Positions 1 through 64,000 of a stretch of 64,000 bases of DNA are shown in pieces. The notes below the pieces were generated by a model. It ran no database searches, was not told where the DNA came from, and was given only the letters and a program-made list of their open reading frames with translations. The stretch covers positions 1,974,001-2,038,000 of the forward strand of contig NZ_CP125378.1 in NCBI RefSeq assembly GCF_034008635.1, written 5' to 3'. The DNA is from Pseudomonas sp. P8_229 (GTDB lineage: Bacteria > Pseudomonadota > Gammaproteobacteria > Pseudomonadales > Pseudomonadaceae). Each line of letters starts with the position of its first letter. The stretch's first letter is position 1. The position numbers and the translations under genes were made by a program.

Positions 1-102
1 GCGACGGCTGAAGACCGCGATCTGGTGATTCTGGTGGCCGCGTTCCTCGGCACCACACGGTTGATCGACAACCTGCACCTGAATCTCGATACCCCGGCCT
101 GA
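1..102 (+). CDS. panC: Pantoate--beta-alanine ligase, C-terminal end (cut by window edge)
   Basis: Only the last 33 codons are present; the start lies before the window. The tail contains TRLIDNLHL, which is typical of the end of PanC. PanC joins pantoate to beta-alanine with ATP to make pantothenate in the cytoplasm. The gene is followed on the same strand by panD, whose product supplies beta-alanine, which supports the call. A REP doublet lies in the panC-panD gap. Confidence 0.85.
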
Positions 103-120
103 ACAACACCGCAATACCCC

Positions 121-214
121 TTGCAGGAGTGAGCCTGCTCGCGATGAGGCCCTGACATTCAGCATCATTGTTGAATGACAGTCCGCTATCGCGAGCAGGC
201 TCACTCCTACAGTG
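121..214. repeat. REPIN (class A REP doublet)
   Basis: Two REP copies face each other: GGAGTGAGCCTGCTCGCGAT and, about 45 bases later, its inverted partner ending in CACTCCTAC. It fills the gap between panC and panD. Confidence 0.9.
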
Positions 215-313
215 TTTTTCAGCGTCCTGAAAATTGCATTTCAAGCCATATTGCCGCCCCAATAGCCTTCGGGCACACTGCCCGCCGTTCGATTCCAACC
301 CGGGAAATCCCTC

Positions 314-694
314 ATGCACGCCATCATGCTCAAGGCCAAGCTGCACCGCGCCGAAGTCACCCATGCGGTACTCGATTACGAAGGTTCCTGCGCCATCGAT
401 GGCGAGTGGCTGGACCTGTCCGGCATCCGTGAGTACGAGCAGATCCAGATTTACAACGTCGATAACGGCGAGCGTTTCACCACTTACGCCATTCGTGGTG
501 AAGAAGGTTCAAGGATGATTTCGGTCAACGGCGCAGCCGCGCACAAGGCCAAGGTCGGCGACCGGGTGATCATTTGCGCATACGCCCATTACAGCGAAGC
601 GGAACTGCTGAATTTCAAGCCGCGCATGCTGTATATGGCTCCTGGCAATGAGCTGAGCCACACCAGCAACGCCATTCCGGTTCAGGTGGCCTGA
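314..694 (+). CDS. panD: Aspartate 1-decarboxylase
   Basis: A 126-residue protein of normal family length. PanD converts L-aspartate to beta-alanine for pantothenate synthesis. The proenzyme cleaves itself at Gly24-Ser25, seen here in YEGSCAID, turning Ser25 into the pyruvoyl cofactor. Arg54 and Tyr58, which line the active site in the family, are both present. It follows panC, with a REPIN between the two, and precedes pgi on the same strand. Confidence 0.97.
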
Positions 695-924
695 GCCGCT
701 TCGACACACCACTCCCCTTCCGTTGGTCGGCTTGTTCCCGGTATCGATGTTAAAAAAGTACAGGGAACAGGTCAGAAGAAGTCAAGACAGATCGCAGCGC
801 GAGGTTTACTGTATTCGCCCTGCGTTGAAAAATCGTGTCGACGCATTTGACCCTCGCCCAAACATGGCGTATCGGTCTGTTCTGTGTTCAAAAGGCCGTT
901 CAAGTAAAAAGGAAAACCGCAGCG

Positions 925-2589
925 ATGGCGTACTACCGCACTCCTCACGACGTTACCGCTCTGCCTGCCTGGCAAGCGTTGAAAGATCACCGCCAAGCCA
1001 TGCAGGATTTCAGCATGCGCGAAGCCTTCAACGCCGATCCGCAGCGCTTCAATCAGTTCACTCTCAGCAGCTGCGGACTGTTTCTCGATTATTCCAAGAA
1101 CCTGATCAACGCCCAGACCCGCAATCTGCTGGTGGGCCTGGCCAATGAAGTCGATCTGAAAGGCGCGATCAAAGCGCTGTTCGACGGCGAGATCGTCAAC
1201 GCCTCCGAAGGCCGCCCGGCACTGCACACCGCCCTGCGCCGCCCGGTGGGCGACAAACTGTCGGTCAACGGCGTCAACGTGATGCCGGAAGTGCACAAGG
1301 TGCTGAACCAGATCACTGATCTGGTCGGCCGCATCCACGATGGCCTGTGGCGTGGTTACACCGAGAAGCCGATCACCGACGTGGTGAACATCGGCATCGG
1401 TGGCTCGTTCCTCGGCCCGGAGCTGGTGTCCGAAGCGCTACTGTCCTACGCGCAGAAAGGCGTGCGTTGCCATTACCTGGCGAACATCGACGGCAGTGAG
1501 TTCCATGAACTGACGCAGAAGTTGCGCGCCGAAACCACACTGTTCATCGTTTCGTCGAAGTCCTTCAACACCCTCGAAACCCTGAAGAACGCGCAGGCCG
1601 CACGCGCCTGGTACCTGGCGCAGGGTGGCTCGGAAGCCGAGCTGTATCGCCACTTCATCGCGGTATCGAGCAACAACGCTGCTGCAGTAGCGTTCGGTAT
1701 CCGTGAAGAAAACATCTTCCCGATGTGGGACTGGGTCGGCGGCCGTTACTCGCTGTGGTCGGCCATCGGTTTGCCGATCGCCCTGGCCATCGGCATGTCC
1801 AACTTCAAGGAACTGTTGTCCGGTGCCTACACCATGGACCAGCATTTCCAGACCGCGCCGTTCGAACAGAACATGCCGGTGCTGCTGGCGCTGCTCGGTG
1901 TCTGGTACGGCAACTTCTGGGGCGCGCAAAGCCACGCGATCCTGCCGTACGACCACTACCTGCGCAACATCACCAAGCACTTGCAGCAATTGGATATGGA
2001 ATCCAACGGCAAGAGCGTACGTCAGGACGGTACCTCGGTATCGACCGATACCGGCCCGGTGATCTGGGGCGGCGTCGGTTGCAATGGTCAGCACGCGTAT
2101 CACCAACTGCTGCACCAAGGCACCCAACTGATCCCTGCCGACTTCATCGTGCCGATCGTCAGCTTCAACCCGGTCTCCGACCACCATCAGTGGCTGTACG
2201 CCAACTGCCTGTCGCAGAGCCAGGCACTGATGCTCGGCAAGACCCTGCCGGAAGCCGAGCAGGAGCTGCGCGACAAAGGCATGAGCGAAGAGCAGGTGCA
2301 CAAACTCGCACCGCACAAGGTGATTCCGGGCAACCGTCCGAGCAACACCATTGTCGTCGAGCGCATCAGCCCGCGTCGTCTCGGTGCGCTGGTCGCGATG
2401 TATGAGCACAAAGTGTTCGTGCAGAGCGTGGTCTGGGGCATCAATGCCTTCGACCAGTGGGGCGTGGAACTGGGCAAGGAACTGGGCAAAGGCGTTTACA
2501 ACCGTCTGGTCGGCAGCGATGAAACCACCGCTGACGATGCCTCCACCCAGGGCCTGATCAACTACTTCCGCGGTCGTCACCGCGGTTGA
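925..2589 (+). CDS. pgi: Glucose-6-phosphate isomerase
   Basis: Encodes 554 residues, matching Pseudomonas Pgi, if translation starts at the ATG at 925 ([10 protein letters not shown]) behind an A/G-rich AAAAGGAAAA. The open frame runs upstream to 835, but that part does not resemble the family. Pgi interconverts glucose-6-phosphate and fructose-6-phosphate; in pseudomonads it serves mainly gluconeogenesis and the Entner-Doudoroff cycle. Signature segments are visible: [13 protein letters not shown] near the phosphate site, VSSKSFNT, and the C-terminal [10 protein letters not shown] stretch. A long hairpin and a REPIN follow the stop codon. Confidence 0.96.
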
Positions 2590-2601
2590 TTTGATGGCTC
2601 G

Positions 2602-2637
2602 GCCCACAGGCTTTGGATCAATCCAAATCCTGTGGGC
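2602..2637 (+). other. Long 3' hairpin after pgi
   Basis: GCCCACAGG pairs with CCTGTGGGC, and inside it TTTGGAT pairs with ATCCAAA around a CA loop, giving about 16 base pairs with one mismatch. It begins 13 bases after the pgi stop. No T-run follows, so it looks like an mRNA-stabilising or weak termination structure, not a standard terminator. Confidence 0.6.
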
Positions 2638-2650
2638 GATGAAAATCCCT

Positions 2651-2740
2651 TGTAGGAGTGAGCCTGCTCGCGATCGCGCTGTGTCATTTAGCCTTGAGTT
2701 GAATGACACATCGCTATCGCGAGCAGGCTCACTCCTACAG
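2651..2740. repeat. REPIN (class A REP doublet)
   Basis: Head copy GTAGGAGTGAGCCTGCTCGC and inverted partner around an AT-richer core containing GTGTCATT and AATGACAC. Lies between pgi and acs. Confidence 0.92.
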
Positions 2741-2829
2741 TTGTTTGTGCACACCTGAAACCAGACTTGAACCTGTAGACCGCTCGGCGCATCTTTATCC
2801 TTGTCGCACCACAAGAATAAGGAACCGTC

Positions 2830-4767
<1,938 letters not shown>

Positions 4768-4818
4768 CGTCCGTAGCGCGGTCAACCGGCCGCGCCCGTC
4801 CACCCGCAATGAGTTGTC

Positions 4819-5691
4819 ATGGAATTCATCCGCAGCCGTATCGAAAACCAACTCATGAGCCTGACCGGTCTGTCCCTCGGTCAGCTTGACCTGGAAAACC
4901 CCAAGGGCGATCCGGGCCTGTTCGGCCCCGACTCGATCAGTTGGCAAGTGCATGGCGACTTCAGCAGCATGCTGATCGGCGGCATCAGCGCTTTGCTGCT
5001 GCAAGCCCTGCATCCGCTGGCGCTGGCCGGCGTCTGGGACCATTCGAATTTTCGCCAGGACATGCTCGGACGCTTGCGCCGCACCAGTCAGTTTGTCTCC
5101 GGCACCACCTTCGGTTCGCGCCGCGACGCCGAATGGCTGATCGAGAAAGTGCGCACCATTCACCTGCAAGTGGTCGGTACCGCAGCGGATGGCCGACCCT
5201 ATGCGGCCAGCGATCCGGACCTGCTGACCTGGGTGCATGTGGCAGAAGTCAGCAACTTCCTCGCCGCGCATTTGCGTTATCGTAATCCGCGGCTGTCGCT
5301 GGCAGATCAGGATCGTTACTACACGGAAATCGCCGTGGTGGCTGAGCGACTGGGTGCGCGGGACGTACCGAAATCACGGCAAGCGGTGGCCGATTATCTG
5401 CAACGCATGCGCCCGCAATTGTTGTGCGATGAACGCAGCCGCGAAGTCCTGCGCCTGCTACTCGACGCGCCGGCGCCGAATGTTCTGGCGCGGCCGTTTG
5501 GCGATCTGATGATGAAAGCCGGCATCGACCTGCTGCCGGACTGGGCCAGCGATATGTTCGATGTCCGCCAGAGTTCGCTGCAGCGCCAGTTGATCCGCGC
5601 CAGCGTCAAGCGCAGTGCGCCGATGCTGCGCTGGGCGATGCGCAATGGCTCGGTGCAGCGAGCGAAACGGCGGATGGGTTTGCTGAGCTGA
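4819..5691 (+). CDS. Oxygenase MpaB family protein (DUF2236)
   Basis: A 290-residue soluble protein resembling the DUF2236 family, now named after the fungal MpaB oxygenase and related to latex-clearing haem proteins. Family-like features are QALHPLALAGVWDHS near residue 70, an RRDAEWL...VRTIH segment and DLLTWVHVAEV near residue 140; His residues in these segments are candidate haem or metal ligands. No signal peptide is seen. It starts 51 bases after acs on the same strand and may be co-transcribed. The substrate is unknown and the family call rests on motif memory. Confidence 0.75.
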   Translation: MEFIRSRIENQLMSLTGLSLGQLDLENPKGDPGLFGPDSISWQVHGDFSSMLIGGISALLLQALHPLALAGVWDHSNFRQDMLGRLRRTSQFVSGTTFGSRRDAEWLIEKVRTIHLQVVGTAADGRPYAASDPDLLTWVHVAEVSNFLAAHLRYRNPRLSLADQDRYYTEIAVVAERLGARDVPKSRQAVADYLQRMRPQLLCDERSREVLRLLLDAPAPNVLARPFGDLMMKAGIDLLPDWASDMFDVRQSSLQRQLIRASVKRSAPMLRWAMRNGSVQRAKRRMGLLS

Positions 5692-5707
5692 AAGCTTCGT
5701 TGGGCGC

Positions 5708-5788
5708 CTTCGCGAGCAGGCTCGCTCCCACACAGGATCTATGCTGTAAATCAAATCTCCTGTGGGAGCGAGTCTGCTCGCGAAGGCA
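5708..5788. repeat. REP doublet, inverted (tail-to-tail) arrangement
   Basis: TTCGCGAGCAGGCTCGCTCCC is followed about 30 bases later by GGGAGCGAGTCTGCTCGCGAA. The order of the two halves is reversed relative to most REPINs here, and the spacer is shorter. Confidence 0.85.
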
Positions 5789-5853
5789 GCACCTCGGTTA
5801 CCCGCCAAGCTGCTAAACTCCCGCGCCCCAATTCTCACCAGCAAGGCGCCCGC

Positions 5854-6870
5854 ATGTCTTCCTTGAATCAGGCGCTGCGCGCCGCCCTCGATCAACGCCA
5901 GGACCTGCTCGCTGCACTGCACAGCCAGGGCACCGATTGCTATCGGCTGTTCCATGGCAGCCAGGAAGGCGCCGGCGGCCTGACCATCGATCGCTACGGT
6001 CCGCAATTGCTGGTACAGAGCTTTCACCAGACGCTGGAGCGTGACGATCTGCTGCAACTGCACGCCATGGTCAATCAAACGCTGGGCCTGGAAACCTTGC
6101 TGGTCTACAACGACCGCTCTCGCGGCAACTCGCGGATCGATCGCGAAGACAGCGTCTACAAAGCTGACGCCGCCGCACTGGCCGATCTGATCGGCCACGA
6201 ATGGGGCCTGAACTACCGCGTACGTGGTCGCCATGCAGGGCAGGATCCGCTGCTGTTCCTCGACCTGCGCAACACCCGTGGCTGGGTCAAGGATCACGCC
6301 AAGGGCAAAAGCGTGCTCAACCTCTTTGCCTACACCTGCGGCGTTGGCCTGAGTGCCGCTGCCGGTGGCGCGCGTGAGGTGTGCAATCTGGACTTCGCCG
6401 AAGGCAACCTGGCGGTCGGCCGCGAAAACGGCCTGCTCAACCCGCAACTGCCCGAGATGCAATTCATCCAGTCCGATTATTTCCCGGCGATCCGCCAACT
6501 CGCCGGCCTGCCCATCAGCCAGCGACGCGGGCAGAAACTGCCGAGCTATCAGCGCCTCGAACAACGCCAGTACGATCTGGTGCTGCTCGACCCGCCAGCC
6601 TGGGCCAAGAGTGCATTCGGCACTGTCGACCTGCTGCGTGACTATCAGAGCCTGCTCAAGCCGGCCCTGCTGACCACCGCTGACAATGGCGTGCTGATCT
6701 GCTGCAACAACCTGGCGAAAGTCAGCATGGATGACTGGCGCGAACAGGTACTGCGTTGCGCCGAGAAGGCCGGGCGTCCAGTACGCGAATGGAGCGTGAT
6801 GACCCCGGGCGCCGACTTCCCGTCAATGGATCAACAGCCACCGCTGAAAACCCTGATCCTGCAGCTGTAA
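5854..6870 (+). CDS. Class I SAM-dependent rRNA large-subunit methyltransferase, COG1092/RlmI type
   Basis: A 338-residue cytoplasmic protein. An N-terminal PUA-like/EEHEE region (GGLTIDRYG, LLVYNDRSRGN) is followed by a Rossmann methyltransferase domain with the SAM-binding motif LNLFAYTCGVGLSAAAGG near residue 155 and the catalytic-loop motif LLDPPAWAK near residue 245. These match COG1092 23S rRNA cytosine-C5 methyltransferases. The protein is shorter than RlmI (about 396 residues), so the exact target base is not claimed. The gene stands between two REP doublets. Confidence 0.82.
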   Translation: MSSLNQALRAALDQRQDLLAALHSQGTDCYRLFHGSQEGAGGLTIDRYGPQLLVQSFHQTLERDDLLQLHAMVNQTLGLETLLVYNDRSRGNSRIDREDSVYKADAAALADLIGHEWGLNYRVRGRHAGQDPLLFLDLRNTRGWVKDHAKGKSVLNLFAYTCGVGLSAAAGGAREVCNLDFAEGNLAVGRENGLLNPQLPEMQFIQSDYFPAIRQLAGLPISQRRGQKLPSYQRLEQRQYDLVLLDPPAWAKSAFGTVDLLRDYQSLLKPALLTTADNGVLICCNNLAKVSMDDWREQVLRCAEKAGRPVREWSVMTPGADFPSMDQQPPLKTLILQL

Positions 6871-6898
6871 CCCTCCTCTGCGGCTGACAACTGTCCAA

Positions 6899-6990
6899 TG
6901 TGGGAGCGGGCTTGCTCGCGAATGCGGTGCATCAGTTAACAAAGAGGTTGACTGACAAACCGCATTCGCGAGCAAGCCCGCTCCCACAGG
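6899..6990. repeat. REPIN (class B REP doublet)
   Basis: GTGGGAGCGGGCTTGCTCGC and its inverted copy, about 45 bases apart, flanking a core with TGCGGTGCATC and AACCGCA. Confidence 0.92.
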
Positions 6991-7090
6991 GTTTGCGATC
7001 CTACAGAACAATCTGAACAATCCTGCACCCTGCGAGTTACTTCGGAACCAGAATCGCGTGCCATACTCCAAGGCACTCCGATTCAGACAG

Positions 7091-10039
7091 ATGAAGCCGC
7101 ACATGACCAAAGGATTGATTCGCGCGATTGGCGCCTTGTTGACCGCTCTGGCCCTTTACAGCCTGCTGGGGTTTCTGATTTTGCCGGGCATCGCCCTGCG
7201 CATTGCCAACCAGCAGTTGGCCAATTACGCCACGGTGCCTGCGCATATCCAGCGCATCGAACTCAATCCATTCAGCCTTGAAGTCACCCTGTGGGGGCTG
7301 GTCATTGGCGAGCCGGGCAAAGAGCAGGTCGGTTTCGAACGGCTGTACGCCAACCTGCAACTCGACAGCCTGTGGACCAAAGCGCTGCACCTGGCCGATA
7401 TCGAGCTGGACAAGCCGAAGACTGAAATCCTCTTCGCCAAGGACGGCCAGCTCAATCTGCTGGGCCTGTTCAAACTCCCCGCCAGCGAGCCGACCCCGGC
7501 CGACCCGAATGCCAAGCCGTTCCCGCTGCGCATCGACCGCATCCAGCTGGCCGGTGGCAATGTGCATTTCGAAGACGCCCGGCCGAGCGAGCCGATCGAG
7601 TTCCTCTACGACAAACTCGACTTCGAACTGAAAAACCTCAGTACCCTGCCCGAAGACAATGCCGACATGACACTGGTGGCGATCGGCCCGGCCGGTGGGC
7701 AGATCGACTGGAAGGGCAACTTCAGCCTGATCCCGTTCACCTCCGAAGGCACGCTGAAAATCACCGATGGCAAGATGAAAGCCTTCTGGCCCTACGTGCG
7801 CGACGCGGTGCCACTGGTCCTCGAAGACGGTGTGATCAACCTCAGCACCGAATACAAACTCAATCTGTCGAAAGAAACCGAACTGCTGCTGAACAACATC
7901 GCGGTGAGCATTGCGCCGTTCGCAATCAAGGCACCGGACGGGCGCCCACTGGCAAAACTTGAACGCCTGGACGTCAGCGAGACTTCACTGGACCTGGCCA
8001 AACAGCAAGTGGTGGTCGGCAAGATCCGCAGCAACAAACTGGAAACCTGGGCCGCGCTCGAAGCCGACGGCCAACTGGACTGGCAAAAACTGTTCGCCAG
8101 CCAGCCGTCCAAGCCCGCCGCGAAGGCTGCAGCGGAACCTGCCAATACCCCGGCCGCCGCCGACTCGCCGAAAGCACCGCCGGCGCCGAGCAAGCCATGG
8201 CAAGTGCTGCTCAAGGACGTGCAGTTGCGCAACTACACGGTGCATCTGGCCGACCGTTCGGCAAAACCGGCGGTGGCACTGGATGTCACGCCGCTGAACA
8301 TTGATCTGCAGGATTTCGACAGCCTCAACGGTTCGCCCTTCAAGGTCAGACTCGACACCGGCCTGGGCAAACAAGGCAAGGTCAGCGCCGACGGCGTGGT
8401 CAACCTCGCCCCGGTCACCGCCCAGCTCAACGTGAAAACCCAGGACATCGACCTGCGGGTCGCGCAATCCTACATCAGCCCGTTCATTCGCCTGGAACTG
8501 CGCAGCGGCATGCTCGGCAGTGACTTGAAGGTCAACCTCAAGAGCACCGAACCACTGGCGCTCAACGTGACCGGGCGGGCGCAGATCGATCAACTGCACA
8601 CCCTTGACACCCTGAAGACCCGCGACTTCCTCAAGTGGCAGCAAGTTGTGGTCGAAGGCATCAACTATCAACACGGTGACAGCCTGTCGATCGACAAGGT
8701 CAACCTGTTCCAGCCGTACGCGCGGTTCATGATCAACGATGACCGCACCACCAACATCGACGATCTGCTGATCCCGCAGCCCGCCGACAGCGGTGCGAAA
8801 ACCGCCGCGGCGAAACCGGCCAGCAAAGACAAGCCGCTGGGCATTCACATCGGCGCGATTGCGATCAACGACGGCTCGGCCAACTTCGCCGACTTCAGCC
8901 TGACCCCGAACTTCGCCACCGCGATTCAACAGCTCAACGGCCAGATCGGCACCATCGACAGCCGTCAGGCGAAACCGGCCAGCGTCGACATCAAGGGCAA
9001 GGTCGACCGCTATGCGCCAGTGACCATCAAAGGCGCGGTCAACCCGTTCGATCCGATGGCCAGCCTCGACATCGCCACCAGCTTCAAACGGGTCGAGTTG
9101 ACCACCCTGACGCCATACTCCGGCAAGTTCGCCGGTTACCGCATCCGCAAAGGCCGGCTCAACCTCGACCTGCATTACCTGATCACCAAGGGTCAGTTGA
9201 AGGCCGAAAACAAAGTGGTGGTCGAGCAGTTGCAACTCGGCGAAAAAGTCGACAGCCCGGACGCCGTGAGCCTGCCGCTGAAACTGGCGATCGCCCTGCT
9301 CAAGGACGTCGACGGCAAGATTTCCATCGAACTGCCGGTCACCGGCGACCTGAACAACCCGCAGTTCAGCGTGATGCCGATTGTCTGGCAGACCCTGCGC
9401 AACCTGATCGTCAAAGCCGCGGCGGCGCCGTTCAAGATGATTGGCGGACTGATCAGTGGCGGCGGTTCAGAAGACCTCGGTACCGTGTCCTTTGCAGCGG
9501 GTTCCAGCGACCTGAGCAAGGACGCCGAGTCGGCCCTCGACAAACTGTCCCAAGCCCTGAAGGAACGTCCGGCCCTGCGTCTGGAAATCGAAGGCACTGC
9601 CGCGCAAAGCAGCGACGGTCCGTTGATTGCCGAACAGCGTCTGGAGCGCGAATACCAGTACAACTACTACAAGATGCTCCAGCGCCGTGGCGACAAAGTG
9701 CCGGCTCAGGCGTCCCTGCTGCAAGTGCCGGAGAACGAGAAGGGCCCGCTGCTCGAAGGCATCTACCGCACCCGTCTGAAAACCCAGCCACCGGCTGAAT
9801 GGAAGGACCTGGGCAAGGAAGAACGCACGGCAAAAATGCGTGACGGCGTCATCAAGTTCTGGAGTTCCAGCGATGTATTACTGCGTCAACTGGGTCAGGA
9901 ACGCGCCAGCAGCATCAAGGACTATCTGGTCGACAAGGGCCAACTGGCCGATGATCGGGTGTACTTCATCGACGCCAATCTTGGCGAGGCCGAAAGCGAT
10001 GGCCGGGTCGTGACGCAGATGCACCTGGACGCCGAGTAA
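7091..10039 (+). CDS. DUF748 (AsmA-like) protein with C-terminal OmpA-like region
   Basis: About 982 residues. The ATG at 7091 is preferred because the protein then begins MKPHMTKGLI and runs straight into a membrane anchor (ALLTALALYSLLGFLILPG); a GTG at 7058 or ATG at 7103 are alternatives and none has a strong ribosome site. The long middle is repetitive beta-structure typical of DUF748/AsmA-like proteins, which in other bacteria are linked to phospholipid traffic and envelope integrity. An Ala/Pro-rich linker lies near residue 345. From about residue 800, SFAAGSSDLSKDAESALDKL and a late RASSIKDYLVDKGQL resemble the two halves of an OmpA-like domain split by roughly 80 residues. The stop overlaps the next ATG by one base. 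Confidence 0.85.
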   Translation: MKPHMTKGLIRAIGALLTALALYSLLGFLILPGIALRIANQQLANYATVPAHIQRIELNPFSLEVTLWGLVIGEPGKEQVGFERLYANLQLDSLWTKALHLADIELDKPKTEILFAKDGQLNLLGLFKLPASEPTPADPNAKPFPLRIDRIQLAGGNVHFEDARPSEPIEFLYDKLDFELKNLSTLPEDNADMTLVAIGPAGGQIDWKGNFSLIPFTSEGTLKITDGKMKAFWPYVRDAVPLVLEDGVINLSTEYKLNLSKETELLLNNIAVSIAPFAIKAPDGRPLAKLERLDVSETSLDLAKQQVVVGKIRSNKLETWAALEADGQLDWQKLFASQPSKPAAKAAAEPANTPAAADSPKAPPAPSKPWQVLLKDVQLRNYTVHLADRSAKPAVALDVTPLNIDLQDFDSLNGSPFKVRLDTGLGKQGKVSADGVVNLAPVTAQLNVKTQDIDLRVAQSYISPFIRLELRSGMLGSDLKVNLKSTEPLALNVTGRAQIDQLHTLDTLKTRDFLKWQQVVVEGINYQHGDSLSIDKVNLFQPYARFMINDDRTTNIDDLLIPQPADSGAKTAAAKPASKDKPLGIHIGAIAINDGSANFADFSLTPNFATAIQQLNGQIGTIDSRQAKPASVDIKGKVDRYAPVTIKGAVNPFDPMASLDIATSFKRVELTTLTPYSGKFAGYRIRKGRLNLDLHYLITKGQLKAENKVVVEQLQLGEKVDSPDAVSLPLKLAIALLKDVDGKISIELPVTGDLNNPQFSVMPIVWQTLRNLIVKAAAAPFKMIGGLISGGGSEDLGTVSFAAGSSDLSKDAESALDKLSQALKERPALRLEIEGTAAQSSDGPLIAEQRLEREYQYNYYKMLQRRGDKVPAQASLLQVPENEKGPLLEGIYRTRLKTQPPAEWKDLGKEERTAKMRDGVIKFWSSSDVLLRQLGQERASSIKDYLVDKGQLADDRVYFIDANLGEAESDGRVVTQMHLDAE

Positions 10040-10335
10040 TGAACCACAAGTGGCTGGTTGCGATGACGCTGATGCTCGCCGCCAGCCCTGCCCTGGCCTC
10101 CGATACGCTGCGCTGTGGCAGCCAATTGGTCAGTCTCGGCGACCGCGCCAGCGAAGTGCTGCAAAAGTGTGGAGAGCCGGTCAGCCGCGACGTCCTCGGC
10201 TACAAGCGCAGCGCCAACCGCCGCGAAGAGTTTCAGGTCGAGGAATGGACCTACGGCCCGAGCAACGGCATGTACCAGTACCTGCGCTTCGAAGGCAATC
10301 GCCTGCGGCAGATCAACAGCAAACGCGGTAACTGA
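10039..10335 (+). CDS. DUF2845 domain-containing exported protein
   Basis: A 98-residue protein with a signal peptide ending in ASPALA (cleavage near residue 20), so probably periplasmic. It has two cysteines (LRCGSQLV and LQKCGEPV) and the G-D-x-x-x-x-V-L-x-K-C-G-E-P pattern of DUF2845. Its ATG overlaps the DUF748 stop (TAATG), so translation is probably coupled. Function is unknown; the pairing suggests an envelope role. Confidence 0.85.
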   Translation: MNHKWLVAMTLMLAASPALASDTLRCGSQLVSLGDRASEVLQKCGEPVSRDVLGYKRSANRREEFQVEEWTYGPSNGMYQYLRFEGNRLRQINSKRGN

Positions 10336-10350
10336 ACCACATCGACCCCC

Positions 10351-10442
10351 TTGTAGGAGTGAGCCTGCTCGCGATAGCGTTGGGTCAGTCGACACATTAA
10401 TCGACTGATACACCGCTATCGCGAGCAGGCTCACTCCTACAG
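10351..10442. repeat. REPIN (class A REP doublet)
   Basis: GTAGGAGTGAGCCTGCTCGC head, GATAGCG, core with GGGTCAGTCGA and TCGACTGAT, then the inverted partner. Sits just after the DUF2845 gene. Confidence 0.93.
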
Positions 10443-10473
10443 TTGTTTTGGGCTTTCCCGCAGAAATAGAACA

Positions 10474-10497
10474 GGCCCCGACACAAGTGCCGGGGCC
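10474..10497 (-). terminator. Probable terminator of the BON-domain gene
   Basis: GGCCCCG and CGGGGCC form a 7-base-pair stem, extended inside by CAC/GTG. On the minus strand it is followed by TGTTCTATTT, a weak T-rich tail. It lies about 110 bases beyond the BON gene stop; the 10336-10606 gap holds only this and the REPIN. Confidence 0.5.
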
Positions 10498-10606
10498 CGT
10501 AATGGTCACATCCGTGTGACCGTTCGCATGAACTCTAAAGTTGCGGCAGACGTATTGCCCGGCCCGTCTGTCGCGCCTTCTCCCGGTCCAGGCGAGAAGT
10601 CATGCC

Positions 10607-10963
10607 TTACTCGGCTTTCAGGCCGTCAGCGGAGACCGCTTTGACGCCTTTGATTTTCTTGGTAATCGCTACAGCGGTGGCTTTCTGAGATTCAGTGACA
10701 GCAACAGTCGACGACAGGGAAACGACGCCTTTGTTGGTTTCTACTTTGATGTCGGTGCCTGGAATGCCTTTTTCGGTGACCAGATCGCTTTTGACTTTGG
10801 TGGTGATCCAGGTATCGGAAGTAGCTTCTTTAGCCTTGGTCATTTCACCGGCAGCCAGAGTCATTGGAGCCTGGGTAGCTTGGGTGGATTGGGCGAATGC
10901 ACCGGAAGCCATGGTCAGGGTCAGCGCGGTAGCAGCAGCGGCAGTGATAGCGAACTTCTTCAT
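10607..10963 (-). CDS. Periplasmic BON-domain protein (OsmY-like)
   Basis: A 118-residue protein. The signal peptide MKKFAITAAAATALTLTMA...AFA ends near residue 24. After a short linker comes one BON domain from about residue 49 to the end (TWITTKVKSDLV, then IKVETNKGVVSLSSTV). BON domains are thought to bind phospholipid or envelope surfaces; OsmY, with two, is a stress chaperone of the periplasm. AGGAG stands before the ATG. The upstream 180 bases hold a sigma-54 promoter, an IHF site and palindromes, so expression is probably activator-dependent. The gene is monocistronic. Confidence 0.9.
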   Translation of the reverse strand: MKKFAITAAAATALTLTMASGAFAQSTQATQAPMTLAAGEMTKAKEATSDTWITTKVKSDLVTEKGIPGTDIKVETNKGVVSLSSTVAVTESQKATAVAITKKIKGVKAVSADGLKAE

Positions 10964-11029
10964 ACGAGTAACTCCTGTTTTTCTGGAAAGTCTGCTGGTT
11001 GTCTTGTCAGCAGGGTTACTGGAGATATT

Positions 11030-11044
11030 GCGAAGGCTGTGCCA
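11030..11044 (-). promoter_or_regulatory. Sigma-54 (-24/-12) promoter of the BON gene
   Basis: Minus strand reads TGGCACAGCCTTCGC, 13 of 15 matches to TGGCACGNNNNTTGC with GG and GC correctly spaced. The start site would lie about 12 bases downstream, leaving a leader of about 55 bases before the ATG at 10963. Confidence 0.8.
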
Positions 11045-11072
11045 ACTTCTCGAAAGACAACAAATCGTTATA

Positions 11073-11085
11073 AATCAACAATTTA
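11073..11085. promoter_or_regulatory. IHF-binding site between BON promoter and upstream repeats
   Basis: AATCAACAATTTA matches the IHF consensus WATCAANNNNTTR at every defined position and lies in an AT-rich tract. Its place between the sigma-54 promoter and the upstream palindromes is where IHF usually bends DNA. Confidence 0.65.
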
Positions 11086-11107
11086 TAAATTCAGCAAATT
11101 TCCGAAA

Positions 11108-11145
11108 TCATGCAATTTGCATGACAAGTGCATTATCGACATGCA
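11108..11145. promoter_or_regulatory. Candidate enhancer (activator sites) for the BON gene
   Basis: TCATGCAATTTGCATGA (11108-11124) is a perfect inverted repeat with a one-base centre. TGCAT-N7-ATGCA follows at 11129-11145. They lie about 90-127 bases upstream of the predicted start site, the usual distance for a sigma-54 enhancer. The activator is unknown. Confidence 0.5.
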
Positions 11146-11207
11146 AGTTGCGGCTTTTCGGAAAGTTCCTAACCCGCTGAAATTCCTGAAGCTTTTTTTG
11201 AAGGCCG

Positions 11208-11237
11208 AAAACAAAAACGCCCCGCATGGCGGGGCAT
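11208..11237 (-). terminator. Rho-independent terminator of pilA
   Basis: Minus strand: GCCCCGCCATGCGGGGC followed by GTTTTTGTTTT, about 20 bases after the pilA stop. Confidence 0.85.
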
Positions 11238-11255
11238 CTCAGGACGCTGACTCAA

Positions 11256-11696
11256 TCAGGCACCGGTGCCTGCGCAACCCTTAGGCGCGTAGTCCGGGTT
11301 GACGGTCGACGCACAGCTCCAGACGCCGGAGGTGTTGCCGGTTGCAGCACCGGTACGGGTCAACGTAATGGTTTTACCGAGCACCGGACCTGGAGCATTC
11401 ACCAGTGTGCAGGTGATAGTGCCGGCACCGGTCGAGGCGGTTCCCGACGCCGCCAGCGTGCAGTTGGAGGTGGTCGCTGTAGCGCTACCGGCCACCAGTA
11501 ATAGCGTTGGATCAGTGCCTTGATTGATGGTGTCCTCGAACGGCACCTTCAGTGCACTGATCTCCGCCAGACCCGCAGTCACTTTCGAACGTGCCTGGTA
11601 TTTGGAGTATTGCGGCAAGGCGATAGTCGCCAGAATGCCAATGATCGCCACCACGATCAGCAGCTCGATCAGAGTAAAGCCCTGTTGTTGTTTCAT
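11256..11696 (-). CDS. pilA: Type IV major pilin
   Basis: A 146-residue prepilin starting at the ATG at 11696 (MKQQQGFTLIELL); the open frame extends upstream but only this start gives the short basic leader. PilD should cut after Gly6, leaving N-methyl-Phe1 and Glu5, followed by the hydrophobic assembly helix. Four cysteines lie in the globular part; the last pair (WSC...KGC) probably closes the D-region loop. PilA polymerises into the type IVa pilus for twitching, adhesion and DNA uptake. It is divergent from pilBCD and has a sigma-54 promoter, a strong terminator and no other gene in its unit. Confidence 0.93.
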   Translation of the reverse strand: MKQQQGFTLIELLIVVAIIGILATIALPQYSKYQARSKVTAGLAEISALKVPFEDTINQGTDPTLLLVAGSATATTSNCTLAASGTASTGAGTITCTLVNAPGPVLGKTITLTRTGAATGNTSGVWSCASTVNPDYAPKGCAGTGA

Positions 11697-11745
11697 AGAT
11701 ACGCTCCATGCATGAGTCGGAATCTCATGATCTGAGATGGGCTCA

Positions 11746-11760
11746 GCATAGCCCATGCCA
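11746..11760 (-). promoter_or_regulatory. Sigma-54 promoter of pilA
   Basis: Minus strand TGGCATGGGCTATGC matches 13 of 15 positions of TGGCACGNNNNTTGC, with GG and GC correctly spaced. It predicts a start near 11735 and a leader of about 39 bases, as expected for a PilR-activated pilA. Confidence 0.85.
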
Positions 11761-11833
11761 ACCGCTCGCTCGCCCGAATACTCGGCATGCCCACGATGCG
11801 AAGGCCTTTCCTACAACCGACAACCGCACTATC

Positions 11834-11848
11834 TGACACTTTTTGTCA
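11834..11848. promoter_or_regulatory. Candidate PilR-binding repeat upstream of pilA
   Basis: TGACA-CTTTT-TGTCA is a perfect inverted repeat about 100 bases upstream of the predicted pilA start; another TGTCA stands at about 11872. PilR in P. aeruginosa binds TGTC-type repeats at a similar distance. The site also lies between the divergent pilA and pilB genes. Confidence 0.5.
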
Positions 11849-11921
11849 CCTGTGCCCGACGTGTGTGGCGCTGTCACTTGACTAGGCTATAAGTCATGAA
11901 CGGCAAGCGTGCGGAATCCCC

Positions 11922-13622
11922 ATGAATGACATCGCTCTGAGCGGTCTGGCCAAGCAACTGGTACAGGCTGAACTGTTGACGGAAAAAAGCGCCCAGCAAG
12001 CCTGGCAACAGGCGCAGCGCAATCGGCTGTCGCTGGTCAGCTACCTGGTGCAGAACAAACTGGTGAGGAGTTCCCAGGTCGCCGAAATCGCTTCCGAGCA
12101 TTTCGGCATGGCCTTCATGGACCTCAATTGCCTCGACAAGGAAACCCAGCCCAAGGGCCTGGTCAGTGAAAAACTGGTGCGTCAGCACCACGCCCTGCCC
12201 TTGTGGCGACGCGGCAACAAGCTGTTCGTGGGCATTTCCGATCCGAGCAATCATCAGGCAATCAACGATATCCAGTTCAGCACCGGACTGAGTACCGAAG
12301 CCATCCTGGTGGAAGACGACAAACTCAGCGATGCCATCGAGAAATTTTTCGACACCCACGCCAGCGGCCTCGAAGAGATGGCCGACGTCGACCTCGACGG
12401 GGTGGACGTCGAATCCGTCGACGACAGCCGACAGGAGAATATCGGCGGACTCGATGCCGATGACGCCCCGGTGGTGCGCTTCGTGCACAAGATGCTGCTG
12501 GACGCGATCAAGAGTGGCTCGTCGGACTTGCACTTCGAACCCTACGAAAAGAACTTCCGGGTGCGGGTGCGCACCGACGGCATCCTGCGCGAAGTGGCCA
12601 AACCGCCGATTCAGTTGGCCGGGCGGATCGCCGCACGCCTGAAAGTCATGGCCAGCCTCGACATCTCGGAGCGGCGCAAACCCCAGGACGGGCGGATCAA
12701 GATGCGCCTGTCGAAGAGCAAGTCGATCGACTTCCGGGTCAACACCCTGCCCACCCTGTGGGGCGAGAAAGTGGTGATCCGGATTCTCGATCCGTCCAGC
12801 GCGCAGATCGGCATCGATGCCCTGGGTTACGAACCGGCGCAGAAAGACCTGTACATGGCCGCGCTCAAGCAGCCGCAGGGGATGATTCTGGTGACCGGCC
12901 CGACCGGGTCGGGGAAAACCGTGTCGCTGTACACCGGACTCAATATTCTCAATACCGTCGACATCAACATTTCCACCGCCGAAGACCCGGTGGAAATCAA
13001 CATGGAAGGCATCAACCAGGTCAACGTCAATCCGAAACAGGGGCTGGATTTCTCCCAGGCATTACGCTCGTTTCTGCGTCAGGACCCGGACGTGATCATG
13101 GTCGGCGAAATTCGCGATCTGGAAACCGCCGAGATCGCGATCAAGGCCGCGCAGACCGGCCACCTCGTGTTGTCCACGCTGCACACCAACAGCGCCGCCG
13201 AAACCCTGACCCGCCTGCACAACATGGGCATTCCCGGCTTCAACATCGCCACCTCGGTGAGCCTGATCATCGCCCAGCGCCTGGCACGCAAGCTGTGCAG
13301 CCACTGCAAGAAACCGATCGAGATTCCGCGCGAAACGCTGATCAAGGAAGGCTTCCCACCGGAACAGATCAGCAGTTTCACGATCTATGAGCCGGTCGGT
13401 TGCGATCAATGCAACGGCGGCTACAAGGGACGCGTGGGGATTTATGAAGTGGTGAAAAACACACCCGAGCTGCAACGGCTGATCATGGCCGAAGGCAACT
13501 CGCTGGAAATCGACAGCCAGATGCGTCACGACGGTTTCGACGATCTGCGCACCTCAGGCCTGCGCAAGGCCATGCAAGGCATCACCAGCCTGGAAGAAAT
13601 CAACCGGGTCACCAAGGACTGA
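11922..13622 (+). CDS. pilB: Type IV pilus extension ATPase
   Basis: A 566-residue secretion ATPase that powers pilus assembly at the inner membrane. An N-terminal MshEN/T2SSE-N region (about residues 1-150) is followed by the hexameric ATPase core, with Walker A GPTGSGKT near residue 325, Asp-box and Walker B (VIMVGEIRDLETAEIA) and a His-box (TGHLVLSTLHTN). The C-terminal tetracysteine zinc motif (CSHC ... CDQC) is complete. It is the first gene of pilB-pilC-pilD-coaE-yacG and lies divergent from pilA, with two bases between its stop and pilC. Confidence 0.97.
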   Translation: MNDIALSGLAKQLVQAELLTEKSAQQAWQQAQRNRLSLVSYLVQNKLVRSSQVAEIASEHFGMAFMDLNCLDKETQPKGLVSEKLVRQHHALPLWRRGNKLFVGISDPSNHQAINDIQFSTGLSTEAILVEDDKLSDAIEKFFDTHASGLEEMADVDLDGVDVESVDDSRQENIGGLDADDAPVVRFVHKMLLDAIKSGSSDLHFEPYEKNFRVRVRTDGILREVAKPPIQLAGRIAARLKVMASLDISERRKPQDGRIKMRLSKSKSIDFRVNTLPTLWGEKVVIRILDPSSAQIGIDALGYEPAQKDLYMAALKQPQGMILVTGPTGSGKTVSLYTGLNILNTVDINISTAEDPVEINMEGINQVNVNPKQGLDFSQALRSFLRQDPDVIMVGEIRDLETAEIAIKAAQTGHLVLSTLHTNSAAETLTRLHNMGIPGFNIATSVSLIIAQRLARKLCSHCKKPIEIPRETLIKEGFPPEQISSFTIYEPVGCDQCNGGYKGRVGIYEVVKNTPELQRLIMAEGNSLEIDSQMRHDGFDDLRTSGLRKAMQGITSLEEINRVTKD

Positions 13623-13624
13623 AC

Positions 13625-14842
13625 ATGGCGGTCAAGGCAGCGAAAATCAGCATCTACGCCTGGGAAGGCACGGACCGCAAAGGCAGCAAGGTCACCGGCG
13701 AACTGAGCGGGCAGAACCCCGCGTTGATCAAGGCCCAGCTACGTAAACAAGGGATCAACCCCGGCAAGGTGCGCAAGAAATCCGTCTCCCTGCTGAGTTT
13801 CGGCAAACGCATCAAGGCCCAGGACATCGCGTTGTTCACCCGCCAGATGGCGACCATGATGAAAGCCGGCGTGCCGCTGCTGCAGTCGTTCGATATCATT
13901 GGCGAAGGCTTCGACAACCCGGCGATGCGCAAACTGGTGGACGAGGTGAAGCAGGAGGTTGCCGCCGGCAACAGCTTCGCCACCGCCCTGCGCAAGAAAC
14001 CGCAGTATTTCGATGAACTGTATTGCAACCTGGTGGATGCCGGCGAGCAGTCCGGCGCGCTCGACACGTTGCTGGAGCGAGTCGCGACCTATAAAGAAAA
14101 AAGCGAAGCGCTCAAGGCCAAGATCAAGAAAGCCATGACCTACCCCACCGCCGTGGTGCTGGTGGCAATGGTCGTCACCGGGATTTTGCTGGTGAAAGTG
14201 GTGCCGCAGTTTCAGGCGGTATTTTCCGGCTTCGGTGCTGAACTGCCGGCCTTCACGCTGATGGTGATCAGCATTTCCGAATTCATGCAGCAATGGTGGT
14301 GGGCGGTGCTTGGTGCACTGATTGCGGTGTTTTTCGGTACGCGTCACGCCCTGAGAAAGTCCCAGGCACTGCGCGACCGCAAAGACACCTGGCTGCTGAA
14401 AGTGCCGTTGGTGGGCACACTGATGTACAAGTCGGCGGTGGCCCGATTCGCCCGTACCCTGTCGACCACTTTCGCTGCCGGCGTACCGCTGGTGGAGGCA
14501 CTGGATTCGGTGGCCGGGGCCACCGGCAATGTGGTGTTCAAGCGCGCGGTGCTGCGCATCCGCCAGGACGTCGCCACCGGCATGCAGCTGAATTTTTCGA
14601 TGCGCAGCACAGGAGTGTTCCCCAACATGGCGGTGCAGATGACCGCCATCGGCGAGGAATCCGGCGCGCTGGATGACATGCTCGACAAAGTCGCCGGTTT
14701 TTATGAGGACGAAGTGGATAACATGGTCGACAACCTCACCAGCCTGATGGAGCCGTTCATCATGGTGGTGCTCGGTGTCATCGTCGGCGGTCTGGTCGTG
14801 GCCATGTACTTGCCGATCTTCCAACTCGGCTCAGCGATCTGA
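13625..14842 (+). CDS. pilC: Type IV pilus inner-membrane platform protein
   Basis: A 405-residue polytopic membrane protein of the GspF/PilC family. It has two copies of the cytoplasmic T2SSF domain (FTRQMATMMKAGVPLLQSFDII and FARTLSTTFAAGVPLVEALDSV) and hydrophobic segments near residues 175-195, 220-240 and the C-terminus. PilC links ATP hydrolysis by PilB and PilT to pilin extraction from the membrane. It follows pilB after two bases and directly precedes pilD. Confidence 0.96.
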   Translation: MAVKAAKISIYAWEGTDRKGSKVTGELSGQNPALIKAQLRKQGINPGKVRKKSVSLLSFGKRIKAQDIALFTRQMATMMKAGVPLLQSFDIIGEGFDNPAMRKLVDEVKQEVAAGNSFATALRKKPQYFDELYCNLVDAGEQSGALDTLLERVATYKEKSEALKAKIKKAMTYPTAVVLVAMVVTGILLVKVVPQFQAVFSGFGAELPAFTLMVISISEFMQQWWWAVLGALIAVFFGTRHALRKSQALRDRKDTWLLKVPLVGTLMYKSAVARFARTLSTTFAAGVPLVEALDSVAGATGNVVFKRAVLRIRQDVATGMQLNFSMRSTGVFPNMAVQMTAIGEESGALDDMLDKVAGFYEDEVDNMVDNLTSLMEPFIMVVLGVIVGGLVVAMYLPIFQLGSAI

Positions 14843-14843
14843 C

Positions 14844-15716
14844 ATGCCTATCGACGAACTTTTCAGTCTGTATCCGCTGGCCTTCGTTTTCACTGCACTG
14901 CTGCTGGGTCTGGTGGTCGGCAGTTTTCTCAACGTGCTGGTCTGGCGTCTGCCGAAAATGCTCGAGCGCGATTGGCGCCAGCAGGCTCAGGACGTCCTCG
15001 GCCTGCCGAGTGATACGCCACTGCCGACTTACAACCTGATACTGCCGCACTCCGAATGCCCGCAATGCGGCCACCGAATTCGTGTATGGGAGAACATCCC
15101 GCTGCTCAGCTACCTGTTCCTGCGCGGACGCTGTTCTGCGTGTGCCGCCCCGATCAGCAAGCGCTATCCCCTGACTGAACTGGCCTGCGGTCTGCTCTCG
15201 GCGTTCATCGCCTGGCATCTGGGTTTTGGCTGGCCGGCCGGTCTGTTGATCGTCCTCACCTGGGGGCTGCTGGCGATGAGCCTGATCGATACCGAACATC
15301 AACTGCTGCCCGATGTGCTGGTGCTGCCGTTGCTGTGGCTGGGGTTGATCGTCAACAGCTTCGCAGTGTTCGTCTCGCTGCACGCGGCACTATGGGGCGC
15401 GGTGGCCGGTTACATGGCGCTGTGGTCGGTGTTCTGGCTGTTCAAGCTGCTGACCGGCAAAGACGGCATCGGTCATGGTGATTTCAAGCTGCTGGCGCTG
15501 CTCGGGGCCTGGGGTGGCTGGCAGATTCTGCCGCTGACGATCCTGTTGTCATCGCTGGTGGGGGCCGTTGTCGGGGTGATTGTGCTGCGTCTGCGCGAAC
15601 AGAAAACCTCGACGCCGATCCCCTTCGGCCCGTATCTGGCAATTGCCGGCTGGATTGCCTTGCTCTGGGGTGGTCAAATAACCGACTTCTATTGGCAGTT
15701 TGTCGGTTTGAAATGA
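14844..15716 (+). CDS. pilD: Prepilin peptidase / N-methyltransferase
   Basis: A 290-residue integral membrane enzyme that cleaves and N-methylates all prepilins in this window. The ATG at 14844 directly follows the pilC stop and gives [14 protein letters not shown], the usual start. The cytoplasmic zinc domain with four cysteines is present (CPQCGH ... CSACAAP). The two catalytic aspartates of the aspartyl peptidase lie in [12 protein letters not shown] and GHGDFKLLA. Its stop overlaps the coaE start (ATGA). It probably also processes type II secretion pseudopilins encoded elsewhere. Confidence 0.96.
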
Positions 15717-16336
15717 ATACCCCTGTGGAAAAACCCTGGATTCTCGGTCTGACCGGCGGCATCGGCAGCGGCAAAAGCGCCGCGGCCCAGCACTTCATCG
15801 ACCTCGGAATCCACGTGGTCGACGCCGATCACGCAGCGCGCTGGGTGGTCGAGTCGGGCCGTCCGGCACTGGCAAAGATTGCCGAGCACTTCGGCCCGGA
15901 TGTACTGCAGGCGGACGGAACCCTGAACCGCGCCGCCCTGCGCCAGCTGATTTTTGAAGTGCCGGAGCAACGTCGCTGGCTCGAAGCCCTGCTGCATCCG
16001 CTGATCGCCGAGGAAATCGCCCACCATCTGGCGCTGGCAAAATCGCCTTACGCGATTCTGGTTTCGCCGCTGCTGATCGAATCCGGGCAATACGCGATGA
16101 CCCAGCGCATCCTGGTGATCGACGCCCCGCAACAACTGCAGATCGAACGCACCTTGCAGCGTGACCAGACCAGCGAACAGCAGGTTCAGGCGATCCTCAA
16201 GGCCCAGTCGAGCCGCGAAGACCGCGTGAGCCGTGCCGACGATGTGGTGGTCAACGACCGCGACCTCGCCTGGCTGCACAGCGAAGTCGAACGCCTGCAT
16301 CACTTTTACCTGACTTTATCCGGAGGCCAGTCATGA
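15713..16336 (+). CDS. coaE: Dephospho-CoA kinase
   Basis: A 207-residue cytoplasmic P-loop kinase that catalyses the last step of coenzyme A synthesis. The start is the ATG at 15713, which overlaps the pilD stop by four bases. The P-loop is [11 protein letters not shown], and family segments VVDADHAAR and SPLLIESG follow. It sits in the pilBCD operon for reasons of conserved order only and overlaps yacG by four bases. Confidence 0.95.
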
Positions 16337-16533
16337 GCCAGATCCCGACCGTAGAATGCCCAACCTGTGGCGCCCCCGTGGAATTTATCCCCGAGAACAA
16401 GTTTCGCCCGTTCTGCTCCGATCGCTGCAAGCTGATCGACCTCGGCGCCTGGGCGTCCGAAGAACACAAGATTCCGGTGGCTGCGGATGCCGAAGACGAA
16501 ATGTTCTCCGGCGATTTCGACCCGCGCCACTGA
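16333..16533 (+). CDS. yacG: DNA gyrase inhibitor YacG
   Basis: A 66-residue zinc protein: CPTC near the N-terminus and FCSDRC after a 15-residue loop bind one zinc ion. YacG binds GyrB and blocks DNA binding by gyrase in E. coli. The acidic C-terminal tail ([12 protein letters not shown]) is typical. It is the last gene of the pil operon; its stop lies six bases from the convergent small gene. Confidence 0.93.
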
Positions 16534-16539
16534 CCGCAA

Positions 16540-16755
16540 TCAGGGCCGCATGAAGCCGTAGTCCTGATCGTCGTCGAGGTTTTCCGCGAGAAAACGCAAC
16601 TCGTCGGCCAGGTCTTCGGCGTTGCGCACGGCCTTGCTCTGCTGCACGACCGCACTGAGCAAGGCGCGCAGACTCAGGCCCGGATCGAAGCCCACCTCCT
16701 GCGCCATGTCCAGACTCTGCCGCGTTTCCTGCCTCGCCCACTCATACACACTCAT
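16540..16755 (-). CDS. Small conserved Pseudomonas protein, unknown function
   Basis: 71 residues, starting at the ATG at 16755 (MSVYEWARQETR). It is acidic, with a helical, DELRFLAENLDDDQDY-type C-terminus, no signal peptide and no membrane segment. It is convergent with yacG and lies next to the CbiM-like gene on the same strand, 65 bases away, in an order I recall from P. aeruginosa (PA4531-4532 region). I do not recognise a named domain. Confidence 0.75.
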   Translation of the reverse strand: MSVYEWARQETRQSLDMAQEVGFDPGLSLRALLSAVVQQSKAVRNAEDLADELRFLAENLDDDQDYGFMRP

Positions 16756-16820
16756 GCCGCTGCTCCTGAAGGGATTTGGCCGAGCATGAAATGCTGCGAG
16801 GGTCGCAGGTTTGATGTGGA

Positions 16821-17510
16821 TCAAGACTTGGGATCGTCGTCCTTCCAGGGCGCCGAAAGGTAGCGGGCGCGGTTGAAGGTTTCCAGCCACTCCGGGCTGA
16901 ACACTACCAGCGCGCTGATCACCATGCCGTTGATAAAGGCTTCGGGAAAGATCAGCAACCACAGATAACCGATGAAGTCTTCCAGCCATTCCGGCATGGC
17001 GAACAAGCCGTCGTACCAGAGCAGGCTCAGGCTCAGCGCCAGACACAACAACGCCGACAATGCCGCCGCGAAGAATCCGGAACAGAAGATATACACAAAC
17101 GGATTACGCGGCTGAGCGCGCTCGACAACGATCGCCACGCATTCGGTGATCAACACCGGCAGCAGGATCAGCAACGTACCGTTGACCCCGACCGCCGCCA
17201 GATCCTGACGGCCGAGCAATACCAGTCCGAGCTGCGCCACCAGGCCGCCGACAATCGCCAGCGGCCAGTCCAGCAGCAGCGTCACCGCGGTCATGCCGAT
17301 GAAGTGGTAAGACACCCCGGTGTCGAAATCCCTGCGCACCATCCACAACAGAAACAACGCGAACACGGTGCCGAAGAGTAAATGCTGACGACGATTGTCA
17401 CTGAACAACTCGACCCATGGCGCACGCCAGATCGCCCAGACCAGCACTGGCAGGTAAATCAGCCAACCGAGCGTCAGGCTCGTGGATGACAACAGTTCGG
17501 CACCGATCAT
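16821..17510 (-). CDS. Energy-coupling factor transporter permease-like membrane protein (CbiM family)
   Basis: A 229-residue protein with about six hydrophobic segments from residue 12 onward. The central YHFIGMTAVTLLLDWPLAIVGG and LLPVLITE segments resemble the CbiM substrate-binding component of cobalt/nickel ECF transporters. The short N-terminus lacks the canonical MHI(P/M)DG metal-binding start of true CbiM, so the substrate is uncertain. No ATPase or CbiQ/CbiN gene is adjacent, so it may act alone or with parts encoded elsewhere. Confidence 0.78.
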   Translation of the reverse strand: MIGAELLSSTSLTLGWLIYLPVLVWAIWRAPWVELFSDNRRQHLLFGTVFALFLLWMVRRDFDTGVSYHFIGMTAVTLLLDWPLAIVGGLVAQLGLVLLGRQDLAAVGVNGTLLILLPVLITECVAIVVERAQPRNPFVYIFCSGFFAAALSALLCLALSLSLLWYDGLFAMPEWLEDFIGYLWLLIFPEAFINGMVISALVVFSPEWLETFNRARYLSAPWKDDDPKS

Positions 17511-17628
17511 CTTTCCCTCATTTTTTCCGTGGGTTTACGTCCTTTGTCGCAGTCTACACCGCAGCCCTGAGAGCATCAGCCGATGCAACGCTTACTGTTT
17601 GTCGCATTTGAACGCTAAGCTTGGGCTT

Positions 17629-18255
17629 ATGGATGACTCAGATTATTTACGCCTGCTGACCATCGCGGCCGAGCAAGCCAACGCGTTCCTGTCCAATGCC
17701 CGCAAATGGGAGCGTGAGCGTTGGGTCTGCCAACGCCTGCTGCAAGGCTTGAACATCCCTTACCGCGCCGATGAGTTCGCCCCCGCTGGCGAGCCGCCGG
17801 ACGTGCTGTTTCGCGACGCCAACTTCGAAGTGTTCTTCGTCCTCGATGAAGGACGTCGGCTCAACGACGAATGGCGCGACGAATTGCAGCGGCGGCGCAG
17901 CGCGTTTTCTCTCAGCCAGCTGGTACGCCGTGAAGCCAAGCCGCGGCGAATCCCGGCCAACGAGTTCCTGTTGCGACTGGCGCCGACCTTGCGCAAAAAA
18001 GCGCACAACTACAAGGAACGCGGCATGGATCTGGGCGAACTGGACATCATTGCCTTCGCCAGCCTCAAGCGCGAAGTGCTGGATCTCAACAGCCACTTTC
18101 CTCCGCCGACCGAATATCTGCGCCAGGGCTGGCGTTCGCTGTCGCTGGTCGGCCCGACGTTCGCCCGGGTGCTGTTTGCCCACCCTGACGCGCCGGACTT
18201 TCTGCGCAGCAACCTGGGACGCAGCATCGTCTTCGATGTCGGGATCAGCTTGTGA
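17629..18255 (+). CDS. DUF1780 domain-containing protein (putative nuclease fold)
   Basis: A 208-residue cytoplasmic protein starting at the ATG at 17629 (MDDSDYLRLL). It has no signal peptide or membrane helix and resembles the DUF1780 family, for which a restriction-endonuclease-like fold has been suggested. Possible active-site acidic residues lie in PPDVLFRDANFEVFFVLDE, which resembles a PD-(D/E)xK core; this is inference. Its stop overlaps the GTG of the MOSC gene, and the order DUF1780-MOSC-DUF3094-ndh suggests one unit. Confidence 0.8.
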   Translation: MDDSDYLRLLTIAAEQANAFLSNARKWERERWVCQRLLQGLNIPYRADEFAPAGEPPDVLFRDANFEVFFVLDEGRRLNDEWRDELQRRRSAFSLSQLVRREAKPRRIPANEFLLRLAPTLRKKAHNYKERGMDLGELDIIAFASLKREVLDLNSHFPPPTEYLRQGWRSLSLVGPTFARVLFAHPDAPDFLRSNLGRSIVFDVGISL

Positions 18256-18779
18256 CGCCACTGCAGCAGTTGATTGCCGACGTTCCGCAGACCGGCCGTG
18301 TGCGCTGGATCGGCGTACGCCCGGAGTTCCGTGGCCCGATGCTCGAGCTCGATGCCGTCGAGGCGCGGCTCGAAGCCGGACTGACCGGCGATCACGCCCG
18401 CCCCGGGGTGCGTAACGCGCGGCAGGTGACCCTGATTCAGTTCGAACACCTGGCGGTCATTGGCGCACTGATGGGCCGCCCTGCCGATCAACCGATGAGG
18501 CCTGAAGATCTGCGGCGCAATCTCGTCATCAGCGGCATCAATTTGTTTAGTCTCAAGGGGCGGCGCTTTCGCATCGGTCAGGCAATACTCGAGACCACCG
18601 GCTGGTGTCAGCCCTGTGCACGCCTGCAGAACAACCTCGGCCCCGGGACCTTTCAAGCGGTGCGCGGGCATGGCGGAATTACCGCACGAGTGTTACAAAG
18701 CGGGATCATTCGCCTCGACGACGGTGTTTCTGTCGAACCGGTTCCGGCCAGTGGCTATGCTGCATTCAACCCGGGATAA
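18252..18779 (+). CDS. MOSC domain-containing protein
   Basis: A 175-residue protein with a GTG start overlapping the DUF1780 stop (GTGA), implying translational coupling. It resembles a stand-alone MOSC domain, the fold that handles molybdenum cofactor or sulfur transfer. A conserved cysteine pair lies in TGWCQPCARL, and GLTGDHARPG and VRGHGGITARVL are typical MOSC segments. The physiological substrate is unknown. Confidence 0.83.
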   Translation: MTPLQQLIADVPQTGRVRWIGVRPEFRGPMLELDAVEARLEAGLTGDHARPGVRNARQVTLIQFEHLAVIGALMGRPADQPMRPEDLRRNLVISGINLFSLKGRRFRIGQAILETTGWCQPCARLQNNLGPGTFQAVRGHGGITARVLQSGIIRLDDGVSVEPVPASGYAAFNPG

Positions 18780-18830
18780 AAACCGCTGTAGCTTCCCCAC
18801 CTTCAGCAACGTCTACCTGACGAGGCCTTT

Positions 18831-19004
18831 ATGACCAGCCGCCTGAACCCCGAAGACCAGAAGCATGTCGAAGAGTACCTGCAGTTGTCCCAACACCAGG
18901 TCGAGCGCCGGCCATTCCGGCCGTGGATGCTCCTGGTGCTGGTGCTGGCAGTGACCATTGGTCTGGGCCTGCTGAGCCGACTTATCAGTTACCTGACGCT
19001 ATGA
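18831..19004 (+). CDS. DUF3094 single-pass membrane protein
   Basis: 57 residues: a charged N-terminus (MTSRLNPEDQKHVEEYL), then one hydrophobic helix (MLLVLVLAVTIGLGLL) and a short tail. This matches the DUF3094 family of gammaproteobacteria. It is too short for standard gene-finding cut-offs, but its position between the MOSC gene and ndh, its start and its codon pattern support it. Function unknown. Confidence 0.8.
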   Translation: MTSRLNPEDQKHVEEYLQLSQHQVERRPFRPWMLLVLVLAVTIGLGLLSRLISYLTL

Positions 19005-19067
19005 GCTGCCTCGCGCTCGCTTGGGTAACGACACCGATTTCCTTTAAAAACCTTGCGAGTTATCCCC

Positions 19068-20366
19068 ATGTCCCATCGTATTGTTATTGTCGGCGGCGGC
19101 GCCGGCGGTCTGGAGTTGGCTACCCGTCTGGGTAAGACTCTGGGCAAACGCGGCACAGCCAGTGTGATGCTGGTTGACGCGAACCTGACGCACATCTGGA
19201 AACCACTGCTGCACGAAGTGGCCGCCGGATCGCTGAACTCTTCCGAAGACGAACTCAACTATGTTGCCCAGGCAAAATGGAACCACTTCGAGTTCCAGCT
19301 GGGGCGCATGAGCGGGCTTGATCGCGCGCAGAAGAAAATCCAGTTGGCGGCCACCTACGACGAGAACGGCGTAGAGCTGGTCCCGGCACGTGAAGTGTCG
19401 TACGACACGCTGGTCATCAGCGTCGGCAGCACCACCAACGACTTCGGCACCCAGGGCGCAGCGCAGCACTGCCTGTTCCTCGACACCCGCAAACAGGCCG
19501 AACGTTTCCACCAGCAATTGCTCAACCACTACCTGCGCGCCCATGCCGGGCAGACCGATGTGGTCGAGCAGATCAGCGTGGCCATCGTCGGTGCCGGCGC
19601 CACGGGCGTCGAACTGGCGGCAGAACTGCACAACGCGGCGCATGAACTGGCCGCGTACGGTCTGGACCGAATCAAACCGGAAAACATGCACATCACCCTG
19701 ATCGAAGCCGGTCCACGGGTGCTGCCAGCCCTGCCGGAGCGCATCGGCGCACCGGTGCACAAGACGCTGGAGAAACTCGGGGTCAATGTGATGACCAACG
19801 CGGCGGTCAGCGAAGTGACGGCCGACAGCCTGATCACTGCCGATGGCAACGTGATCAAGGCCAGCCTGAAAGTCTGGGCCGCGGGTATTCGCGCACCGGG
19901 TTTCCTCAAGGACATCGACGGCCTGGAAACCAACCGCATCAATCAGCTGCAGGTATTGCCGACGCTGCAGACCACCCGCGACGAAAACATCTTCGCCTTC
20001 GGCGACTGCGCCGCGTGCCCGCAACCGGGTTCGGATCGCAACGTGCCACCGCGTGCACAAGCGGCTCACCAGCAGGCTTCTCTGCTCGCCAAATCGCTGA
20101 AACTGCGCATCGAGGGCAAGACCCTGCCGGAGTACAAGTACACCGACTACGGCTCGCTGATTTCGCTGTCACGTTTTTCGGCTGTGGGTAACTTGATGGG
20201 TAACCTGACCGGCAGCGTGATGCTCGAAGGCTGGTTGGCACGGATGTTTTACGTGTCGCTGTACCGCATGCACCAGATGGCGCTGTACGGGCCATTCCGC
20301 ACGGCGATGTTGATGCTGGGCAGCAAGATTGGTCGCGGCACTGAACCACGCCTGAAGCTGCACTGA
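19068..20366 (+). CDS. ndh: Type II NADH dehydrogenase (NDH-2)
   Basis: 432 residues from the ATG at 19068 (MSHRIVIVGGG). This is a non-proton-pumping NADH:quinone oxidoreductase peripheral to the inner membrane. The FAD dinucleotide motif is VGGGAGGLELATRLG at residue 8; the NADH-binding motif VAIVGAGATGVELAAEL is near residue 175; a second FAD contact is FAFGDCAACPQP. The C-terminal segment (SLYRMHQMALYGPFRTAMLML) is amphipathic and probably anchors the enzyme. A class A REPIN follows the stop. Confidence 0.93.
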   Translation: MSHRIVIVGGGAGGLELATRLGKTLGKRGTASVMLVDANLTHIWKPLLHEVAAGSLNSSEDELNYVAQAKWNHFEFQLGRMSGLDRAQKKIQLAATYDENGVELVPAREVSYDTLVISVGSTTNDFGTQGAAQHCLFLDTRKQAERFHQQLLNHYLRAHAGQTDVVEQISVAIVGAGATGVELAAELHNAAHELAAYGLDRIKPENMHITLIEAGPRVLPALPERIGAPVHKTLEKLGVNVMTNAAVSEVTADSLITADGNVIKASLKVWAAGIRAPGFLKDIDGLETNRINQLQVLPTLQTTRDENIFAFGDCAACPQPGSDRNVPPRAQAAHQQASLLAKSLKLRIEGKTLPEYKYTDYGSLISLSRFSAVGNLMGNLTGSVMLEGWLARMFYVSLYRMHQMALYGPFRTAMLMLGSKIGRGTEPRLKLH

Positions 20367-20379
20367 TTGGCGTAAACCC

Positions 20380-20470
20380 TGTAGGAGTGAGCCTGCTCGC
20401 GATTGCGGTGGGTCAGTCAATTCGCTCATGACTGATACACCATAATCGCGAGCAGTCTCACTCCTACAAT
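20380..20470. repeat. REPIN (class A REP doublet), right half altered
   Basis: The left half is canonical; the right half reads GCGAGCAGTCTCACTCCTAC, one base off the consensus GGCTC. Lies after ndh. Confidence 0.88.
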
Positions 20471-20502
20471 GGTTTTGCGTAGGGCCCGAGTTTTTTATGG
20501 GC

Positions 20503-20536
20503 AAAAAAAATCCCCGTATCTTTCGATACGAGGATT
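20503..20536 (-). terminator. Terminator of the tRNA cluster
   Basis: Minus strand: AATCCTCGTATC, loop GAAA, GATACGGGGATT, then a run of T. It lies just after the last tRNA-Pro. Confidence 0.85.
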
Positions 20537-20543
20537 TTTAATA

Positions 20544-20620
20544 TGGTCGGGGTAAGGGGATTCGAACTCCTGACATCCTGCTCCCAAAGCAGGCGCGCTA
20601 CCGGACTGCGCTATACCCCG
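20544..20620 (-). tRNA. tRNA-Pro (anticodon TGG), copy 2
   Basis: 77 bases with encoded CCA end; starts CGGGGTATAG on the minus strand, anticodon loop CTTTGGGAG and T-loop TTCGAAT. It appears identical to the copy at 20799-20875. It is separated from the rest of the cluster by a terminator-like hairpin. Confidence 0.97.
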
Positions 20621-20622
20621 GT

Positions 20623-20653
20623 AAAAAAAAGGCGACCTTTCAAAGATCGCCTT
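20623..20653 (-). terminator. Terminator-like hairpin inside the tRNA cluster
   Basis: Minus strand AAGGCGA pairs with TCGCCTT and is followed by a T-run. It stands between tRNA-Lys and the last tRNA-Pro, so that last gene needs read-through or its own promoter. Confidence 0.7.
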
Positions 20654-20717
20654 CTTCGATCAGCGCTTTTGGCCTCTGATCTTAAGATTCGATCCCAGCG
20701 CTAACTGGTTTCAAAAA

Positions 20718-20793
20718 TGGTGGGTCGTGTGGGATTCGAACCTACGACCAATTGGTTAAAAGCCAACTGCTCTACCAACTGAGCTAACGACCC
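20718..20793 (-). tRNA. tRNA-Lys (anticodon TTT)
   Basis: 76 bases, minus strand starting GGGTCGTTAGCTCAG, anticodon loop GCTTTTAAC, ending CGACCCACCA. The T stem GTAGG/CCCAC has an A.C mismatch at its middle pair; everything else folds normally. Confidence 0.96.
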
Positions 20794-20798
20794 AAAAA

Positions 20799-20875
20799 TG
20801 GTCGGGGTAAGGGGATTCGAACTCCTGACATCCTGCTCCCAAAGCAGGCGCGCTACCGGACTGCGCTATACCCCG
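20799..20875 (-). tRNA. tRNA-Pro (anticodon TGG), copy 1
   Basis: 77 bases with encoded CCA, same sequence as the downstream copy. It lies five bases from tRNA-Lys and nine from tRNA-Asn, clearly in one transcript with them. Confidence 0.97.
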
Positions 20876-20884
20876 GCTTGAAAT

Positions 20885-20960
20885 TGGCTCCGTGACCAGG
20901 ACTCGAACCTGGGACCCAATGATTAACAGTCATTTGCTCTACCGACTGAGCTATCACGGA
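20885..20960 (-). tRNA. tRNA-Asn (anticodon GTT)
   Basis: 76 bases, minus strand starting TCCGTGATAGCTCAG, anticodon loop ACTGTTAAT, ending CACGGAGCCA. It is the first gene of the cluster, behind a strong promoter. Confidence 0.97.
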
Positions 20961-21045
20961 ACTACATATTTCAATTTACAACGGTGAAACTTACTGCATC
21001 TAGTCACTCGTTCGCATCGCTGCGTTCGTGTGTCTGAGGCGCGCT

Positions 21046-21073
21046 ATTCTACAACCTAGAACACCTCTGTCAA
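21046..21073 (-). promoter_or_regulatory. Sigma-70 promoter of the tRNA cluster
   Basis: Minus strand TTGACA, 16-base spacer, TAGAAT, then a GC-rich discriminator GCGCGCC of the kind under stringent control. The 20961-21205 gap holds this promoter and no gene. Confidence 0.85.
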
Positions 21074-21205
21074 CCCCCTAAATTGCTTTCAAGTTAATGA
21101 TTTGCAACTTATTTCAGTTTTCAACCCAGTGGGTTGAAACGCTGCCGGTGACTGACTGCGGGGCGCACTTTACAAGCCTTTTCCTTAGAGTTCAACAGCC
21201 TAACG

Positions 21206-21234
21206 AAAAAAAGGCCTCGCAAAGCGAGGCCTTC
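21206..21234 (-). terminator. Terminator of clpB
   Basis: Minus strand AAGGCCTCGC, loop TTT, GCGAGGCCTT, then TTTTT; about 22 bases after the clpB stop. Confidence 0.9.
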
Positions 21235-21256
21235 CTTATTTCATTGGCGTTGCGGC

Positions 21257-23821
21257 TCAGTCGAAAACGATTTCGTCGTTCACCACTTTGCCGGTTGCCG
21301 TGTCGCCCGGCATGAAATGCCCCGACAGGATCAATTGCGCCAGCGGGTTTTCGATCCAGCGCTGGATCGCACGTTTCAACGGACGCGCTCCATACACCGG
21401 GTCGTAACCGACGGCAATCAGCTTATCCAGCGCTTCCGGGCTCAGTTCCAGCTTCAGCTCGCGCTCGGCCAGACGACTGCGCAGACGACCCAACTGGATC
21501 TCGGTAATCCCCGCGATCTGATCCCGCGCCAATGGCTCGAAGATCACCACTTCGTCGACCCGGTTGATAAACTCGGGACGAAAGTGCGACGTCAACGCAT
21601 CCATTACCGCAGCGCGCTGCGCCTCACGGTCACCGACCAGTTCCTGGATCTGCGACGAACCGAGGTTCGAGGTCATGACGATCACGGTATTGCGGAAATC
21701 CACAGTACGCCCGTGACTGTCGGTCAGACGCCCATCCTCAAGCACCTGCAGCAGGATGTTGAACACATCCGGGTGCGCTTTCTCGACTTCATCCAGCAGG
21801 ATCACCGAATAAGGCTTGCGACGCACCGCCTCAGTCAGGTAACCGCCCTCTTCGTAGCCGACGTAGCCTGGTGGTGCACCGATCAGTCGCGCCACGGAAT
21901 GTTTCTCCATGAACTCGGACATGTCGATCCGCACCATCGCCTCTTCAGTATCAAAGAGGAATTCGGCCAGCGCCTTGCACAGCTCGGTTTTACCGACACC
22001 GGTCGGGCCGAGGAACATGAACGAGCCGCTCGGACGATTCGGGTCCGCCAGCCCGGCACGGGAACGCCGTACCGCGTTGGCCACAGCCACGACCGCTTCG
22101 TCCTGGCCGATCACGCGCTGGTGCAACAGGCTTTCCATCTTCATCAGCTTGTCGCGCTCGCCTTCGAGCATTTTCGATACCGGAATACCGGTCCACTTCG
22201 AAACGACTTCGGCGATTTCCTCTTCGGTCACCTTGCTACGCAGCAACTGGTTTTCGCTCTTGCCGTGCTGATCGACCATTTGCAGGCTGCGCTCCAGATC
22301 CGGGATCACCCCGTACTGCAACTCGGCCATACGATTGAGGTCGCCTTTACGGCGCGCCGCTTCCAGTTCCTGGCGCGATTGCTCGATCTTCTGCTGAATC
22401 TGCGCAGAACCCTGCACCTCGGCTTTTTCCGAGTTCCAGATTTCTTCCAGATCCGAGTACTCACGCTCGAGGCGGACAATTTCTTCCTGAAGTTTTTCCA
22501 GGCGCTTCATTGCCGCTTCATCGCTTTCTTTCTTCAGTGCCTGGGATTCCACCTTCAACTGAATCAGGCGACGTTCCAGACGGTCCAGCACCTCCGGCTT
22601 GGAATCGATCTCCATGCGGATACGGCTGGCGGCCTCGTCGATCAGGTCGATGGCCTTGTCCGGCAACTGCCGGTCAGTGATGTAGCGATGGCTGAGCTTC
22701 GCGGCAGCAATGATCGCGCCGTCAGTGATCGCCACCTTGTGGTGAACCTCGTAACGCTCTTTGAGGCCACGCAGGATGGCGATGGTGTCTTCTTCGCTCG
22801 GCTCGTCCACCAAGACCTTCTGGAAGCGCCGCTCGAGAGCTGCGTCCTTCTCTATATATTGGCGGTACTCGTTGAGCGTGGTCGCGCCGACGCAATGCAG
22901 CTCGCCGCGCGCCAGTGCCGGTTTGAGCATGTTGCCGGCATCCATCGAGCCTTCGCCTTTACCGGCGCCGACCATGGTGTGCAGTTCGTCGATGAACAGA
23001 ATGATCTGCCCTTCCTGCTTCGACAGTTCGTTGAGCAGCGCCTTGAGGCGCTCTTCGAACTCACCACGATACTTGGCACCGGCAATCAGCGCGCCCATGT
23101 CCAGCGACAGCAGACGTTTGCCTTTGAGGCCGTCCGGCACTTCGCCGTTGATGATGCGCTGGGCCAAACCTTCGGCAATCGCGGTTTTACCCACGCCTGG
23201 CTCGCCGATCAGTACCGGGTTGTTCTTGGTGCGGCGTTGCAGAACCTGAATCGTGCGACGAATTTCATCGTCACGGCCGATCACCGGATCGAGCTTGCCG
23301 TCTTCGGCACGCTTGGTCAGGTCGACGGTGTACTTGTCCAGCGCCTGACGCGACTCTTCATGGTTGGCGTCATTGACCGCCTCACCACCACGCAGGTTGT
23401 TGATCGCGTTTTCCAGGGCTTTCTTGCTCACGCCCTGGCCGAGCAGCAGTTTGCCGAGCTTGCTGTTCTCGTCCATCGCGGCGAGCAGCACCAGCTCACT
23501 GGAAATGAACTGGTCGCCCTTCTGCTGGGCCAGTCGGTCGGCCTGATTGAGCAGGCGCGCCAGATCCTGCGACATGTTGACGTCGCCGGTAGGGTTCTGG
23601 ATTTTCGGTAATTGGTCGAGCTCTTTGGTCAGCTCTTTACGCAGGCTGTTGACGTCGAAGCCTACCTGCATCAGCAGAGGTTTGATCGAACCACCCTGCT
23701 GTTCAAGCATGGCTTGCATCAAGTGCGCCGGCTCGATAGCCGGATGATCGTGGCCGACGGCCAGAGATTGGGCGTCGGACAAGGCTAACTGTAATTTACT
23801 GGTTAAACGGTCTATACGCAT
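21257..23821 (-). CDS. clpB: ATP-dependent disaggregase ClpB (Hsp100)
   Basis: An 854-residue cytoplasmic hexameric chaperone that works with DnaK to pull apart aggregates after heat stress. The order is: N-domain (about 1-145), AAA module 1 with Walker [10 protein letters not shown] near residue 206 and [12 protein letters not shown], a coiled-coil middle domain (about 400-530, rich in E/K/L) that sets it apart from ClpA/ClpC, and AAA module 2 with GPTGVGKTE near residue 605 and [15 protein letters not shown]. It lacks the IGF/IGL loop for ClpP. A heat-shock promoter lies upstream and a strong terminator downstream. Confidence 0.98.
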
Positions 23822-23893
23822 GGGTCACCTTCCTTTTGAGCAGGCCGGACCTAAAAAACCATCCTGAATAAAGAAACCTGCCAGATACCGCTA

Positions 23894-23922
23894 TAGATGC
23901 GGTCGATTCTGGAAGATTCAAG
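23894..23922 (-). promoter_or_regulatory. Sigma-32 heat-shock promoter of clpB
   Basis: Minus strand CTTGAAT, 13-base spacer, CCGCATCTA, close to the RpoH consensus CTTGAAA / CCCCATNT. It lies about 75 bases before the clpB ATG. Confidence 0.75.
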
Positions 23923-23952
23923 CGTCGGAGAGTTGATACAGATCAGACAAGC

Positions 23953-24675
23953 TTAGCGGGTGAGCCAAACAAGAGAGGCAAAGCGACCGGTGCGCGACGC
24001 ACGGCGATAAGAGAAGAAGCGCGGGTCGGTCACAGTGCAGAAGCCGCCGCCATAAACAGCAGTGACACCCCGTGCAGCCAGACGCAGGCGCGCCAGCAGA
24101 TAAATGTCAGCCATGAACTTGCCAGCATTGTGGCTTGGGACAAAGGCTGATGCCGCTTCGGGGAGTTGATTGACGAAGACTTCCCGTACTTCCGGGCCGA
24201 CCTCAAAAGCATTCGGGCCGATGGCTGGGCCAAGCCAGACCAGTACTTCTTCAGCGGGTACATTCAAAGAATCGAGCGTCGCTTCGAGCACACCTGCCGC
24301 CAACCCGCGCCAACCGGCATGAGCCGCCGCCACACGAGTGCCGGCACGATCGCAGAACAATGCCGGCAAGCAATCTGCCGTCATTGCTGCGCAGGCAATG
24401 CCCGGGGTGTCCGTCCAGCTGGCGTCGGCGGTGGCAACCACGCCCGGATCAGCATGGGCCACGGCAATCCCGTGCACTTGCTGCAACCAGGCAGGCTTTA
24501 TAGAGAAGTGATCGGTCAGACGCCGACGATTCTCGGCAACAGCCTCAGGACGATCATCAACATGATCGCCCAGATTGAGGCTGTCGAACGGCGCCTCGCT
24601 GACACCGCCCTCGCGGGTGGTGACACAAGACTTGACGCTGGCCGGCGCAGGCCAGTCCGGCGTCAGCCAGTTCAT
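23953..24675 (-). CDS. pgeF: Peptidoglycan editing factor PgeF (YfiH family)
   Basis: A 240-residue cytoplasmic protein of the Cu-oxidase_4/DUF152 family, once called polyphenol oxidase or laccase. In E. coli it removes misincorporated L-serine from UDP-MurNAc precursors. Metal-site motifs of the family are visible: WLQQVHG, TADCLPALFCD and AAAHAGWRGLAAGV. The ATG overlaps the rluD stop by four bases (ATGA), so it is co-translated with rluD, a conserved pairing. Confidence 0.92.
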   Translation of the reverse strand: MNWLTPDWPAPASVKSCVTTREGGVSEAPFDSLNLGDHVDDRPEAVAENRRRLTDHFSIKPAWLQQVHGIAVAHADPGVVATADASWTDTPGIACAAMTADCLPALFCDRAGTRVAAAHAGWRGLAAGVLEATLDSLNVPAEEVLVWLGPAIGPNAFEVGPEVREVFVNQLPEAASAFVPSHNAGKFMADIYLLARLRLAARGVTAVYGGGFCTVTDPRFFSYRRASRTGRFASLVWLTR

Positions 24676-25634
24676 CCGATGAATGCCTCGCGATCCTGCT
24701 TGAGCAAGGTCAGCAGCCAGACGAAGTCTTCCGGCAGCGGCGACTCCCAGCTCATGCGCTCACCGGTCGTCGGATGATCCAGTTCAAGGAAACGCGCGTG
24801 CAGGGCCTGACGCGGGAAATGCTTGAGGGATTCGACCATCGTCGGGTTCGCCGCCGGCGGAATGCGGAAACGACCGCCGTACGCCGGATCGCCGACCAAC
24901 GGGAAGTTGATGTGCGACATGTGCACACGGATCTGGTGGGTACGACCGGTTTCCAGCTTCACCCGCACGTGTGTGTGCGAACGGAAACGCTCCAGCACGC
25001 GGTAGTGGCTGACGGCAGGCTTGCCGCCTTCCATCACCGCCATGCGCTGGCGCTGCTGACCGTGGCGACCGATCGGGGCGTTGATCTTGCCTCCGGCGGT
25101 GACCACGCCGATCACGATGCACTCGTAGATCCGGCTGACACTGCGACTCTGCAATTGAGTCACAAGCTTGGTCTGCGCCTGAATGGTCTTGGCCACCACC
25201 ATCAGACCGGTGGTGTCCTTGTCCAGGCGATGCACGATACCGGCACGCGGGACATTGATGATGTCCGGCACGTGGTGCAGCAAGGCATTGAGCAAAGTGC
25301 CATCGGCGTGACCGGCAGCCGGGTGCACCACCAGGCCCGCAGGCTTGTTGATCACCAGAATGTCGTCGTCTTCATAGACGATGTCGAGCTCGATGTCCTG
25401 GGCGATCCACTCGCCCTGGGCTTCCTGCTCGGCAGTCAGCTCAAGGATGGCACCGCCATGCACGATGTCGCGTGGGCGGATGACCGCCCCGTCCACAGTC
25501 AGGCGACCTTCTTTGATCCAGGCGGAAAGGCGCGAGCGTGAGTGCTCAGCGAAGAGTTGGGCGGCGACTTGATCGAGGCGTTGGCCGCCCAAATCGGACG
25601 GCACCTCTGCGCGAAGTTCAATTTTATCGGACAT
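24672..25634 (-). CDS. rluD: 23S rRNA pseudouridine synthase RluD
   Basis: 320 residues from the ATG at 25634 (MSDKIELRAEV); seven further upstream codons are open but not family-like. An N-terminal S4 RNA-binding domain (QRLDQVAAQLF...SRLSAWIKEGR) precedes the catalytic domain with HRLDKDTTG, whose Asp138 is the nucleophile. RluD modifies uridines 1911, 1915 and 1917 of helix 69 in E. coli and is needed for normal ribosome assembly. It is divergent from bamD and overlaps pgeF by four bases. Confidence 0.95.
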   Translation of the reverse strand: MSDKIELRAEVPSDLGGQRLDQVAAQLFAEHSRSRLSAWIKEGRLTVDGAVIRPRDIVHGGAILELTAEQEAQGEWIAQDIELDIVYEDDDILVINKPAGLVVHPAAGHADGTLLNALLHHVPDIINVPRAGIVHRLDKDTTGLMVVAKTIQAQTKLVTQLQSRSVSRIYECIVIGVVTAGGKINAPIGRHGQQRQRMAVMEGGKPAVSHYRVLERFRSHTHVRVKLETGRTHQIRVHMSHINFPLVGDPAYGGRFRIPPAANPTMVESLKHFPRQALHARFLELDHPTTGERMSWESPLPEDFVWLLTLLKQDREAFIG

Positions 25635-25785
25635 GCTCTGACTGGGCGTCGGCACAGCCTTTGGTTTCGGCTGCGCGCTTGTGGTTAAATACGGCGTCTT
25701 TTGCCCCGAGGCTTTTCAACGGGGCGCTCATCATAACAGGACGGCCCCGCCCAAGACAGCGGCCGTCATAGGGACGCAAGCCGCC

Positions 25786-26805
25786 ATGCAAGTGAAACAC
25801 CTGCTGCTGATCGCCATCCTCGCATTGACCGCTGCTTGCTCATCGAAGGAAGTCGTCGACGAAAACCTGAGCGAAGCCGAGCTGTACCAGCAGGCTCAGA
25901 CCGACCTGGACAACAACAGCTACACCAGCGCCACAGCCAAGCTGAAGGCTCTGGAATCGCGCTATCCGTTCGGTCGCTACGCGGATCAGGCACAGCTTGA
26001 ACTGATTTATGCCAACTATAAAAACTCCGAGCCGGAAGCTGCCAAGTCCGCCGCCGAGCGTTTTATCCGTTTGCACCCACAGCACCCGAACGTGGACTAC
26101 GCCTACTACCTCAAGGGCCTGACCTCGTTCGACCAGGACGTCGGCCTGCTGGCGCGCTTCCTGCCGCTGGACATGACCAAGCGTGACCCGGGCGCTGCCC
26201 GCGACTCGTACAACGAGTTCGCCCAGCTGACCAGCCGCTACCCGAACAGCCGCTACGCGCCGGACGCCAAGCAGCGCATGATCTACCTGCGCAACCTGCT
26301 GGCCGCCTACGAAATCCACGTAGCCGACTACTACCTGACCCGTCAGGCGTATGTAGCCGCTGCCAACCGTGGCCGTTACGTGGTGGAAAACTTCCAGGAA
26401 ACGCCATCGGTCGGCGACGGCCTGGCGGTGATGACCGAGGCTTACCAGCGTCTGCACCTGGACGAACTGGCCGCTACCAGCCTGGAAACCCTTAAGCTCA
26501 ACTACCCGAATCACCCGAGCCTGAAAGACGGTCAGTTCGTGCCGTCGGTTGCCGAAGCCGACAACCGGTCGTTCCTGAGCAAGGCCACTCTGGGCCTGAT
26601 CGAGTCGCGTCCACCGCTGCCGCCGGGAGAAACCCGCGCCAACCAGGACGTGCAGAAGCAGTTCCAGGACGCGAAAGACGCGATCCCGAACGAGCTCAAG
26701 CCTAAAGACGAAAACGGTGAAGTGCTTGAAGAAACTCACGAAGCCGCCGGTAACAACGACGACCGCTCGTGGTTCAGCTACATGACTTTCGGCGTGTTCG
26801 ACTGA
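25786..26805 (+). CDS. bamD: Outer-membrane assembly lipoprotein BamD
   Basis: 339 residues. The signal peptide [18 protein letters not shown] ends at lipobox LTAAC, so Cys18 is lipidated and the protein anchors to the inner face of the outer membrane. TPR-like helices follow from about residue 33 ([21 protein letters not shown], pattern of five TPRs). BamD is the essential lipoprotein of the BAM complex that inserts beta-barrels with BamA. The acidic C-terminal extension (about residues 290-339) is longer than in E. coli. Divergent from rluD; a terminator follows. Confidence 0.95.
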
Positions 26806-26820
26806 CCACACCGGATGGAC

Positions 26821-26852
26821 AAAAAAGGGAGATCTGCGGATCTCCCTTTTTT
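26821..26852 (+). terminator. Terminator of bamD
   Basis: AAAAGGGAGATC, loop TGCG, GATCTCCCTTTT followed by T. It is nearly symmetric and could act on both strands. Confidence 0.9.
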
Positions 26853-26932
26853 ATGGCTGTGTCATTAATAGTCTGTGCGCCTGCCGGCTCCTTGGCTAAA
26901 CTGCCGAATCATTAGCCGAAAAGCCGCCCATC

Positions 26933-27166
26933 ATGCTCCGTTTACTGTTCTGGATTGTCCTGATTTTCGCTGCGCTATGGCTGTGGCGTAAATTCAAGGC
27001 GCCCGCCTCGTCTGCCCAAGCGCCCCGCGAGCAAGACGCCGCGCCGATGGTGCGCTGCGCCCATTGTGGCGTGCACCTGCCCCGCGACCGCGCCCTGAAC
27101 CTTCAGCAACAGTGGTATTGCAGCCAGGCTCACCTTGAGCAAGGCCCCGGTTCCAGTGATCGCTGA
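26933..27166 (+). CDS. PP0621-family membrane-anchored zinc-ribbon protein
   Basis: A 77-residue protein with one N-terminal membrane helix (LLFWIVLIFAALWLW) and a small cytoplasmic or periplasmic metal-binding part: CAHC, then WYCSQAH, giving three Cys and a His as in short zinc ribbons. It matches the family named after P. putida PP0621. It overlaps the start of pilS by 32 bases, so the two are probably translated together. Function unknown; location suggests a link to PilSR. Confidence 0.85.
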   Translation: MLRLLFWIVLIFAALWLWRKFKAPASSAQAPREQDAAPMVRCAHCGVHLPRDRALNLQQQWYCSQAHLEQGPGSSDR

Positions 27167-28745
27167 GGCCGTCAACGCCCACCATAAACAGGCCCAGCGC
27201 CTGCTGCGTCTTTATCATTTGTACCGTTTAAGCGTCGGCATCACGTTGGTGTTGCTGATCTCCAGCAACATGGACAACCGCCTGCTGACGTCGGCCGACG
27301 ACGATCTGCTGCGCAGCGGCAGCTGGTTGTATCTGGTGCTGAACATCCTGCTGGTGGTGTTTCTGGAAAACACCCGGCGTCCGGCGCAGCTGTTCAGCCT
27401 GGCGCTGGTGGATGTCCTGCTGCTGTGCGGTTTGTTCTACGCGGCGGGCGGAGTGGCCAGTGCCATCGGCAACCTGCTGATTGTTTCGGTAGCCATCAGC
27501 AACACCCTGCTACGCCGGCGCATCGGCCTGCTGATTGCCGCCATCGGCGCGCTCGGAATGGTCGGCTCAAGCTTCCTGCTGAGTTTCAGCCATCCCCTGA
27601 GCGCCAATGATTACCTGCAAGCCGGCACCCTCGGCGCCTTGTGCTTTGCGGCGTCATTGCTGGTCCAGGGCCTGGTTCGGCGTCTGGAAGTCAGCGAGCA
27701 CCTCGCCGAACAGCGCGCCAGCGAAGTCGTCAGCCTCGAAGCCCTCAACGCCCTGATTCTGCAACGCATGCGCACCGGCATCCTGGTGCTCGACGAACAA
27801 CGCCGGGTGCAGTTGGCCAACCACAGCGCCAAAAGCCTGCTGGCCCAATCGCACCTTGAGGGCCATCTGATCGACGACTACTCCAGGCCGCTGGTCGATC
27901 GCCTGCAGTTGTGGCTGAACAATCCGAGCTTGCGCCCACAGAGCTTGAAGATTCCCGGCAACGGCCTGGAGCTGCAGCCGAACTTCATCGCCCTCGAACA
28001 AAACCCCAACCAGCAAACCCTGGTATTTCTCGAAGATCTCGCGCAAGTCGCCCAGCAGGCCCAGCAACTCAAACTCGCCGCGCTCGGGCGCCTGACCGCC
28101 GGCATTTCCCATGAAATCCGCAATCCGCTGGGCGCCATCAGTCACGCCGCGCAGCTATTGGGTGAGTCCGAGGAACTCGACAGCGCGGATCGGCGTCTGA
28201 CGCAGATCATTCAAGACCACTCCCAGCGCATGAACCGAGTCATCGAAAACGTCCTGCAACTGTCGCGTCGCCAGCAGAGCGCTCCGCAACGGCTGGATCT
28301 CAAGCCGTGGCTGGAACAGTTCGTCGCAGAAAGCCGTGAACAGGCCACTGATCGGCAAACGATCCATTTACGGATCAATTCCGGGGACTTCGTCACGCTG
28401 ATGGACCCCGACCAGCTCACGCAAATTCTCGACAATCTGTTACGCAATGGCTGGCGCCACAGTGCGCTGCTGCATGATACGGCCCAAGTCTGGCTGGCGC
28501 TGTTCATCGACCCCGACAGCCAGCTGGCGGTGCTTGAAGTCCAGGACAACGGCCCCGGCGTGCCGCTGGATCAGCAACCGCATCTGTTCGAGCCGTTCTT
28601 CACCACCAGCAGCCAGGGCACCGGCCTTGGGCTTTATCTGTCCCGTGAGCTGTGCGAAAGCAACCAGGCGCGCCTAGACTTCAAACCACGCCAAGGCGGC
28701 GGCTGCTTTCGCATCACCTTTGCTCACGGACGGAAACAAAGTTGA
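27135..28745 (+). CDS. pilS: Two-component sensor histidine kinase PilS
   Basis: 536 residues from a TTG at 27135; a GTG at 27156 is an equally possible start. Six hydrophobic segments lie between about residues 30 and 180, then a PAS-like region, a HisKA domain with the phospho-acceptor in GISHEIRNPLG near residue 325 and a HATPase domain with N box (LDNLLRNGWRHS), DNGPG and GTGLGLYLSRELCE. PilS senses inner-membrane pilin and controls phosphorylation of PilR. Its stop overlaps the TTG of pilR. Confidence 0.93.
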   Translation: MSKAPVPVIAEAVNAHHKQAQRLLRLYHLYRLSVGITLVLLISSNMDNRLLTSADDDLLRSGSWLYLVLNILLVVFLENTRRPAQLFSLALVDVLLLCGLFYAAGGVASAIGNLLIVSVAISNTLLRRRIGLLIAAIGALGMVGSSFLLSFSHPLSANDYLQAGTLGALCFAASLLVQGLVRRLEVSEHLAEQRASEVVSLEALNALILQRMRTGILVLDEQRRVQLANHSAKSLLAQSHLEGHLIDDYSRPLVDRLQLWLNNPSLRPQSLKIPGNGLELQPNFIALEQNPNQQTLVFLEDLAQVAQQAQQLKLAALGRLTAGISHEIRNPLGAISHAAQLLGESEELDSADRRLTQIIQDHSQRMNRVIENVLQLSRRQQSAPQRLDLKPWLEQFVAESREQATDRQTIHLRINSGDFVTLMDPDQLTQILDNLLRNGWRHSALLHDTAQVWLALFIDPDSQLAVLEVQDNGPGVPLDQQPHLFEPFFTTSSQGTGLGLYLSRELCESNQARLDFKPRQGGGCFRITFAHGRKQS

Positions 28746-30088
28746 ACACGAGCCCACGGCAAAAAATCCTCATCGTCGACGACGAGCCGGATATCCGCGA
28801 ACTCCTGGAAATCACCTTGGGACGGATGAAACTCGACACCTTCAGCGCGCGTAATCTCGGCGAAGCCCAGGCGCTGTTGCAGCGCAATGCGTTCGACCTG
28901 TGCCTGACCGACATGCGCCTGCCGGACGGCACCGGGCTGGAGTTGGTGCAGCACATCCAGCAACGTTATCCACAACTACCGGTGGCGATGATCACCGCGT
29001 ACGGCAGCCTGGAAACCGCGATCAACGCCTTGAAGGCCGGGGCCTTCGATTTCCTCACCAAACCGGTTGATCTCACCCGCCTGCGCGAACTGGTCAACAC
29101 CGCGCTGCGCATGCCTGCCACCGGCGGCAGCGTCACGTCGATCGACCGCCGCCTGCTGGGCGACTCACCGCCGATGCGCGCTCTGCGTAAACAGATCGAC
29201 AAGCTCGCCCGCAGTCAGGCACCGATCTATATCAGCGGCGAATCCGGCAGCGGCAAAGAGCTGGTCGCGCGACTGATCCACGAACAGGGGCCGCGCAGCA
29301 GCCAGCCGTTCGTGCCGGTCAACTGCGGGGCGATTCCGTCAGAGCTGATGGAAAGCGAGTTTTTCGGCCATCGCAAGGGCAGCTTCACCGGTGCGGTAGA
29401 AGACAAACCGGGGCTGTTTCAGGCCGCGCACCGCGGCACCCTGTTTCTCGATGAAGTGGCGGACCTGCCACTGTCGATGCAAGTCAAACTTCTGCGGGCG
29501 ATCCAGGAAAAAGCTGTACGTAGCGTTGGCGGCCAACAGGAAACCGTGGTCGATGTGCGCATCCTTTGCGCCACCCACAAGGACCTGGAAGCGGAAGTCG
29601 CCACCGGGCGCTTTCGCCAGGATCTGTATTACCGGTTGAACGTGATCGAACTGCGGGTGCCGTCCCTGCGCGAACGGCGCGACGATATCGAAGTACTCGC
29701 CGCGCACATGCTCCAGCGTCTGGCCAGCGGCAGCGGTCAAGCGGCTGCCCGCCTGCACCCGCAAGCGCTTGAAGCGCTGAAAAGCTATCGCTTTCCGGGG
29801 AATGTGCGGGAACTGGAGAACGTCCTCGAACGGGCGCACACGCTGTGCGAAAACCAGGTGATCGAGGCTGAAGATTTGCGCCTGAGCGATGGGAATTGTG
29901 CAGTCGAGGGCGGCATTGCCGACCTGACGCAGATCGACAACCTTGAGGATTACCTGGAGAACGTCGAGCGCAAACTGATCCTTCAGGCGCTGGAGGAGAC
30001 TCGCTGGAACCGCACGGCGGCGGCGCAGCGGCTGAGTCTTTCGTTTCGGTCGATGCGCTACAGACTGAAGAAACTCGGCCTGGATTGA
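28742..30088 (+). CDS. pilR: Sigma-54-dependent response regulator PilR
   Basis: 448 residues from a TTG that overlaps the pilS stop (TTGA). Receiver domain (1-120) with VDDEPD, phosphorylation site in LCLTDMRLPDG and the KP pair in FLTKPVD. AAA+ domain with Walker A GESGSGKE near residue 170, the sigma-54 loop as GSFTGA (Ser instead of Ala, as I recall for PilR of P. aeruginosa) and the GGTLFLDEV-like GTLFLDEVADLP. Fis-type HTH at the end (RTAAAQRLSLSFRSMRYRLKKL). It should activate the -24/-12 pilA promoter at 11746-11760. Confidence 0.95.
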   Translation: MNTSPRQKILIVDDEPDIRELLEITLGRMKLDTFSARNLGEAQALLQRNAFDLCLTDMRLPDGTGLELVQHIQQRYPQLPVAMITAYGSLETAINALKAGAFDFLTKPVDLTRLRELVNTALRMPATGGSVTSIDRRLLGDSPPMRALRKQIDKLARSQAPIYISGESGSGKELVARLIHEQGPRSSQPFVPVNCGAIPSELMESEFFGHRKGSFTGAVEDKPGLFQAAHRGTLFLDEVADLPLSMQVKLLRAIQEKAVRSVGGQQETVVDVRILCATHKDLEAEVATGRFRQDLYYRLNVIELRVPSLRERRDDIEVLAAHMLQRLASGSGQAAARLHPQALEALKSYRFPGNVRELENVLERAHTLCENQVIEAEDLRLSDGNCAVEGGIADLTQIDNLEDYLENVERKLILQALEETRWNRTAAAQRLSLSFRSMRYRLKKLGLD

Positions 30089-30094
30089 GGGCCC

Positions 30095-30190
30095 CTTCGC
30101 GAGCAAGCCCGCCCCCACATTGGATCTGCGGTGAACACAAATTGTGTGAATAACCGAGATCAACTGTGGGAGCGGGCTTGCTCGCGAAAG
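30095..30190. repeat. REP doublet, inverted (tail-to-tail) arrangement, class B
   Basis: CGCGAGCAAGCCCGCCCCCAC then, after about 50 bases, GTGGGAGCGGGCTTGCTCGC. The halves are in the reverse order from the usual REPIN. Between the ends of pilR and thiO. Confidence 0.88.
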
Positions 30191-30220
30191 CGGCCTTCCA
30201 GCCTATAGAGAAATATCTGA

Positions 30221-31321
30221 CTAAATGCGCCCCTCTGGCGCATACGGCACCGGATCAATAATCGGCGCCCGCCCCAGCATCACATCGGCAAACAACTGAC
30301 ACGACGCCGGCGCCAGCACCAACCCGTTGCGGTAATGCCCGCAGTTCAGCCACAAGCCGTCAAAGCCCGGCACTCGCCCGATGTAAGGAATCCCTTCCGG
30401 CGACCCCGGGCGCAAACCCGCCCAATGCCCCACCACCTCGGCATCCGCCAACGCCGGCAGCAACTCGACCGCCGAAGCCTTGAGACTCTCCAGCGCCACA
30501 TCGGTCGGAGTCTTGTCGAAACCTTCATGCTCCAGCGTACTGCCGATCAGAATGTGCCCGTCGCGACGCGGAATTGCATAACGTCCCTTGGCCAGGACCA
30601 TGCTCGGCAGGAAATCCGCCGCACACTTGTAGAGGATCATCTGGCCTTTGACCGGTTCGACCGGCAGCGTCAGGCCCAGCGTCTTGAGCAGATCGCCGCT
30701 CCACGCACCGGCAGTCAGCACGACTTGATCGCCGTTGATCAGGCCCTTGGACGTCTCAACGCCAACCACCCGCCCGCCTTCACGGACAAACCCGCTGACT
30801 TCGCATTGCTCATGAAGGGTCACGTTCGGCAGGGCCAGCAATGCCGCTTTCAGCGACTTCACCAGCCGTGGGTTTCTGACGTTGGCCACATCAGCCATGT
30901 AAATCGCCCGCGAGAATCCACCACCGAGCACCGGTACCGCGTCGTGGGCCGCCGAGATATCCACAGCCCGCAGCGGACGGTGTTCCCGTTCGGCCCAGGC
31001 CAGTGCCTCGGCCTCATCATCCAGATCCAGCCAGTACAAGCCAGTGGTGTGGACTTCGGGATCAACCCCGGTATCGGCAAACAGGCGCTCGCCCAGCTGT
31101 GGATAAAAATCCTGCGACCAATGCGCCAGCGCGGTGACTGCCGGGCTGTAGCGCCACGGGTACAGCGGCGAAACGATGCCACCACCGGCCCAGGACGATT
31201 CCTGGCCGAGGTTCGAGCGATCCAGCAGCACCACGCTGCGCACGTCGGAGGCGAGGTTGTAGGCGGTCAACAGGCCAATCACCCCGCCACCGACAATCAC
31301 CACTTGCTGTTGCCTGGTCAT
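30221..31321 (-). CDS. thiO: Glycine oxidase ThiO (FAD-dependent)
   Basis: A 366-residue cytoplasmic flavoprotein of the D-amino-acid oxidase family. FAD motif VVIVGGGVIGLLTAYNLA at residue 7, then SSWAGGGIVSPLYPWRY near residue 42, and a C-terminal YIGRVPGFDGLWLNCGHYRNG flavin contact. ThiO oxidises glycine to iminoacetate, the precursor of the thiazole ring of thiamine. It is convergent with pilR and follows pilE on the same strand after 57 bases; no thiamine gene is adjacent. Confidence 0.92.
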   Translation of the reverse strand: MTRQQQVVIVGGGVIGLLTAYNLASDVRSVVLLDRSNLGQESSWAGGGIVSPLYPWRYSPAVTALAHWSQDFYPQLGERLFADTGVDPEVHTTGLYWLDLDDEAEALAWAEREHRPLRAVDISAAHDAVPVLGGGFSRAIYMADVANVRNPRLVKSLKAALLALPNVTLHEQCEVSGFVREGGRVVGVETSKGLINGDQVVLTAGAWSGDLLKTLGLTLPVEPVKGQMILYKCAADFLPSMVLAKGRYAIPRRDGHILIGSTLEHEGFDKTPTDVALESLKASAVELLPALADAEVVGHWAGLRPGSPEGIPYIGRVPGFDGLWLNCGHYRNGLVLAPASCQLFADVMLGRAPIIDPVPYAPEGRI

Positions 31322-31336
31322 GTTTGATCCAACCGT

Positions 31337-31363
31337 AAAAAAGACAGTGGGCGCAAAAGGCGC
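31337..31363 (-). terminator. Possible weak terminator after pilE
   Basis: GGCGC-CTTTT-GCGCC on the minus strand, then 11 bases ending in a T-run. The stem is only five base pairs and thiO follows closely, so read-through is likely. Confidence 0.35.
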
Positions 31364-31378
31364 CTTGAAGAAAGTACC

Positions 31379-31780
31379 TCAGCGGCCCCAGCAATCCTTG
31401 GTGGTCAGCCCGGTGGTAGCGTTGTTCATGCTTCTGACGCCGGTGTTGGTCAGGGTGAAGTCCCCGCACTTGTCGGTGGCCATGGACGTGCCCGTCTTGC
31501 GGGTCGCGGTCAGCACAAAGGTCTGGTCAGCAATGGTCGGGGTGAGGGTGTAGAAGTCATTGCCCGTGCTCAGACCGGTGATACCGGTGTAGACATTGTT
31601 CTTGGTGTAGAAACGCTCGAGGCTCTGCGCCTGCTCCGAGAGCAGTGAGACCACCTCGGCGCGACGGCCCTTTTTCAGGTATTCGGTGTAGCTCGGTGCA
31701 GCGATGGTGATGATGATCCCGATGATCGCAATCACGATCATGATTTCGATCAAGGTGAAGCCTCGGTTGAATCTGCGCAT
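31379..31780 (-). CDS. pilE: Type IV minor pilin PilE
   Basis: A 133-residue minor pilin with leader MRRFNRG, cleavage after Gly7, and FTLIE at the mature start (Glu5 present), followed by the assembly helix IMIVIAIIGIIITIA. Two C-terminal cysteines (DKCGDF and KDCWG) should form a disulfide-bonded loop. PilE belongs to the minor-pilin set that primes pilus assembly with PilVWX, FimU and PilY1. It is last in its operon, 15 bases from pilY1; no pilY2 lies between them. Confidence 0.93.
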   Translation of the reverse strand: MRRFNRGFTLIEIMIVIAIIGIIITIAAPSYTEYLKKGRRAEVVSLLSEQAQSLERFYTKNNVYTGITGLSTGNDFYTLTPTIADQTFVLTATRKTGTSMATDKCGDFTLTNTGVRSMNNATTGLTTKDCWGR

Positions 31781-31795
31781 GCCTCAAACTCTCAC

Positions 31796-34700
31796 TTACT
31801 GTATTTGTCGCCACATGATACGACGGCTGCCACCGCCGCCCTTTTCCTTGATTATCGTGAGCTTTCCACTGGTGTCATTCACTCCCTTTTCCGTACCAGT
31901 TGGGGTTATAAATGACAAGCTCGGAATGCCGTCAATGAAACTCACGCCGCTGGAGATTGAGTCATTGTTGTCGACCAAACTATCGCCACCAGTATCAATC
32001 ACCGCATAGTTGAGCATCTTACCGCTGAACGCCTCGAGTTCGACCAACTTGCCCGTACCAAAACTCGCACAAGGATCGGTGGTATCGACAATGGCCGTGG
32101 TGAAGACGATACGGCCAAGCACGATATTCGCTTGATTGATCACCCGTTCGCCGGTCAACACGTTGTTGTACACCAATGGCAGGAACCAGCCCTTCTCCCC
32201 CGGATATGTCGTGTCATTTTGCGTCGTGGTCAGAAACTGCCCGGAGCTGCCTGAAAATGATCCGGTAATCGCCTGCGCCTGCAAACTGCTGACAGTGATG
32301 TTTCCGGAGCCGCCATCGGCATCCCATACCGAATAGAACGCCTGCAAATCCTTGTTGGTCTTGTCGGCCGTTTCATTGAATTTGCCAGTGCCGACAAAGA
32401 TCTGTTTGCCGCCCAATGCGTTATCCGCCAGCAGCGGCTGCGCGGTAATCGGCTGTGTCGCCCCGCCCGCCGTGGTGAACAGTGGTTTACCGGAAAACGC
32501 CACGCCCCAGCTGTCCGTCGATGTCGCGCTCAGATCAAATTTCCACAGGCGCCCTTTCAAATCACCGCCATAAGCGGCCTGGACGACATTTGAAGAGTTG
32601 ACCTTGAGTTTTACCGAGGACAATCCGTTAGTGGTTTCCGTGCTGTCGATGACGATTTTCTTGATCAGCGAACCATCGCGCACATCCAGCACATACATCG
32701 CGGCCACACCGGAGTTGCTGCCGTAACCATTCGAGATGAACGCCGCCCAACGACCATCGGCCAAGCGTGCCACTTCCGGGCGGGCATAAGCGTAACCCAG
32801 ATCATTAAATACATTGGCGGTGTTGGCCGTGGTCGGCGCGCTGACCTCCCACAACGCCTTGATCACATTACCCGCAGAAGCATCAAACAGCTGCAGCCCG
32901 TAGAACGTTTTACCCCCGGCACCGACGCCACCAATGGCCAGGGTTTTCCAGGCCGCGCCGGACTGCGCGTCGAACACCCCGACCTGACCGTCGACGAGAA
33001 ACTTGTGGCTGACACCGTTGATATAGGTCGGATCAGCAATCAGCCGTAGCGATGGCAACACACTGGATGGCATGTAGGCATAGCGTCGGGTGCCGTTGGC
33101 CGAGTTGATGACGTTGACGAAACCGTCGTTGGCATTCACCACCAGGCTGGAGTTCATGTTGGCAGCTTTGGTGGTCAGGTATGAGGTGTAAGTGGTGTCG
33201 CCGGACAAGTCAGCAGCGGTCTTGTCCGTGGGGGCCGCCAGCACCAACGGCGAGTTGATGATGTCACCGAGCAACACACTGCGAACCTTTAGCCCGGTTT
33301 TGTTGGTGCCTTTGCTCCACTCCACCAGGTCATTGCCGGTAATACCCGTGGGCAGACTCTGGCTGAGCGTCGCCTGCTGCGCAGGGGAAAAGTTGCCGTA
33401 AGCCAGCGTCACGGCGGCGCTGCTCGTGGTGTTCCATGATTGATACGTCGGCGCCGTCGCCCCCGGCACGATGGTTGTGTCAGTCGTCCAGAGTGCGGTC
33501 GAAGTATTCACAACCCCGGCCGACGTAAAACCGAAAGACTTGATGGTGCCTCGCCAATCCTTGGGATCATAAGTGGTTTGGTAAAAACTGCTGCCACTGG
33601 TGAGCGTGCCGACGCTGGCAACAGCTGCGCCGCCGGAACCGGCCTTGGAAGTGATATCACTCAACGCCGACGACAACGCGGCGTTGAGGCCGGTGCTGTC
33701 AGTCGCCTGGTAATACCTGCCCTGTCCGTAACTGGCCGCGTCCGACAGCATGTCGTTATCGGCGGTGAAGCCCACGGTATAGGTGTTCATATTCTGCTTG
33801 GGAAAATCCACCGCGTTCCAGCTCTTGCCTGCCGCGTCAGCACCAGTTGAGCGCATATCGATATCGAAGGCGAACTTGGCGATGTCATCCAGATACAACG
33901 TGTCGCCTTCTTTGTCGCCAAAGAGGTTGTTACCGTCATTGCTGACACCGTCCCAGTTCGGTAACCGGCTGCCGCCCAATGGGTCGTTGCTCGGAAAGGT
34001 TCGGTCGAAAGTCGGCAAGCCGTCGGTTATTACCACGCCATAGTTTTTCTGGCAGCGGTACTGGATCGGACTGGTGTAGGTCGCGGGCGTGCTGTTGTAG
34101 TACGGCGCCATGCCGCGCATGTAGCGGGTGATTTCATAGTAGGTTTCTGCCAACGGCGTGTTGGCCACGGCACTCAAACCATTGATCGATGAGATCAGCG
34201 CGTTGTAGTTGGTGTCTGCCTGCGCCTGCGTGACGCTCCCGGACACCGGCGCCAAGTCGCTGATCGAGCGGGCGATATAACCGCCATTACCAGAATCGTT
34301 GTTGGTGACCGGGTTGAAAGTCGACAGGCCAATACGCAAAGTGCGATTGCTGGTGACCAGCGCCGTCGACACGTTACGCGCGACGTTGATTCGGTAGTCG
34401 TTGGGAATCGCCCCTGTGGTGAAATCGCGCGTGCCATTGTTGATGGCCAGACTGACGACGTAGGAAATGTAATCGCCTGTATATCGCGTGTTGCCACCAC
34501 CCACAGGGTCCGGCAGTTTCAGACACAGTGGCGCGACACTGTTGTTGTAAAACGCGTACGCGCCACCCGAACACCCGGAGGTCGGAAGGCTTGATAAAAA
34601 CACAGGATCGCCAGTGATCGTTGGCGCGTTCAGAGAGGTGCATAACCCGAGAAACGCGTTGCACTGCCGCGCCGGCGTGCGATCAGCCGTCGGGTCGAAT

Positions 34701-34885
34701 CCAGCCGCATAAATGATGCTGTTCATGCTCCCTGAGTCGTCGATCAGCAGCATGACGTTGGGCGGCACCGCCGCCGCACTCAACAGCGGCGAATCAGACG
34801 GCGTAAATGCATAGGCCGGCGACGCCAGATACAAGCTCAGCAACATGCCGAGCAATAGCAATCCACACCGCTCAATACTTCGCAT
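31796..34885 (-). CDS. pilY1: Type IV pilus tip adhesin / biogenesis factor PilY1
   Basis: 1,029 residues from the ATG at 34885; signal peptide MRSIERCG...PAYA, cleavage near residue 26. A von Willebrand A region follows, with MIDAS DDSGSMNS near residue 50. The C-terminal half is the PilY1 beta-propeller (YAYARPEVARL, FISNGYGSNSG, GGDLKGRLWKFDL). PilY1 sits at the pilus tip with the minor pilins and acts in adhesion and surface sensing. The calcium loop before GGDLKG, normally rich in Asp, reads NSSNVVQ here (residues about 755-780) and lacks the acidic ligands. The gene overlaps pilX by 14 bases. Confidence 0.95.
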   Translation of the reverse strand: MRSIERCGLLLLGMLLSLYLASPAYAFTPSDSPLLSAAAVPPNVMLLIDDSGSMNSIIYAAGFDPTADRTPARQCNAFLGLCTSLNAPTITGDPVFLSSLPTSGCSGGAYAFYNNSVAPLCLKLPDPVGGGNTRYTGDYISYVVSLAINNGTRDFTTGAIPNDYRINVARNVSTALVTSNRTLRIGLSTFNPVTNNDSGNGGYIARSISDLAPVSGSVTQAQADTNYNALISSINGLSAVANTPLAETYYEITRYMRGMAPYYNSTPATYTSPIQYRCQKNYGVVITDGLPTFDRTFPSNDPLGGSRLPNWDGVSNDGNNLFGDKEGDTLYLDDIAKFAFDIDMRSTGADAAGKSWNAVDFPKQNMNTYTVGFTADNDMLSDAASYGQGRYYQATDSTGLNAALSSALSDITSKAGSGGAAVASVGTLTSGSSFYQTTYDPKDWRGTIKSFGFTSAGVVNTSTALWTTDTTIVPGATAPTYQSWNTTSSAAVTLAYGNFSPAQQATLSQSLPTGITGNDLVEWSKGTNKTGLKVRSVLLGDIINSPLVLAAPTDKTAADLSGDTTYTSYLTTKAANMNSSLVVNANDGFVNVINSANGTRRYAYMPSSVLPSLRLIADPTYINGVSHKFLVDGQVGVFDAQSGAAWKTLAIGGVGAGGKTFYGLQLFDASAGNVIKALWEVSAPTTANTANVFNDLGYAYARPEVARLADGRWAAFISNGYGSNSGVAAMYVLDVRDGSLIKKIVIDSTETTNGLSSVKLKVNSSNVVQAAYGGDLKGRLWKFDLSATSTDSWGVAFSGKPLFTTAGGATQPITAQPLLADNALGGKQIFVGTGKFNETADKTNKDLQAFYSVWDADGGSGNITVSSLQAQAITGSFSGSSGQFLTTTQNDTTYPGEKGWFLPLVYNNVLTGERVINQANIVLGRIVFTTAIVDTTDPCASFGTGKLVELEAFSGKMLNYAVIDTGGDSLVDNNDSISSGVSFIDGIPSLSFITPTGTEKGVNDTSGKLTIIKEKGGGGSRRIMWRQIQ

Positions 34886-35351
34886 AGACACTCTCCACAA
34901 CGCTACGCGAAGTGCCGGCGATGCCGACGGCAGTGACTCGATACAACGTCGCCGAGGTGTTACTGGGTACATTCACAGCCGTGAGTGTGGTGCCAATGTT
35001 CTGCACGCCATAGAAACCATTACCGGTCGCAATCCAGGTCACACCCGAGGTTGAGTTGAGCCCCGCCGCACTGACCACCGATGACTCCGCAGGCGGTGCG
35101 CATTGCGTGGTACCGCTGCAAACCGCGAGGGTGTAGCTGTCGAGTTGCACCGCACTCTCCCCCACCCGCAACGCCGCCTCGGCAGTCTGAAACGACTGAT
35201 TGCGCAGGCTGACACTGCCGGCCATTTTTTCCTGCAGGTTGGCACTCTGCATCGATGACAGTCCAACCAGTGTCAGCAACAACAGGAACACGAGACTGAC
35301 CAGCAGCACCATGCCACGCTGGGTTTGCCTCTGGTGCAAAGAAACCCTCAT
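34872..35351 (-). CDS. pilX: Type IV minor pilin PilX
   Basis: 159 residues from the ATG at 35351, which has GAGGG at ribosome-site distance; a GTG at 35366 that overlaps the pilW stop is an alternative. Leader MRVSLHQRQTQRG is cleaved after Gly13. The mature end MVLLVSLVFLLLLTLVG lacks Glu5, as expected for the PilX/GspK-like tip pilin. The conserved MQSANLQEKMAG and NQSFQTAEAALR segments are typical. Its 3' end overlaps pilY1. Confidence 0.9.
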   Translation of the reverse strand: MRVSLHQRQTQRGMVLLVSLVFLLLLTLVGLSSMQSANLQEKMAGSVSLRNQSFQTAEAALRVGESAVQLDSYTLAVCSGTTQCAPPAESSVVSAAGLNSTSGVTWIATGNGFYGVQNIGTTLTAVNVPSNTSATLYRVTAVGIAGTSRSVVESVYAKY

Positions 35352-35362
35352 CGTCCCGGCCC

Positions 35363-36076
35363 TCACTGCAAGCGGTTGCGCAACGCGGCAACCACGTTGA
35401 AGGTTTGATTGGCCACCCGGTTGTTCGGGTCGGTGAGGGTCAGGCTCAGGCGCACACTGCGGATACGCGCCGGATCGCTGGGGTTGCTGCTGTAAGAGGA
35501 CGCCGCAACATCGGTGGCGGACGTGGCCAGACCGAACATGACGGTGAACGCACTGACGTTGCTCACCAACACTTGTTGGGTCGGCGTGCCGCTGCCGGTG
35601 CCCATGAGGATCTGGTTATTGCTGAAGCTGTAGAGCAAACGGCGGATCGGAAAGGCGATCTGCCCGCTAGCGGCGGCCCGCAACCCAGTATAGGCCGTGG
35701 CGCTGTTACGGCAATCGGAGACCACCGTCCAGGTTGGTGTGCCGCCATTGCCGCCGACATCGGCGGTGACCAGGGTCAGCTTGAGGTTGCTGTTGTCCCA
35801 ACTGATCGGGATGATCTGCGCCGCATTGAAATCCCCCGCAGAACTCGCGTCCATAATGGTGCCAAGGCAGCCGAACATGCCGACCATGCGCAGTTCCTGA
35901 ATCATCTTGCTCAGCACAAAACGCGCGTCTTCCTGCATCGCTGCCGCCGTGTTCTGGCTGACGTAGGTGTTTTTCGCGGCGAGGAACGTCTGCACCACCC
36001 CCAGTACGATGATCAGCCCGAGCGCCAGGGCGATGAGCATTTCGATCAGGCCGAAACCACGCTGGTAGTGCTTCAT
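35363..36076 (-). CDS. pilW: Type IV minor pilin PilW
   Basis: A 237-residue minor pilin (GspJ-like). Leader MKHYQRG, cleavage after Gly7, then FGLIE with Glu5 and the hydrophobic helix MLIALALGLIIVLGVVQTFLA. The globular part has two cysteines (MFGCLG and SDCRNS). It is part of the tip-priming complex. The ATG overlaps the pilV stop (ATGA), so the operon is translationally coupled here. Confidence 0.92.
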   Translation of the reverse strand: MKHYQRGFGLIEMLIALALGLIIVLGVVQTFLAAKNTYVSQNTAAAMQEDARFVLSKMIQELRMVGMFGCLGTIMDASSAGDFNAAQIIPISWDNSNLKLTLVTADVGGNGGTPTWTVVSDCRNSATAYTGLRAAASGQIAFPIRRLLYSFSNNQILMGTGSGTPTQQVLVSNVSAFTVMFGLATSATDVAASSYSSNPSDPARIRSVRLSLTLTDPNNRVANQTFNVVAALRNRLQ

Positions 36077-36522
36077 GGCGTGGCCACCGGATCGACCGTG
36101 GCGCGGCTGGTCAGGACGAAGCTGCGCGTGGTGCCGGTGGCGTTCGCGGCCCGTGAGTCATTCCAGTTGATGGTGATGGTGTACACCCGCTGATTTAGGG
36201 TGATGGTGCCCGTGGCGGTCGGCCCACCGAAATTGACGATGTTGGTGGTGAAATCGTAGAGATCCTGATCGCGGGCGACACTGAGGTTGCCCGAGGTCGG
36301 CGGCGTCACCGTGTAGTCGGCGGCGGCGTTGGCCCGGATGCGGTCCATCATGTCGTAGGCGATGAAACTCGCCTGGCTGGTCATCCGCGAACTGTCGGTG
36401 TACTTCAGCGCATTGAGCTGGACAGCTGCCGCGCCCAATATGCCGACTGTCAAGATCAGCAGCGCGACCAGCACTTCGATCAGCGACATGCCCTCCTGTG
36501 TCTGTGTGCTCCCTGCCCTCAT
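36073..36522 (-). CDS. pilV: Type IV minor pilin PilV
   Basis: 149 residues from the ATG at 36522; the longer open frame upstream belongs to fimU in another frame. Leader MRAGSTQTQEG, cleavage after Gly11, then MSLIE with Glu5 and helix VLVALLILTVGILGAAAVQL. GspI-like minor pilin of the tip complex. Its ATG overlaps the fimU stop and its stop overlaps the pilW start, both as ATGA. Confidence 0.92.
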   Translation of the reverse strand: MRAGSTQTQEGMSLIEVLVALLILTVGILGAAAVQLNALKYTDSSRMTSQASFIAYDMMDRIRANAAADYTVTPPTSGNLSVARDQDLYDFTTNIVNFGGPTATGTITLNQRVYTITINWNDSRAANATGTTRSFVLTSRATVDPVATP

Positions 36523-36992
36523 CCGCAACTTCCACCCAATTGAATTCGTCCGTTCAGACACACGTTCAGCGTCCTGCTTTGTGTTCCCAGCACGTAACTG
36601 ATGACCACCGCCGTCGACGGCGCCGCCAGACCGCCCAGATTGTTGAAATCCAGTGCAGTCACTCCTGAGGGTAGCGTCAGAGTCGCGCCGCTGCTCATCG
36701 CTGGAACAACCCGCAATACATTGGCCGGGGTGCCAGTACTGTCGTAGACCGACAACTCGCCGGTCCACACGCTGCCACCGGCACTCGGCCGCAGCCGCGT
36801 GGTCACACCGCGATCGATCGCTTCCAGCCGCGCATAATTGATGGCCCGTTGCAGGTCGCCCATTTCAGTGTCGGCCTTGCTGCTCTGGATCGAGCGGGTG
36901 AACCCCGGCACCGCCAGGGTGATGAGGATCACCAACACGGCGACCGCGGCCAACAACTCGGGCAGCGTGAAACCTTTTGTACGATGATCCAT
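36519..36992 (-). CDS. fimU: Type IV minor pilin FimU (GspH/FimT family)
   Basis: 157 residues from the ATG at 36992, which has GGAGGG seven bases upstream; the open frame to 37220 lacks homology. Leader MDHRTKG, cleavage after Gly7, then FTLPE with Glu5. GspH-like domain with two C-terminal cysteines (LNVCLNG and GSCG). FimU links the tip minor pilins to PilA. It is the first gene of fimU-pilVWXY1E; the 130 bases to the divergent fimT must carry both promoters, which I cannot place. Confidence 0.9.
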   Translation of the reverse strand: MDHRTKGFTLPELLAAVAVLVILITLAVPGFTRSIQSSKADTEMGDLQRAINYARLEAIDRGVTTRLRPSAGGSVWTGELSVYDSTGTPANVLRVVPAMSSGATLTLPSGVTALDFNNLGGLAAPSTAVVISYVLGTQSRTLNVCLNGRIQLGGSCG

Positions 36993-37122
36993 CGATGCCC
37001 TCCGTTGCCGTCGGCTATACCTGCCTCTACAAACTAGAACATTCAACCGGCCCGCGTCGGTTGATTTGCCCTGCCCGGCGCAAGGATTGCGTCTGACCTC
37101 ATGCTTCAGGGAGGAAGTGTTC

Positions 37123-37692
37123 ATGCCGCAACAGGGTTTCAGTCTGATTGAATTGCTTATGGGACTGGCGATTGGCGCGATTGTTCTGGCGCTGGTCAGT
37201 CCGGCGTTTGCCGCCTTCACTGAATCAACTCATCGCGACCAGGCGGCCCAGTCGTTGCTCGACGGCATTCGCAATGCCCGCACGCAAGCCATCACACGCA
37301 ATCAAAGCGTGGTGATCCACGGCATCAACGGCGACTGGAGTCAGGGCTGGCGGATCATTCTGGACATCAGCGGCAAAGGGCCACTGGACAGCAGCAATCC
37401 ACTGCTACAGGAGCAGGCGAGTGCTGCGCGGATACCGATTGTCGGTAATTGGGCGGTCAGTCGTTACGTGCGATTCAGCGGTCTGGGGCAACCGCTGATG
37501 CCCGGGCGGGCGTTTCAGGCAGGGACGTTACATCTATGTTCGGCACACGAGCCGGTCAGCCAGTTGCAGGTAGTGCTGGCGGCGACCGGTCGGGTGCGCC
37601 TGACCCGGAAAAAAACCGCGCAGGCGCTGTGCGAGAAAGCGAAAAGCGTTAAATCGAGCGGACGCGCAGCTCTTTCGGCATCGAGAACGTGA
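37123..37692 (+). CDS. fimT: FimT-like minor pseudopilin with GRxR motif
   Basis: 189 residues from the ATG at 37123, with GGGAGG seven bases upstream. Leader MPQQG, cleavage after Gly5, then FSLIE with Glu5 and an assembly helix. GspH/FimT globular domain follows. GRVR at residues 156-159 fits the C-terminal GRxR motif through which FimT binds DNA in natural transformation of Legionella. It is followed by a very basic tail, [19 protein letters not shown]. The last 44 bases overlap the 3' end of ispH on the other strand, so the tail may be a recent read-through of a lost stop. Divergent from fimU. Confidence 0.85.
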
Positions 37693-38593
37693 TGTTCTCT
37701 TCGCGTCCGGCCAGCTCATCGGCACCGGTCGCGCCCCACGCCTGCAATTGCTGGATCACACCGCGCACCAACACTTCCGGCGCAGAAGCTCCGGCGGTGA
37801 TGCCGATCCGCTCGACGCCATCGAACCAGCTCTTCTGCAGGTCTTCGGCGCCGTCGATCAGGTAGGCCGGCGTAGACATGCGTTCGGCCAGCTCACGCAA
37901 ACGATTGGAGTTGGAGCTGTTCGGGCTGCCCACCACCAACACCACGTCGCATTCATCGGCCAGTTGCTTGACTGCGTCCTGACGGTTTTGCGTGGCGTAA
38001 CAGATGTCGTCCTTGCGTGGGCCACCGATGGCCGGGAAACGGCTGCGCAACGCATCGATCACACGACTGGTGTCGTCCATCGACAAGGTGGTCTGAGTGA
38101 CGAACGCGAGTTTTTCCGGGTTATGGACCTGCAGCGCCGCAACATCCTTCTCGTCTTCGACGAGGTAGATTGCGCCGCCATTGCTGGCGTCGTACTGGCC
38201 CATGGTGCCTTCGACTTCCGGATGGCCGGCGTGGCCGATCAGGATGCATTCGCGGCCGTCGCGGCTGTATTTCGCGACTTCGATGTGTACTTTGGTGACC
38301 AGTGGGCAGGTGGCATCGAAAACTTTCAGGCCACGGCCTGCAGCTTCGGTACGCACGGCCTGGGATACGCCATGCGCACTGAAGATCACGATGACGTCGT
38401 CCGGCACCTGATCCAGTTCTTCGACGAAGATCGCCCCGCGGCTGCGCAGGTCTTCAACGACGAACTTGTTGTGCACCACTTCATGACGCACATAGATCGG
38501 CGGCCCGAAGACTTCCAGGGCGCGGTTGACGATTTCGATCGCCCGGTCCACGCCGGCGCAGAAGCCACGGGGGTTGGCGAGTTTGATTTGCAT
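37649..38593 (-). CDS. ispH: 4-hydroxy-3-methylbut-2-enyl diphosphate reductase
   Basis: 314 residues from the ATG at 38593 ([15 protein letters not shown]). IspH is the last enzyme of the MEP isoprenoid pathway, making IPP and DMAPP. The three cysteines of the [4Fe-4S] cluster lie in [22 protein letters not shown] and [14 protein letters not shown] CYATQNRQ. Catalytic Glu is in [11 protein letters not shown]. It is the last gene of a minus-strand run ileS-lspA-fkpB-ispH, with a REPIN between it and fkpB. Confidence 0.95.
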
Positions 38594-38637
38594 GCTGTGC
38601 CTCGTGTCTTGCGCGCGAAAAAACAGTGAATAACTAC

Positions 38638-38728
38638 TGTGGGAGCGGGCTTGCTCGCGAAAGCGATAAGTCAGACAACATCGATGTTGAATGTCAGTCA
38701 GCACTCGCGAGCAAGCCCGCTCCCACAT
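38638..38728. repeat. REPIN (class B REP doublet)
   Basis: GTGGGAGCGGGCTTGCTCGC and inverted partner around a core with AAGTCAGACAACATCGATGTTG. Between ispH and fkpB, inside an otherwise tight gene run. Confidence 0.92.
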
Positions 38729-38748
38729 TTTTGACCACGTATGGTCAG

Positions 38749-39201
38749 TTACAGCGCTTTGACGTTGATGATCTCGACATCAAAGGTCAGTGTCTTGCCG
38801 GCCAGCGGGTGGTTGAAGTCGATGGTCACTTGCGCGTCGTCGAACTCTTTCACCACACCCGGCAGCTCAGTATTGGCCGCATCGTTGAAGATAACCAGCA
38901 AACCCGGCGAAAGCTCCATGTCGACGAACTGCGAACGCGGAATGATCTGCACGTTCTGCGGGTTCGGCTGGCCGAAGGCGTTTTCCGGTTCGACGGTCAG
39001 CGTGCGCTTGTCGCCGGCCTTGAAGCCGAACAGCGCGGCTTCGAAACCCGGCAGCAAGTTGCCGTCGCCGACCTTGAAGGTCGCCGGGGCTTTGTCAAAG
39101 GTGCTGTCGACCGTGTCGCCATTCTCCAGGCGCAATGCAAAGTGCAAGGTGACTTCCGTGTTCTGGCCGATGCGTTGCTCAGCCAATACCTGTTCAGTCA
39201 T
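38749..39201 (-). CDS. fkpB: FKBP-type peptidyl-prolyl isomerase FkpB
   Basis: A 150-residue SlyD-like FKBP. The FKBP core is split by an insert-in-flap chaperone domain: [19 protein letters not shown], then [19 protein letters not shown], insert, then [11 protein letters not shown]. It lacks the His-rich metal tail of SlyD, which points to FkpB (SlpA). It is cytoplasmic and helps proline-limited folding. Its first eight bases overlap the end of lspA, which indicates translational coupling; lspA-fkpB-ispH is a conserved order. Confidence 0.92.
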
Positions 39202-39706
39202 GAACGGCTTCTCCGGTTTTTTTACTTTTGAACATGTCCAGTGCCAGCATCACCGCGCCAACGGTGATGGCGCTGTCGGCGAAGTTGAACGCCGGGAAGT
39301 ACCAGCGGTTCTGCCAGTGCACCAGAATGAAGTCGATCACATGGCCCAGGGCAATGCGGTCATACAGATTGCCCAACGCGCCACCCAGCACCAGCGCCAA
39401 AGCGACGGCCAGCCAGGTATCGTTGCGGCCCAGGCGCTTGAGCCAGACCACCAGCACCGCACTGACCACGATCGCGATCAGGGCAAACAGCCAGCGCTGC
39501 CAGCCGGAGCTGTCGGCCAGAAAGCTGAACGCCGCGCCGGTGTTGTAGGCCAGGGTCCAGCTGAAGTAATCGGGAATGATCACGATCTGCTGGAACATTT
39601 CGAGCTTGTTTTCGAAGTAGAACTTGCTGGCCTGGTCGATGACCAGAACCAGCAAGCTCAACCACAGCCAGCTCAACCGTCCGAAACGGCCAACGGCATT
39701 AGGCAT
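39194..39706 (-). CDS. lspA: Lipoprotein signal peptidase (signal peptidase II)
   Basis: A 170-residue inner-membrane aspartyl protease with four membrane helices that cuts the signal peptides of lipidated prolipoproteins, including BamD and the lipoproteins in this window. The catalytic aspartates are in [15 protein letters not shown] and [21 protein letters not shown] is also conserved. It overlaps ileS at its start by eight bases and fkpB at its end by eight. Confidence 0.96.
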
Positions 39707-42530
39707 AGTGACGAACCTCGCCGGCGCCGCTGATGTTATCGACGCAACGACCGCAGATTTCCGGATGCTCCGGGTTCACGCCAACGTCTTCACGGCAGTG
39801 CCAGCAACGGGCGCATTTCGGGAAGGCCGACTTGACGATCTTCAGCTTCAGGCCGCTGACTTCGGTGGCGACTGCGTCGGCCGGAGCCTGTACGAACGGT
39901 GCAACGCTGGCAGTCGAGGTGATCAGGACAAAGCGCAGCTCGTTGCTCAGCTTGGCCAGATCGGCGCTCAGCGCGTCTTCGGCGTACAGCGTCACTTCGG
40001 CTTGCAGGTTGCCACCGACGGCTTTGGCCGCACGCTGGATTTCCATTTCTTTGTTGACCGCTACTTTGACCGCCATCACGCGTTCCCAGTAGTCGCGACC
40101 CAGTTCAACGTCGGCCGGCAGTTCAGTCAAACCTTCGTACCAGGTGTTGAGCATGACCGATTCGTTACGCTCGCCCGGCAGGTATTCCCACAGTTCATCG
40201 GCGGTGAAGGCGAGGATCGGGGCGATCCAGCGCACCAGCGCTTCGCAGATGTGGAACAGCGCGGTTTGTGCCGAACGGCGGGCCTTGCTGTTGGCGCCAG
40301 TGGTGTACTGACGGTCCTTGATGATGTCGAGGTAGAAACCACCCAGCTCCTGCACGCAGAAGTTGTGGATCTTGGAGTAGACGTTCCAGAAACGGTATTC
40401 GCCGTAGTGCTCTTGCAGCTCGCGTTGCAGCAGCAAGGTGCGGTCTACCGCCCAGCGATCCAGCGCGAGCATTTCTTCTGCCGGCAGGATGTCGGTGGCC
40501 GGGTTGAAACCGCTCAGGTTCGAGAGCAGGAAACGCGCGGTGTTACGGATACGGCGATAGGCGTCAGCACTGCGTTGCAGGATCTGGTCGGAGACGGCCA
40601 TTTCACCGGAATAGTCAGTCGAAGCGACCCACAGACGCATGATGTCAGCGCCCAGGGTGTCGTTGACTTTTTGCGGCGCGATCACGTTACCCAGCGATTT
40701 GGACATCTTGCGGCCCGCTTCGTCGACGGTGAAACCGTGGGTCAGCAGTTCGCGGTATGGCGCGTGGTTGTCGATGGCGCAACCGGTCAGCAGCGAGGAA
40801 TGGAACCAGCCGCGGTGTTGGTCGGAACCTTCCAGGTACAGATCGGCGCGTGGGCCGCTCTCGTGACCCATCGGGTGCGAACCGCGCAGCACGTGCCAGT
40901 GCGTGGTGCCCGAATCGAACCAGACGTCGAGGGTGTCGCTGATCTTGTCGTACAGCGGCGCTTCGTCGCCGAGCAGTTCGGCGGCGTCCATCTTGAACCA
41001 GGCTTCGATGCCTTCGACTTCAACGCGCTTGGCCACCTCTTCCATCAGCTCGACGGTGCGTGGGTGCAGTTCGCCGCTTTCCTTGTTGAGGAAGAACGGG
41101 ATCGGCACGCCCCAGTTGCGCTGACGGGAGATGCACCAGTCCGGACGGTTGGCGATCATCGAGTGCAGGCGCGCCTGACCCCACGCCGGAACGAACTTGG
41201 TGTCTTCGATGGCTTTGAGCGAGCGCACACGCAGGGTGTCGCCGCTGGTTGGCTCTTTGTCCATGCCGATGAACCACTGCGCGGTGGCGCGGTAGATCAG
41301 CGGGGTCTTGTGACGCCAGCAGTGCATGTAGCTGTGTTCGATGACGGTGGTGTGCATCAACGCACCGACTTCGGTCAGCTTGTCGACGATGGCCGGGTTG
41401 GCCTTCCAGATGAACTGGCCGCCAAAAAATTCCAGCGACGGCACGTACACGCCGTTGCTCTGCACAGGATTGAGGATGTCGTCGTTGACCATGCCGTATT
41501 TCTTGCACGTCACGAAGTCGTCCACGCCGTAGGCCGGGGCGGAGTGAACCACACCGGTGCCGGCGCCCAGTTCCACGTAGTCGGCCAGGTACACCGGCGA
41601 CAGGCGGTCGTAGAACGGGTGACGGAAGTTGATCAGCTCCAGTTCTTTACCGGTAGTGGTCGCGATGACCGAGCCTTCAACGCCATAGCGCGCCAGGCAG
41701 GCTTCGACCAGCTCTTCAGCCAGCACCAGCAGCTTGTCGCCGATGTCGACCAGGGCGTAGTTGAATTCCGGGTGTACGTTCAGCGCCTGGTTGGCCGGGA
41801 TGGTCCACGGGGTGGTGGTCCAGATCACGATCGAGGCAGGCTTGCTCAGCGACGGCAGACCGAACGCGGCAGCCAGCTTGGCTTCGTCAGCGATCGGGAA
41901 GGCGACGTCGATGGTCGAGGACTTTTTGTTCTCGTACTCGACTTCCGCTTCAGCCAGCGCCGAACCGCAGTCGAAGCACCAGTTCACCGGCTTGAGGCCC
42001 TTGAACACAAAACCGCCCTTGACGATTTCAGCCAAGGCGCGGATTTCACCGGCCTCGTTCTTGAAATCCATGGTCTTGTACGGGTTGGCCCAGTCGCCCA
42101 GCACGCCGAGACGGATGAATTCGGACTTCTGCCCTTCGATCTGCTCAGTGGCGTAGGCACGGCACAGCTCGCGGGTCTTGTCCGCGCCCAGGTTCTTGCC
42201 GTGGGTCACTTCAACCTTGTGCTCGATCGGCAGGCCGTGGCAGTCCCAACCCGGGACGTACGGCGCGTCGAAACCCGACAGGGTTTTCGAGCGGATGATC
42301 ATGTCCTTGAGAATCTTGTTCAGTGCGTGACCGATGTGGATCGTGCCGTTGGCATACGGAGGACCGTCGTGCAGGACGAACTTCGGACGATCCTTGCCAA
42401 TCTCGCGCAACTTTCCGTACAGGCCAATACTGTCCCAGCGCTGCAGGATCTGCGGTTCGCGCTGTGGCAGGCCGGCCTTCATTGGGAAGGCGGTGTCCGG
42501 AAGGTTAAGCGTGGCTTTATAGTCGGTCAT
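39699..42530 (-). CDS. ileS: Isoleucyl-tRNA synthetase
   Basis: A 943-residue class I synthetase of normal length. The HIGH motif reads HIGH in [12 protein letters not shown] near residue 60; KMSKS is in [12 protein letters not shown] near residue 605. An editing (CP1) domain, an anticodon-binding domain and a C-terminal zinc finger (CARCWHC ... CGRC) are in order. The CARCW zinc finger is typical of the bacterial, mupirocin-sensitive type. It lies between ribF and lspA on the minus strand, 13 bases from ribF. Confidence 0.98.
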
Positions 42531-42543
42531 TTAAGGCTCTTCA

Positions 42544-43482
42544 TTAGCGATGGGCGCTAGGTGCGGCTAGTGCACGGGCGGTGGCGACATCCGCATTGAT
42601 CGCCGTTTTCAATGCCTCCAGAGAGGCGAAGCGCTGCTCTTCACGCAGCTTTTGGTGGAAAACCACCGTCAAACGCCGGTCATACAGATCGCCGGCAAAA
42701 TCTAAAAGATGAACTTCAAGGTGGGCTTTGCCATCACCTTGAACCGTAGGCCGTACGCCGATATTGGCGACACCGGGCCAGGTCTTGCCGTCGATGTCGA
42801 CATCCACCAGGTACACCCCGGTGAACGGCACGCGACGACGCTTGAGTTGAATGTTGGCAGTGGGCGTACCCAGCTGCCGGGCCAGTTTCTGGCCATGCAG
42901 CACGCGACCGGCGATCCGGTACGGGCGGCCAAGCAGGCGTTCGGCCAAGGCAAAATCGGCGGCGGCCAACGCGTTGCGCACCTGAGTGCTGCTGACGCGA
43001 ATGCCGTCCAGCTCGACAGTTTGCGCGGCTTCCACGGTAAAGCCGTGGACTTGTCCGGCCTGCAGCAGGAAATCGAAATCACCGAGGCGGTCACAGCCAA
43101 AACGGAAATCGTCGCCGACTTCCAGATGCTGCACGCCGAGACCGTCCACCAGGATGGTATCGACGAACTCGCTGGCGCTGAGCTTGCTCAAGCGCTGGTT
43201 GAACGCCAGGCACAGGACCCGGTCGACGCCTTCGGCGGCCAGCAGTTGCAGTTTGTCGCGCAATCGGGCCAGACGTGCCGGCGCGGTCTCGGGGGCAAAG
43301 AACTCCCGCGGCTGCGGCTCGAAAATCACCACGCAGCTGGGTACGCCCAACTCGAGCGCACGCTCACGCAGCCGGGCCAGGATAGCCTGGTGACCACGGT
43401 GAACACCGTCAAAGTTGCCAATAGTGGCGACGCAGCCCCGATGCTGGGGGCGCAAGTTGTGGAGGCCTCGAACCAGCTGCAT
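42544..43482 (-). CDS. ribF: Riboflavin kinase / FAD synthetase
   Basis: 312 residues from the ATG at 43482 (MQLVRGLHNL). It makes FMN and FAD from riboflavin. The N-terminal adenylyltransferase domain has TIGNFDGVHRGHQ near residue 20 and ISSTQVR-like VSSTQVRNAL; the C-terminal kinase domain has TPTANIQL and PGVANIGVRPT. Thirteen bases separate it from ileS, and murJ lies upstream on the same strand; murJ-ribF-ileS-lspA is a conserved order. Confidence 0.96.
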   Translation of the reverse strand: MQLVRGLHNLRPQHRGCVATIGNFDGVHRGHQAILARLRERALELGVPSCVVIFEPQPREFFAPETAPARLARLRDKLQLLAAEGVDRVLCLAFNQRLSKLSASEFVDTILVDGLGVQHLEVGDDFRFGCDRLGDFDFLLQAGQVHGFTVEAAQTVELDGIRVSSTQVRNALAAADFALAERLLGRPYRIAGRVLHGQKLARQLGTPTANIQLKRRRVPFTGVYLVDVDIDGKTWPGVANIGVRPTVQGDGKAHLEVHLLDFAGDLYDRRLTVVFHQKLREEQRFASLEALKTAINADVATARALAAPSAHR

Positions 43483-43611
43483 AACGCGCTTCTTGCTCAT
43501 AAAGTGGTCGATTATAACCACACCCGACGGTCGACGACAGGCAACACCGTAACGCAAAGTGATCGAGCCGACAAAACTGCCGGCCCGTGCCCGTTTATAA
43601 GGGGTGAAACC

Positions 43612-45150
43612 TCAGCTCAAGGCCTTGCGATTGAAGTCTCGCAGACGGAAACCGAGCAGTAGCAACATACCGAAATAGGACACCACACCCGCCGCAACCA
43701 ATGCGCCCAGACGCAGGAAGCGTTCAAGCATGTGACCTTGATCCCATGGCGGCATGAAATGCATGCCAATCAGCAGCACCACGGACATCACCGCCACTGC
43801 CACCACCAGTTTGAAACCGAACTTGGCCCAACCCGGTTGCGGCTGGTACATCTGCTGCTTGCGCAGTTGATAGAACAGCAGTCCGGCGTTCAGACACGCA
43901 CCCGCACTGATCGCCAAGGCCAGACCGGCATGCGCCAGAGGCCCAATCAGCACCAGGTTGAACAACTGAGTGACGACCAGCGTGAAAATTGCGATTTTTA
44001 CCGGAGTCCGGATGTTCTGTTGCGCATAAAAGCCCGGCGCCAGCACCTTGATCACGATAATCCCGAGCAGGCCGACAGAATAGGCAATCAGCGCACGCTG
44101 GGTCATGGAAGCATCAAACGCACTGAACTGGCCGTATTGGAACAGCGACACGGTCAGCGGCTCGGCGAGAATCCCCAGTGCCAGCGCACACGGCAGCACC
44201 AGCACGAAGCACAGGCGTAGGCCCCAGTCGAGGATCCGCGAGTACTCGTGACGATCTTTGCTGGCGTAGGTTTTTGCCAATGTCGGCAGCAGGATCGTGC
44301 CCAGCGCGACGCCGAGCACGCCGGACGGCAACTCCATCAAACGGTCGGCGTAATACATCCACGACACAGAACCTGCCACCAGGAACGAGGCAAAGATGGT
44401 GTTGATGATCAACGAAATCTGACTGACCGAGACGCCAATGATCGCTGGCAACATCTGCTTCATCACCCGCCAGACGCCGGTATCGCGCAGGTTCAGGCGC
44501 GGCAGCACCAGCATGCCGATTTTTTTCAGGTGCGGCAGCTGGTAGAGCAACTGCGCCAGACCGCCGACCAACACCGCCCAGCCCAGAGCCATGACCGGTG
44601 GATCGAAATACGGCGTCAGGAACAGTGAAAACACAATCATGCTGACGTTGAGCAGGGTCGGCACGAAGGCCGGCACCGAAAAGCGGTTCCAGGTGTTGAG
44701 AATCGCCCCCGCCAGCGAGGACAGGGAAATCAGCAATATATAAGGGAACGTCACCCGCAACAGATCGGAAGTGAGCTGGAATTTTTCCGGCGTGTCGGTA
44801 AAGCCGGGCGCCGTGGCCCAGATCACCCACGGTGCGGCGATCATGCCCAGGGCAGTGACCAGCGCCAGCACCAGGGTCAGCAGACCGGACACATAGGCAA
44901 TAAAGGTACGGGTCGCCTCTTCGCCCTGCTGGTTTTTGTATTCCGCCAGAATCGGCACAAATGCCTGCGAGAACGCACCTTCGGCGAAGATTCTCCGCAG
45001 CAGGTTGGGCAGTTTGAAGGCAATAAAGAAGGCGTCCGTCGCCATTCCGGCGCCGAATGTGCGAGCGATGAGCGTGTCACGGACGAACCCCAGAATCCGG
45101 GAAAGCATCGTGATAGAGCTGACAGCGGCCAACGATTTGAGCAGATTCAT
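43612..45150 (-). CDS. murJ: Lipid II flippase MurJ
   Basis: A 512-residue polytopic membrane protein of the MOP/MATE-like superfamily (formerly MviN), starting at the ATG at 45150 ([12 protein letters not shown]). About 14 hydrophobic segments are visible. [17 protein letters not shown], with its essential arginines, and [15 protein letters not shown] are signature segments. MurJ moves lipid-linked peptidoglycan precursors to the outer face of the inner membrane. It is divergent from rpsT and leads the ribF-ileS-lspA-fkpB-ispH run. Confidence 0.96.
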
Positions 45151-45320
45151 TGAGGGAATTTGTGCCTGTCGATAAACAGCAGGCGAACAATGCGCCCACT
45201 TGTGCGATACTCTGCGCCGCAACAGCACAGAGCCAAAGCTCGCGAGTTTACAGGTCAAGCGCCGGAAATAAATATCCCGCCTCTTTATACCTACCACTTA
45301 GCGGAACGTTTCAAGCGCCC

Positions 45321-45349
45321 TTGACAAGACTTCTCTTCATCGGCATGAT
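45321..45349 (+). promoter_or_regulatory. Sigma-70 promoter of rpsT
   Basis: TTGACA, 17-base spacer, CATGAT, then a GC-rich stretch CGCGGCC. It lies about 50 bases before the rpsT start. Confidence 0.75.
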
Positions 45350-45402
45350 TCGCGGCCTATTTTGTTTGCTATTTCCTAAAAAGTCTTTCGAGGAGCTCGA
45401 CG

Positions 45403-45675
45403 GTGGCCAACTCACCTTCCGCCAAAAAACGTGCAAAACAGGCTGAGAAGCGTCGCAGCCACAACGCCAGCCTGCGTTCCATGGTTCGTACCTACATCAA
45501 GAATGTAGTTAAGGCCATCGACGCAAAAGACGCTGAAAAAGCTCAAGCTGCATACGTTCTGGCTGTGCCAGTTATCGACCGTATGGCCGATAAAGGCATC
45601 ATCCACAAGAACAAGGCTGCTCGCCATAAGAGCCGCCTGAATGGCCACGTCAAAGCACTGAAAGAAGCTGCTTAA
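45403..45675 (+). CDS. rpsT: Ribosomal protein S20
   Basis: A 90-residue basic protein of the 30S subunit that binds 16S rRNA. It starts with GTG ([17 protein letters not shown] after Met) behind GAGGAG. A non-ATG start is a known and regulatory feature of rpsT in E. coli, where S20 represses its own translation. The three-helix bundle pattern with many Lys and Arg is intact. It has its own promoter and terminator. Confidence 0.98.
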
Positions 45676-45690
45676 TCGACGTAGTCATTA

Positions 45691-45717
45691 AAAAACCGAC
45701 CTTAGGGTCGGTTTTTT
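45691..45717 (+). terminator. Terminator of rpsT
   Basis: AAACCGACC, loop TTAG, GGTCGGTTT followed by T-run, about 15 bases after the stop. Confidence 0.93.
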
Positions 45718-45753
45718 ATTGCCTGTAATTTAACAAATCCAGCGCAAAAAAAT

Positions 45754-45842
45754 GCAGGAGTGAGCCTGCTCGCGATAGCGGTTAGACAGACAAATATTTG
45801 CTGACTGACACACCGCTATCGCGAGCAGGCTCACTCCTACAG
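45754..45842. repeat. REPIN (class A REP doublet)
   Basis: GCAGGAGTGAGCCTGCTCGC head, GATAGCGGTTAGACAG core, and inverted partner. Between the convergent ends of rpsT and creA. Confidence 0.92.
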
Positions 45843-45856
45843 TTGGTTTTTCAGTA

Positions 45857-46324
45857 TTATTGCTGGACCGGTACCCACGGCAGAATCGGGATTGCGGTCA
45901 CCGCGTTCTGTGGACTGCCCTCGATCACGCGATCGCTATAGACCAGGTACACCAGCGTATTGCGCTTCTTGTCGAGGAAACGCACCACCTGCATGGTCTT
46001 GAACACCAGCGAAGTGCGCTCCTTGAACACCTCATCGCCATCCTTCAGTTCACCCTTGAACTTGATCGGACCGACCTGACGACAAGCAATGGAAGCCTCG
46101 GCACGATCTTCCGCCAGCCCCAGACCGCCCTTCACCCCGCCAGTCTTGGCGCGCGACAGATAGCACGTCACACCATCAACCTTTGGATCATCGAAGGCCT
46201 CGACCACGATCCGGTCATTCGGGCCGACAAATTTGAATACCGTCGACACCTGGCCGATTTCCTCGGCCGAGGCCAGCAATGGCAACGCCATCAGCAGGCC
46301 CAACAATCCTTTTGCCATGCGCAT
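45857..46324 (-). CDS. creA: CreA family periplasmic protein
   Basis: A 155-residue exported protein with signal peptide [20 protein letters not shown] (cleavage near residue 20). The CreA pattern is clear: [35 protein letters not shown] in sequence parts, then [17 protein letters not shown]. Two cysteines (VTCYL and IACRQ) are present. Function is unknown; in E. coli creA lies by creBCD, but no such genes are here. It begins 12 bases after proB on the same strand. Confidence 0.9.
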
Positions 46325-46336
46325 CGTGTTTTTTCC

Positions 46337-47455
46337 TTAGACCAGAATCAGGTTGTCACGGTGAACCAGCTCCGGCTCAGCCATGTAGCCCAGCACGCTG
46401 ACAATCGCCTCCGACGACTGACCGATGATTTTTTGTGCCTCCAGGGCGCTGTAGTTGGCCAGGCCACGGGCAATCTCACGACCATCCGGCGCCACACAGA
46501 CCACCATTTCGCCGCGACGGAAACTGCCCTGCACCAGCTTCACGCCGACCGGCAGCAGACTCTTGTTGCCCTGCGACAACGCCGCCACCGCCCCTTCATC
46601 CAGCACCAGCGTGCCGCGGGTTTGCAGATGGCCGGCCAGCCATTGCTTGCGCGCTGCCAGCATGCCGCGCTCAGGCGACAACAGCGTGCCGATGCGCTCG
46701 CCGGCTTTCAGGCGATCGAGCACTCGCTCCAGACGACCACCGACGATGATCGTATGCGCCCCGGAGCGCGCCGCCAGACGCGCCGCACGCAGCTTGGTCT
46801 GCATACCGCCACGCCCCAGCGCACCACCAGTACCGCCCGCCACCGCATCAAGAGCAGGGTCATCGGCGCGCGCCTCGTAAATCAGCTGCGCATCAGGGTT
46901 GTTGCGCGGATCAGCGTCGAACATGCCGTCGCGATCCGTGAGAATCACCAGCAGATCCGCTTCGACCAGGTTCGCTACCAGCGCCGCCAGCGTGTCGTTG
47001 TCGCCGAAACGAATTTCATCGGTGACCACAGTGTCGTTTTCGTTGATCACCGGGATGACTTTCAGCTCGACCAGTGCGCGCAGGGTGCTGCGCGCGTTCA
47101 GGTAGCGCTTGCGGTCGGACAGGTCGTCGTGCGTCAGGAGAATCTGCGCGGTATGCCGGCCATGCTCGGCAAAGCTCGATTCCCAAGCTTGCACCAGCCC
47201 CATCTGGCCGATGGCAGCAGCGGCCTGGAGCTCGTGCATCGCACTGGGTCGCACGGTCCAGCCCAGACGACTCATGCCGGCCGCCACCGCACCGGAAGAC
47301 ACCAGCACCAGCTCAACGCCAGCCTCATGCAGAGCCACCATCTGCTCGACCCAGACACCCATTGCCTTGCGATCCAGCCCCTTGCCGTCCGCCGTCAGCA
47401 AAGCGCTGCCGATCTTCACGACCCAACGCTGCGCACCTGTCACTTTGCTCCGCAT
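46337..47455 (-). CDS. proB: Glutamate 5-kinase
   Basis: 372 residues from the ATG at 47455 ([17 protein letters not shown]), the usual Pseudomonas start; an ATG three codons upstream is less likely. The amino-acid-kinase domain (1-260) has [24 protein letters not shown] and [13 protein letters not shown]; a C-terminal PUA domain follows from about residue 280. ProB makes gamma-glutamyl phosphate, the first step of proline synthesis, and is feedback-inhibited by proline. A terminator separates it from the upstream obgE. Confidence 0.96.
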
Positions 47456-47550
47456 CATCTTCAACCTTAGCTTGAGGACAGCGCGACCCAGCGCTGCCCG
47501 TGACGTTAATCGTGGCTATTGGTGACCAACGATCGATTTCCAGATACTAA

Positions 47551-47575
47551 AACGCCGCTCGATTGAGCGGCGCTT
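47551..47575 (-). terminator. Terminator after obgE
   Basis: Minus strand CGCCGCTC-AATC-GAGCGGCG followed by TTTT. It lies in the obgE-proB gap, so proB and creA probably have their own promoter. Confidence 0.8.
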
Positions 47576-47592
47576 AAGTTTACTGCAACGAA

Positions 47593-48855
<1,263 letters not shown>

Positions 48856-48868
48856 TCAAGACATAAGA

Positions 48869-48949
48869 CTCTTGCAAAAATGAGCGCAGCGACCCCAAAA
48901 CACGACCTGCATCGCACGCCGACAGCCCATACAAACAGTTTTGCAAGAG
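48869..48949. repeat. Distant inverted repeat in the rpmA-obgE gap
   Basis: CTCTTGCAAAA (48869-48879) and TTTTGCAAGAG (48939-48949) are perfect complements 59 bases apart. They could pair in the transcript just before obgE. Confidence 0.5.
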
Positions 48950-48964
48950 ACTCACCCCACAAAC

Positions 48965-48993
48965 GAAAAAGCCCCGTCGCAAGACAGGGCTCT
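48965..48993 (-). terminator. Terminator after rpmA
   Basis: Minus strand AGCCC...GGGCT hairpin with a T-run (GGGGCTTTTTC), 16 bases beyond the rpmA stop. It probably limits obgE transcription relative to the ribosomal genes. Confidence 0.75.
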
Positions 48994-49009
48994 TCCAGCG
49001 ATCTCGCGA

Positions 49010-49267
49010 TTAGGCCGCGATTACGCTCACGTAACGACGACCGAAGGCGCCTTTTACTTCAAACTTGATCACGCCTTCGATTTTCGCGAAGAGAGTGTGA
49101 TCTTTACCCATGCCAACGCCGTAGCCAGCGTGGAATTGGGTGCCGCGCTGACGCACGATGATGTTGCCGGCCTTGATGACCTGGCCGCCATACATCTTCA
49201 CGCCAAGGCGTTTGGCTTCTGAGTCGCGACCGTTACGGGTACTACCACCAGCTTTTTTGTGTGCCAT
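49010..49267 (-). CDS. rpmA: Ribosomal protein L27
   Basis: An 85-residue basic 50S protein. The N-terminus [17 protein letters not shown] reaches the peptidyl-transferase centre in the ribosome and needs no cleavage here, unlike in Firmicutes. [20 protein letters not shown] is the family core. It follows rplU after 35 bases and precedes obgE. Confidence 0.98.
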
Positions 49268-49302
49268 GAGTTCAATTCTCCTAGTGAGGAATTAGGCTGA
49301 AA

Positions 49303-49617
49303 TTAAGCCTGAATACCGGTGATTTTGATCTCGGTGTACCACTGGCGGTGGCCCATACGCTTCATGTGGTGCTTACGACGACGGAACTTGATGATGCGGA
49401 CTTTATCGTGACGACCTTGGGAGATCACTTCAGCCACAACGGTAGCGCCAGCAACAACTGGAGCGCCGATATTCACGTCGTCGCCATTGGCAACCAACAG
49501 AACGCGATCAAAGGTAACGGATTCGCCGGTAGCGACTTCCAGTTTTTCGATCTTCAGGTATTCACCTGGGGCGACTTTGTACTGCTTGCCGCCAGTAACG
49601 ATTACTGCATAAGACAT
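49303..49617 (-). CDS. rplU: Ribosomal protein L21
   Basis: 104 residues from the ATG at 49617 ([15 protein letters not shown]); the frame extends to 49833 without homology. A 23S rRNA-binding 50S protein, with the conserved C-terminus [21 protein letters not shown]. It is the first gene of rplU-rpmA and has a strong promoter about 130 bases upstream. Confidence 0.98.
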
Positions 49618-49748
49618 GGTATTTCTCCGATAATCCTGCTCACCCAGCTCTTTATAAGAAGAGGTATTGGCTGGCATGGCTGCATAAGGCTGGAAGGCCT
49701 GTTGCAATTGCGTAAGGCAGGTGCTGCCCAGGAAGTTCAGGGTGCGCG

Positions 49749-49777
49749 ATTGTACGCAAGCCTTCTCAGGCTTGCAA
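49749..49777 (-). promoter_or_regulatory. Sigma-70 promoter of rplU-rpmA
   Basis: Minus strand TTGCAA, 17-base spacer, TACAAT, then CGCGC, a GC-rich discriminator typical of growth-rate-controlled promoters. Confidence 0.8.
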
Positions 49778-49795
49778 GGGGCCGTCCATCGCGCC

Positions 49796-49824
49796 TTGAC
49801 AGGTCCGGACGTGGGTCCTAGCAT
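49796..49824 (+). promoter_or_regulatory. Sigma-70 promoter of ispB
   Basis: TTGACA, 17-base spacer, TAGCAT, about 30 bases before the ispB ATG. Its -35 box lies 18 bases from that of the rplU promoter on the other strand. Confidence 0.75.
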
Positions 49825-49856
49825 GCCGCGCAACCCTTCTGGAGCAACTGTCGCTG

Positions 49857-50825
49857 ATGCAACCCCAAGCTTTCTACCGCGCGGTGGCGGACGATTTTAG
49901 CGCCGTCGACGGCATCATCAAGAAGCAGCTGACTTCCCGAGTGCCGCTGGTATCGAAAATCGGCGATTACATCACCTCGGCCGGCGGCAAACGCCTGCGT
50001 CCTTTATTGGTGCTGCTGTGTGGCAAGGCGCTGGGCCGCGAAGGCGATGACCTGCGTCTGCTGGCCGCCACCATCGAGTTCCTGCACACCGCGACCCTGC
50101 TGCATGACGACGTGGTCGACATGTCCGGCATGCGTCGTGGCCGCTCGACGGCCAACGCCATGTGGGGCAATGCCCCGAGCGTACTGGTCGGCGACTTCCT
50201 GTACTCGCGCTCGTTCGAAATGATGGTCGAGCTGGGTTCGATGCCGGTGATGAAGATCCTGTCCCAGGCCACGCGCATCATCGCCGAAGGCGAAGTGTTG
50301 CAACTGTCCAAGGTACGCGACGCCAGCACCACCGAAGAAACCTACATGGAAGTCATCCGCGGCAAGACCGCGATGCTCTTCGAAGCGTCGACCCACAGCG
50401 CTGCGGCACTGGCCGGTGCCACCGCCGAGCAGAGCGAAGCCCTGCGCACCTTCGGCGACCACCTGGGCGTGGCGTTCCAACTGGTCGACGACCTGCTCGA
50501 CTACAAGGGCGACGCCGAGACCCTGGGCAAGAACGTCGGTGACGATCTGGCCGAAGGCAAGCCAACCCTGCCGCTGATCTATACCATGCGCGAAGGCACG
50601 CCTGAACAGGCTGCCCTGGTGCGCCAGGCGATCCAGAAAGGCGGGATCGAAAACCTCGAAAGCATCCGCATCGCCGTGGAAGCCTCGGGTTCGCTGGAGT
50701 ACACCGCACAACTGGCCCGCGACTACGTGGCCCGTGCGATCAAGTGCCTCGACGCGCTGCCAGCCAGCGAATACCGCGATGCGCTGGTGGAACTGAGCGA
50801 ATTTGCGGTCGCCCGCACGCACTGA
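49857..50825 (+). CDS. ispB: Polyprenyl diphosphate synthase (quinone side chain)
   Basis: A 322-residue trans-prenyltransferase that makes the long isoprenoid tail of ubiquinone from IPP. The two aspartate-rich motifs are present: [16 protein letters not shown] (FARM) and [11 protein letters not shown] (SARM). The chain length, octaprenyl or nonaprenyl, cannot be told from sequence by eye; pseudomonads usually make ubiquinone-9. Divergent from rplU; a REPIN follows. Confidence 0.94.
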
Positions 50826-50835
50826 TTCTGCCTTC

Positions 50836-50926
50836 TGTGGGAGCGGGCTTGCTCGCGAAAGCAACCTGTCATTCAACATCAATGTTGACTGACACACCGC
50901 CTTCGCAAGCAAGCCCGTTCCCACAG
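50836..50926. repeat. REPIN (class B REP doublet), right half altered
   Basis: GTGGGAGCGGGCTTGCTCGC, then core with CAACATCAATGTTGACTG, then a right half reading CGCAAGCAAGCCCGTTCCCAC with two changes from the consensus. Confidence 0.88.
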
Positions 50927-51009
50927 TTGTTTCTGCGATATGCCCTCCCGCCGCTAAAACCTTATACAATGTGCGACTTTTAGCGAACCACATCCCTCAA
51001 GGAGCCTTA

Positions 51010-51351
51010 GTGAGCACGTTGCCACCCTGCCCGAAATGCAATTCCGAATACACCTACGAAGACGGTGCCCAACTGATCTGCCCTGAATGCGCCCACGAGT
51101 GGTCGGCCAGCGGCGAAGCCGAAGTGGCGTCGGATGATGCCGTGAAGAAGGATTCGGTCGGCAACGTCCTGCAGGATGGCGATACCATCACCGTGATCAA
51201 GGACCTGAAGGTCAAGGGCACCTCGCTGGTGGTCAAGGTCGGCACCAAGGTCAAGAACATCCGCCTGTGCGATGGCGACCACGACATCGACTGCAAGATC
51301 GACGGCATCGGCCCGATGAAGCTCAAGTCCGAGTTCGTCAGAAAGGTCTGA
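51010..51351 (+). CDS. yjdM: YjdM/PhnA family zinc-ribbon protein
   Basis: 113 residues from a GTG at 51010 with AAGGAG upstream ([19 protein letters not shown]). An N-terminal zinc ribbon (CPKC and CPEC) precedes the PhnA C-terminal domain ([21 protein letters not shown]). It was once linked to phosphonate use because of its place in E. coli, but it lacks a proven enzymatic role. It is monocistronic, between two REPIN-containing gaps. Confidence 0.9.
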
Positions 51352-51511
51352 TTCCGCCGTCATCCATCCCGCGCCAGGCGTGGGATGGTGCTTCGCCCTC
51401 CCCGCTCCGCTCCAGCAAAACCGCGCAATAGCCAAACGCCAGCCGTTTTGACCTTACGCAATCTTTACCCGTAAAAAATCGCAATCCGCCAATAGGCACT
51501 TGCTATTTGAC

Positions 51512-51530
51512 GAATAAGAATTATTCTCAT
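51512..51530. promoter_or_regulatory. Fur box
   Basis: GAATAAGAATTATTCTCAT is a good match in shape to Pseudomonas Fur boxes (reverse reading ATGAGAATAATTCTTATTC). It overlaps a likely -10 region (TATTCT, with TTGCTA 16 bases upstream) 27-45 bases before the next ATG. Confidence 0.65.
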
Positions 51531-51556
51531 TGAAACCTTTGAAGGAGATGAGACCC

Positions 51557-51814
51557 ATGACTTATTTGATCGACGCCTGGCTGGATCGCCCACACCCGTA
51601 CCTCAGAATCCTGCATCGGGAAACCGGCGAAGTCTGTGCGGTACTTGAAGAAGAAGCCCTGCATGAGCTGCAAGACCAAGGGGATCTGGACGTCAGCAGC
51701 CTGAGTTCCAGCGAACCGTTGGTGCTCAAGGAGCTGGTGCGCAATCTGTTCCTGTTCTGCTATGCCCGGGCCTTGCGCCCGACCAGTGAGCTGCATCACA
51801 AGATCGAAATATGA
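51557..51814 (+). CDS. Small conserved protein downstream of a Fur box (PA4570-like)
   Basis: 85 residues from the ATG at 51557, with AAGGAG upstream (MTYLIDAWLDRPHPYLRILH). It is acidic and soluble, with no signal peptide or membrane helix, and has three residues worth noting: one Cys in GEVCAVL, one in LFCYARAL, and a His pair near the end. I recall PA4570 of P. aeruginosa as its equivalent by position. Function unknown. The Fur box suggests iron repression. Confidence 0.8.
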   Translation: MTYLIDAWLDRPHPYLRILHRETGEVCAVLEEEALHELQDQGDLDVSSLSSSEPLVLKELVRNLFLFCYARALRPTSELHHKIEI

Positions 51815-51827
51815 AACGCGTTAAAAC

Positions 51828-51918
51828 TGTAGGAGTGAGCCTGCTCGCGATAGCGGTATGTCAGGCAACAGATTCGCTGCCTGAAAGGACGCCATCGCGA
51901 GCAGGCTCACTCCTACAC
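51828..51918. repeat. REPIN (class A REP doublet)
   Basis: GTAGGAGTGAGCCTGCTCGC, GATAGCGGTATGTCAGGCA core, inverted partner with GCCATCGCGAGCAGG. Between the convergent ends of the PA4570-like gene and fklB. Confidence 0.92.
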
Positions 51919-51945
51919 TAGCCCGCCATCGAGGCAGGCCCGGAA

Positions 51946-52563
51946 TTACAGAACGTCCAGCAGCTCGACGTCGAATACCAGAACGCTGTGCGGCGGAATG
52001 CTGCCAACGCCTTGAGCGCCGTAAGCCAGTTCGCTCGGCACGTACAGGCGCCATTTGCTGCCGGCATTCATCAGTTGCAGAGCTTCGGTCCAGCCGGCGA
52101 TCACGCCGCCAACCGGGAATTCTGCTGGCTGGCCACGCTCGTAGGAGCTGTCGAACACAGTGCCGTCGATCAGCGTGCCGTGGTAGTGCGTACGCACTTG
52201 ATCTTCACGGGTCGGCTTGGCGCCTTCGCCCTGAGTCAGCACTTCGAATTGCAGGCCGGAGGCCAGGGTGGTGATGCCGTCACGCTTGGCGTTTTCAGCC
52301 AGGAAGGCCAGACCTTCGCCAGCAGCGGCTTCAGCTTTGGCAGCCGCTTCGGCTTGCATGATTTCGCGGATAACCTTGAAGCTGGCGGACATTTCTTCCT
52401 GACCCACACGGCTTTCCTTGCCGGCGAAGGCGTCGGTCAGGCCGGCCAGGATGGCGTCCAGGCTAACGCCCGGTGGCGGGTTGTCGCGCAGCTGGTCACC
52501 CAGCTGACGGCCGATACCGTAGCTGACGCGGGTTTCGTCGGTGGACAGATTTACTTCGGACAT
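51946..52563 (-). CDS. fklB: FKBP-type peptidyl-prolyl isomerase FklB
   Basis: 205 residues from the ATG at 52563 (MSEVNLSTDETRVSYGIG). An N-terminal dimerising helical domain (FKBP_N, about 1-100) is followed by an FKBP domain with VRTHYHGTLIDGTVFDSSYERGQP parts, PVGGVIAGWTEALQLM and the C-terminal SVLVFDVELLDVL. No signal peptide, so cytoplasmic, unlike its periplasmic relatives FkpA/Mip. Alone on its strand with a 122-base gap to the next gene. Confidence 0.93.
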   Translation of the reverse strand: MSEVNLSTDETRVSYGIGRQLGDQLRDNPPPGVSLDAILAGLTDAFAGKESRVGQEEMSASFKVIREIMQAEAAAKAEAAAGEGLAFLAENAKRDGITTLASGLQFEVLTQGEGAKPTREDQVRTHYHGTLIDGTVFDSSYERGQPAEFPVGGVIAGWTEALQLMNAGSKWRLYVPSELAYGAQGVGSIPPHSVLVFDVELLDVL

Positions 52564-52685
52564 GACACTGCTCCGCTGTGCGGACGGCCACAGGACTTGC
52601 CGTGCGTGCACAGCGCGTCCCGGCGCGCCCGGAACCAAAAGGGCGAGCAGACTAGCACAGATGTTCCGGCGATGGCGCGCAACGC

Positions 52686-52991
52686 CTACAGGGCTGAACG
52701 CCAGGCCAGCGGCACCTTCAGGCTTTCCTCGCCACTGGCGCCCAGACCACACATTTCATCGTGTACCGAGGTGTGTACGAGGTTGAACGGCAGCACCGGA
52801 AAGGCATGCAGCAAATCCCGCGCATGCTCCACCGAACGCAGCGTCAGCATGTTGCCTTTGAGATCACTCAGCGGATACGCCGCCCCATGCATCCGTGCCT
52901 CGAGCAGATAAATGCCGCCCTCCATGGAAATCAGGTTCAGCTCATCGACCTTTCTGGCGATGGCAAACGCATTCAACTCTTGCAGGTTCAT
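52686..52991 (-). CDS. DUF6482 family protein
   Basis: A 101-residue soluble protein (MNLQELNAFAIARKVDELNLIS). The EGGIYLLEARMHGAAYPLSD segment and the central RSVEHARDLLHAFP are features of this small Pseudomonas family. No metal or catalytic motif is seen. It lies between fklB and the YqhA-family gene, all on the minus strand, an order also found in P. aeruginosa as I recall it. Confidence 0.78.
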   Translation of the reverse strand: MNLQELNAFAIARKVDELNLISMEGGIYLLEARMHGAAYPLSDLKGNMLTLRSVEHARDLLHAFPVLPFNLVHTSVHDEMCGLGASGEESLKVPLAWRSAL

Positions 52992-53068
52992 GAACGCACC
53001 TCATACGGTAGCGAGCCAAGACCCTTACAGGGATATGCCCGTGGGCACCAAAGCACAAGCCACAAACG

Positions 53069-53104
53069 ACACCGCCCGTCTGTTTCGCAACAGACGGGCG
53101 GTGT
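53069..53104. terminator. Strong 16-base-pair hairpin, probable terminator
   Basis: ACACCGCCCGTCTGTT and its exact complement around a four-base loop. It lies 19 bases after the YqhA-family stop. The minus-strand tail TGTCGTTTGTG is only moderately T-rich; the other strand reads TTTTGG. Confidence 0.65.
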
Positions 53105-53122
53105 TTTGGCAGCGATCAATGA

Positions 53123-53611
53123 TCAGTGCTTGGTGACTTTGTCCAGATAACCCATGGCGAACGCCGAGATCACGAAGGTCATGTGGATGATCACGTACCA
53201 CATCAGGTGCTCGGGATCGACGTTCTTGGCGTCCATGAAAATCCGCAGCAGGTGGATCGAGGAAATCGCCACGATCGAGGCCGCCACTTTCATCTTCAGT
53301 GACGAAGAGTCCATGGTGCCCAGCCAGTTGAGCTTTTCCTTGCTGTCGTCGATATCCAGTTGCGAGACGAAGTTTTCGTAGCCGGAAATCATCACCATCA
53401 CCAGCAAGCCGCCAACCAGCGCCATGTCGATCAGCGACAGCAGCACCAGGATAAGGTCCGATTCGGCCATCGAGAACACGTTGGGGATGACGTGGAAGAC
53501 TTCCTGGAAAAATTTCAGTGCCAGCGCCAGCAACCCGAGGGACAGGCCGAAGTAAATCGGCGCCAGCAGCCAGCGCGAGGCGTACATTGCGTTTTCGAAA
53601 AAGCGTTCCAT
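53123..53611 (-). CDS. YqhA/UPF0114 family membrane protein
   Basis: A 162-residue integral membrane protein with four hydrophobic segments, near residues 12-32, 50-72, 105-125 and 135-155. The [27 protein letters not shown] start and [11 protein letters not shown] segment define the TIGR00645/UPF0114 family. Its role is unknown; the YqhA relative has been noted in acid or stress contexts. Divergent from the large lipoprotein gene. Confidence 0.88.
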
Positions 53612-53785
53612 TGAATCTCACACAAGGGGGGTTGTAATCGGGGGCGAGTATAACAGCCACCTGTGACAGCCAGAAACCGCCCGACTCGCACCTCCAATCA
53701 GCGCAACCTGCGTGTGTGGGTGAATTTTTTTCTGCTACTGTCCAAACCATTGACCGCCTAGCGAAAGTGGACAGGACGACTGGAA

Positions 53786-55618
53786 ATGGATGTGCGATTA
53801 CCGTTGACGACTGCCGGAGTTTGCCTCGCTTTGCTGCTGGGTGGCTGCTCTCCCGGCGAGGAGAAAAAGCCCACGGTCAGCCTCGAAACAAAGACAGCAA
53901 CGTTCGAACATTCACTGGACGCCATCACTGATCCGAAGCTCAAGGATGCCGTGACCGAACTCGGCGGCTCGTTGCTGCTGCTCGAACGCGCGCAACACAA
54001 ACTCGACAGCACACCGCTGAAAACCGTGTACGGCGAAGACACCCTCAGCGTCCTCAAGCACTACCCTTCCCCGCAGGCACTGGTCGACACCTTCATCAAC
54101 GGGCTGTTCGTGCTGCACAAGGACGCCAGCTCCGACTACCTCACCGACCTGCAACCGGTGTTCCCCTTCAACCTCAACATTCCCGGCGGCTTCCTGTTTC
54201 CCCACGGTGTGGAATGGCAGTCGGTGACGCTGAGCAACAAACGCGTGATTGCCTATCAGCCGGAGTGGTCGGAAACCGATCCCGGCATCCAGTTGAGCCC
54301 GTCCAGCTCCAACGTCAACAATCCCGATGACTTGACCGTAACCTACCCGTTCATCGAAGGTCTGGACGTGGACAAGAAGACTCAGCCGCAACCGGTGAGC
54401 CTGCAAGGCAAGGTCGAAGTCATCACGCCGCGCCGTTTGTTCAGTTTCAACCTGAGCCAGAAGGACGTCGGCCAGACCCGCTCCGACGACAACCTCAGCG
54501 TCACCCTGCTGAAACTTGCAAAGAACTACGCCGAAGTCGAATTCAGCAACAACCTGCCACTGGCCCCCGAGGTCGAAGGCGCTCAACTCAACCCGCTGAT
54601 CGTTCAGGCCCGCGACACCACCGGGCAGTACCTGGTGCGCGCCGGCTCGATCAACGAGAGCCCGGCACAAGTAAGCTTCTACGAGAAACAACTGGCGCAC
54701 CTGCAACAACAGAAAACCTGGAGCGAGGCGCTGGAAAAGCAGCTGGAGGACGAACAGCACGCCTTCGAGCAGCAGCACCCGCGCCGCTACAACAAGGTCT
54801 ACTTCAACGGCCCTGTCGATACCCTGGAAGTCAGCGTGCTGGATTTCTCATCGGCGACCGTGACCCGCAAGGCGCTGGATCTGCCAGTGCGCACCTTCAG
54901 TCAGCACACCACGGACAAAGCCATCCAGCCGCTGGACCCGGCGGTGGTGGTCTATGACGATCTGGCACCGAACTGGCTCAAGGGGGCGAGCCTCACCGAG
55001 GAAGAACTGAAGGCCGGCATCCGCATCCATCAGTCCGTGGAAGAGCCCAGCGCTGCACGCATCGAGTTCTCCCACCGTCGAACCTTCAACGATGAATTAC
55101 TCGGCGATGATTTCAGCCCCGGCGAGAGTCCAGTCACGTTTTTCACCGAAAAACGCAGCGGCAAACTCGATGAGCCGATCGAACTGCCGCCCGAGGCGTA
55201 TCAGGTCGATCCGCTGCAAGCGACCATCACTTACGATTTGAACCTGTTCCCGGAAACCCCGGCGATTGCCGTGGGTTCGATGCCGTTGTTTCTCGCGACC
55301 GTGGACAAGAAAACCTATGACGCCAAGTCGCTGCCCAAAGGCCTGGAGATCAAGAACAACACGCTGGTGGTGGACCTGAAACTGTTTCCGGCCAACGCCT
55401 GGCGGTTCTTCGTCAAGGACGACAGTGGTAACTACCTGAAACAGACTCTCTCGGTCAGCCACGACGCGAGTGCAGATGGCCCGGCGCTGTTCGGCGTGCA
55501 TTACTTCTATGGCCGTCCAACGCACGTGGAGACCTATCAGCGAACCGACCTCAATACCGTGCAATACGGCTTTGAGGTCAAGCTTGAAAAGGCGCAGCAG
55601 CCCGATACCGCGCCGTGA
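53786..55618 (+). CDS. Large lipoprotein of unknown function
   Basis: 610 residues. Signal peptide MDVRLPLTTAGVCLALLLGGC, with lipobox LLGGC, so Cys21 is lipidated; Ser at +2 suggests the outer membrane. The mature part is soluble with alternating beta-strand-like stretches, a charged coil near residues 303-335 (LAHLQQQKTWSEALEKQLEDEQHAFEQQ, in parts) and a C-terminal region of beta strands and turns (about 440-600) that may be immunoglobulin-like. I do not recognise a family. It is divergent from the YqhA-family gene and ends nine bases from a convergent small gene. Confidence 0.8.
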   Translation: MDVRLPLTTAGVCLALLLGGCSPGEEKKPTVSLETKTATFEHSLDAITDPKLKDAVTELGGSLLLLERAQHKLDSTPLKTVYGEDTLSVLKHYPSPQALVDTFINGLFVLHKDASSDYLTDLQPVFPFNLNIPGGFLFPHGVEWQSVTLSNKRVIAYQPEWSETDPGIQLSPSSSNVNNPDDLTVTYPFIEGLDVDKKTQPQPVSLQGKVEVITPRRLFSFNLSQKDVGQTRSDDNLSVTLLKLAKNYAEVEFSNNLPLAPEVEGAQLNPLIVQARDTTGQYLVRAGSINESPAQVSFYEKQLAHLQQQKTWSEALEKQLEDEQHAFEQQHPRRYNKVYFNGPVDTLEVSVLDFSSATVTRKALDLPVRTFSQHTTDKAIQPLDPAVVVYDDLAPNWLKGASLTEEELKAGIRIHQSVEEPSAARIEFSHRRTFNDELLGDDFSPGESPVTFFTEKRSGKLDEPIELPPEAYQVDPLQATITYDLNLFPETPAIAVGSMPLFLATVDKKTYDAKSLPKGLEIKNNTLVVDLKLFPANAWRFFVKDDSGNYLKQTLSVSHDASADGPALFGVHYFYGRPTHVETYQRTDLNTVQYGFEVKLEKAQQPDTAP

Positions 55619-55627
55619 TTGCGCCTG

Positions 55628-55957
55628 TTAATGGTCGAACACGCCGACCGAACGCCCACGCCCGCCGTTGATCTGGCGCAGCTGCGCCTGCAGGTGCAGG
55701 CTCCAGATCTGCGGATCGTCGGCCAGTTCATAGCCATGCATCGTCAGGCTTTCAACAATGGTGTCGAGAATCGACTCGGCGGCGACCGGCCCGTGGAACG
55801 GGCCCTGAGCCTTGATGGCGGAAGGTTGTTCGCCGGCCATACCGGCGGCGAAGAGCAGAGTCCACATGCCGTTATCGCCGGCCAGTGGTTTGATGGCGCA
55901 TTCGATACGGGTCACAAGACCCAGGCATTGACGGGTGAGGCAGAGGTTGCGCGACAT
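55628..55957 (-). CDS. Small conserved protein, unknown function (PA4575-like position)
   Basis: 109 residues, soluble, no signal peptide (MSRNLCLTRQCLGLVTRIEC). It has three cysteines in the first 20 residues, CLTRQC and IEC, that could bind metal, and an MHGYELADDPQIWSLHLQAQLRQ segment. By position between the YqhA and Lon-like genes it resembles PA4575 of P. aeruginosa. I do not recognise a domain. Confidence 0.7.
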   Translation of the reverse strand: MSRNLCLTRQCLGLVTRIECAIKPLAGDNGMWTLLFAAGMAGEQPSAIKAQGPFHGPVAAESILDTIVESLTMHGYELADDPQIWSLHLQAQLRQINGGRGRSVGVFDH

Positions 55958-56159
55958 GGCGGCGACCCTCGGTAAAGCCGGTATTCAGCCTTCACGCGAA
56001 GGCTGTTTCGATCCAGTGATACTGTCGATGTCCTTGAGCTGAGAATAGAAGAAAAGTCTGCCACGCAAGCCGGATAGAACCAGAAGGCGCCGAATGGTCA
56101 TTGTGTGAATGTTGACGTCAGAGTAGTGGCACTTTTCTCGAAGATCGACACAAAACGAA
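55958..56159. other. Gene-free stretch before the REPIN
   Basis: No credible gene. A 7-base-pair hairpin AGCCTTC-ACGC-GAAGGCT lies at about 55986-56003. The rest of the gap, to 56268, holds only the REPIN. Confidence 0.5.
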
Positions 56160-56250
56160 TGTAGGAGTGAGCCTGCTCGCGATAGCGGTGTGTCAGGCAA
56201 CTGAGTAGTCGACTGAAAAGACGCTATCGCGAGCAGGCTCACTCCTACAG
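56160..56250. repeat. REPIN (class A REP doublet)
   Basis: GTAGGAGTGAGCCTGCTCGC, GATAGCGGTGTGTCAGGCA core, inverted partner. Just beyond the stop of the Lon-like gene. Confidence 0.93.
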
Positions 56251-56268
56251 TTTTGACCGGATTAAGGC

Positions 56269-58707
56269 TTAAGCGGGTTTGGCTTCAGTCAACGCCTCCT
56301 GCGCCAGCTCCTTCTCGGCCTCCTTCAGGTCTTCTTCGCTGATCATTTCGGCAATCACCCGCAGACGCTCGACCACTCGCGCGTTGACGCTGCCCTCCGG
56401 GAACTGGCCTTCGGCATCCGGCTCACCGGCCGGCTCGCCCACCAACAGGCTCAATGCCTCATCGGCCTGACGCACCGCGTACACGTGAAACTGCCCGGCA
56501 CGCACCGCCGCCAGCACCTTCTCGTCGAGCATCAGCGTGGCGACGTTGGCCTGCGGAATGATCGCGCCCTGCTCGCCGGTCAGCCCGCGTGCTTCGCAGA
56601 GGCGGAAGAAGCCTTCGATCTTCTCGTTGACCCCGCCGACCGCCTGCACTTCACCGAACTGGTTGATCGAACCGGTGATCGCAAAGCACTGCTTGAGCGG
56701 AGTTTTCGACAGCGCCGAAATCAGCGTGCAGGCCTCGCCCAGCGACGCACTGTCGCCATCGACGTAACCGTAGGATTGCTCCAGCGCGATGCTCGCGGAA
56801 ATCGCCAGCGGGAATTCCTGGGCGTAACGGCTGCCCAGATACCCGGTGAGGATCATCACGCCTTTGGAGTGAATCGGCTGACCGAGGTTGACCTCACGCT
56901 CGATGTCGACGATGCCGCTACCGCCCGGGTACACCGTGGCGGAAATCCGCGCCGGCACACCGAACGCCGAATCACCGACTTCGAGCACAGTCAGGCCGTT
57001 GCACTTGCCGACCGCCGCACCGTCGGTGTCGATCAGGATGATCCCGGCGAGCATGTCGTCGAGAATCCGCGCCGATACGCGGCCAGTCCGAGTGGCCTTG
57101 GCTTTCAGCGCGCGTTCGATGTGCCCCGCGTCGGTCATTTCATCGCCGGCCAGATGCCGGATGAAATCCGCTTCACTGACCAGTTGGAACAAATCACCGA
57201 TACGCGCCGACAAACGCCCCTGATGCTCGGCCAGGCGTGCGCTGTAGGTCGCCAGACGCGCCACCGCATCAGCGGTCAGCGGTGCCATGCCTTCTTCCGA
57301 GGTACGGGTTTTCAGCAACTGGGCGAACTGCTCCAGGCTTTCGTCGACCATCGGGATGTCTTCGTCGAAGTCGACCAGCACGCGGAACATCTCCTGGAAG
57401 TCCGGATCGAGGTCTTGTAGCGTGTAATACAGCTGCCGCGCACCGATAATTACCACTTTGACCTGCAGCGGAATGTGCTGCGGGTTGAGGGTCACGGTGG
57501 CGAAACGGCCCATCTCGCCCAGCGGTGATTCCATTTTCAGTTTGCGCGATTGCAGGGCGCGCTTGAGCGCGTCCCACACGAACGGCTCACTGAGCATTTT
57601 TTCCGCTTCAAGAATCAGGAAGCCGCCATTGGCACGGTGCAACGCACCCGGGCGCAACTGGCGATAGGTGGTGTAGAGCGCGCCTTGATCGGTGGTGTAC
57701 TCAATGCGACCGAACAGGTTTTCGTAAGTCGGGTGCGGCTCGAACACCACCGGCGCACCGCCACTCACCGGGTGGCCAACCACCAGGCTCGGCGCGTATT
57801 GCTCTTCCAGCAGCTTGCGCGCCACAGCGTCGGTCTTGCTGTCGTCGACCAGTTGCTCGACCACGGTCTTCAGCAGGTACACCTGCATCGCTTGCAAGTA
57901 ACCGCAGACCGCGGCGTTCTCCGCGTACTTCTCGGACAGCGGCGACAGCAGCGGCTGCAAGGCCAGGGTGATGGTTTCTTCGTTGAGCTGACGCAACTGA
58001 TTGTTCGACTCGCGCTTCCACTGCGGCAGGCTGGCGAGTTCTTCGTTCAGCCGCTCTTCGAGACCGGAAATATCCTCGTGGAAACGCTCGCGTTCGGCTT
58101 CCGGCAATTGCGAAAACTCGGCCTCGTCCAGCGCCTTGCCTTCGAGCATCGGGGTGAAGGCAATGTTGCTGCTGTCGCGGTACAAGGCGACGTCTTTTTC
58201 CAGCGCCAGACGTTCGATGACGTCCAGCGCCTTGTCGTAGCGCTGGTTGAAGGCGCGGTCGATGGCGCTTTTTTTCTGCTGGTAGGACGGGTGCTCGAAC
58301 ACCGCCGGGAACGTCGCCAGCAGGTTATCGATCAAGCCGTTGATGTCGCCGATGAACGCGCCGGCCGTGCCCGAAGGCAGTTCCAGTGCGCGGGGTTCGC
58401 GCGGCTCATCGAAGTTGTTGACGTAGACCCAGTCCGCCGGGGTCTGCAGGCGTTTGCCTTCGGCCTTCAGGTAGCGTTTGACGAACGAGAAGCGGCCGGT
58501 GCCGGGTTCGCCCATGACAAAGACGTTGTAACCGGGGCGTGGCATGGCCACACCGAACTGCAAGGCTTCGACCGCACGTTCCTGGCCAAGCACACCGCGA
58601 AAGGGCTCCAGATCATTGGTGGTAGTGAAGCTGAACTGTTCAGCGGAAAACGGACGGGTCAGCGCTTCGGGCGCTAGACGCAAGCTGGCAGCAACAGGAT
58701 CAGGCAT
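56269..58707 (-). CDS. Lon-like ATP-dependent protease (LonB/PA4576-type)
   Basis: 812 residues. A P-loop-like GEPGTGRFSF at residues 66-75 has Arg72 where the Walker lysine normally stands. A long helical insert (about 180-280) follows, then the rest of an AAA+ module. The C-terminal Lon protease domain carries the catalytic dyad Ser653 (GDSASLGEA) and Lys696 (GGVNEKIEG), 43 residues apart as in E. coli Lon. It is soluble, with no membrane anchor, unlike archaeal LonB. Related to YcbZ-type Lon-like proteins; substrates unknown. Alone on its strand. Confidence 0.88.
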   Translation of the reverse strand: MPDPVAASLRLAPEALTRPFSAEQFSFTTTNDLEPFRGVLGQERAVEALQFGVAMPRPGYNVFVMGEPGTGRFSFVKRYLKAEGKRLQTPADWVYVNNFDEPREPRALELPSGTAGAFIGDINGLIDNLLATFPAVFEHPSYQQKKSAIDRAFNQRYDKALDVIERLALEKDVALYRDSSNIAFTPMLEGKALDEAEFSQLPEAERERFHEDISGLEERLNEELASLPQWKRESNNQLRQLNEETITLALQPLLSPLSEKYAENAAVCGYLQAMQVYLLKTVVEQLVDDSKTDAVARKLLEEQYAPSLVVGHPVSGGAPVVFEPHPTYENLFGRIEYTTDQGALYTTYRQLRPGALHRANGGFLILEAEKMLSEPFVWDALKRALQSRKLKMESPLGEMGRFATVTLNPQHIPLQVKVVIIGARQLYYTLQDLDPDFQEMFRVLVDFDEDIPMVDESLEQFAQLLKTRTSEEGMAPLTADAVARLATYSARLAEHQGRLSARIGDLFQLVSEADFIRHLAGDEMTDAGHIERALKAKATRTGRVSARILDDMLAGIILIDTDGAAVGKCNGLTVLEVGDSAFGVPARISATVYPGGSGIVDIEREVNLGQPIHSKGVMILTGYLGSRYAQEFPLAISASIALEQSYGYVDGDSASLGEACTLISALSKTPLKQCFAITGSINQFGEVQAVGGVNEKIEGFFRLCEARGLTGEQGAIIPQANVATLMLDEKVLAAVRAGQFHVYAVRQADEALSLLVGEPAGEPDAEGQFPEGSVNARVVERLRVIAEMISEEDLKEAEKELAQEALTEAKPA

Positions 58708-59008
58708 CGGGCTTCCTTAACAATCAGGCGGGGCAGATAGCGGCATTCTGGCGCTGCCCGTACCCCACTGGCAAGGCGCGCCATGTGACAAAGCATAGAC
58801 AAGCGCCCTGCCGCACGGCCGGCCCCCTGAAACCGGGGATTTCAACGAATATTCAGCAAAAAATCACGGAACCACGGGAACGTGCCTAAACTCCAAACTG
58901 CGCGGCTGGAACTAATAACCGGCCCACTGGCTTCAAAAGGGTCTGTCTAGGCAGCACCTGGGGGGCCAGAACCCTGTCCATTGGTATGCACACAAAGAGA
59001 ACAAAGCT
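58708..59008. promoter_or_regulatory. Divergent promoter region, Lon-like protease / DUF3015 gene
   Basis: Three hundred bases with no credible gene. I could not place a clear -35/-10 pair on either strand. AAAGAGAACAAAGCT before the DUF3015 ATG gives an A/G-rich ribosome site. Confidence 0.4.
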
Positions 59009-59497
59009 ATGAAACGGATTCTTCTCGGTACTCTCTTCACCGTTGTATCTCTCAATGCCATGGCTCAAGCGCCAGGCGGTCCGGATTGCGGTTGGGGCAA
59101 CATGCTGTTCGAAGGTCAGCGTGGCACCCCGGCACACTTCCTGGCATCCACCACCAACGGCACTTCCGGTAACGCAACGTTCGGTATGACTTCCGGCACC
59201 AACGGTTGCTCGACCAACGCGGCGCTGACTTACGGCGGTAAATCCTGGTTCGCCATGAATGGCATGATGAACGAGCTCTCCGAAGACATGGCAAAAGGCA
59301 ACGGCGAAGCGCTGACGACCTATGCCGTGGTACTGGGCGTGGCGCCGGAAGACCGTGCGCACTTCGCCGCTGTCACTCACGAGCACTTCCAGCAGATCTT
59401 CAGCAAGGCTGACGTGACCGCCGAAGACGTGCATACCAACACCCTGGCTGTACTGAAATCAGACCCTCGTCTGGCCAAGTACGCCACTCAGGCTTAA
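59009..59497 (+). CDS. DUF3015 exported protein
   Basis: A 162-residue protein with signal peptide MKRILLGTLFTVVSLNAMA (cleavage near 19-20). The mature start DCGWGNMLFEGQRGTPAHFLASTTNGTSGN and the central SGTNGCSTN are hallmarks of DUF3015; two cysteines probably form a disulfide. The C-terminal half is helical (SEDMAKGNGEALTTYA). Envelope location, function unknown. Followed by a good terminator. Confidence 0.9.
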   Translation: MKRILLGTLFTVVSLNAMAQAPGGPDCGWGNMLFEGQRGTPAHFLASTTNGTSGNATFGMTSGTNGCSTNAALTYGGKSWFAMNGMMNELSEDMAKGNGEALTTYAVVLGVAPEDRAHFAAVTHEHFQQIFSKADVTAEDVHTNTLAVLKSDPRLAKYATQA

Positions 59498-59509
59498 GCT
59501 CGACCCCCG

Positions 59510-59540
59510 GCCCGCTTCTTTCGGGAAGCGGGTTTTGTTT
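59510..59540 (+). terminator. Terminator of the DUF3015 gene
   Basis: CCCGCTTC, loop TTTCGG, GAAGCGGG followed by TTTTGTTTT. Confidence 0.9.
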
Positions 59541-59629
59541 TGAGTGCAATCACTCGAATGTGATGCTGGACAGGGGAGTGATTGCAGCCCGATCCGGGCT
59601 TTATTTTCTTTCGACTTAAGTTGCCACCT

Positions 59630-61483
59630 ATGCTCAAACGCCTTGCCTGGCTGGCGCTCTGTGTCTGCGCCCCGCTGTCCGCCACGCCTCACGTCGACCC
59701 TCAACGTTTGCAGCAACTGGCCAACGATCGCTTCTGGATTTCCCTCGGCCACTACGAAACCGCCAAGCTCGGTGGCTGGCGCAGCTATGTCAGCGACAAG
59801 AAGTTCTTCCTCGCCCCCGACGGCAACGAACACCCCGACCATGAACTGACCGCCACCGTACAAGCGCTGTACGCCCCGGCCAGTCTCGGCGAGCAACACG
59901 CGCAGTGCGTCTACCCCGCGCGCACGCGCTGGCTGAAAGCGCAGCTCAACCTCAGCGACCTGCCCGCCCCCGATTGCGTCGAATTCAAAAAGTGGTTCAA
60001 GGACGTCTCGCCGCACAGCGCAGTGATGATCTTCCCTGCGGCGTACCTCAACAGCCCGTCATCGATGTTCGGCCACACCCTGCTGCGCATCGACCAGGCT
60101 GACGTACAGGCCGACAAGACCTCGTTGCTCAGTTACGCGATCAACTTCGGCGCCTACATCGAAGGCTCCGACAACAGCATCCTCTACGCCTGGAAAGGCT
60201 TGATGGGCGGCTACCCGGGGCTGTTCGCGCTGGTGCCCTATCAGGAAAAACTCTCCGAGTACCGCAGCCTGGAAAACCGCGACCTGTGGGAATACCGGCT
60301 GAACCTGACGCAAGCAGAAACCGCACGCATGGTCGAGCATGTGTGGGAGTTGAAGCAGATCCAGTTCGACTACTTCTTCTTCGACGAAAACTGCTCGTAT
60401 CGCCTGCTCGAATTGCTGCAAGTGGCGCGTCCGAGCCTGCGCCTGACTGAACAATTCCCGCTGACCGCCATTCCCACCGACACGGTCAAAGCGGTGAAAG
60501 AAGCCGGGCTGGTGGAAAGCATCGAATATCGCCCGTCCCGCGAGCGTGAACTGCTCAGCCGCGCCGAGCCGTTGAGCAGCGACGAACAGCAATGGGTGCT
60601 GAAAGTCAGCGCCGATCAGCAGGTGTTGCAGGATCCGACCTTCAAGGCCCTGCCCCGGGATCGCCAAGCGCTGATCATCGATGCTGCGTATCGCCTGGAA
60701 CGCTACCGTGCCAACGGTCAGGAGCGTGATCCGCAACGGGCGCAACGCAGTTTCGAACTGCTGCGGGCGATCAACAAGAACCCGGCGCCGGAGCTGCAGA
60801 TTCCACGACCGGGCCTGCCGGAAGACGGCCACGAATCGCGCACCTGGCAGGCCGGCGTCGGCACCCGGGGTGATCGCGCGTTCGGCGAGTACGGCTTGCG
60901 CATGGCTTACCACGACCTCAACGACAACGCCGAAAGCTTCCCCCTCGGCGCGCAGATCGAAATCCTGCAGATGAAGCTGCGCCAGTACGAAGGCAACCAG
61001 TGGCAGTTCCAGCAACTGGACCTGGCGACCATCCGTTCGCTGACCCCACGCAATGAGCTGCTGCAGCCACTGTCATGGCAAGTCACCGGAGGCCTTGAGC
61101 GTGTGCCGGGCAAACACGATGACGAAACCCTGGTCAGCCACGTCAACGGTGGCGGTGGCGGCACCTGGCAACTGGGCGAAGACACGCTCGGCTTTGCCCT
61201 CGGCACCGTGCGCATCGAGCACAACAATGACTTCGCCGGGTTCGTCACTCCGGCCGGCGGTTTCAACACCGGCGTGCTGTGGAAAAACCCGCTGGGCAAT
61301 CTCAGCGTCGAGGCCAAGGGCGATTACTTCACCAACGGCGAAGTACGCCGCAGCCTGAGCCTGAACCAGCAGTGGGAGCTGTCGCGCAATCTGGGTTTGC
61401 GCCTGAGTGCGCAGCGTGAGTTCAGTCATGTGGCGACCCCGGAAACCGAGGTAATGCTCGAAGTGAAGTGGTATCACTACTGA
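59630..61483 (+). CDS. DUF4105 domain-containing exported protein
   Basis: 617 residues from the ATG at 59630 (MLKRLAWLALCVCAPLSATPHV); signal peptide ends near residue 19. The DUF4105 region (about 100-290) has SSMFGHTLLRID and FFFDENCSYRLLELL. The order His...Cys in these motifs resembles NlpC/P60- or LRAT-type papain-like hydrolases in circularly permuted form, so it may be an envelope hydrolase; this is inference. The C-terminal part, from about residue 400, is rich in alternating strands and ends in aromatic EVKWYHY, as in outer-membrane beta-barrels. Confidence 0.82.
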   Translation: MLKRLAWLALCVCAPLSATPHVDPQRLQQLANDRFWISLGHYETAKLGGWRSYVSDKKFFLAPDGNEHPDHELTATVQALYAPASLGEQHAQCVYPARTRWLKAQLNLSDLPAPDCVEFKKWFKDVSPHSAVMIFPAAYLNSPSSMFGHTLLRIDQADVQADKTSLLSYAINFGAYIEGSDNSILYAWKGLMGGYPGLFALVPYQEKLSEYRSLENRDLWEYRLNLTQAETARMVEHVWELKQIQFDYFFFDENCSYRLLELLQVARPSLRLTEQFPLTAIPTDTVKAVKEAGLVESIEYRPSRERELLSRAEPLSSDEQQWVLKVSADQQVLQDPTFKALPRDRQALIIDAAYRLERYRANGQERDPQRAQRSFELLRAINKNPAPELQIPRPGLPEDGHESRTWQAGVGTRGDRAFGEYGLRMAYHDLNDNAESFPLGAQIEILQMKLRQYEGNQWQFQQLDLATIRSLTPRNELLQPLSWQVTGGLERVPGKHDDETLVSHVNGGGGGTWQLGEDTLGFALGTVRIEHNNDFAGFVTPAGGFNTGVLWKNPLGNLSVEAKGDYFTNGEVRRSLSLNQQWELSRNLGLRLSAQREFSHVATPETEVMLEVKWYHY

Positions 61484-61506
61484 TCTGCAGCCCAATCAGT
61501 AACCCT

Positions 61507-61598
61507 TGTGGGAGCGGGCTTGCTCGCGAAGGCGTCGTGTCAGGCGATTCAAATGTTGCCTGACACACCGCTTTCGCGAGCAAGCCCGCTCCCACAGG
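61507..61598. repeat. REPIN (class B REP doublet)
   Basis: GTGGGAGCGGGCTTGCTCGC, core with GTGTCAGGCGATTC and TTGCCTGACAC, and inverted partner. Confidence 0.93.
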
Positions 61599-61701
61599 GG
61601 TCTCCGGTGTTCAACGAATTACTTACATGTCTTTCACCAACGTCCGACGATTCCGCTTCTAGACTTTCCCTATCAGCCGGGATTCGGCGCGGGAGAGTGC
61701 A

Positions 61702-62058
61702 ATGTGGCGGTGTGCGGGACTGTTGGGTGTTTTGCTGTTGCTCGGGGGTTGCCAGACCACCCATGAAGACTTGGTCGCCAAAGGTTATCCACCGGCCTTC
61801 GCCGACGGTTTCGATGACGGCTGCGTCAGCGGGCGGCAAGCGGCCGGCTCGATCAGTGGCGAGTTTCGCAAGAATGTGCCGCGCTATCTCAAGGACAAGC
61901 AATACGCAGAAGGCTGGACCGACGGTTTCCGCCAGTGTCAGGCGATGCTGGAGAACAAGGATCGTGAAGAGTATCGCAATGAACACTGGGACGAACGCGA
62001 GCGCGCCTGGCAGCAGCAGAAAGATCAGGACGCCGGACGGGCTTATCGCTCGCAATAG
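61702..62058 (+). CDS. Small lipoprotein, unknown function
   Basis: 118 residues with signal peptide MWRCAGLLGVLLLLGGC and lipobox LLGGC, so Cys17 is lipidated; Gln at +2 suggests the outer membrane. The mature part has two further cysteines (DDGCVSG and FRQCQAM) and a highly charged C-terminal helix (NEHWDERERAWQQQKDQ). FADGFDDGC and YAEGWTDGFRQC are a repeated G-x-x-D-G pattern. I do not recognise a family. Seventy bases separate it from the Gre-like gene on the same strand. Confidence 0.8.
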   Translation: MWRCAGLLGVLLLLGGCQTTHEDLVAKGYPPAFADGFDDGCVSGRQAAGSISGEFRKNVPRYLKDKQYAEGWTDGFRQCQAMLENKDREEYRNEHWDERERAWQQQKDQDAGRAYRSQ

Positions 62059-62128
62059 GTCGCTTCCAGACATCCAGTGAAACCAAACGTCGGCGACTAT
62101 GGACCAATTCCTATCACAGGAGGACACC

Positions 62129-63999
<1,871 letters not shown>

Positions 64000-64000
64000 G

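Follow-up and report, generated by a model that had tools for sequence, protein, structure and literature searches.

A BON-domain gene and its upstream region

The window, that is, the whole stretch of 64,000 nucleotides from Pseudomonas sp. P8_229 that we analyzed, contains on its minus strand a gene for a small BON-domain protein, preceded by a control region of several parts. The coordinates of the gene and of these parts are listed in Table 1. Judged by eye, the N terminus of the BON protein resembles a signal peptide. When compared with the NCBIfam model for OsmY, the protein scored 52.6 bits, which is below the cut-off of 174, and it is therefore not an OsmY equivalog. In many species, the open frame of the BON protein is about 220 aa long and contains a second BON match, as for instance at G004:C8:39243-39842 and G040:C8:38019-38618.

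The BON gene is adjoined by a type IV pilin gene (11256-11756, minus strand), which has a GG-N10-GC element of its own, TGGCATGGGCTATGC, at 11746-11760 on the same strand. The window also encodes, at 27135-30088, a two-component pair that we take, from its sequence, to be PilS-PilR-like. As expected, the pilin element fits what would be predicted for a pilin promoter driven by PilR and sigma54. Terminator-like hairpins flank the BON gene, and the upstream one probably belongs to the pilin gene; both are weak evidence, because two such sites were found against 1.8 expected in shuffled sequences. An inverted repeat of the GTAGGAGTGAGCCTGCTCGCGA type lies at about 10353-10441, with the DUF2845 gene on one side and the BON terminator on the other, and similar copies of it occur at two other loci of our collection (L137 and L141). 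It is a REP-like element of the kind common in Pseudomonas. A cluster of four tRNA genes is found further along the window (20547-20960, minus strand).

Table 1. Features of the BON gene and of its control region (positions in the window)
Feature	Position	Strand	Basis	Remarks
Terminator-like hairpin (intrinsic type) 3' of the BON gene	10471..10500	-	terminator scan against shuffles	
BON-domain protein gene	10607..10963	-	ORF list; Pfam BON, E 4.2e-14	118 aa, single BON domain
Start codon of the BON gene	10963-10961	-		
Shine-Dalgarno sequence of the BON gene	10972..10976	-		AGGAG
Predicted transcription start (+1)	11018	-	placed from the -24/-12 position	12 nt downstream of the -12 C
-24/-12 element	11030..11044	-		TGGCACAGCCTTCGC (GG-N10-GC)
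IHF-consensus site	11073..11085	-	consensus match	WATCAANNNNTTR on the + strand
Proximal enhancer site (predicted AlgB box)	11108..11124	-		palindrome TCATGCAAATTGCATGA (8-1-8; TCATGCAATTTGCATGA on the + strand)
Distal enhancer site (predicted AlgB box)	11139..11155	-		core CGCAACTTGCA at 11142-11152, 31 bp upstream of the proximal core
Terminator-like hairpin between the pilin gene and the BON promoter	11214..11240	-	same scan	

Conservation of the control region

A preliminary description of this DNA had claimed that the BON gene is preceded by a complete enhancer-IHF-sigma54 promoter layout, made of the -24/-12 element, the IHF site and the 8-1-8 palindrome of Table 1, and had named a lack of conservation of the palindrome and the IHF site in related species as an argument against it. 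All parts are present at these positions. We then compared 81 promoters, namely that of the window and those of 80 loci from named Pseudomonas, the closest relatives among 356 confirmed ones. Both the -24/-12 element (GG-N10-GC, with TGGCAC...TGC-like letters) and the TGCA-N3-TGCA core of the proximal palindrome were kept in all 81 promoters, and a predicted IHF-like element was found with a loose consensus in 80 of them. The complete 17-mer was kept in 69 of the 81 when either A or T was accepted at the two central positions that are free. Every promoter also had a distal box in which 7 or all 8 of the core letters match, taking the best of eight offsets. The layout thus stood, with palindrome and IHF site conserved in the relatives.

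The spacing of the elements was similarly constant. The distance from the start of the proximal box to the TGG of the promoter was 77 bp in 76 of the 81 promoters, 76 bp in three and 78 bp in two. When the distal box was searched without imposing any phase, the distance from the proximal box to the best distal candidate was 31 bp in 80 promoters, and the remaining promoter gave a tie that included 31. The enhancer is made of two TGCA-N3-TGCA boxes in a 31 bp phase, and the letters that are strictly kept in the aligned promoters are those of the sigma54 layout. One claimed part did not survive the comparison: TGCAT-N7-ATGCA (11129-11145), proposed earlier as the second enhancer element, occurs in only 2 of the 81 promoters, and we dropped it as a regulatory element in favor of the conserved distal box of Table 1.

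Twenty more distant BON loci, chosen for their divergence or their doubled BON domain, likewise carried the GG-N10-GC element and the TGCA boxes. The phase was 31 bp in 16 of them and 32 bp in two (L118 and L122), and two gave ties. At the level of sequence, these comparisons confirm a genuine sigma54 promoter layout in front of the BON gene, far above what chance would produce.

Predicted targets in the same genome

Searching the genome of the window with the palindrome only, allowing three mismatches, yielded nine strand-wise matches compared to two in the control, and few of them were true targets. Because of this, we adopted composite patterns, which gave 10 matches in this genome and one in the control. 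The complete layout was present at four of the 10, in front of the BON gene and of the genes for a DUF3509 protein (assigned by Pfam; L145), a membrane protein of 313 aa (L146) and a protein of 76 aa with the C terminus -RLVF (L143). On inspection, L137, L139 to L142 and L144 were judged to be chance matches. The strict pattern failed to catch a fifth promoter, located in the intergenic region that algB shares with a divergent gene encoding a 94-aa protein that ends in -REERWVF.

We also built a profile, R1, from 42 promoters, with the five targets of this genome in its training set. R1 recovered these five and, with E values below 1e-7, two genes outside the training set, coding for proteins with a DUF1652 (L237) and a DUF2383 (L238) domain according to Pfam. 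A match with an E value of 0.004 (L241) and all weaker ones were not counted among the targets. We also set aside L239 (G000:C1:5294481-5294549, minus strand), which has a strong -24/-12 element and an IHF-like stretch but no boxes; it is probably the target of a different activator. Its neighbors resemble genes of acyl-CoA metabolism.

Both the box definition and profile R1 began from BON promoters, and they were checked with 17 genomes that had given no training sequences (see below) and with a matrix whose entire training set was 25 algB-divergent promoters from other genomes, the loci of which had themselves been selected by box and 31 bp phase. This matrix gave a score of 27.2 to the BON promoter of the window, compared to -12.0 for the runner-up among the 190 candidates in the window and to 0.6 for the best of six shuffles. 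Elsewhere in the genome, it scored 28.4 for the algB-divergent promoter, 28.2 for the DUF3509 gene and 25.5 for the gene of the 76-aa protein; the scores were weak for the membrane protein gene (2.4) and for the DUF1652 and DUF2383 genes (-20.5 and -19.1, respectively). We predict the BON gene to be one of at least five, and perhaps seven, targets in this genome.

AlgB as the predicted activator

Promoters of the sigma54 type require an enhancer-binding protein, and the genome of the window encodes 20 strong sigma54 activators (26 matches altogether). The activator recognizing the palindrome had initially been called not obvious. AlgB is now the activator to which adjacency and co-occurrence both point, and 17 of the 20 activators could be excluded. 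The AlgB orthologue of this genome is L192 (G000:C1:3024638-3025981), a protein of 448 aa with a receiver domain, a sigma54-activating AAA+ domain and a Fis-type helix-turn-helix, and its gene is adjoined by a kinB-like gene (Pfam KinB_sensor). Its identity to proteins bearing the name P. aeruginosa AlgB is 84 to 85%, and its closest relatives include proteins named AlgB in many pseudomonads. Its assignment as AlgB rests on these source names and on this identity, since among the best 25 of 115 NCBIfam matches no model above its cut-off named it AlgB.

To see which activator genes lie beside the targets, we compared 39 loci, 29 of which were family loci (L147 to L175, of which L158 and L173 to L175 are chance matches). 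An activator gene was found in 14 of the 29 family loci, and all 14 match L192 with 74 to 84% identity, compared to at most 55% for the other 19 activators. Conversely, starting from algB, a tandem-box promoter was found divergently beside the gene at 26 of 30 algB loci, that of the window's genome included. The phase was 31 bp in all 26, but these loci had been picked with that phase. Among the exceptions, the promoter was about 1.2 kb away at L229, and none was found by the box scan at L210, L225 and L230; with the profile, however, the genomes that contain L210, L225 and L229 (G161, G246 and G171, respectively) each give a match close to algB.

We then looked for the 20 activators in genomes devoid of AlgB. 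In G079, G244 or G157, three such genomes in which 49 of 62 strong activator loci were examined, we found orthologues of 17 activators, with an identity of 66% or higher across more than 75% of the length. For AlgB, L191 (at most 40% identity) and L195 (54%), the loci examined contained no clear orthologue.

Co-occurrence of AlgB and the promoter across genomes

The presence of AlgB is bimodal: over 78 genomes, the best identity was 75 to 100% in 48 and at most 46% in 30. In 71 genomes searched with the plain pattern, matches were found in 41 of 46 with AlgB versus 3 of 25 without it (Fisher p 1e-10), the three being G170, G193 and G229. For the profile, we considered as full length all matches starting at model position 24 or before, so that 6 partial matches out of 123 were dropped and 117 were retained. 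Full-length matches were found in 32 of 33 AlgB-bearing versus none of 30 AlgB-less genomes (p 4e-17), in a comparison of genomes that share ancestry, where losses on one branch may count more than once. The partial matches, which cover the IHF-promoter part or slightly more, came from the AlgB-less genomes G239, G118 and G244 and from the AlgB-bearing genomes G175, G207 and G246. Among the AlgB-bearing genomes that had given no training sequence, 16 of 17 had full-length matches.

These matches are not confined to the surroundings of algB. A full-length match lies within 8 kb of algB in 29 of the 33 AlgB-bearing genomes, and 75 of the 117 matches lie more than 8 kb away, spread over 29 of the 33. 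The exceptions are G200, which had no match, and G069, G082 and G152, in which matches were found near algB only. In G069 and G082, the BON matches were weak even though AlgB is present; the five AlgB-less genomes of the window's own genus included in the BON search gave weak BON matches only (9e-5 to 9e-11).

In several genera, an AlgB-less genome lacks full-length promoters, whereas its congeners have both. AlgB-less genomes within mostly AlgB-bearing genera are G239, G093, G118, G123, G138 and G079 in the genus of the window and G218, G244, G174, G178 and G179 elsewhere, and their position inside such genera argues against mere ancestry as the cause of the association. Within the genome comparison, they are the stronger evidence. 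We consider it highly probable that the promoter in the window is of the sigma54 type and that its activator is AlgB, the NtrC-type response regulator in the KinB-AlgB two-component system.

As one alternative, the promoter could be of the sigma54 type but respond to a different enhancer-binding protein, the distribution of which coincides with that of AlgB by chance; L191 and L195, which were also without clear orthologue at the AlgB-less loci examined, would be the candidates. However, where an activator gene stands beside the targets it is algB, in 14 of the 39 loci compared, and a matrix derived from algB-divergent promoters picks out the BON promoter, so that we regard this alternative as improbable. 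PilR could be thought of as well, because its gene lies in the window together with that of PilS and because the neighboring pilin gene, which PilR is expected to drive, has its own GG-N10-GC element. Nevertheless, PilR orthologues (83% and 77% identity) persist in the AlgB-less genomes G079 and G244, both of which lack a full-length tandem-box promoter, and a terminator-like hairpin separates the pilin and BON genes. We therefore dropped PilR as the activator of the BON gene, a role that we find hardly conceivable.

It could also be that the -24/-12 element is genuine but makes only a minor contribution, the BON gene being mainly an RpoS- or sigma70-dependent stress gene like osmY. OsmY is classically RpoS dependent, and the BON domain is indeed present in the protein. 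Against this, the protein scores below the OsmY cut-off, and the letters strictly kept upstream of its gene belong to the sigma54 layout. Furthermore, no sigma70-type promoter-like site was found in 10400-11950, a weak result given that 0.8 would be expected in shuffled sequences. We thus judge such a mainly RpoS-driven gene very unlikely, and activation by AlgB and sigma54 remains our preferred reading.

Composition of the predicted regulon

From 154 loci, 94 distinct target proteins were extracted by script. Classified by short sequence signatures, they comprise 33 BON-like proteins, 24 proteins ending in [WF][VT]F, 14 DUF3509-like and 8 DUF2383-like proteins, 7 members of the membrane family and 8 others. 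The [WF][VT]F tail, found in 24 of the 94 targets, was present in only 27 of 4059 background open reading frames and in none of the 828 background frames of at least 200 aa; the corresponding p value of 2e-27 is overstated because of near-identical sequences from sister species, a simple start rule and mechanically defined background frames. All 24 proteins fall among the 64 targets of at most 125 aa. Ten of the 24 come from a single genus (g6), and targets of the WVF type occur in eight genera (g1, g2, g5, g6, g9, g11, g12 and g15). Judged by eye from their hydrophobic N termini, these small co-targets are putative envelope proteins. At one locus (L303, G168:C1:3614728-3616203), two close genes, each with a tandem-box promoter, code for small proteins ending in -TWTF and -TFTF.

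The AlgB of G268, a genome near P. aeruginosa, shares 98% identity with sequences that carry the name P. aeruginosa AlgB. In this genome, the five strongest profile matches lie in front of genes for a BON-like protein, a 91-aa protein ending in -EQAWTF and two DUF3509-like proteins (by signature), as well as the algB-divergent gene pair. From their sequences, we take the first gene of this pair to be DUF1328-like and the second to be Ivy-like. The genome of the window also encodes a MucA-like protein (RseA_N family).

Proposed mechanism and implications

From the elements, their conservation and recurrence, their linkage to algB and their co-occurrence with it, we infer the following course of activation. 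AlgB dimers would bind to the two TGCA-N3-TGCA boxes, which are 31 bp or about three helical turns apart and centered near -98 and -129. IHF would occupy its site and bend the DNA near -60, and the AAA+ ATPase ring of AlgB would then open the RNA polymerase-sigma54 complex at -24/-12, making expression dependent on RpoN. The signal would be the state of the envelope, transmitted by KinB and, in some species, possibly by BphP.

In work by Damron from 2009, MucA proteolysis in a kinB mutant reportedly needed AlgB and AlgW. It was also found to depend on RpoN, according to a passage of a further study (PMC12830090). The C-terminal -WVF of MucE activates AlgW, as stated in passages of two papers (PMC3819740, PMC8545111), and an excerpt of another describes a truncated pilin with an -FTF signal working through AlgW in one mutant strain (PMC3684759). 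Targets with -WVF, -WTF, -FVF or -FTF tails may in this way let AlgB also feed the AlgW-MucA-AlgU pathway, and since the WVF tail of MucE activates AlgW, they could explain how KinB, AlgB and RpoN trigger MucA proteolysis. On the other hand, RpoN is reported in part of the same pilin paper to drive algW itself (PMC3684759), which would account for the RpoN dependence without any WVF protein and counts against this reading.

We therefore advance only tentatively, with somewhat less than even confidence, the broader proposal that AlgB may be the sigma54 activator for an envelope-stress regulon that spans the family and counts among its members small MucE-like proteins whose C termini activate AlgW, and that these proteins would supply the missing AlgB- and RpoN-dependent step from KinB-AlgB to AlgW-dependent MucA cleavage. 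Since AlgU is reported to activate algB, in a passage of one study (PMC13001231), such a regulon would, if true, close a positive loop between the phosphorelay (KinB, BphP) and the AlgU envelope-stress response. Additionally, AlgB may act without the tandem-box sigma54 layout, because unphosphorylated AlgB activates algD through three sites there, as stated in part of a review (PMC10418997). In an excerpt of a second review, it is phosphorylated AlgB that activates AlgW, in contrast to the unphosphorylated form activating the alginate genes.

The predicted AlgB site and the short list of targets make a direct AlgB regulon testable with few promoter fusions. The frequent -WVF, -WTF, -FVF and -FTF tails offer a concrete candidate for the RpoN requirement of MucA proteolysis in the kinB mutant, and the BON gene, plain by its annotation, could serve to report the activity of AlgB in pseudomonads from the environment.

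Comparison with known systems

In a search of the literature that covered it partially and mostly as passages, so that a known AlgB motif is possible, we found no description of the TGCA-N3-TGCA box, of this layout or of the regulon. The preliminary description had suspected an undescribed enhancer-binding-protein regulon; the regulon is indeed one that we did not find described in the literature searched, but the evidence points to the known AlgB as its activator. As far as the sequences go, the promoter is of an ordinary kind, combining sigma54, an enhancer and IHF, and the regulon is a new prediction for a known regulator, and a well supported one.

Classical promoters of the NtrC or NifA type have paired activator sites, an IHF site and a -24/-12 element, as the BON promoter does. 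Unlike these, it has TGCA-N3-TGCA boxes in a 31 bp phase, and the predicted targets resemble envelope-stress rather than nitrogen genes. With OsmY and other BON-domain periplasmic proteins, the BON protein shares its domain; it differs in lying under the OsmY equivalog cut-off and in having a sigma54-type promoter.

The regulator is the same as in the KinB-AlgB system of P. aeruginosa, which regulates alginate and virulence there, as indicated by its 84 to 85% identity, the adjoining KinB_sensor gene and the receiver, sigma54-activating and Fis-type helix-turn-helix domains. However, in the passages of the KinB-AlgB literature covered, AlgB is tied to algD and to the repression of group behaviors, whereas we predict here an enhancer of two tandem boxes and several conserved families of targets. 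Finally, when the tails are compared, the algB-divergent 94-aa protein, which ends in -REERWVF, is similar to MucE, a small envelope protein that activates AlgW and whose tail decapeptide ends in -DELRWVF in a passage of the paper concerned (PMC8545111). In contrast to the proteins described here, which are predicted AlgB-sigma54 targets, mucE of P. aeruginosa is driven by AlgU and was not raised by overexpression of RpoN, as reported in part of an earlier study (PMC3819740).
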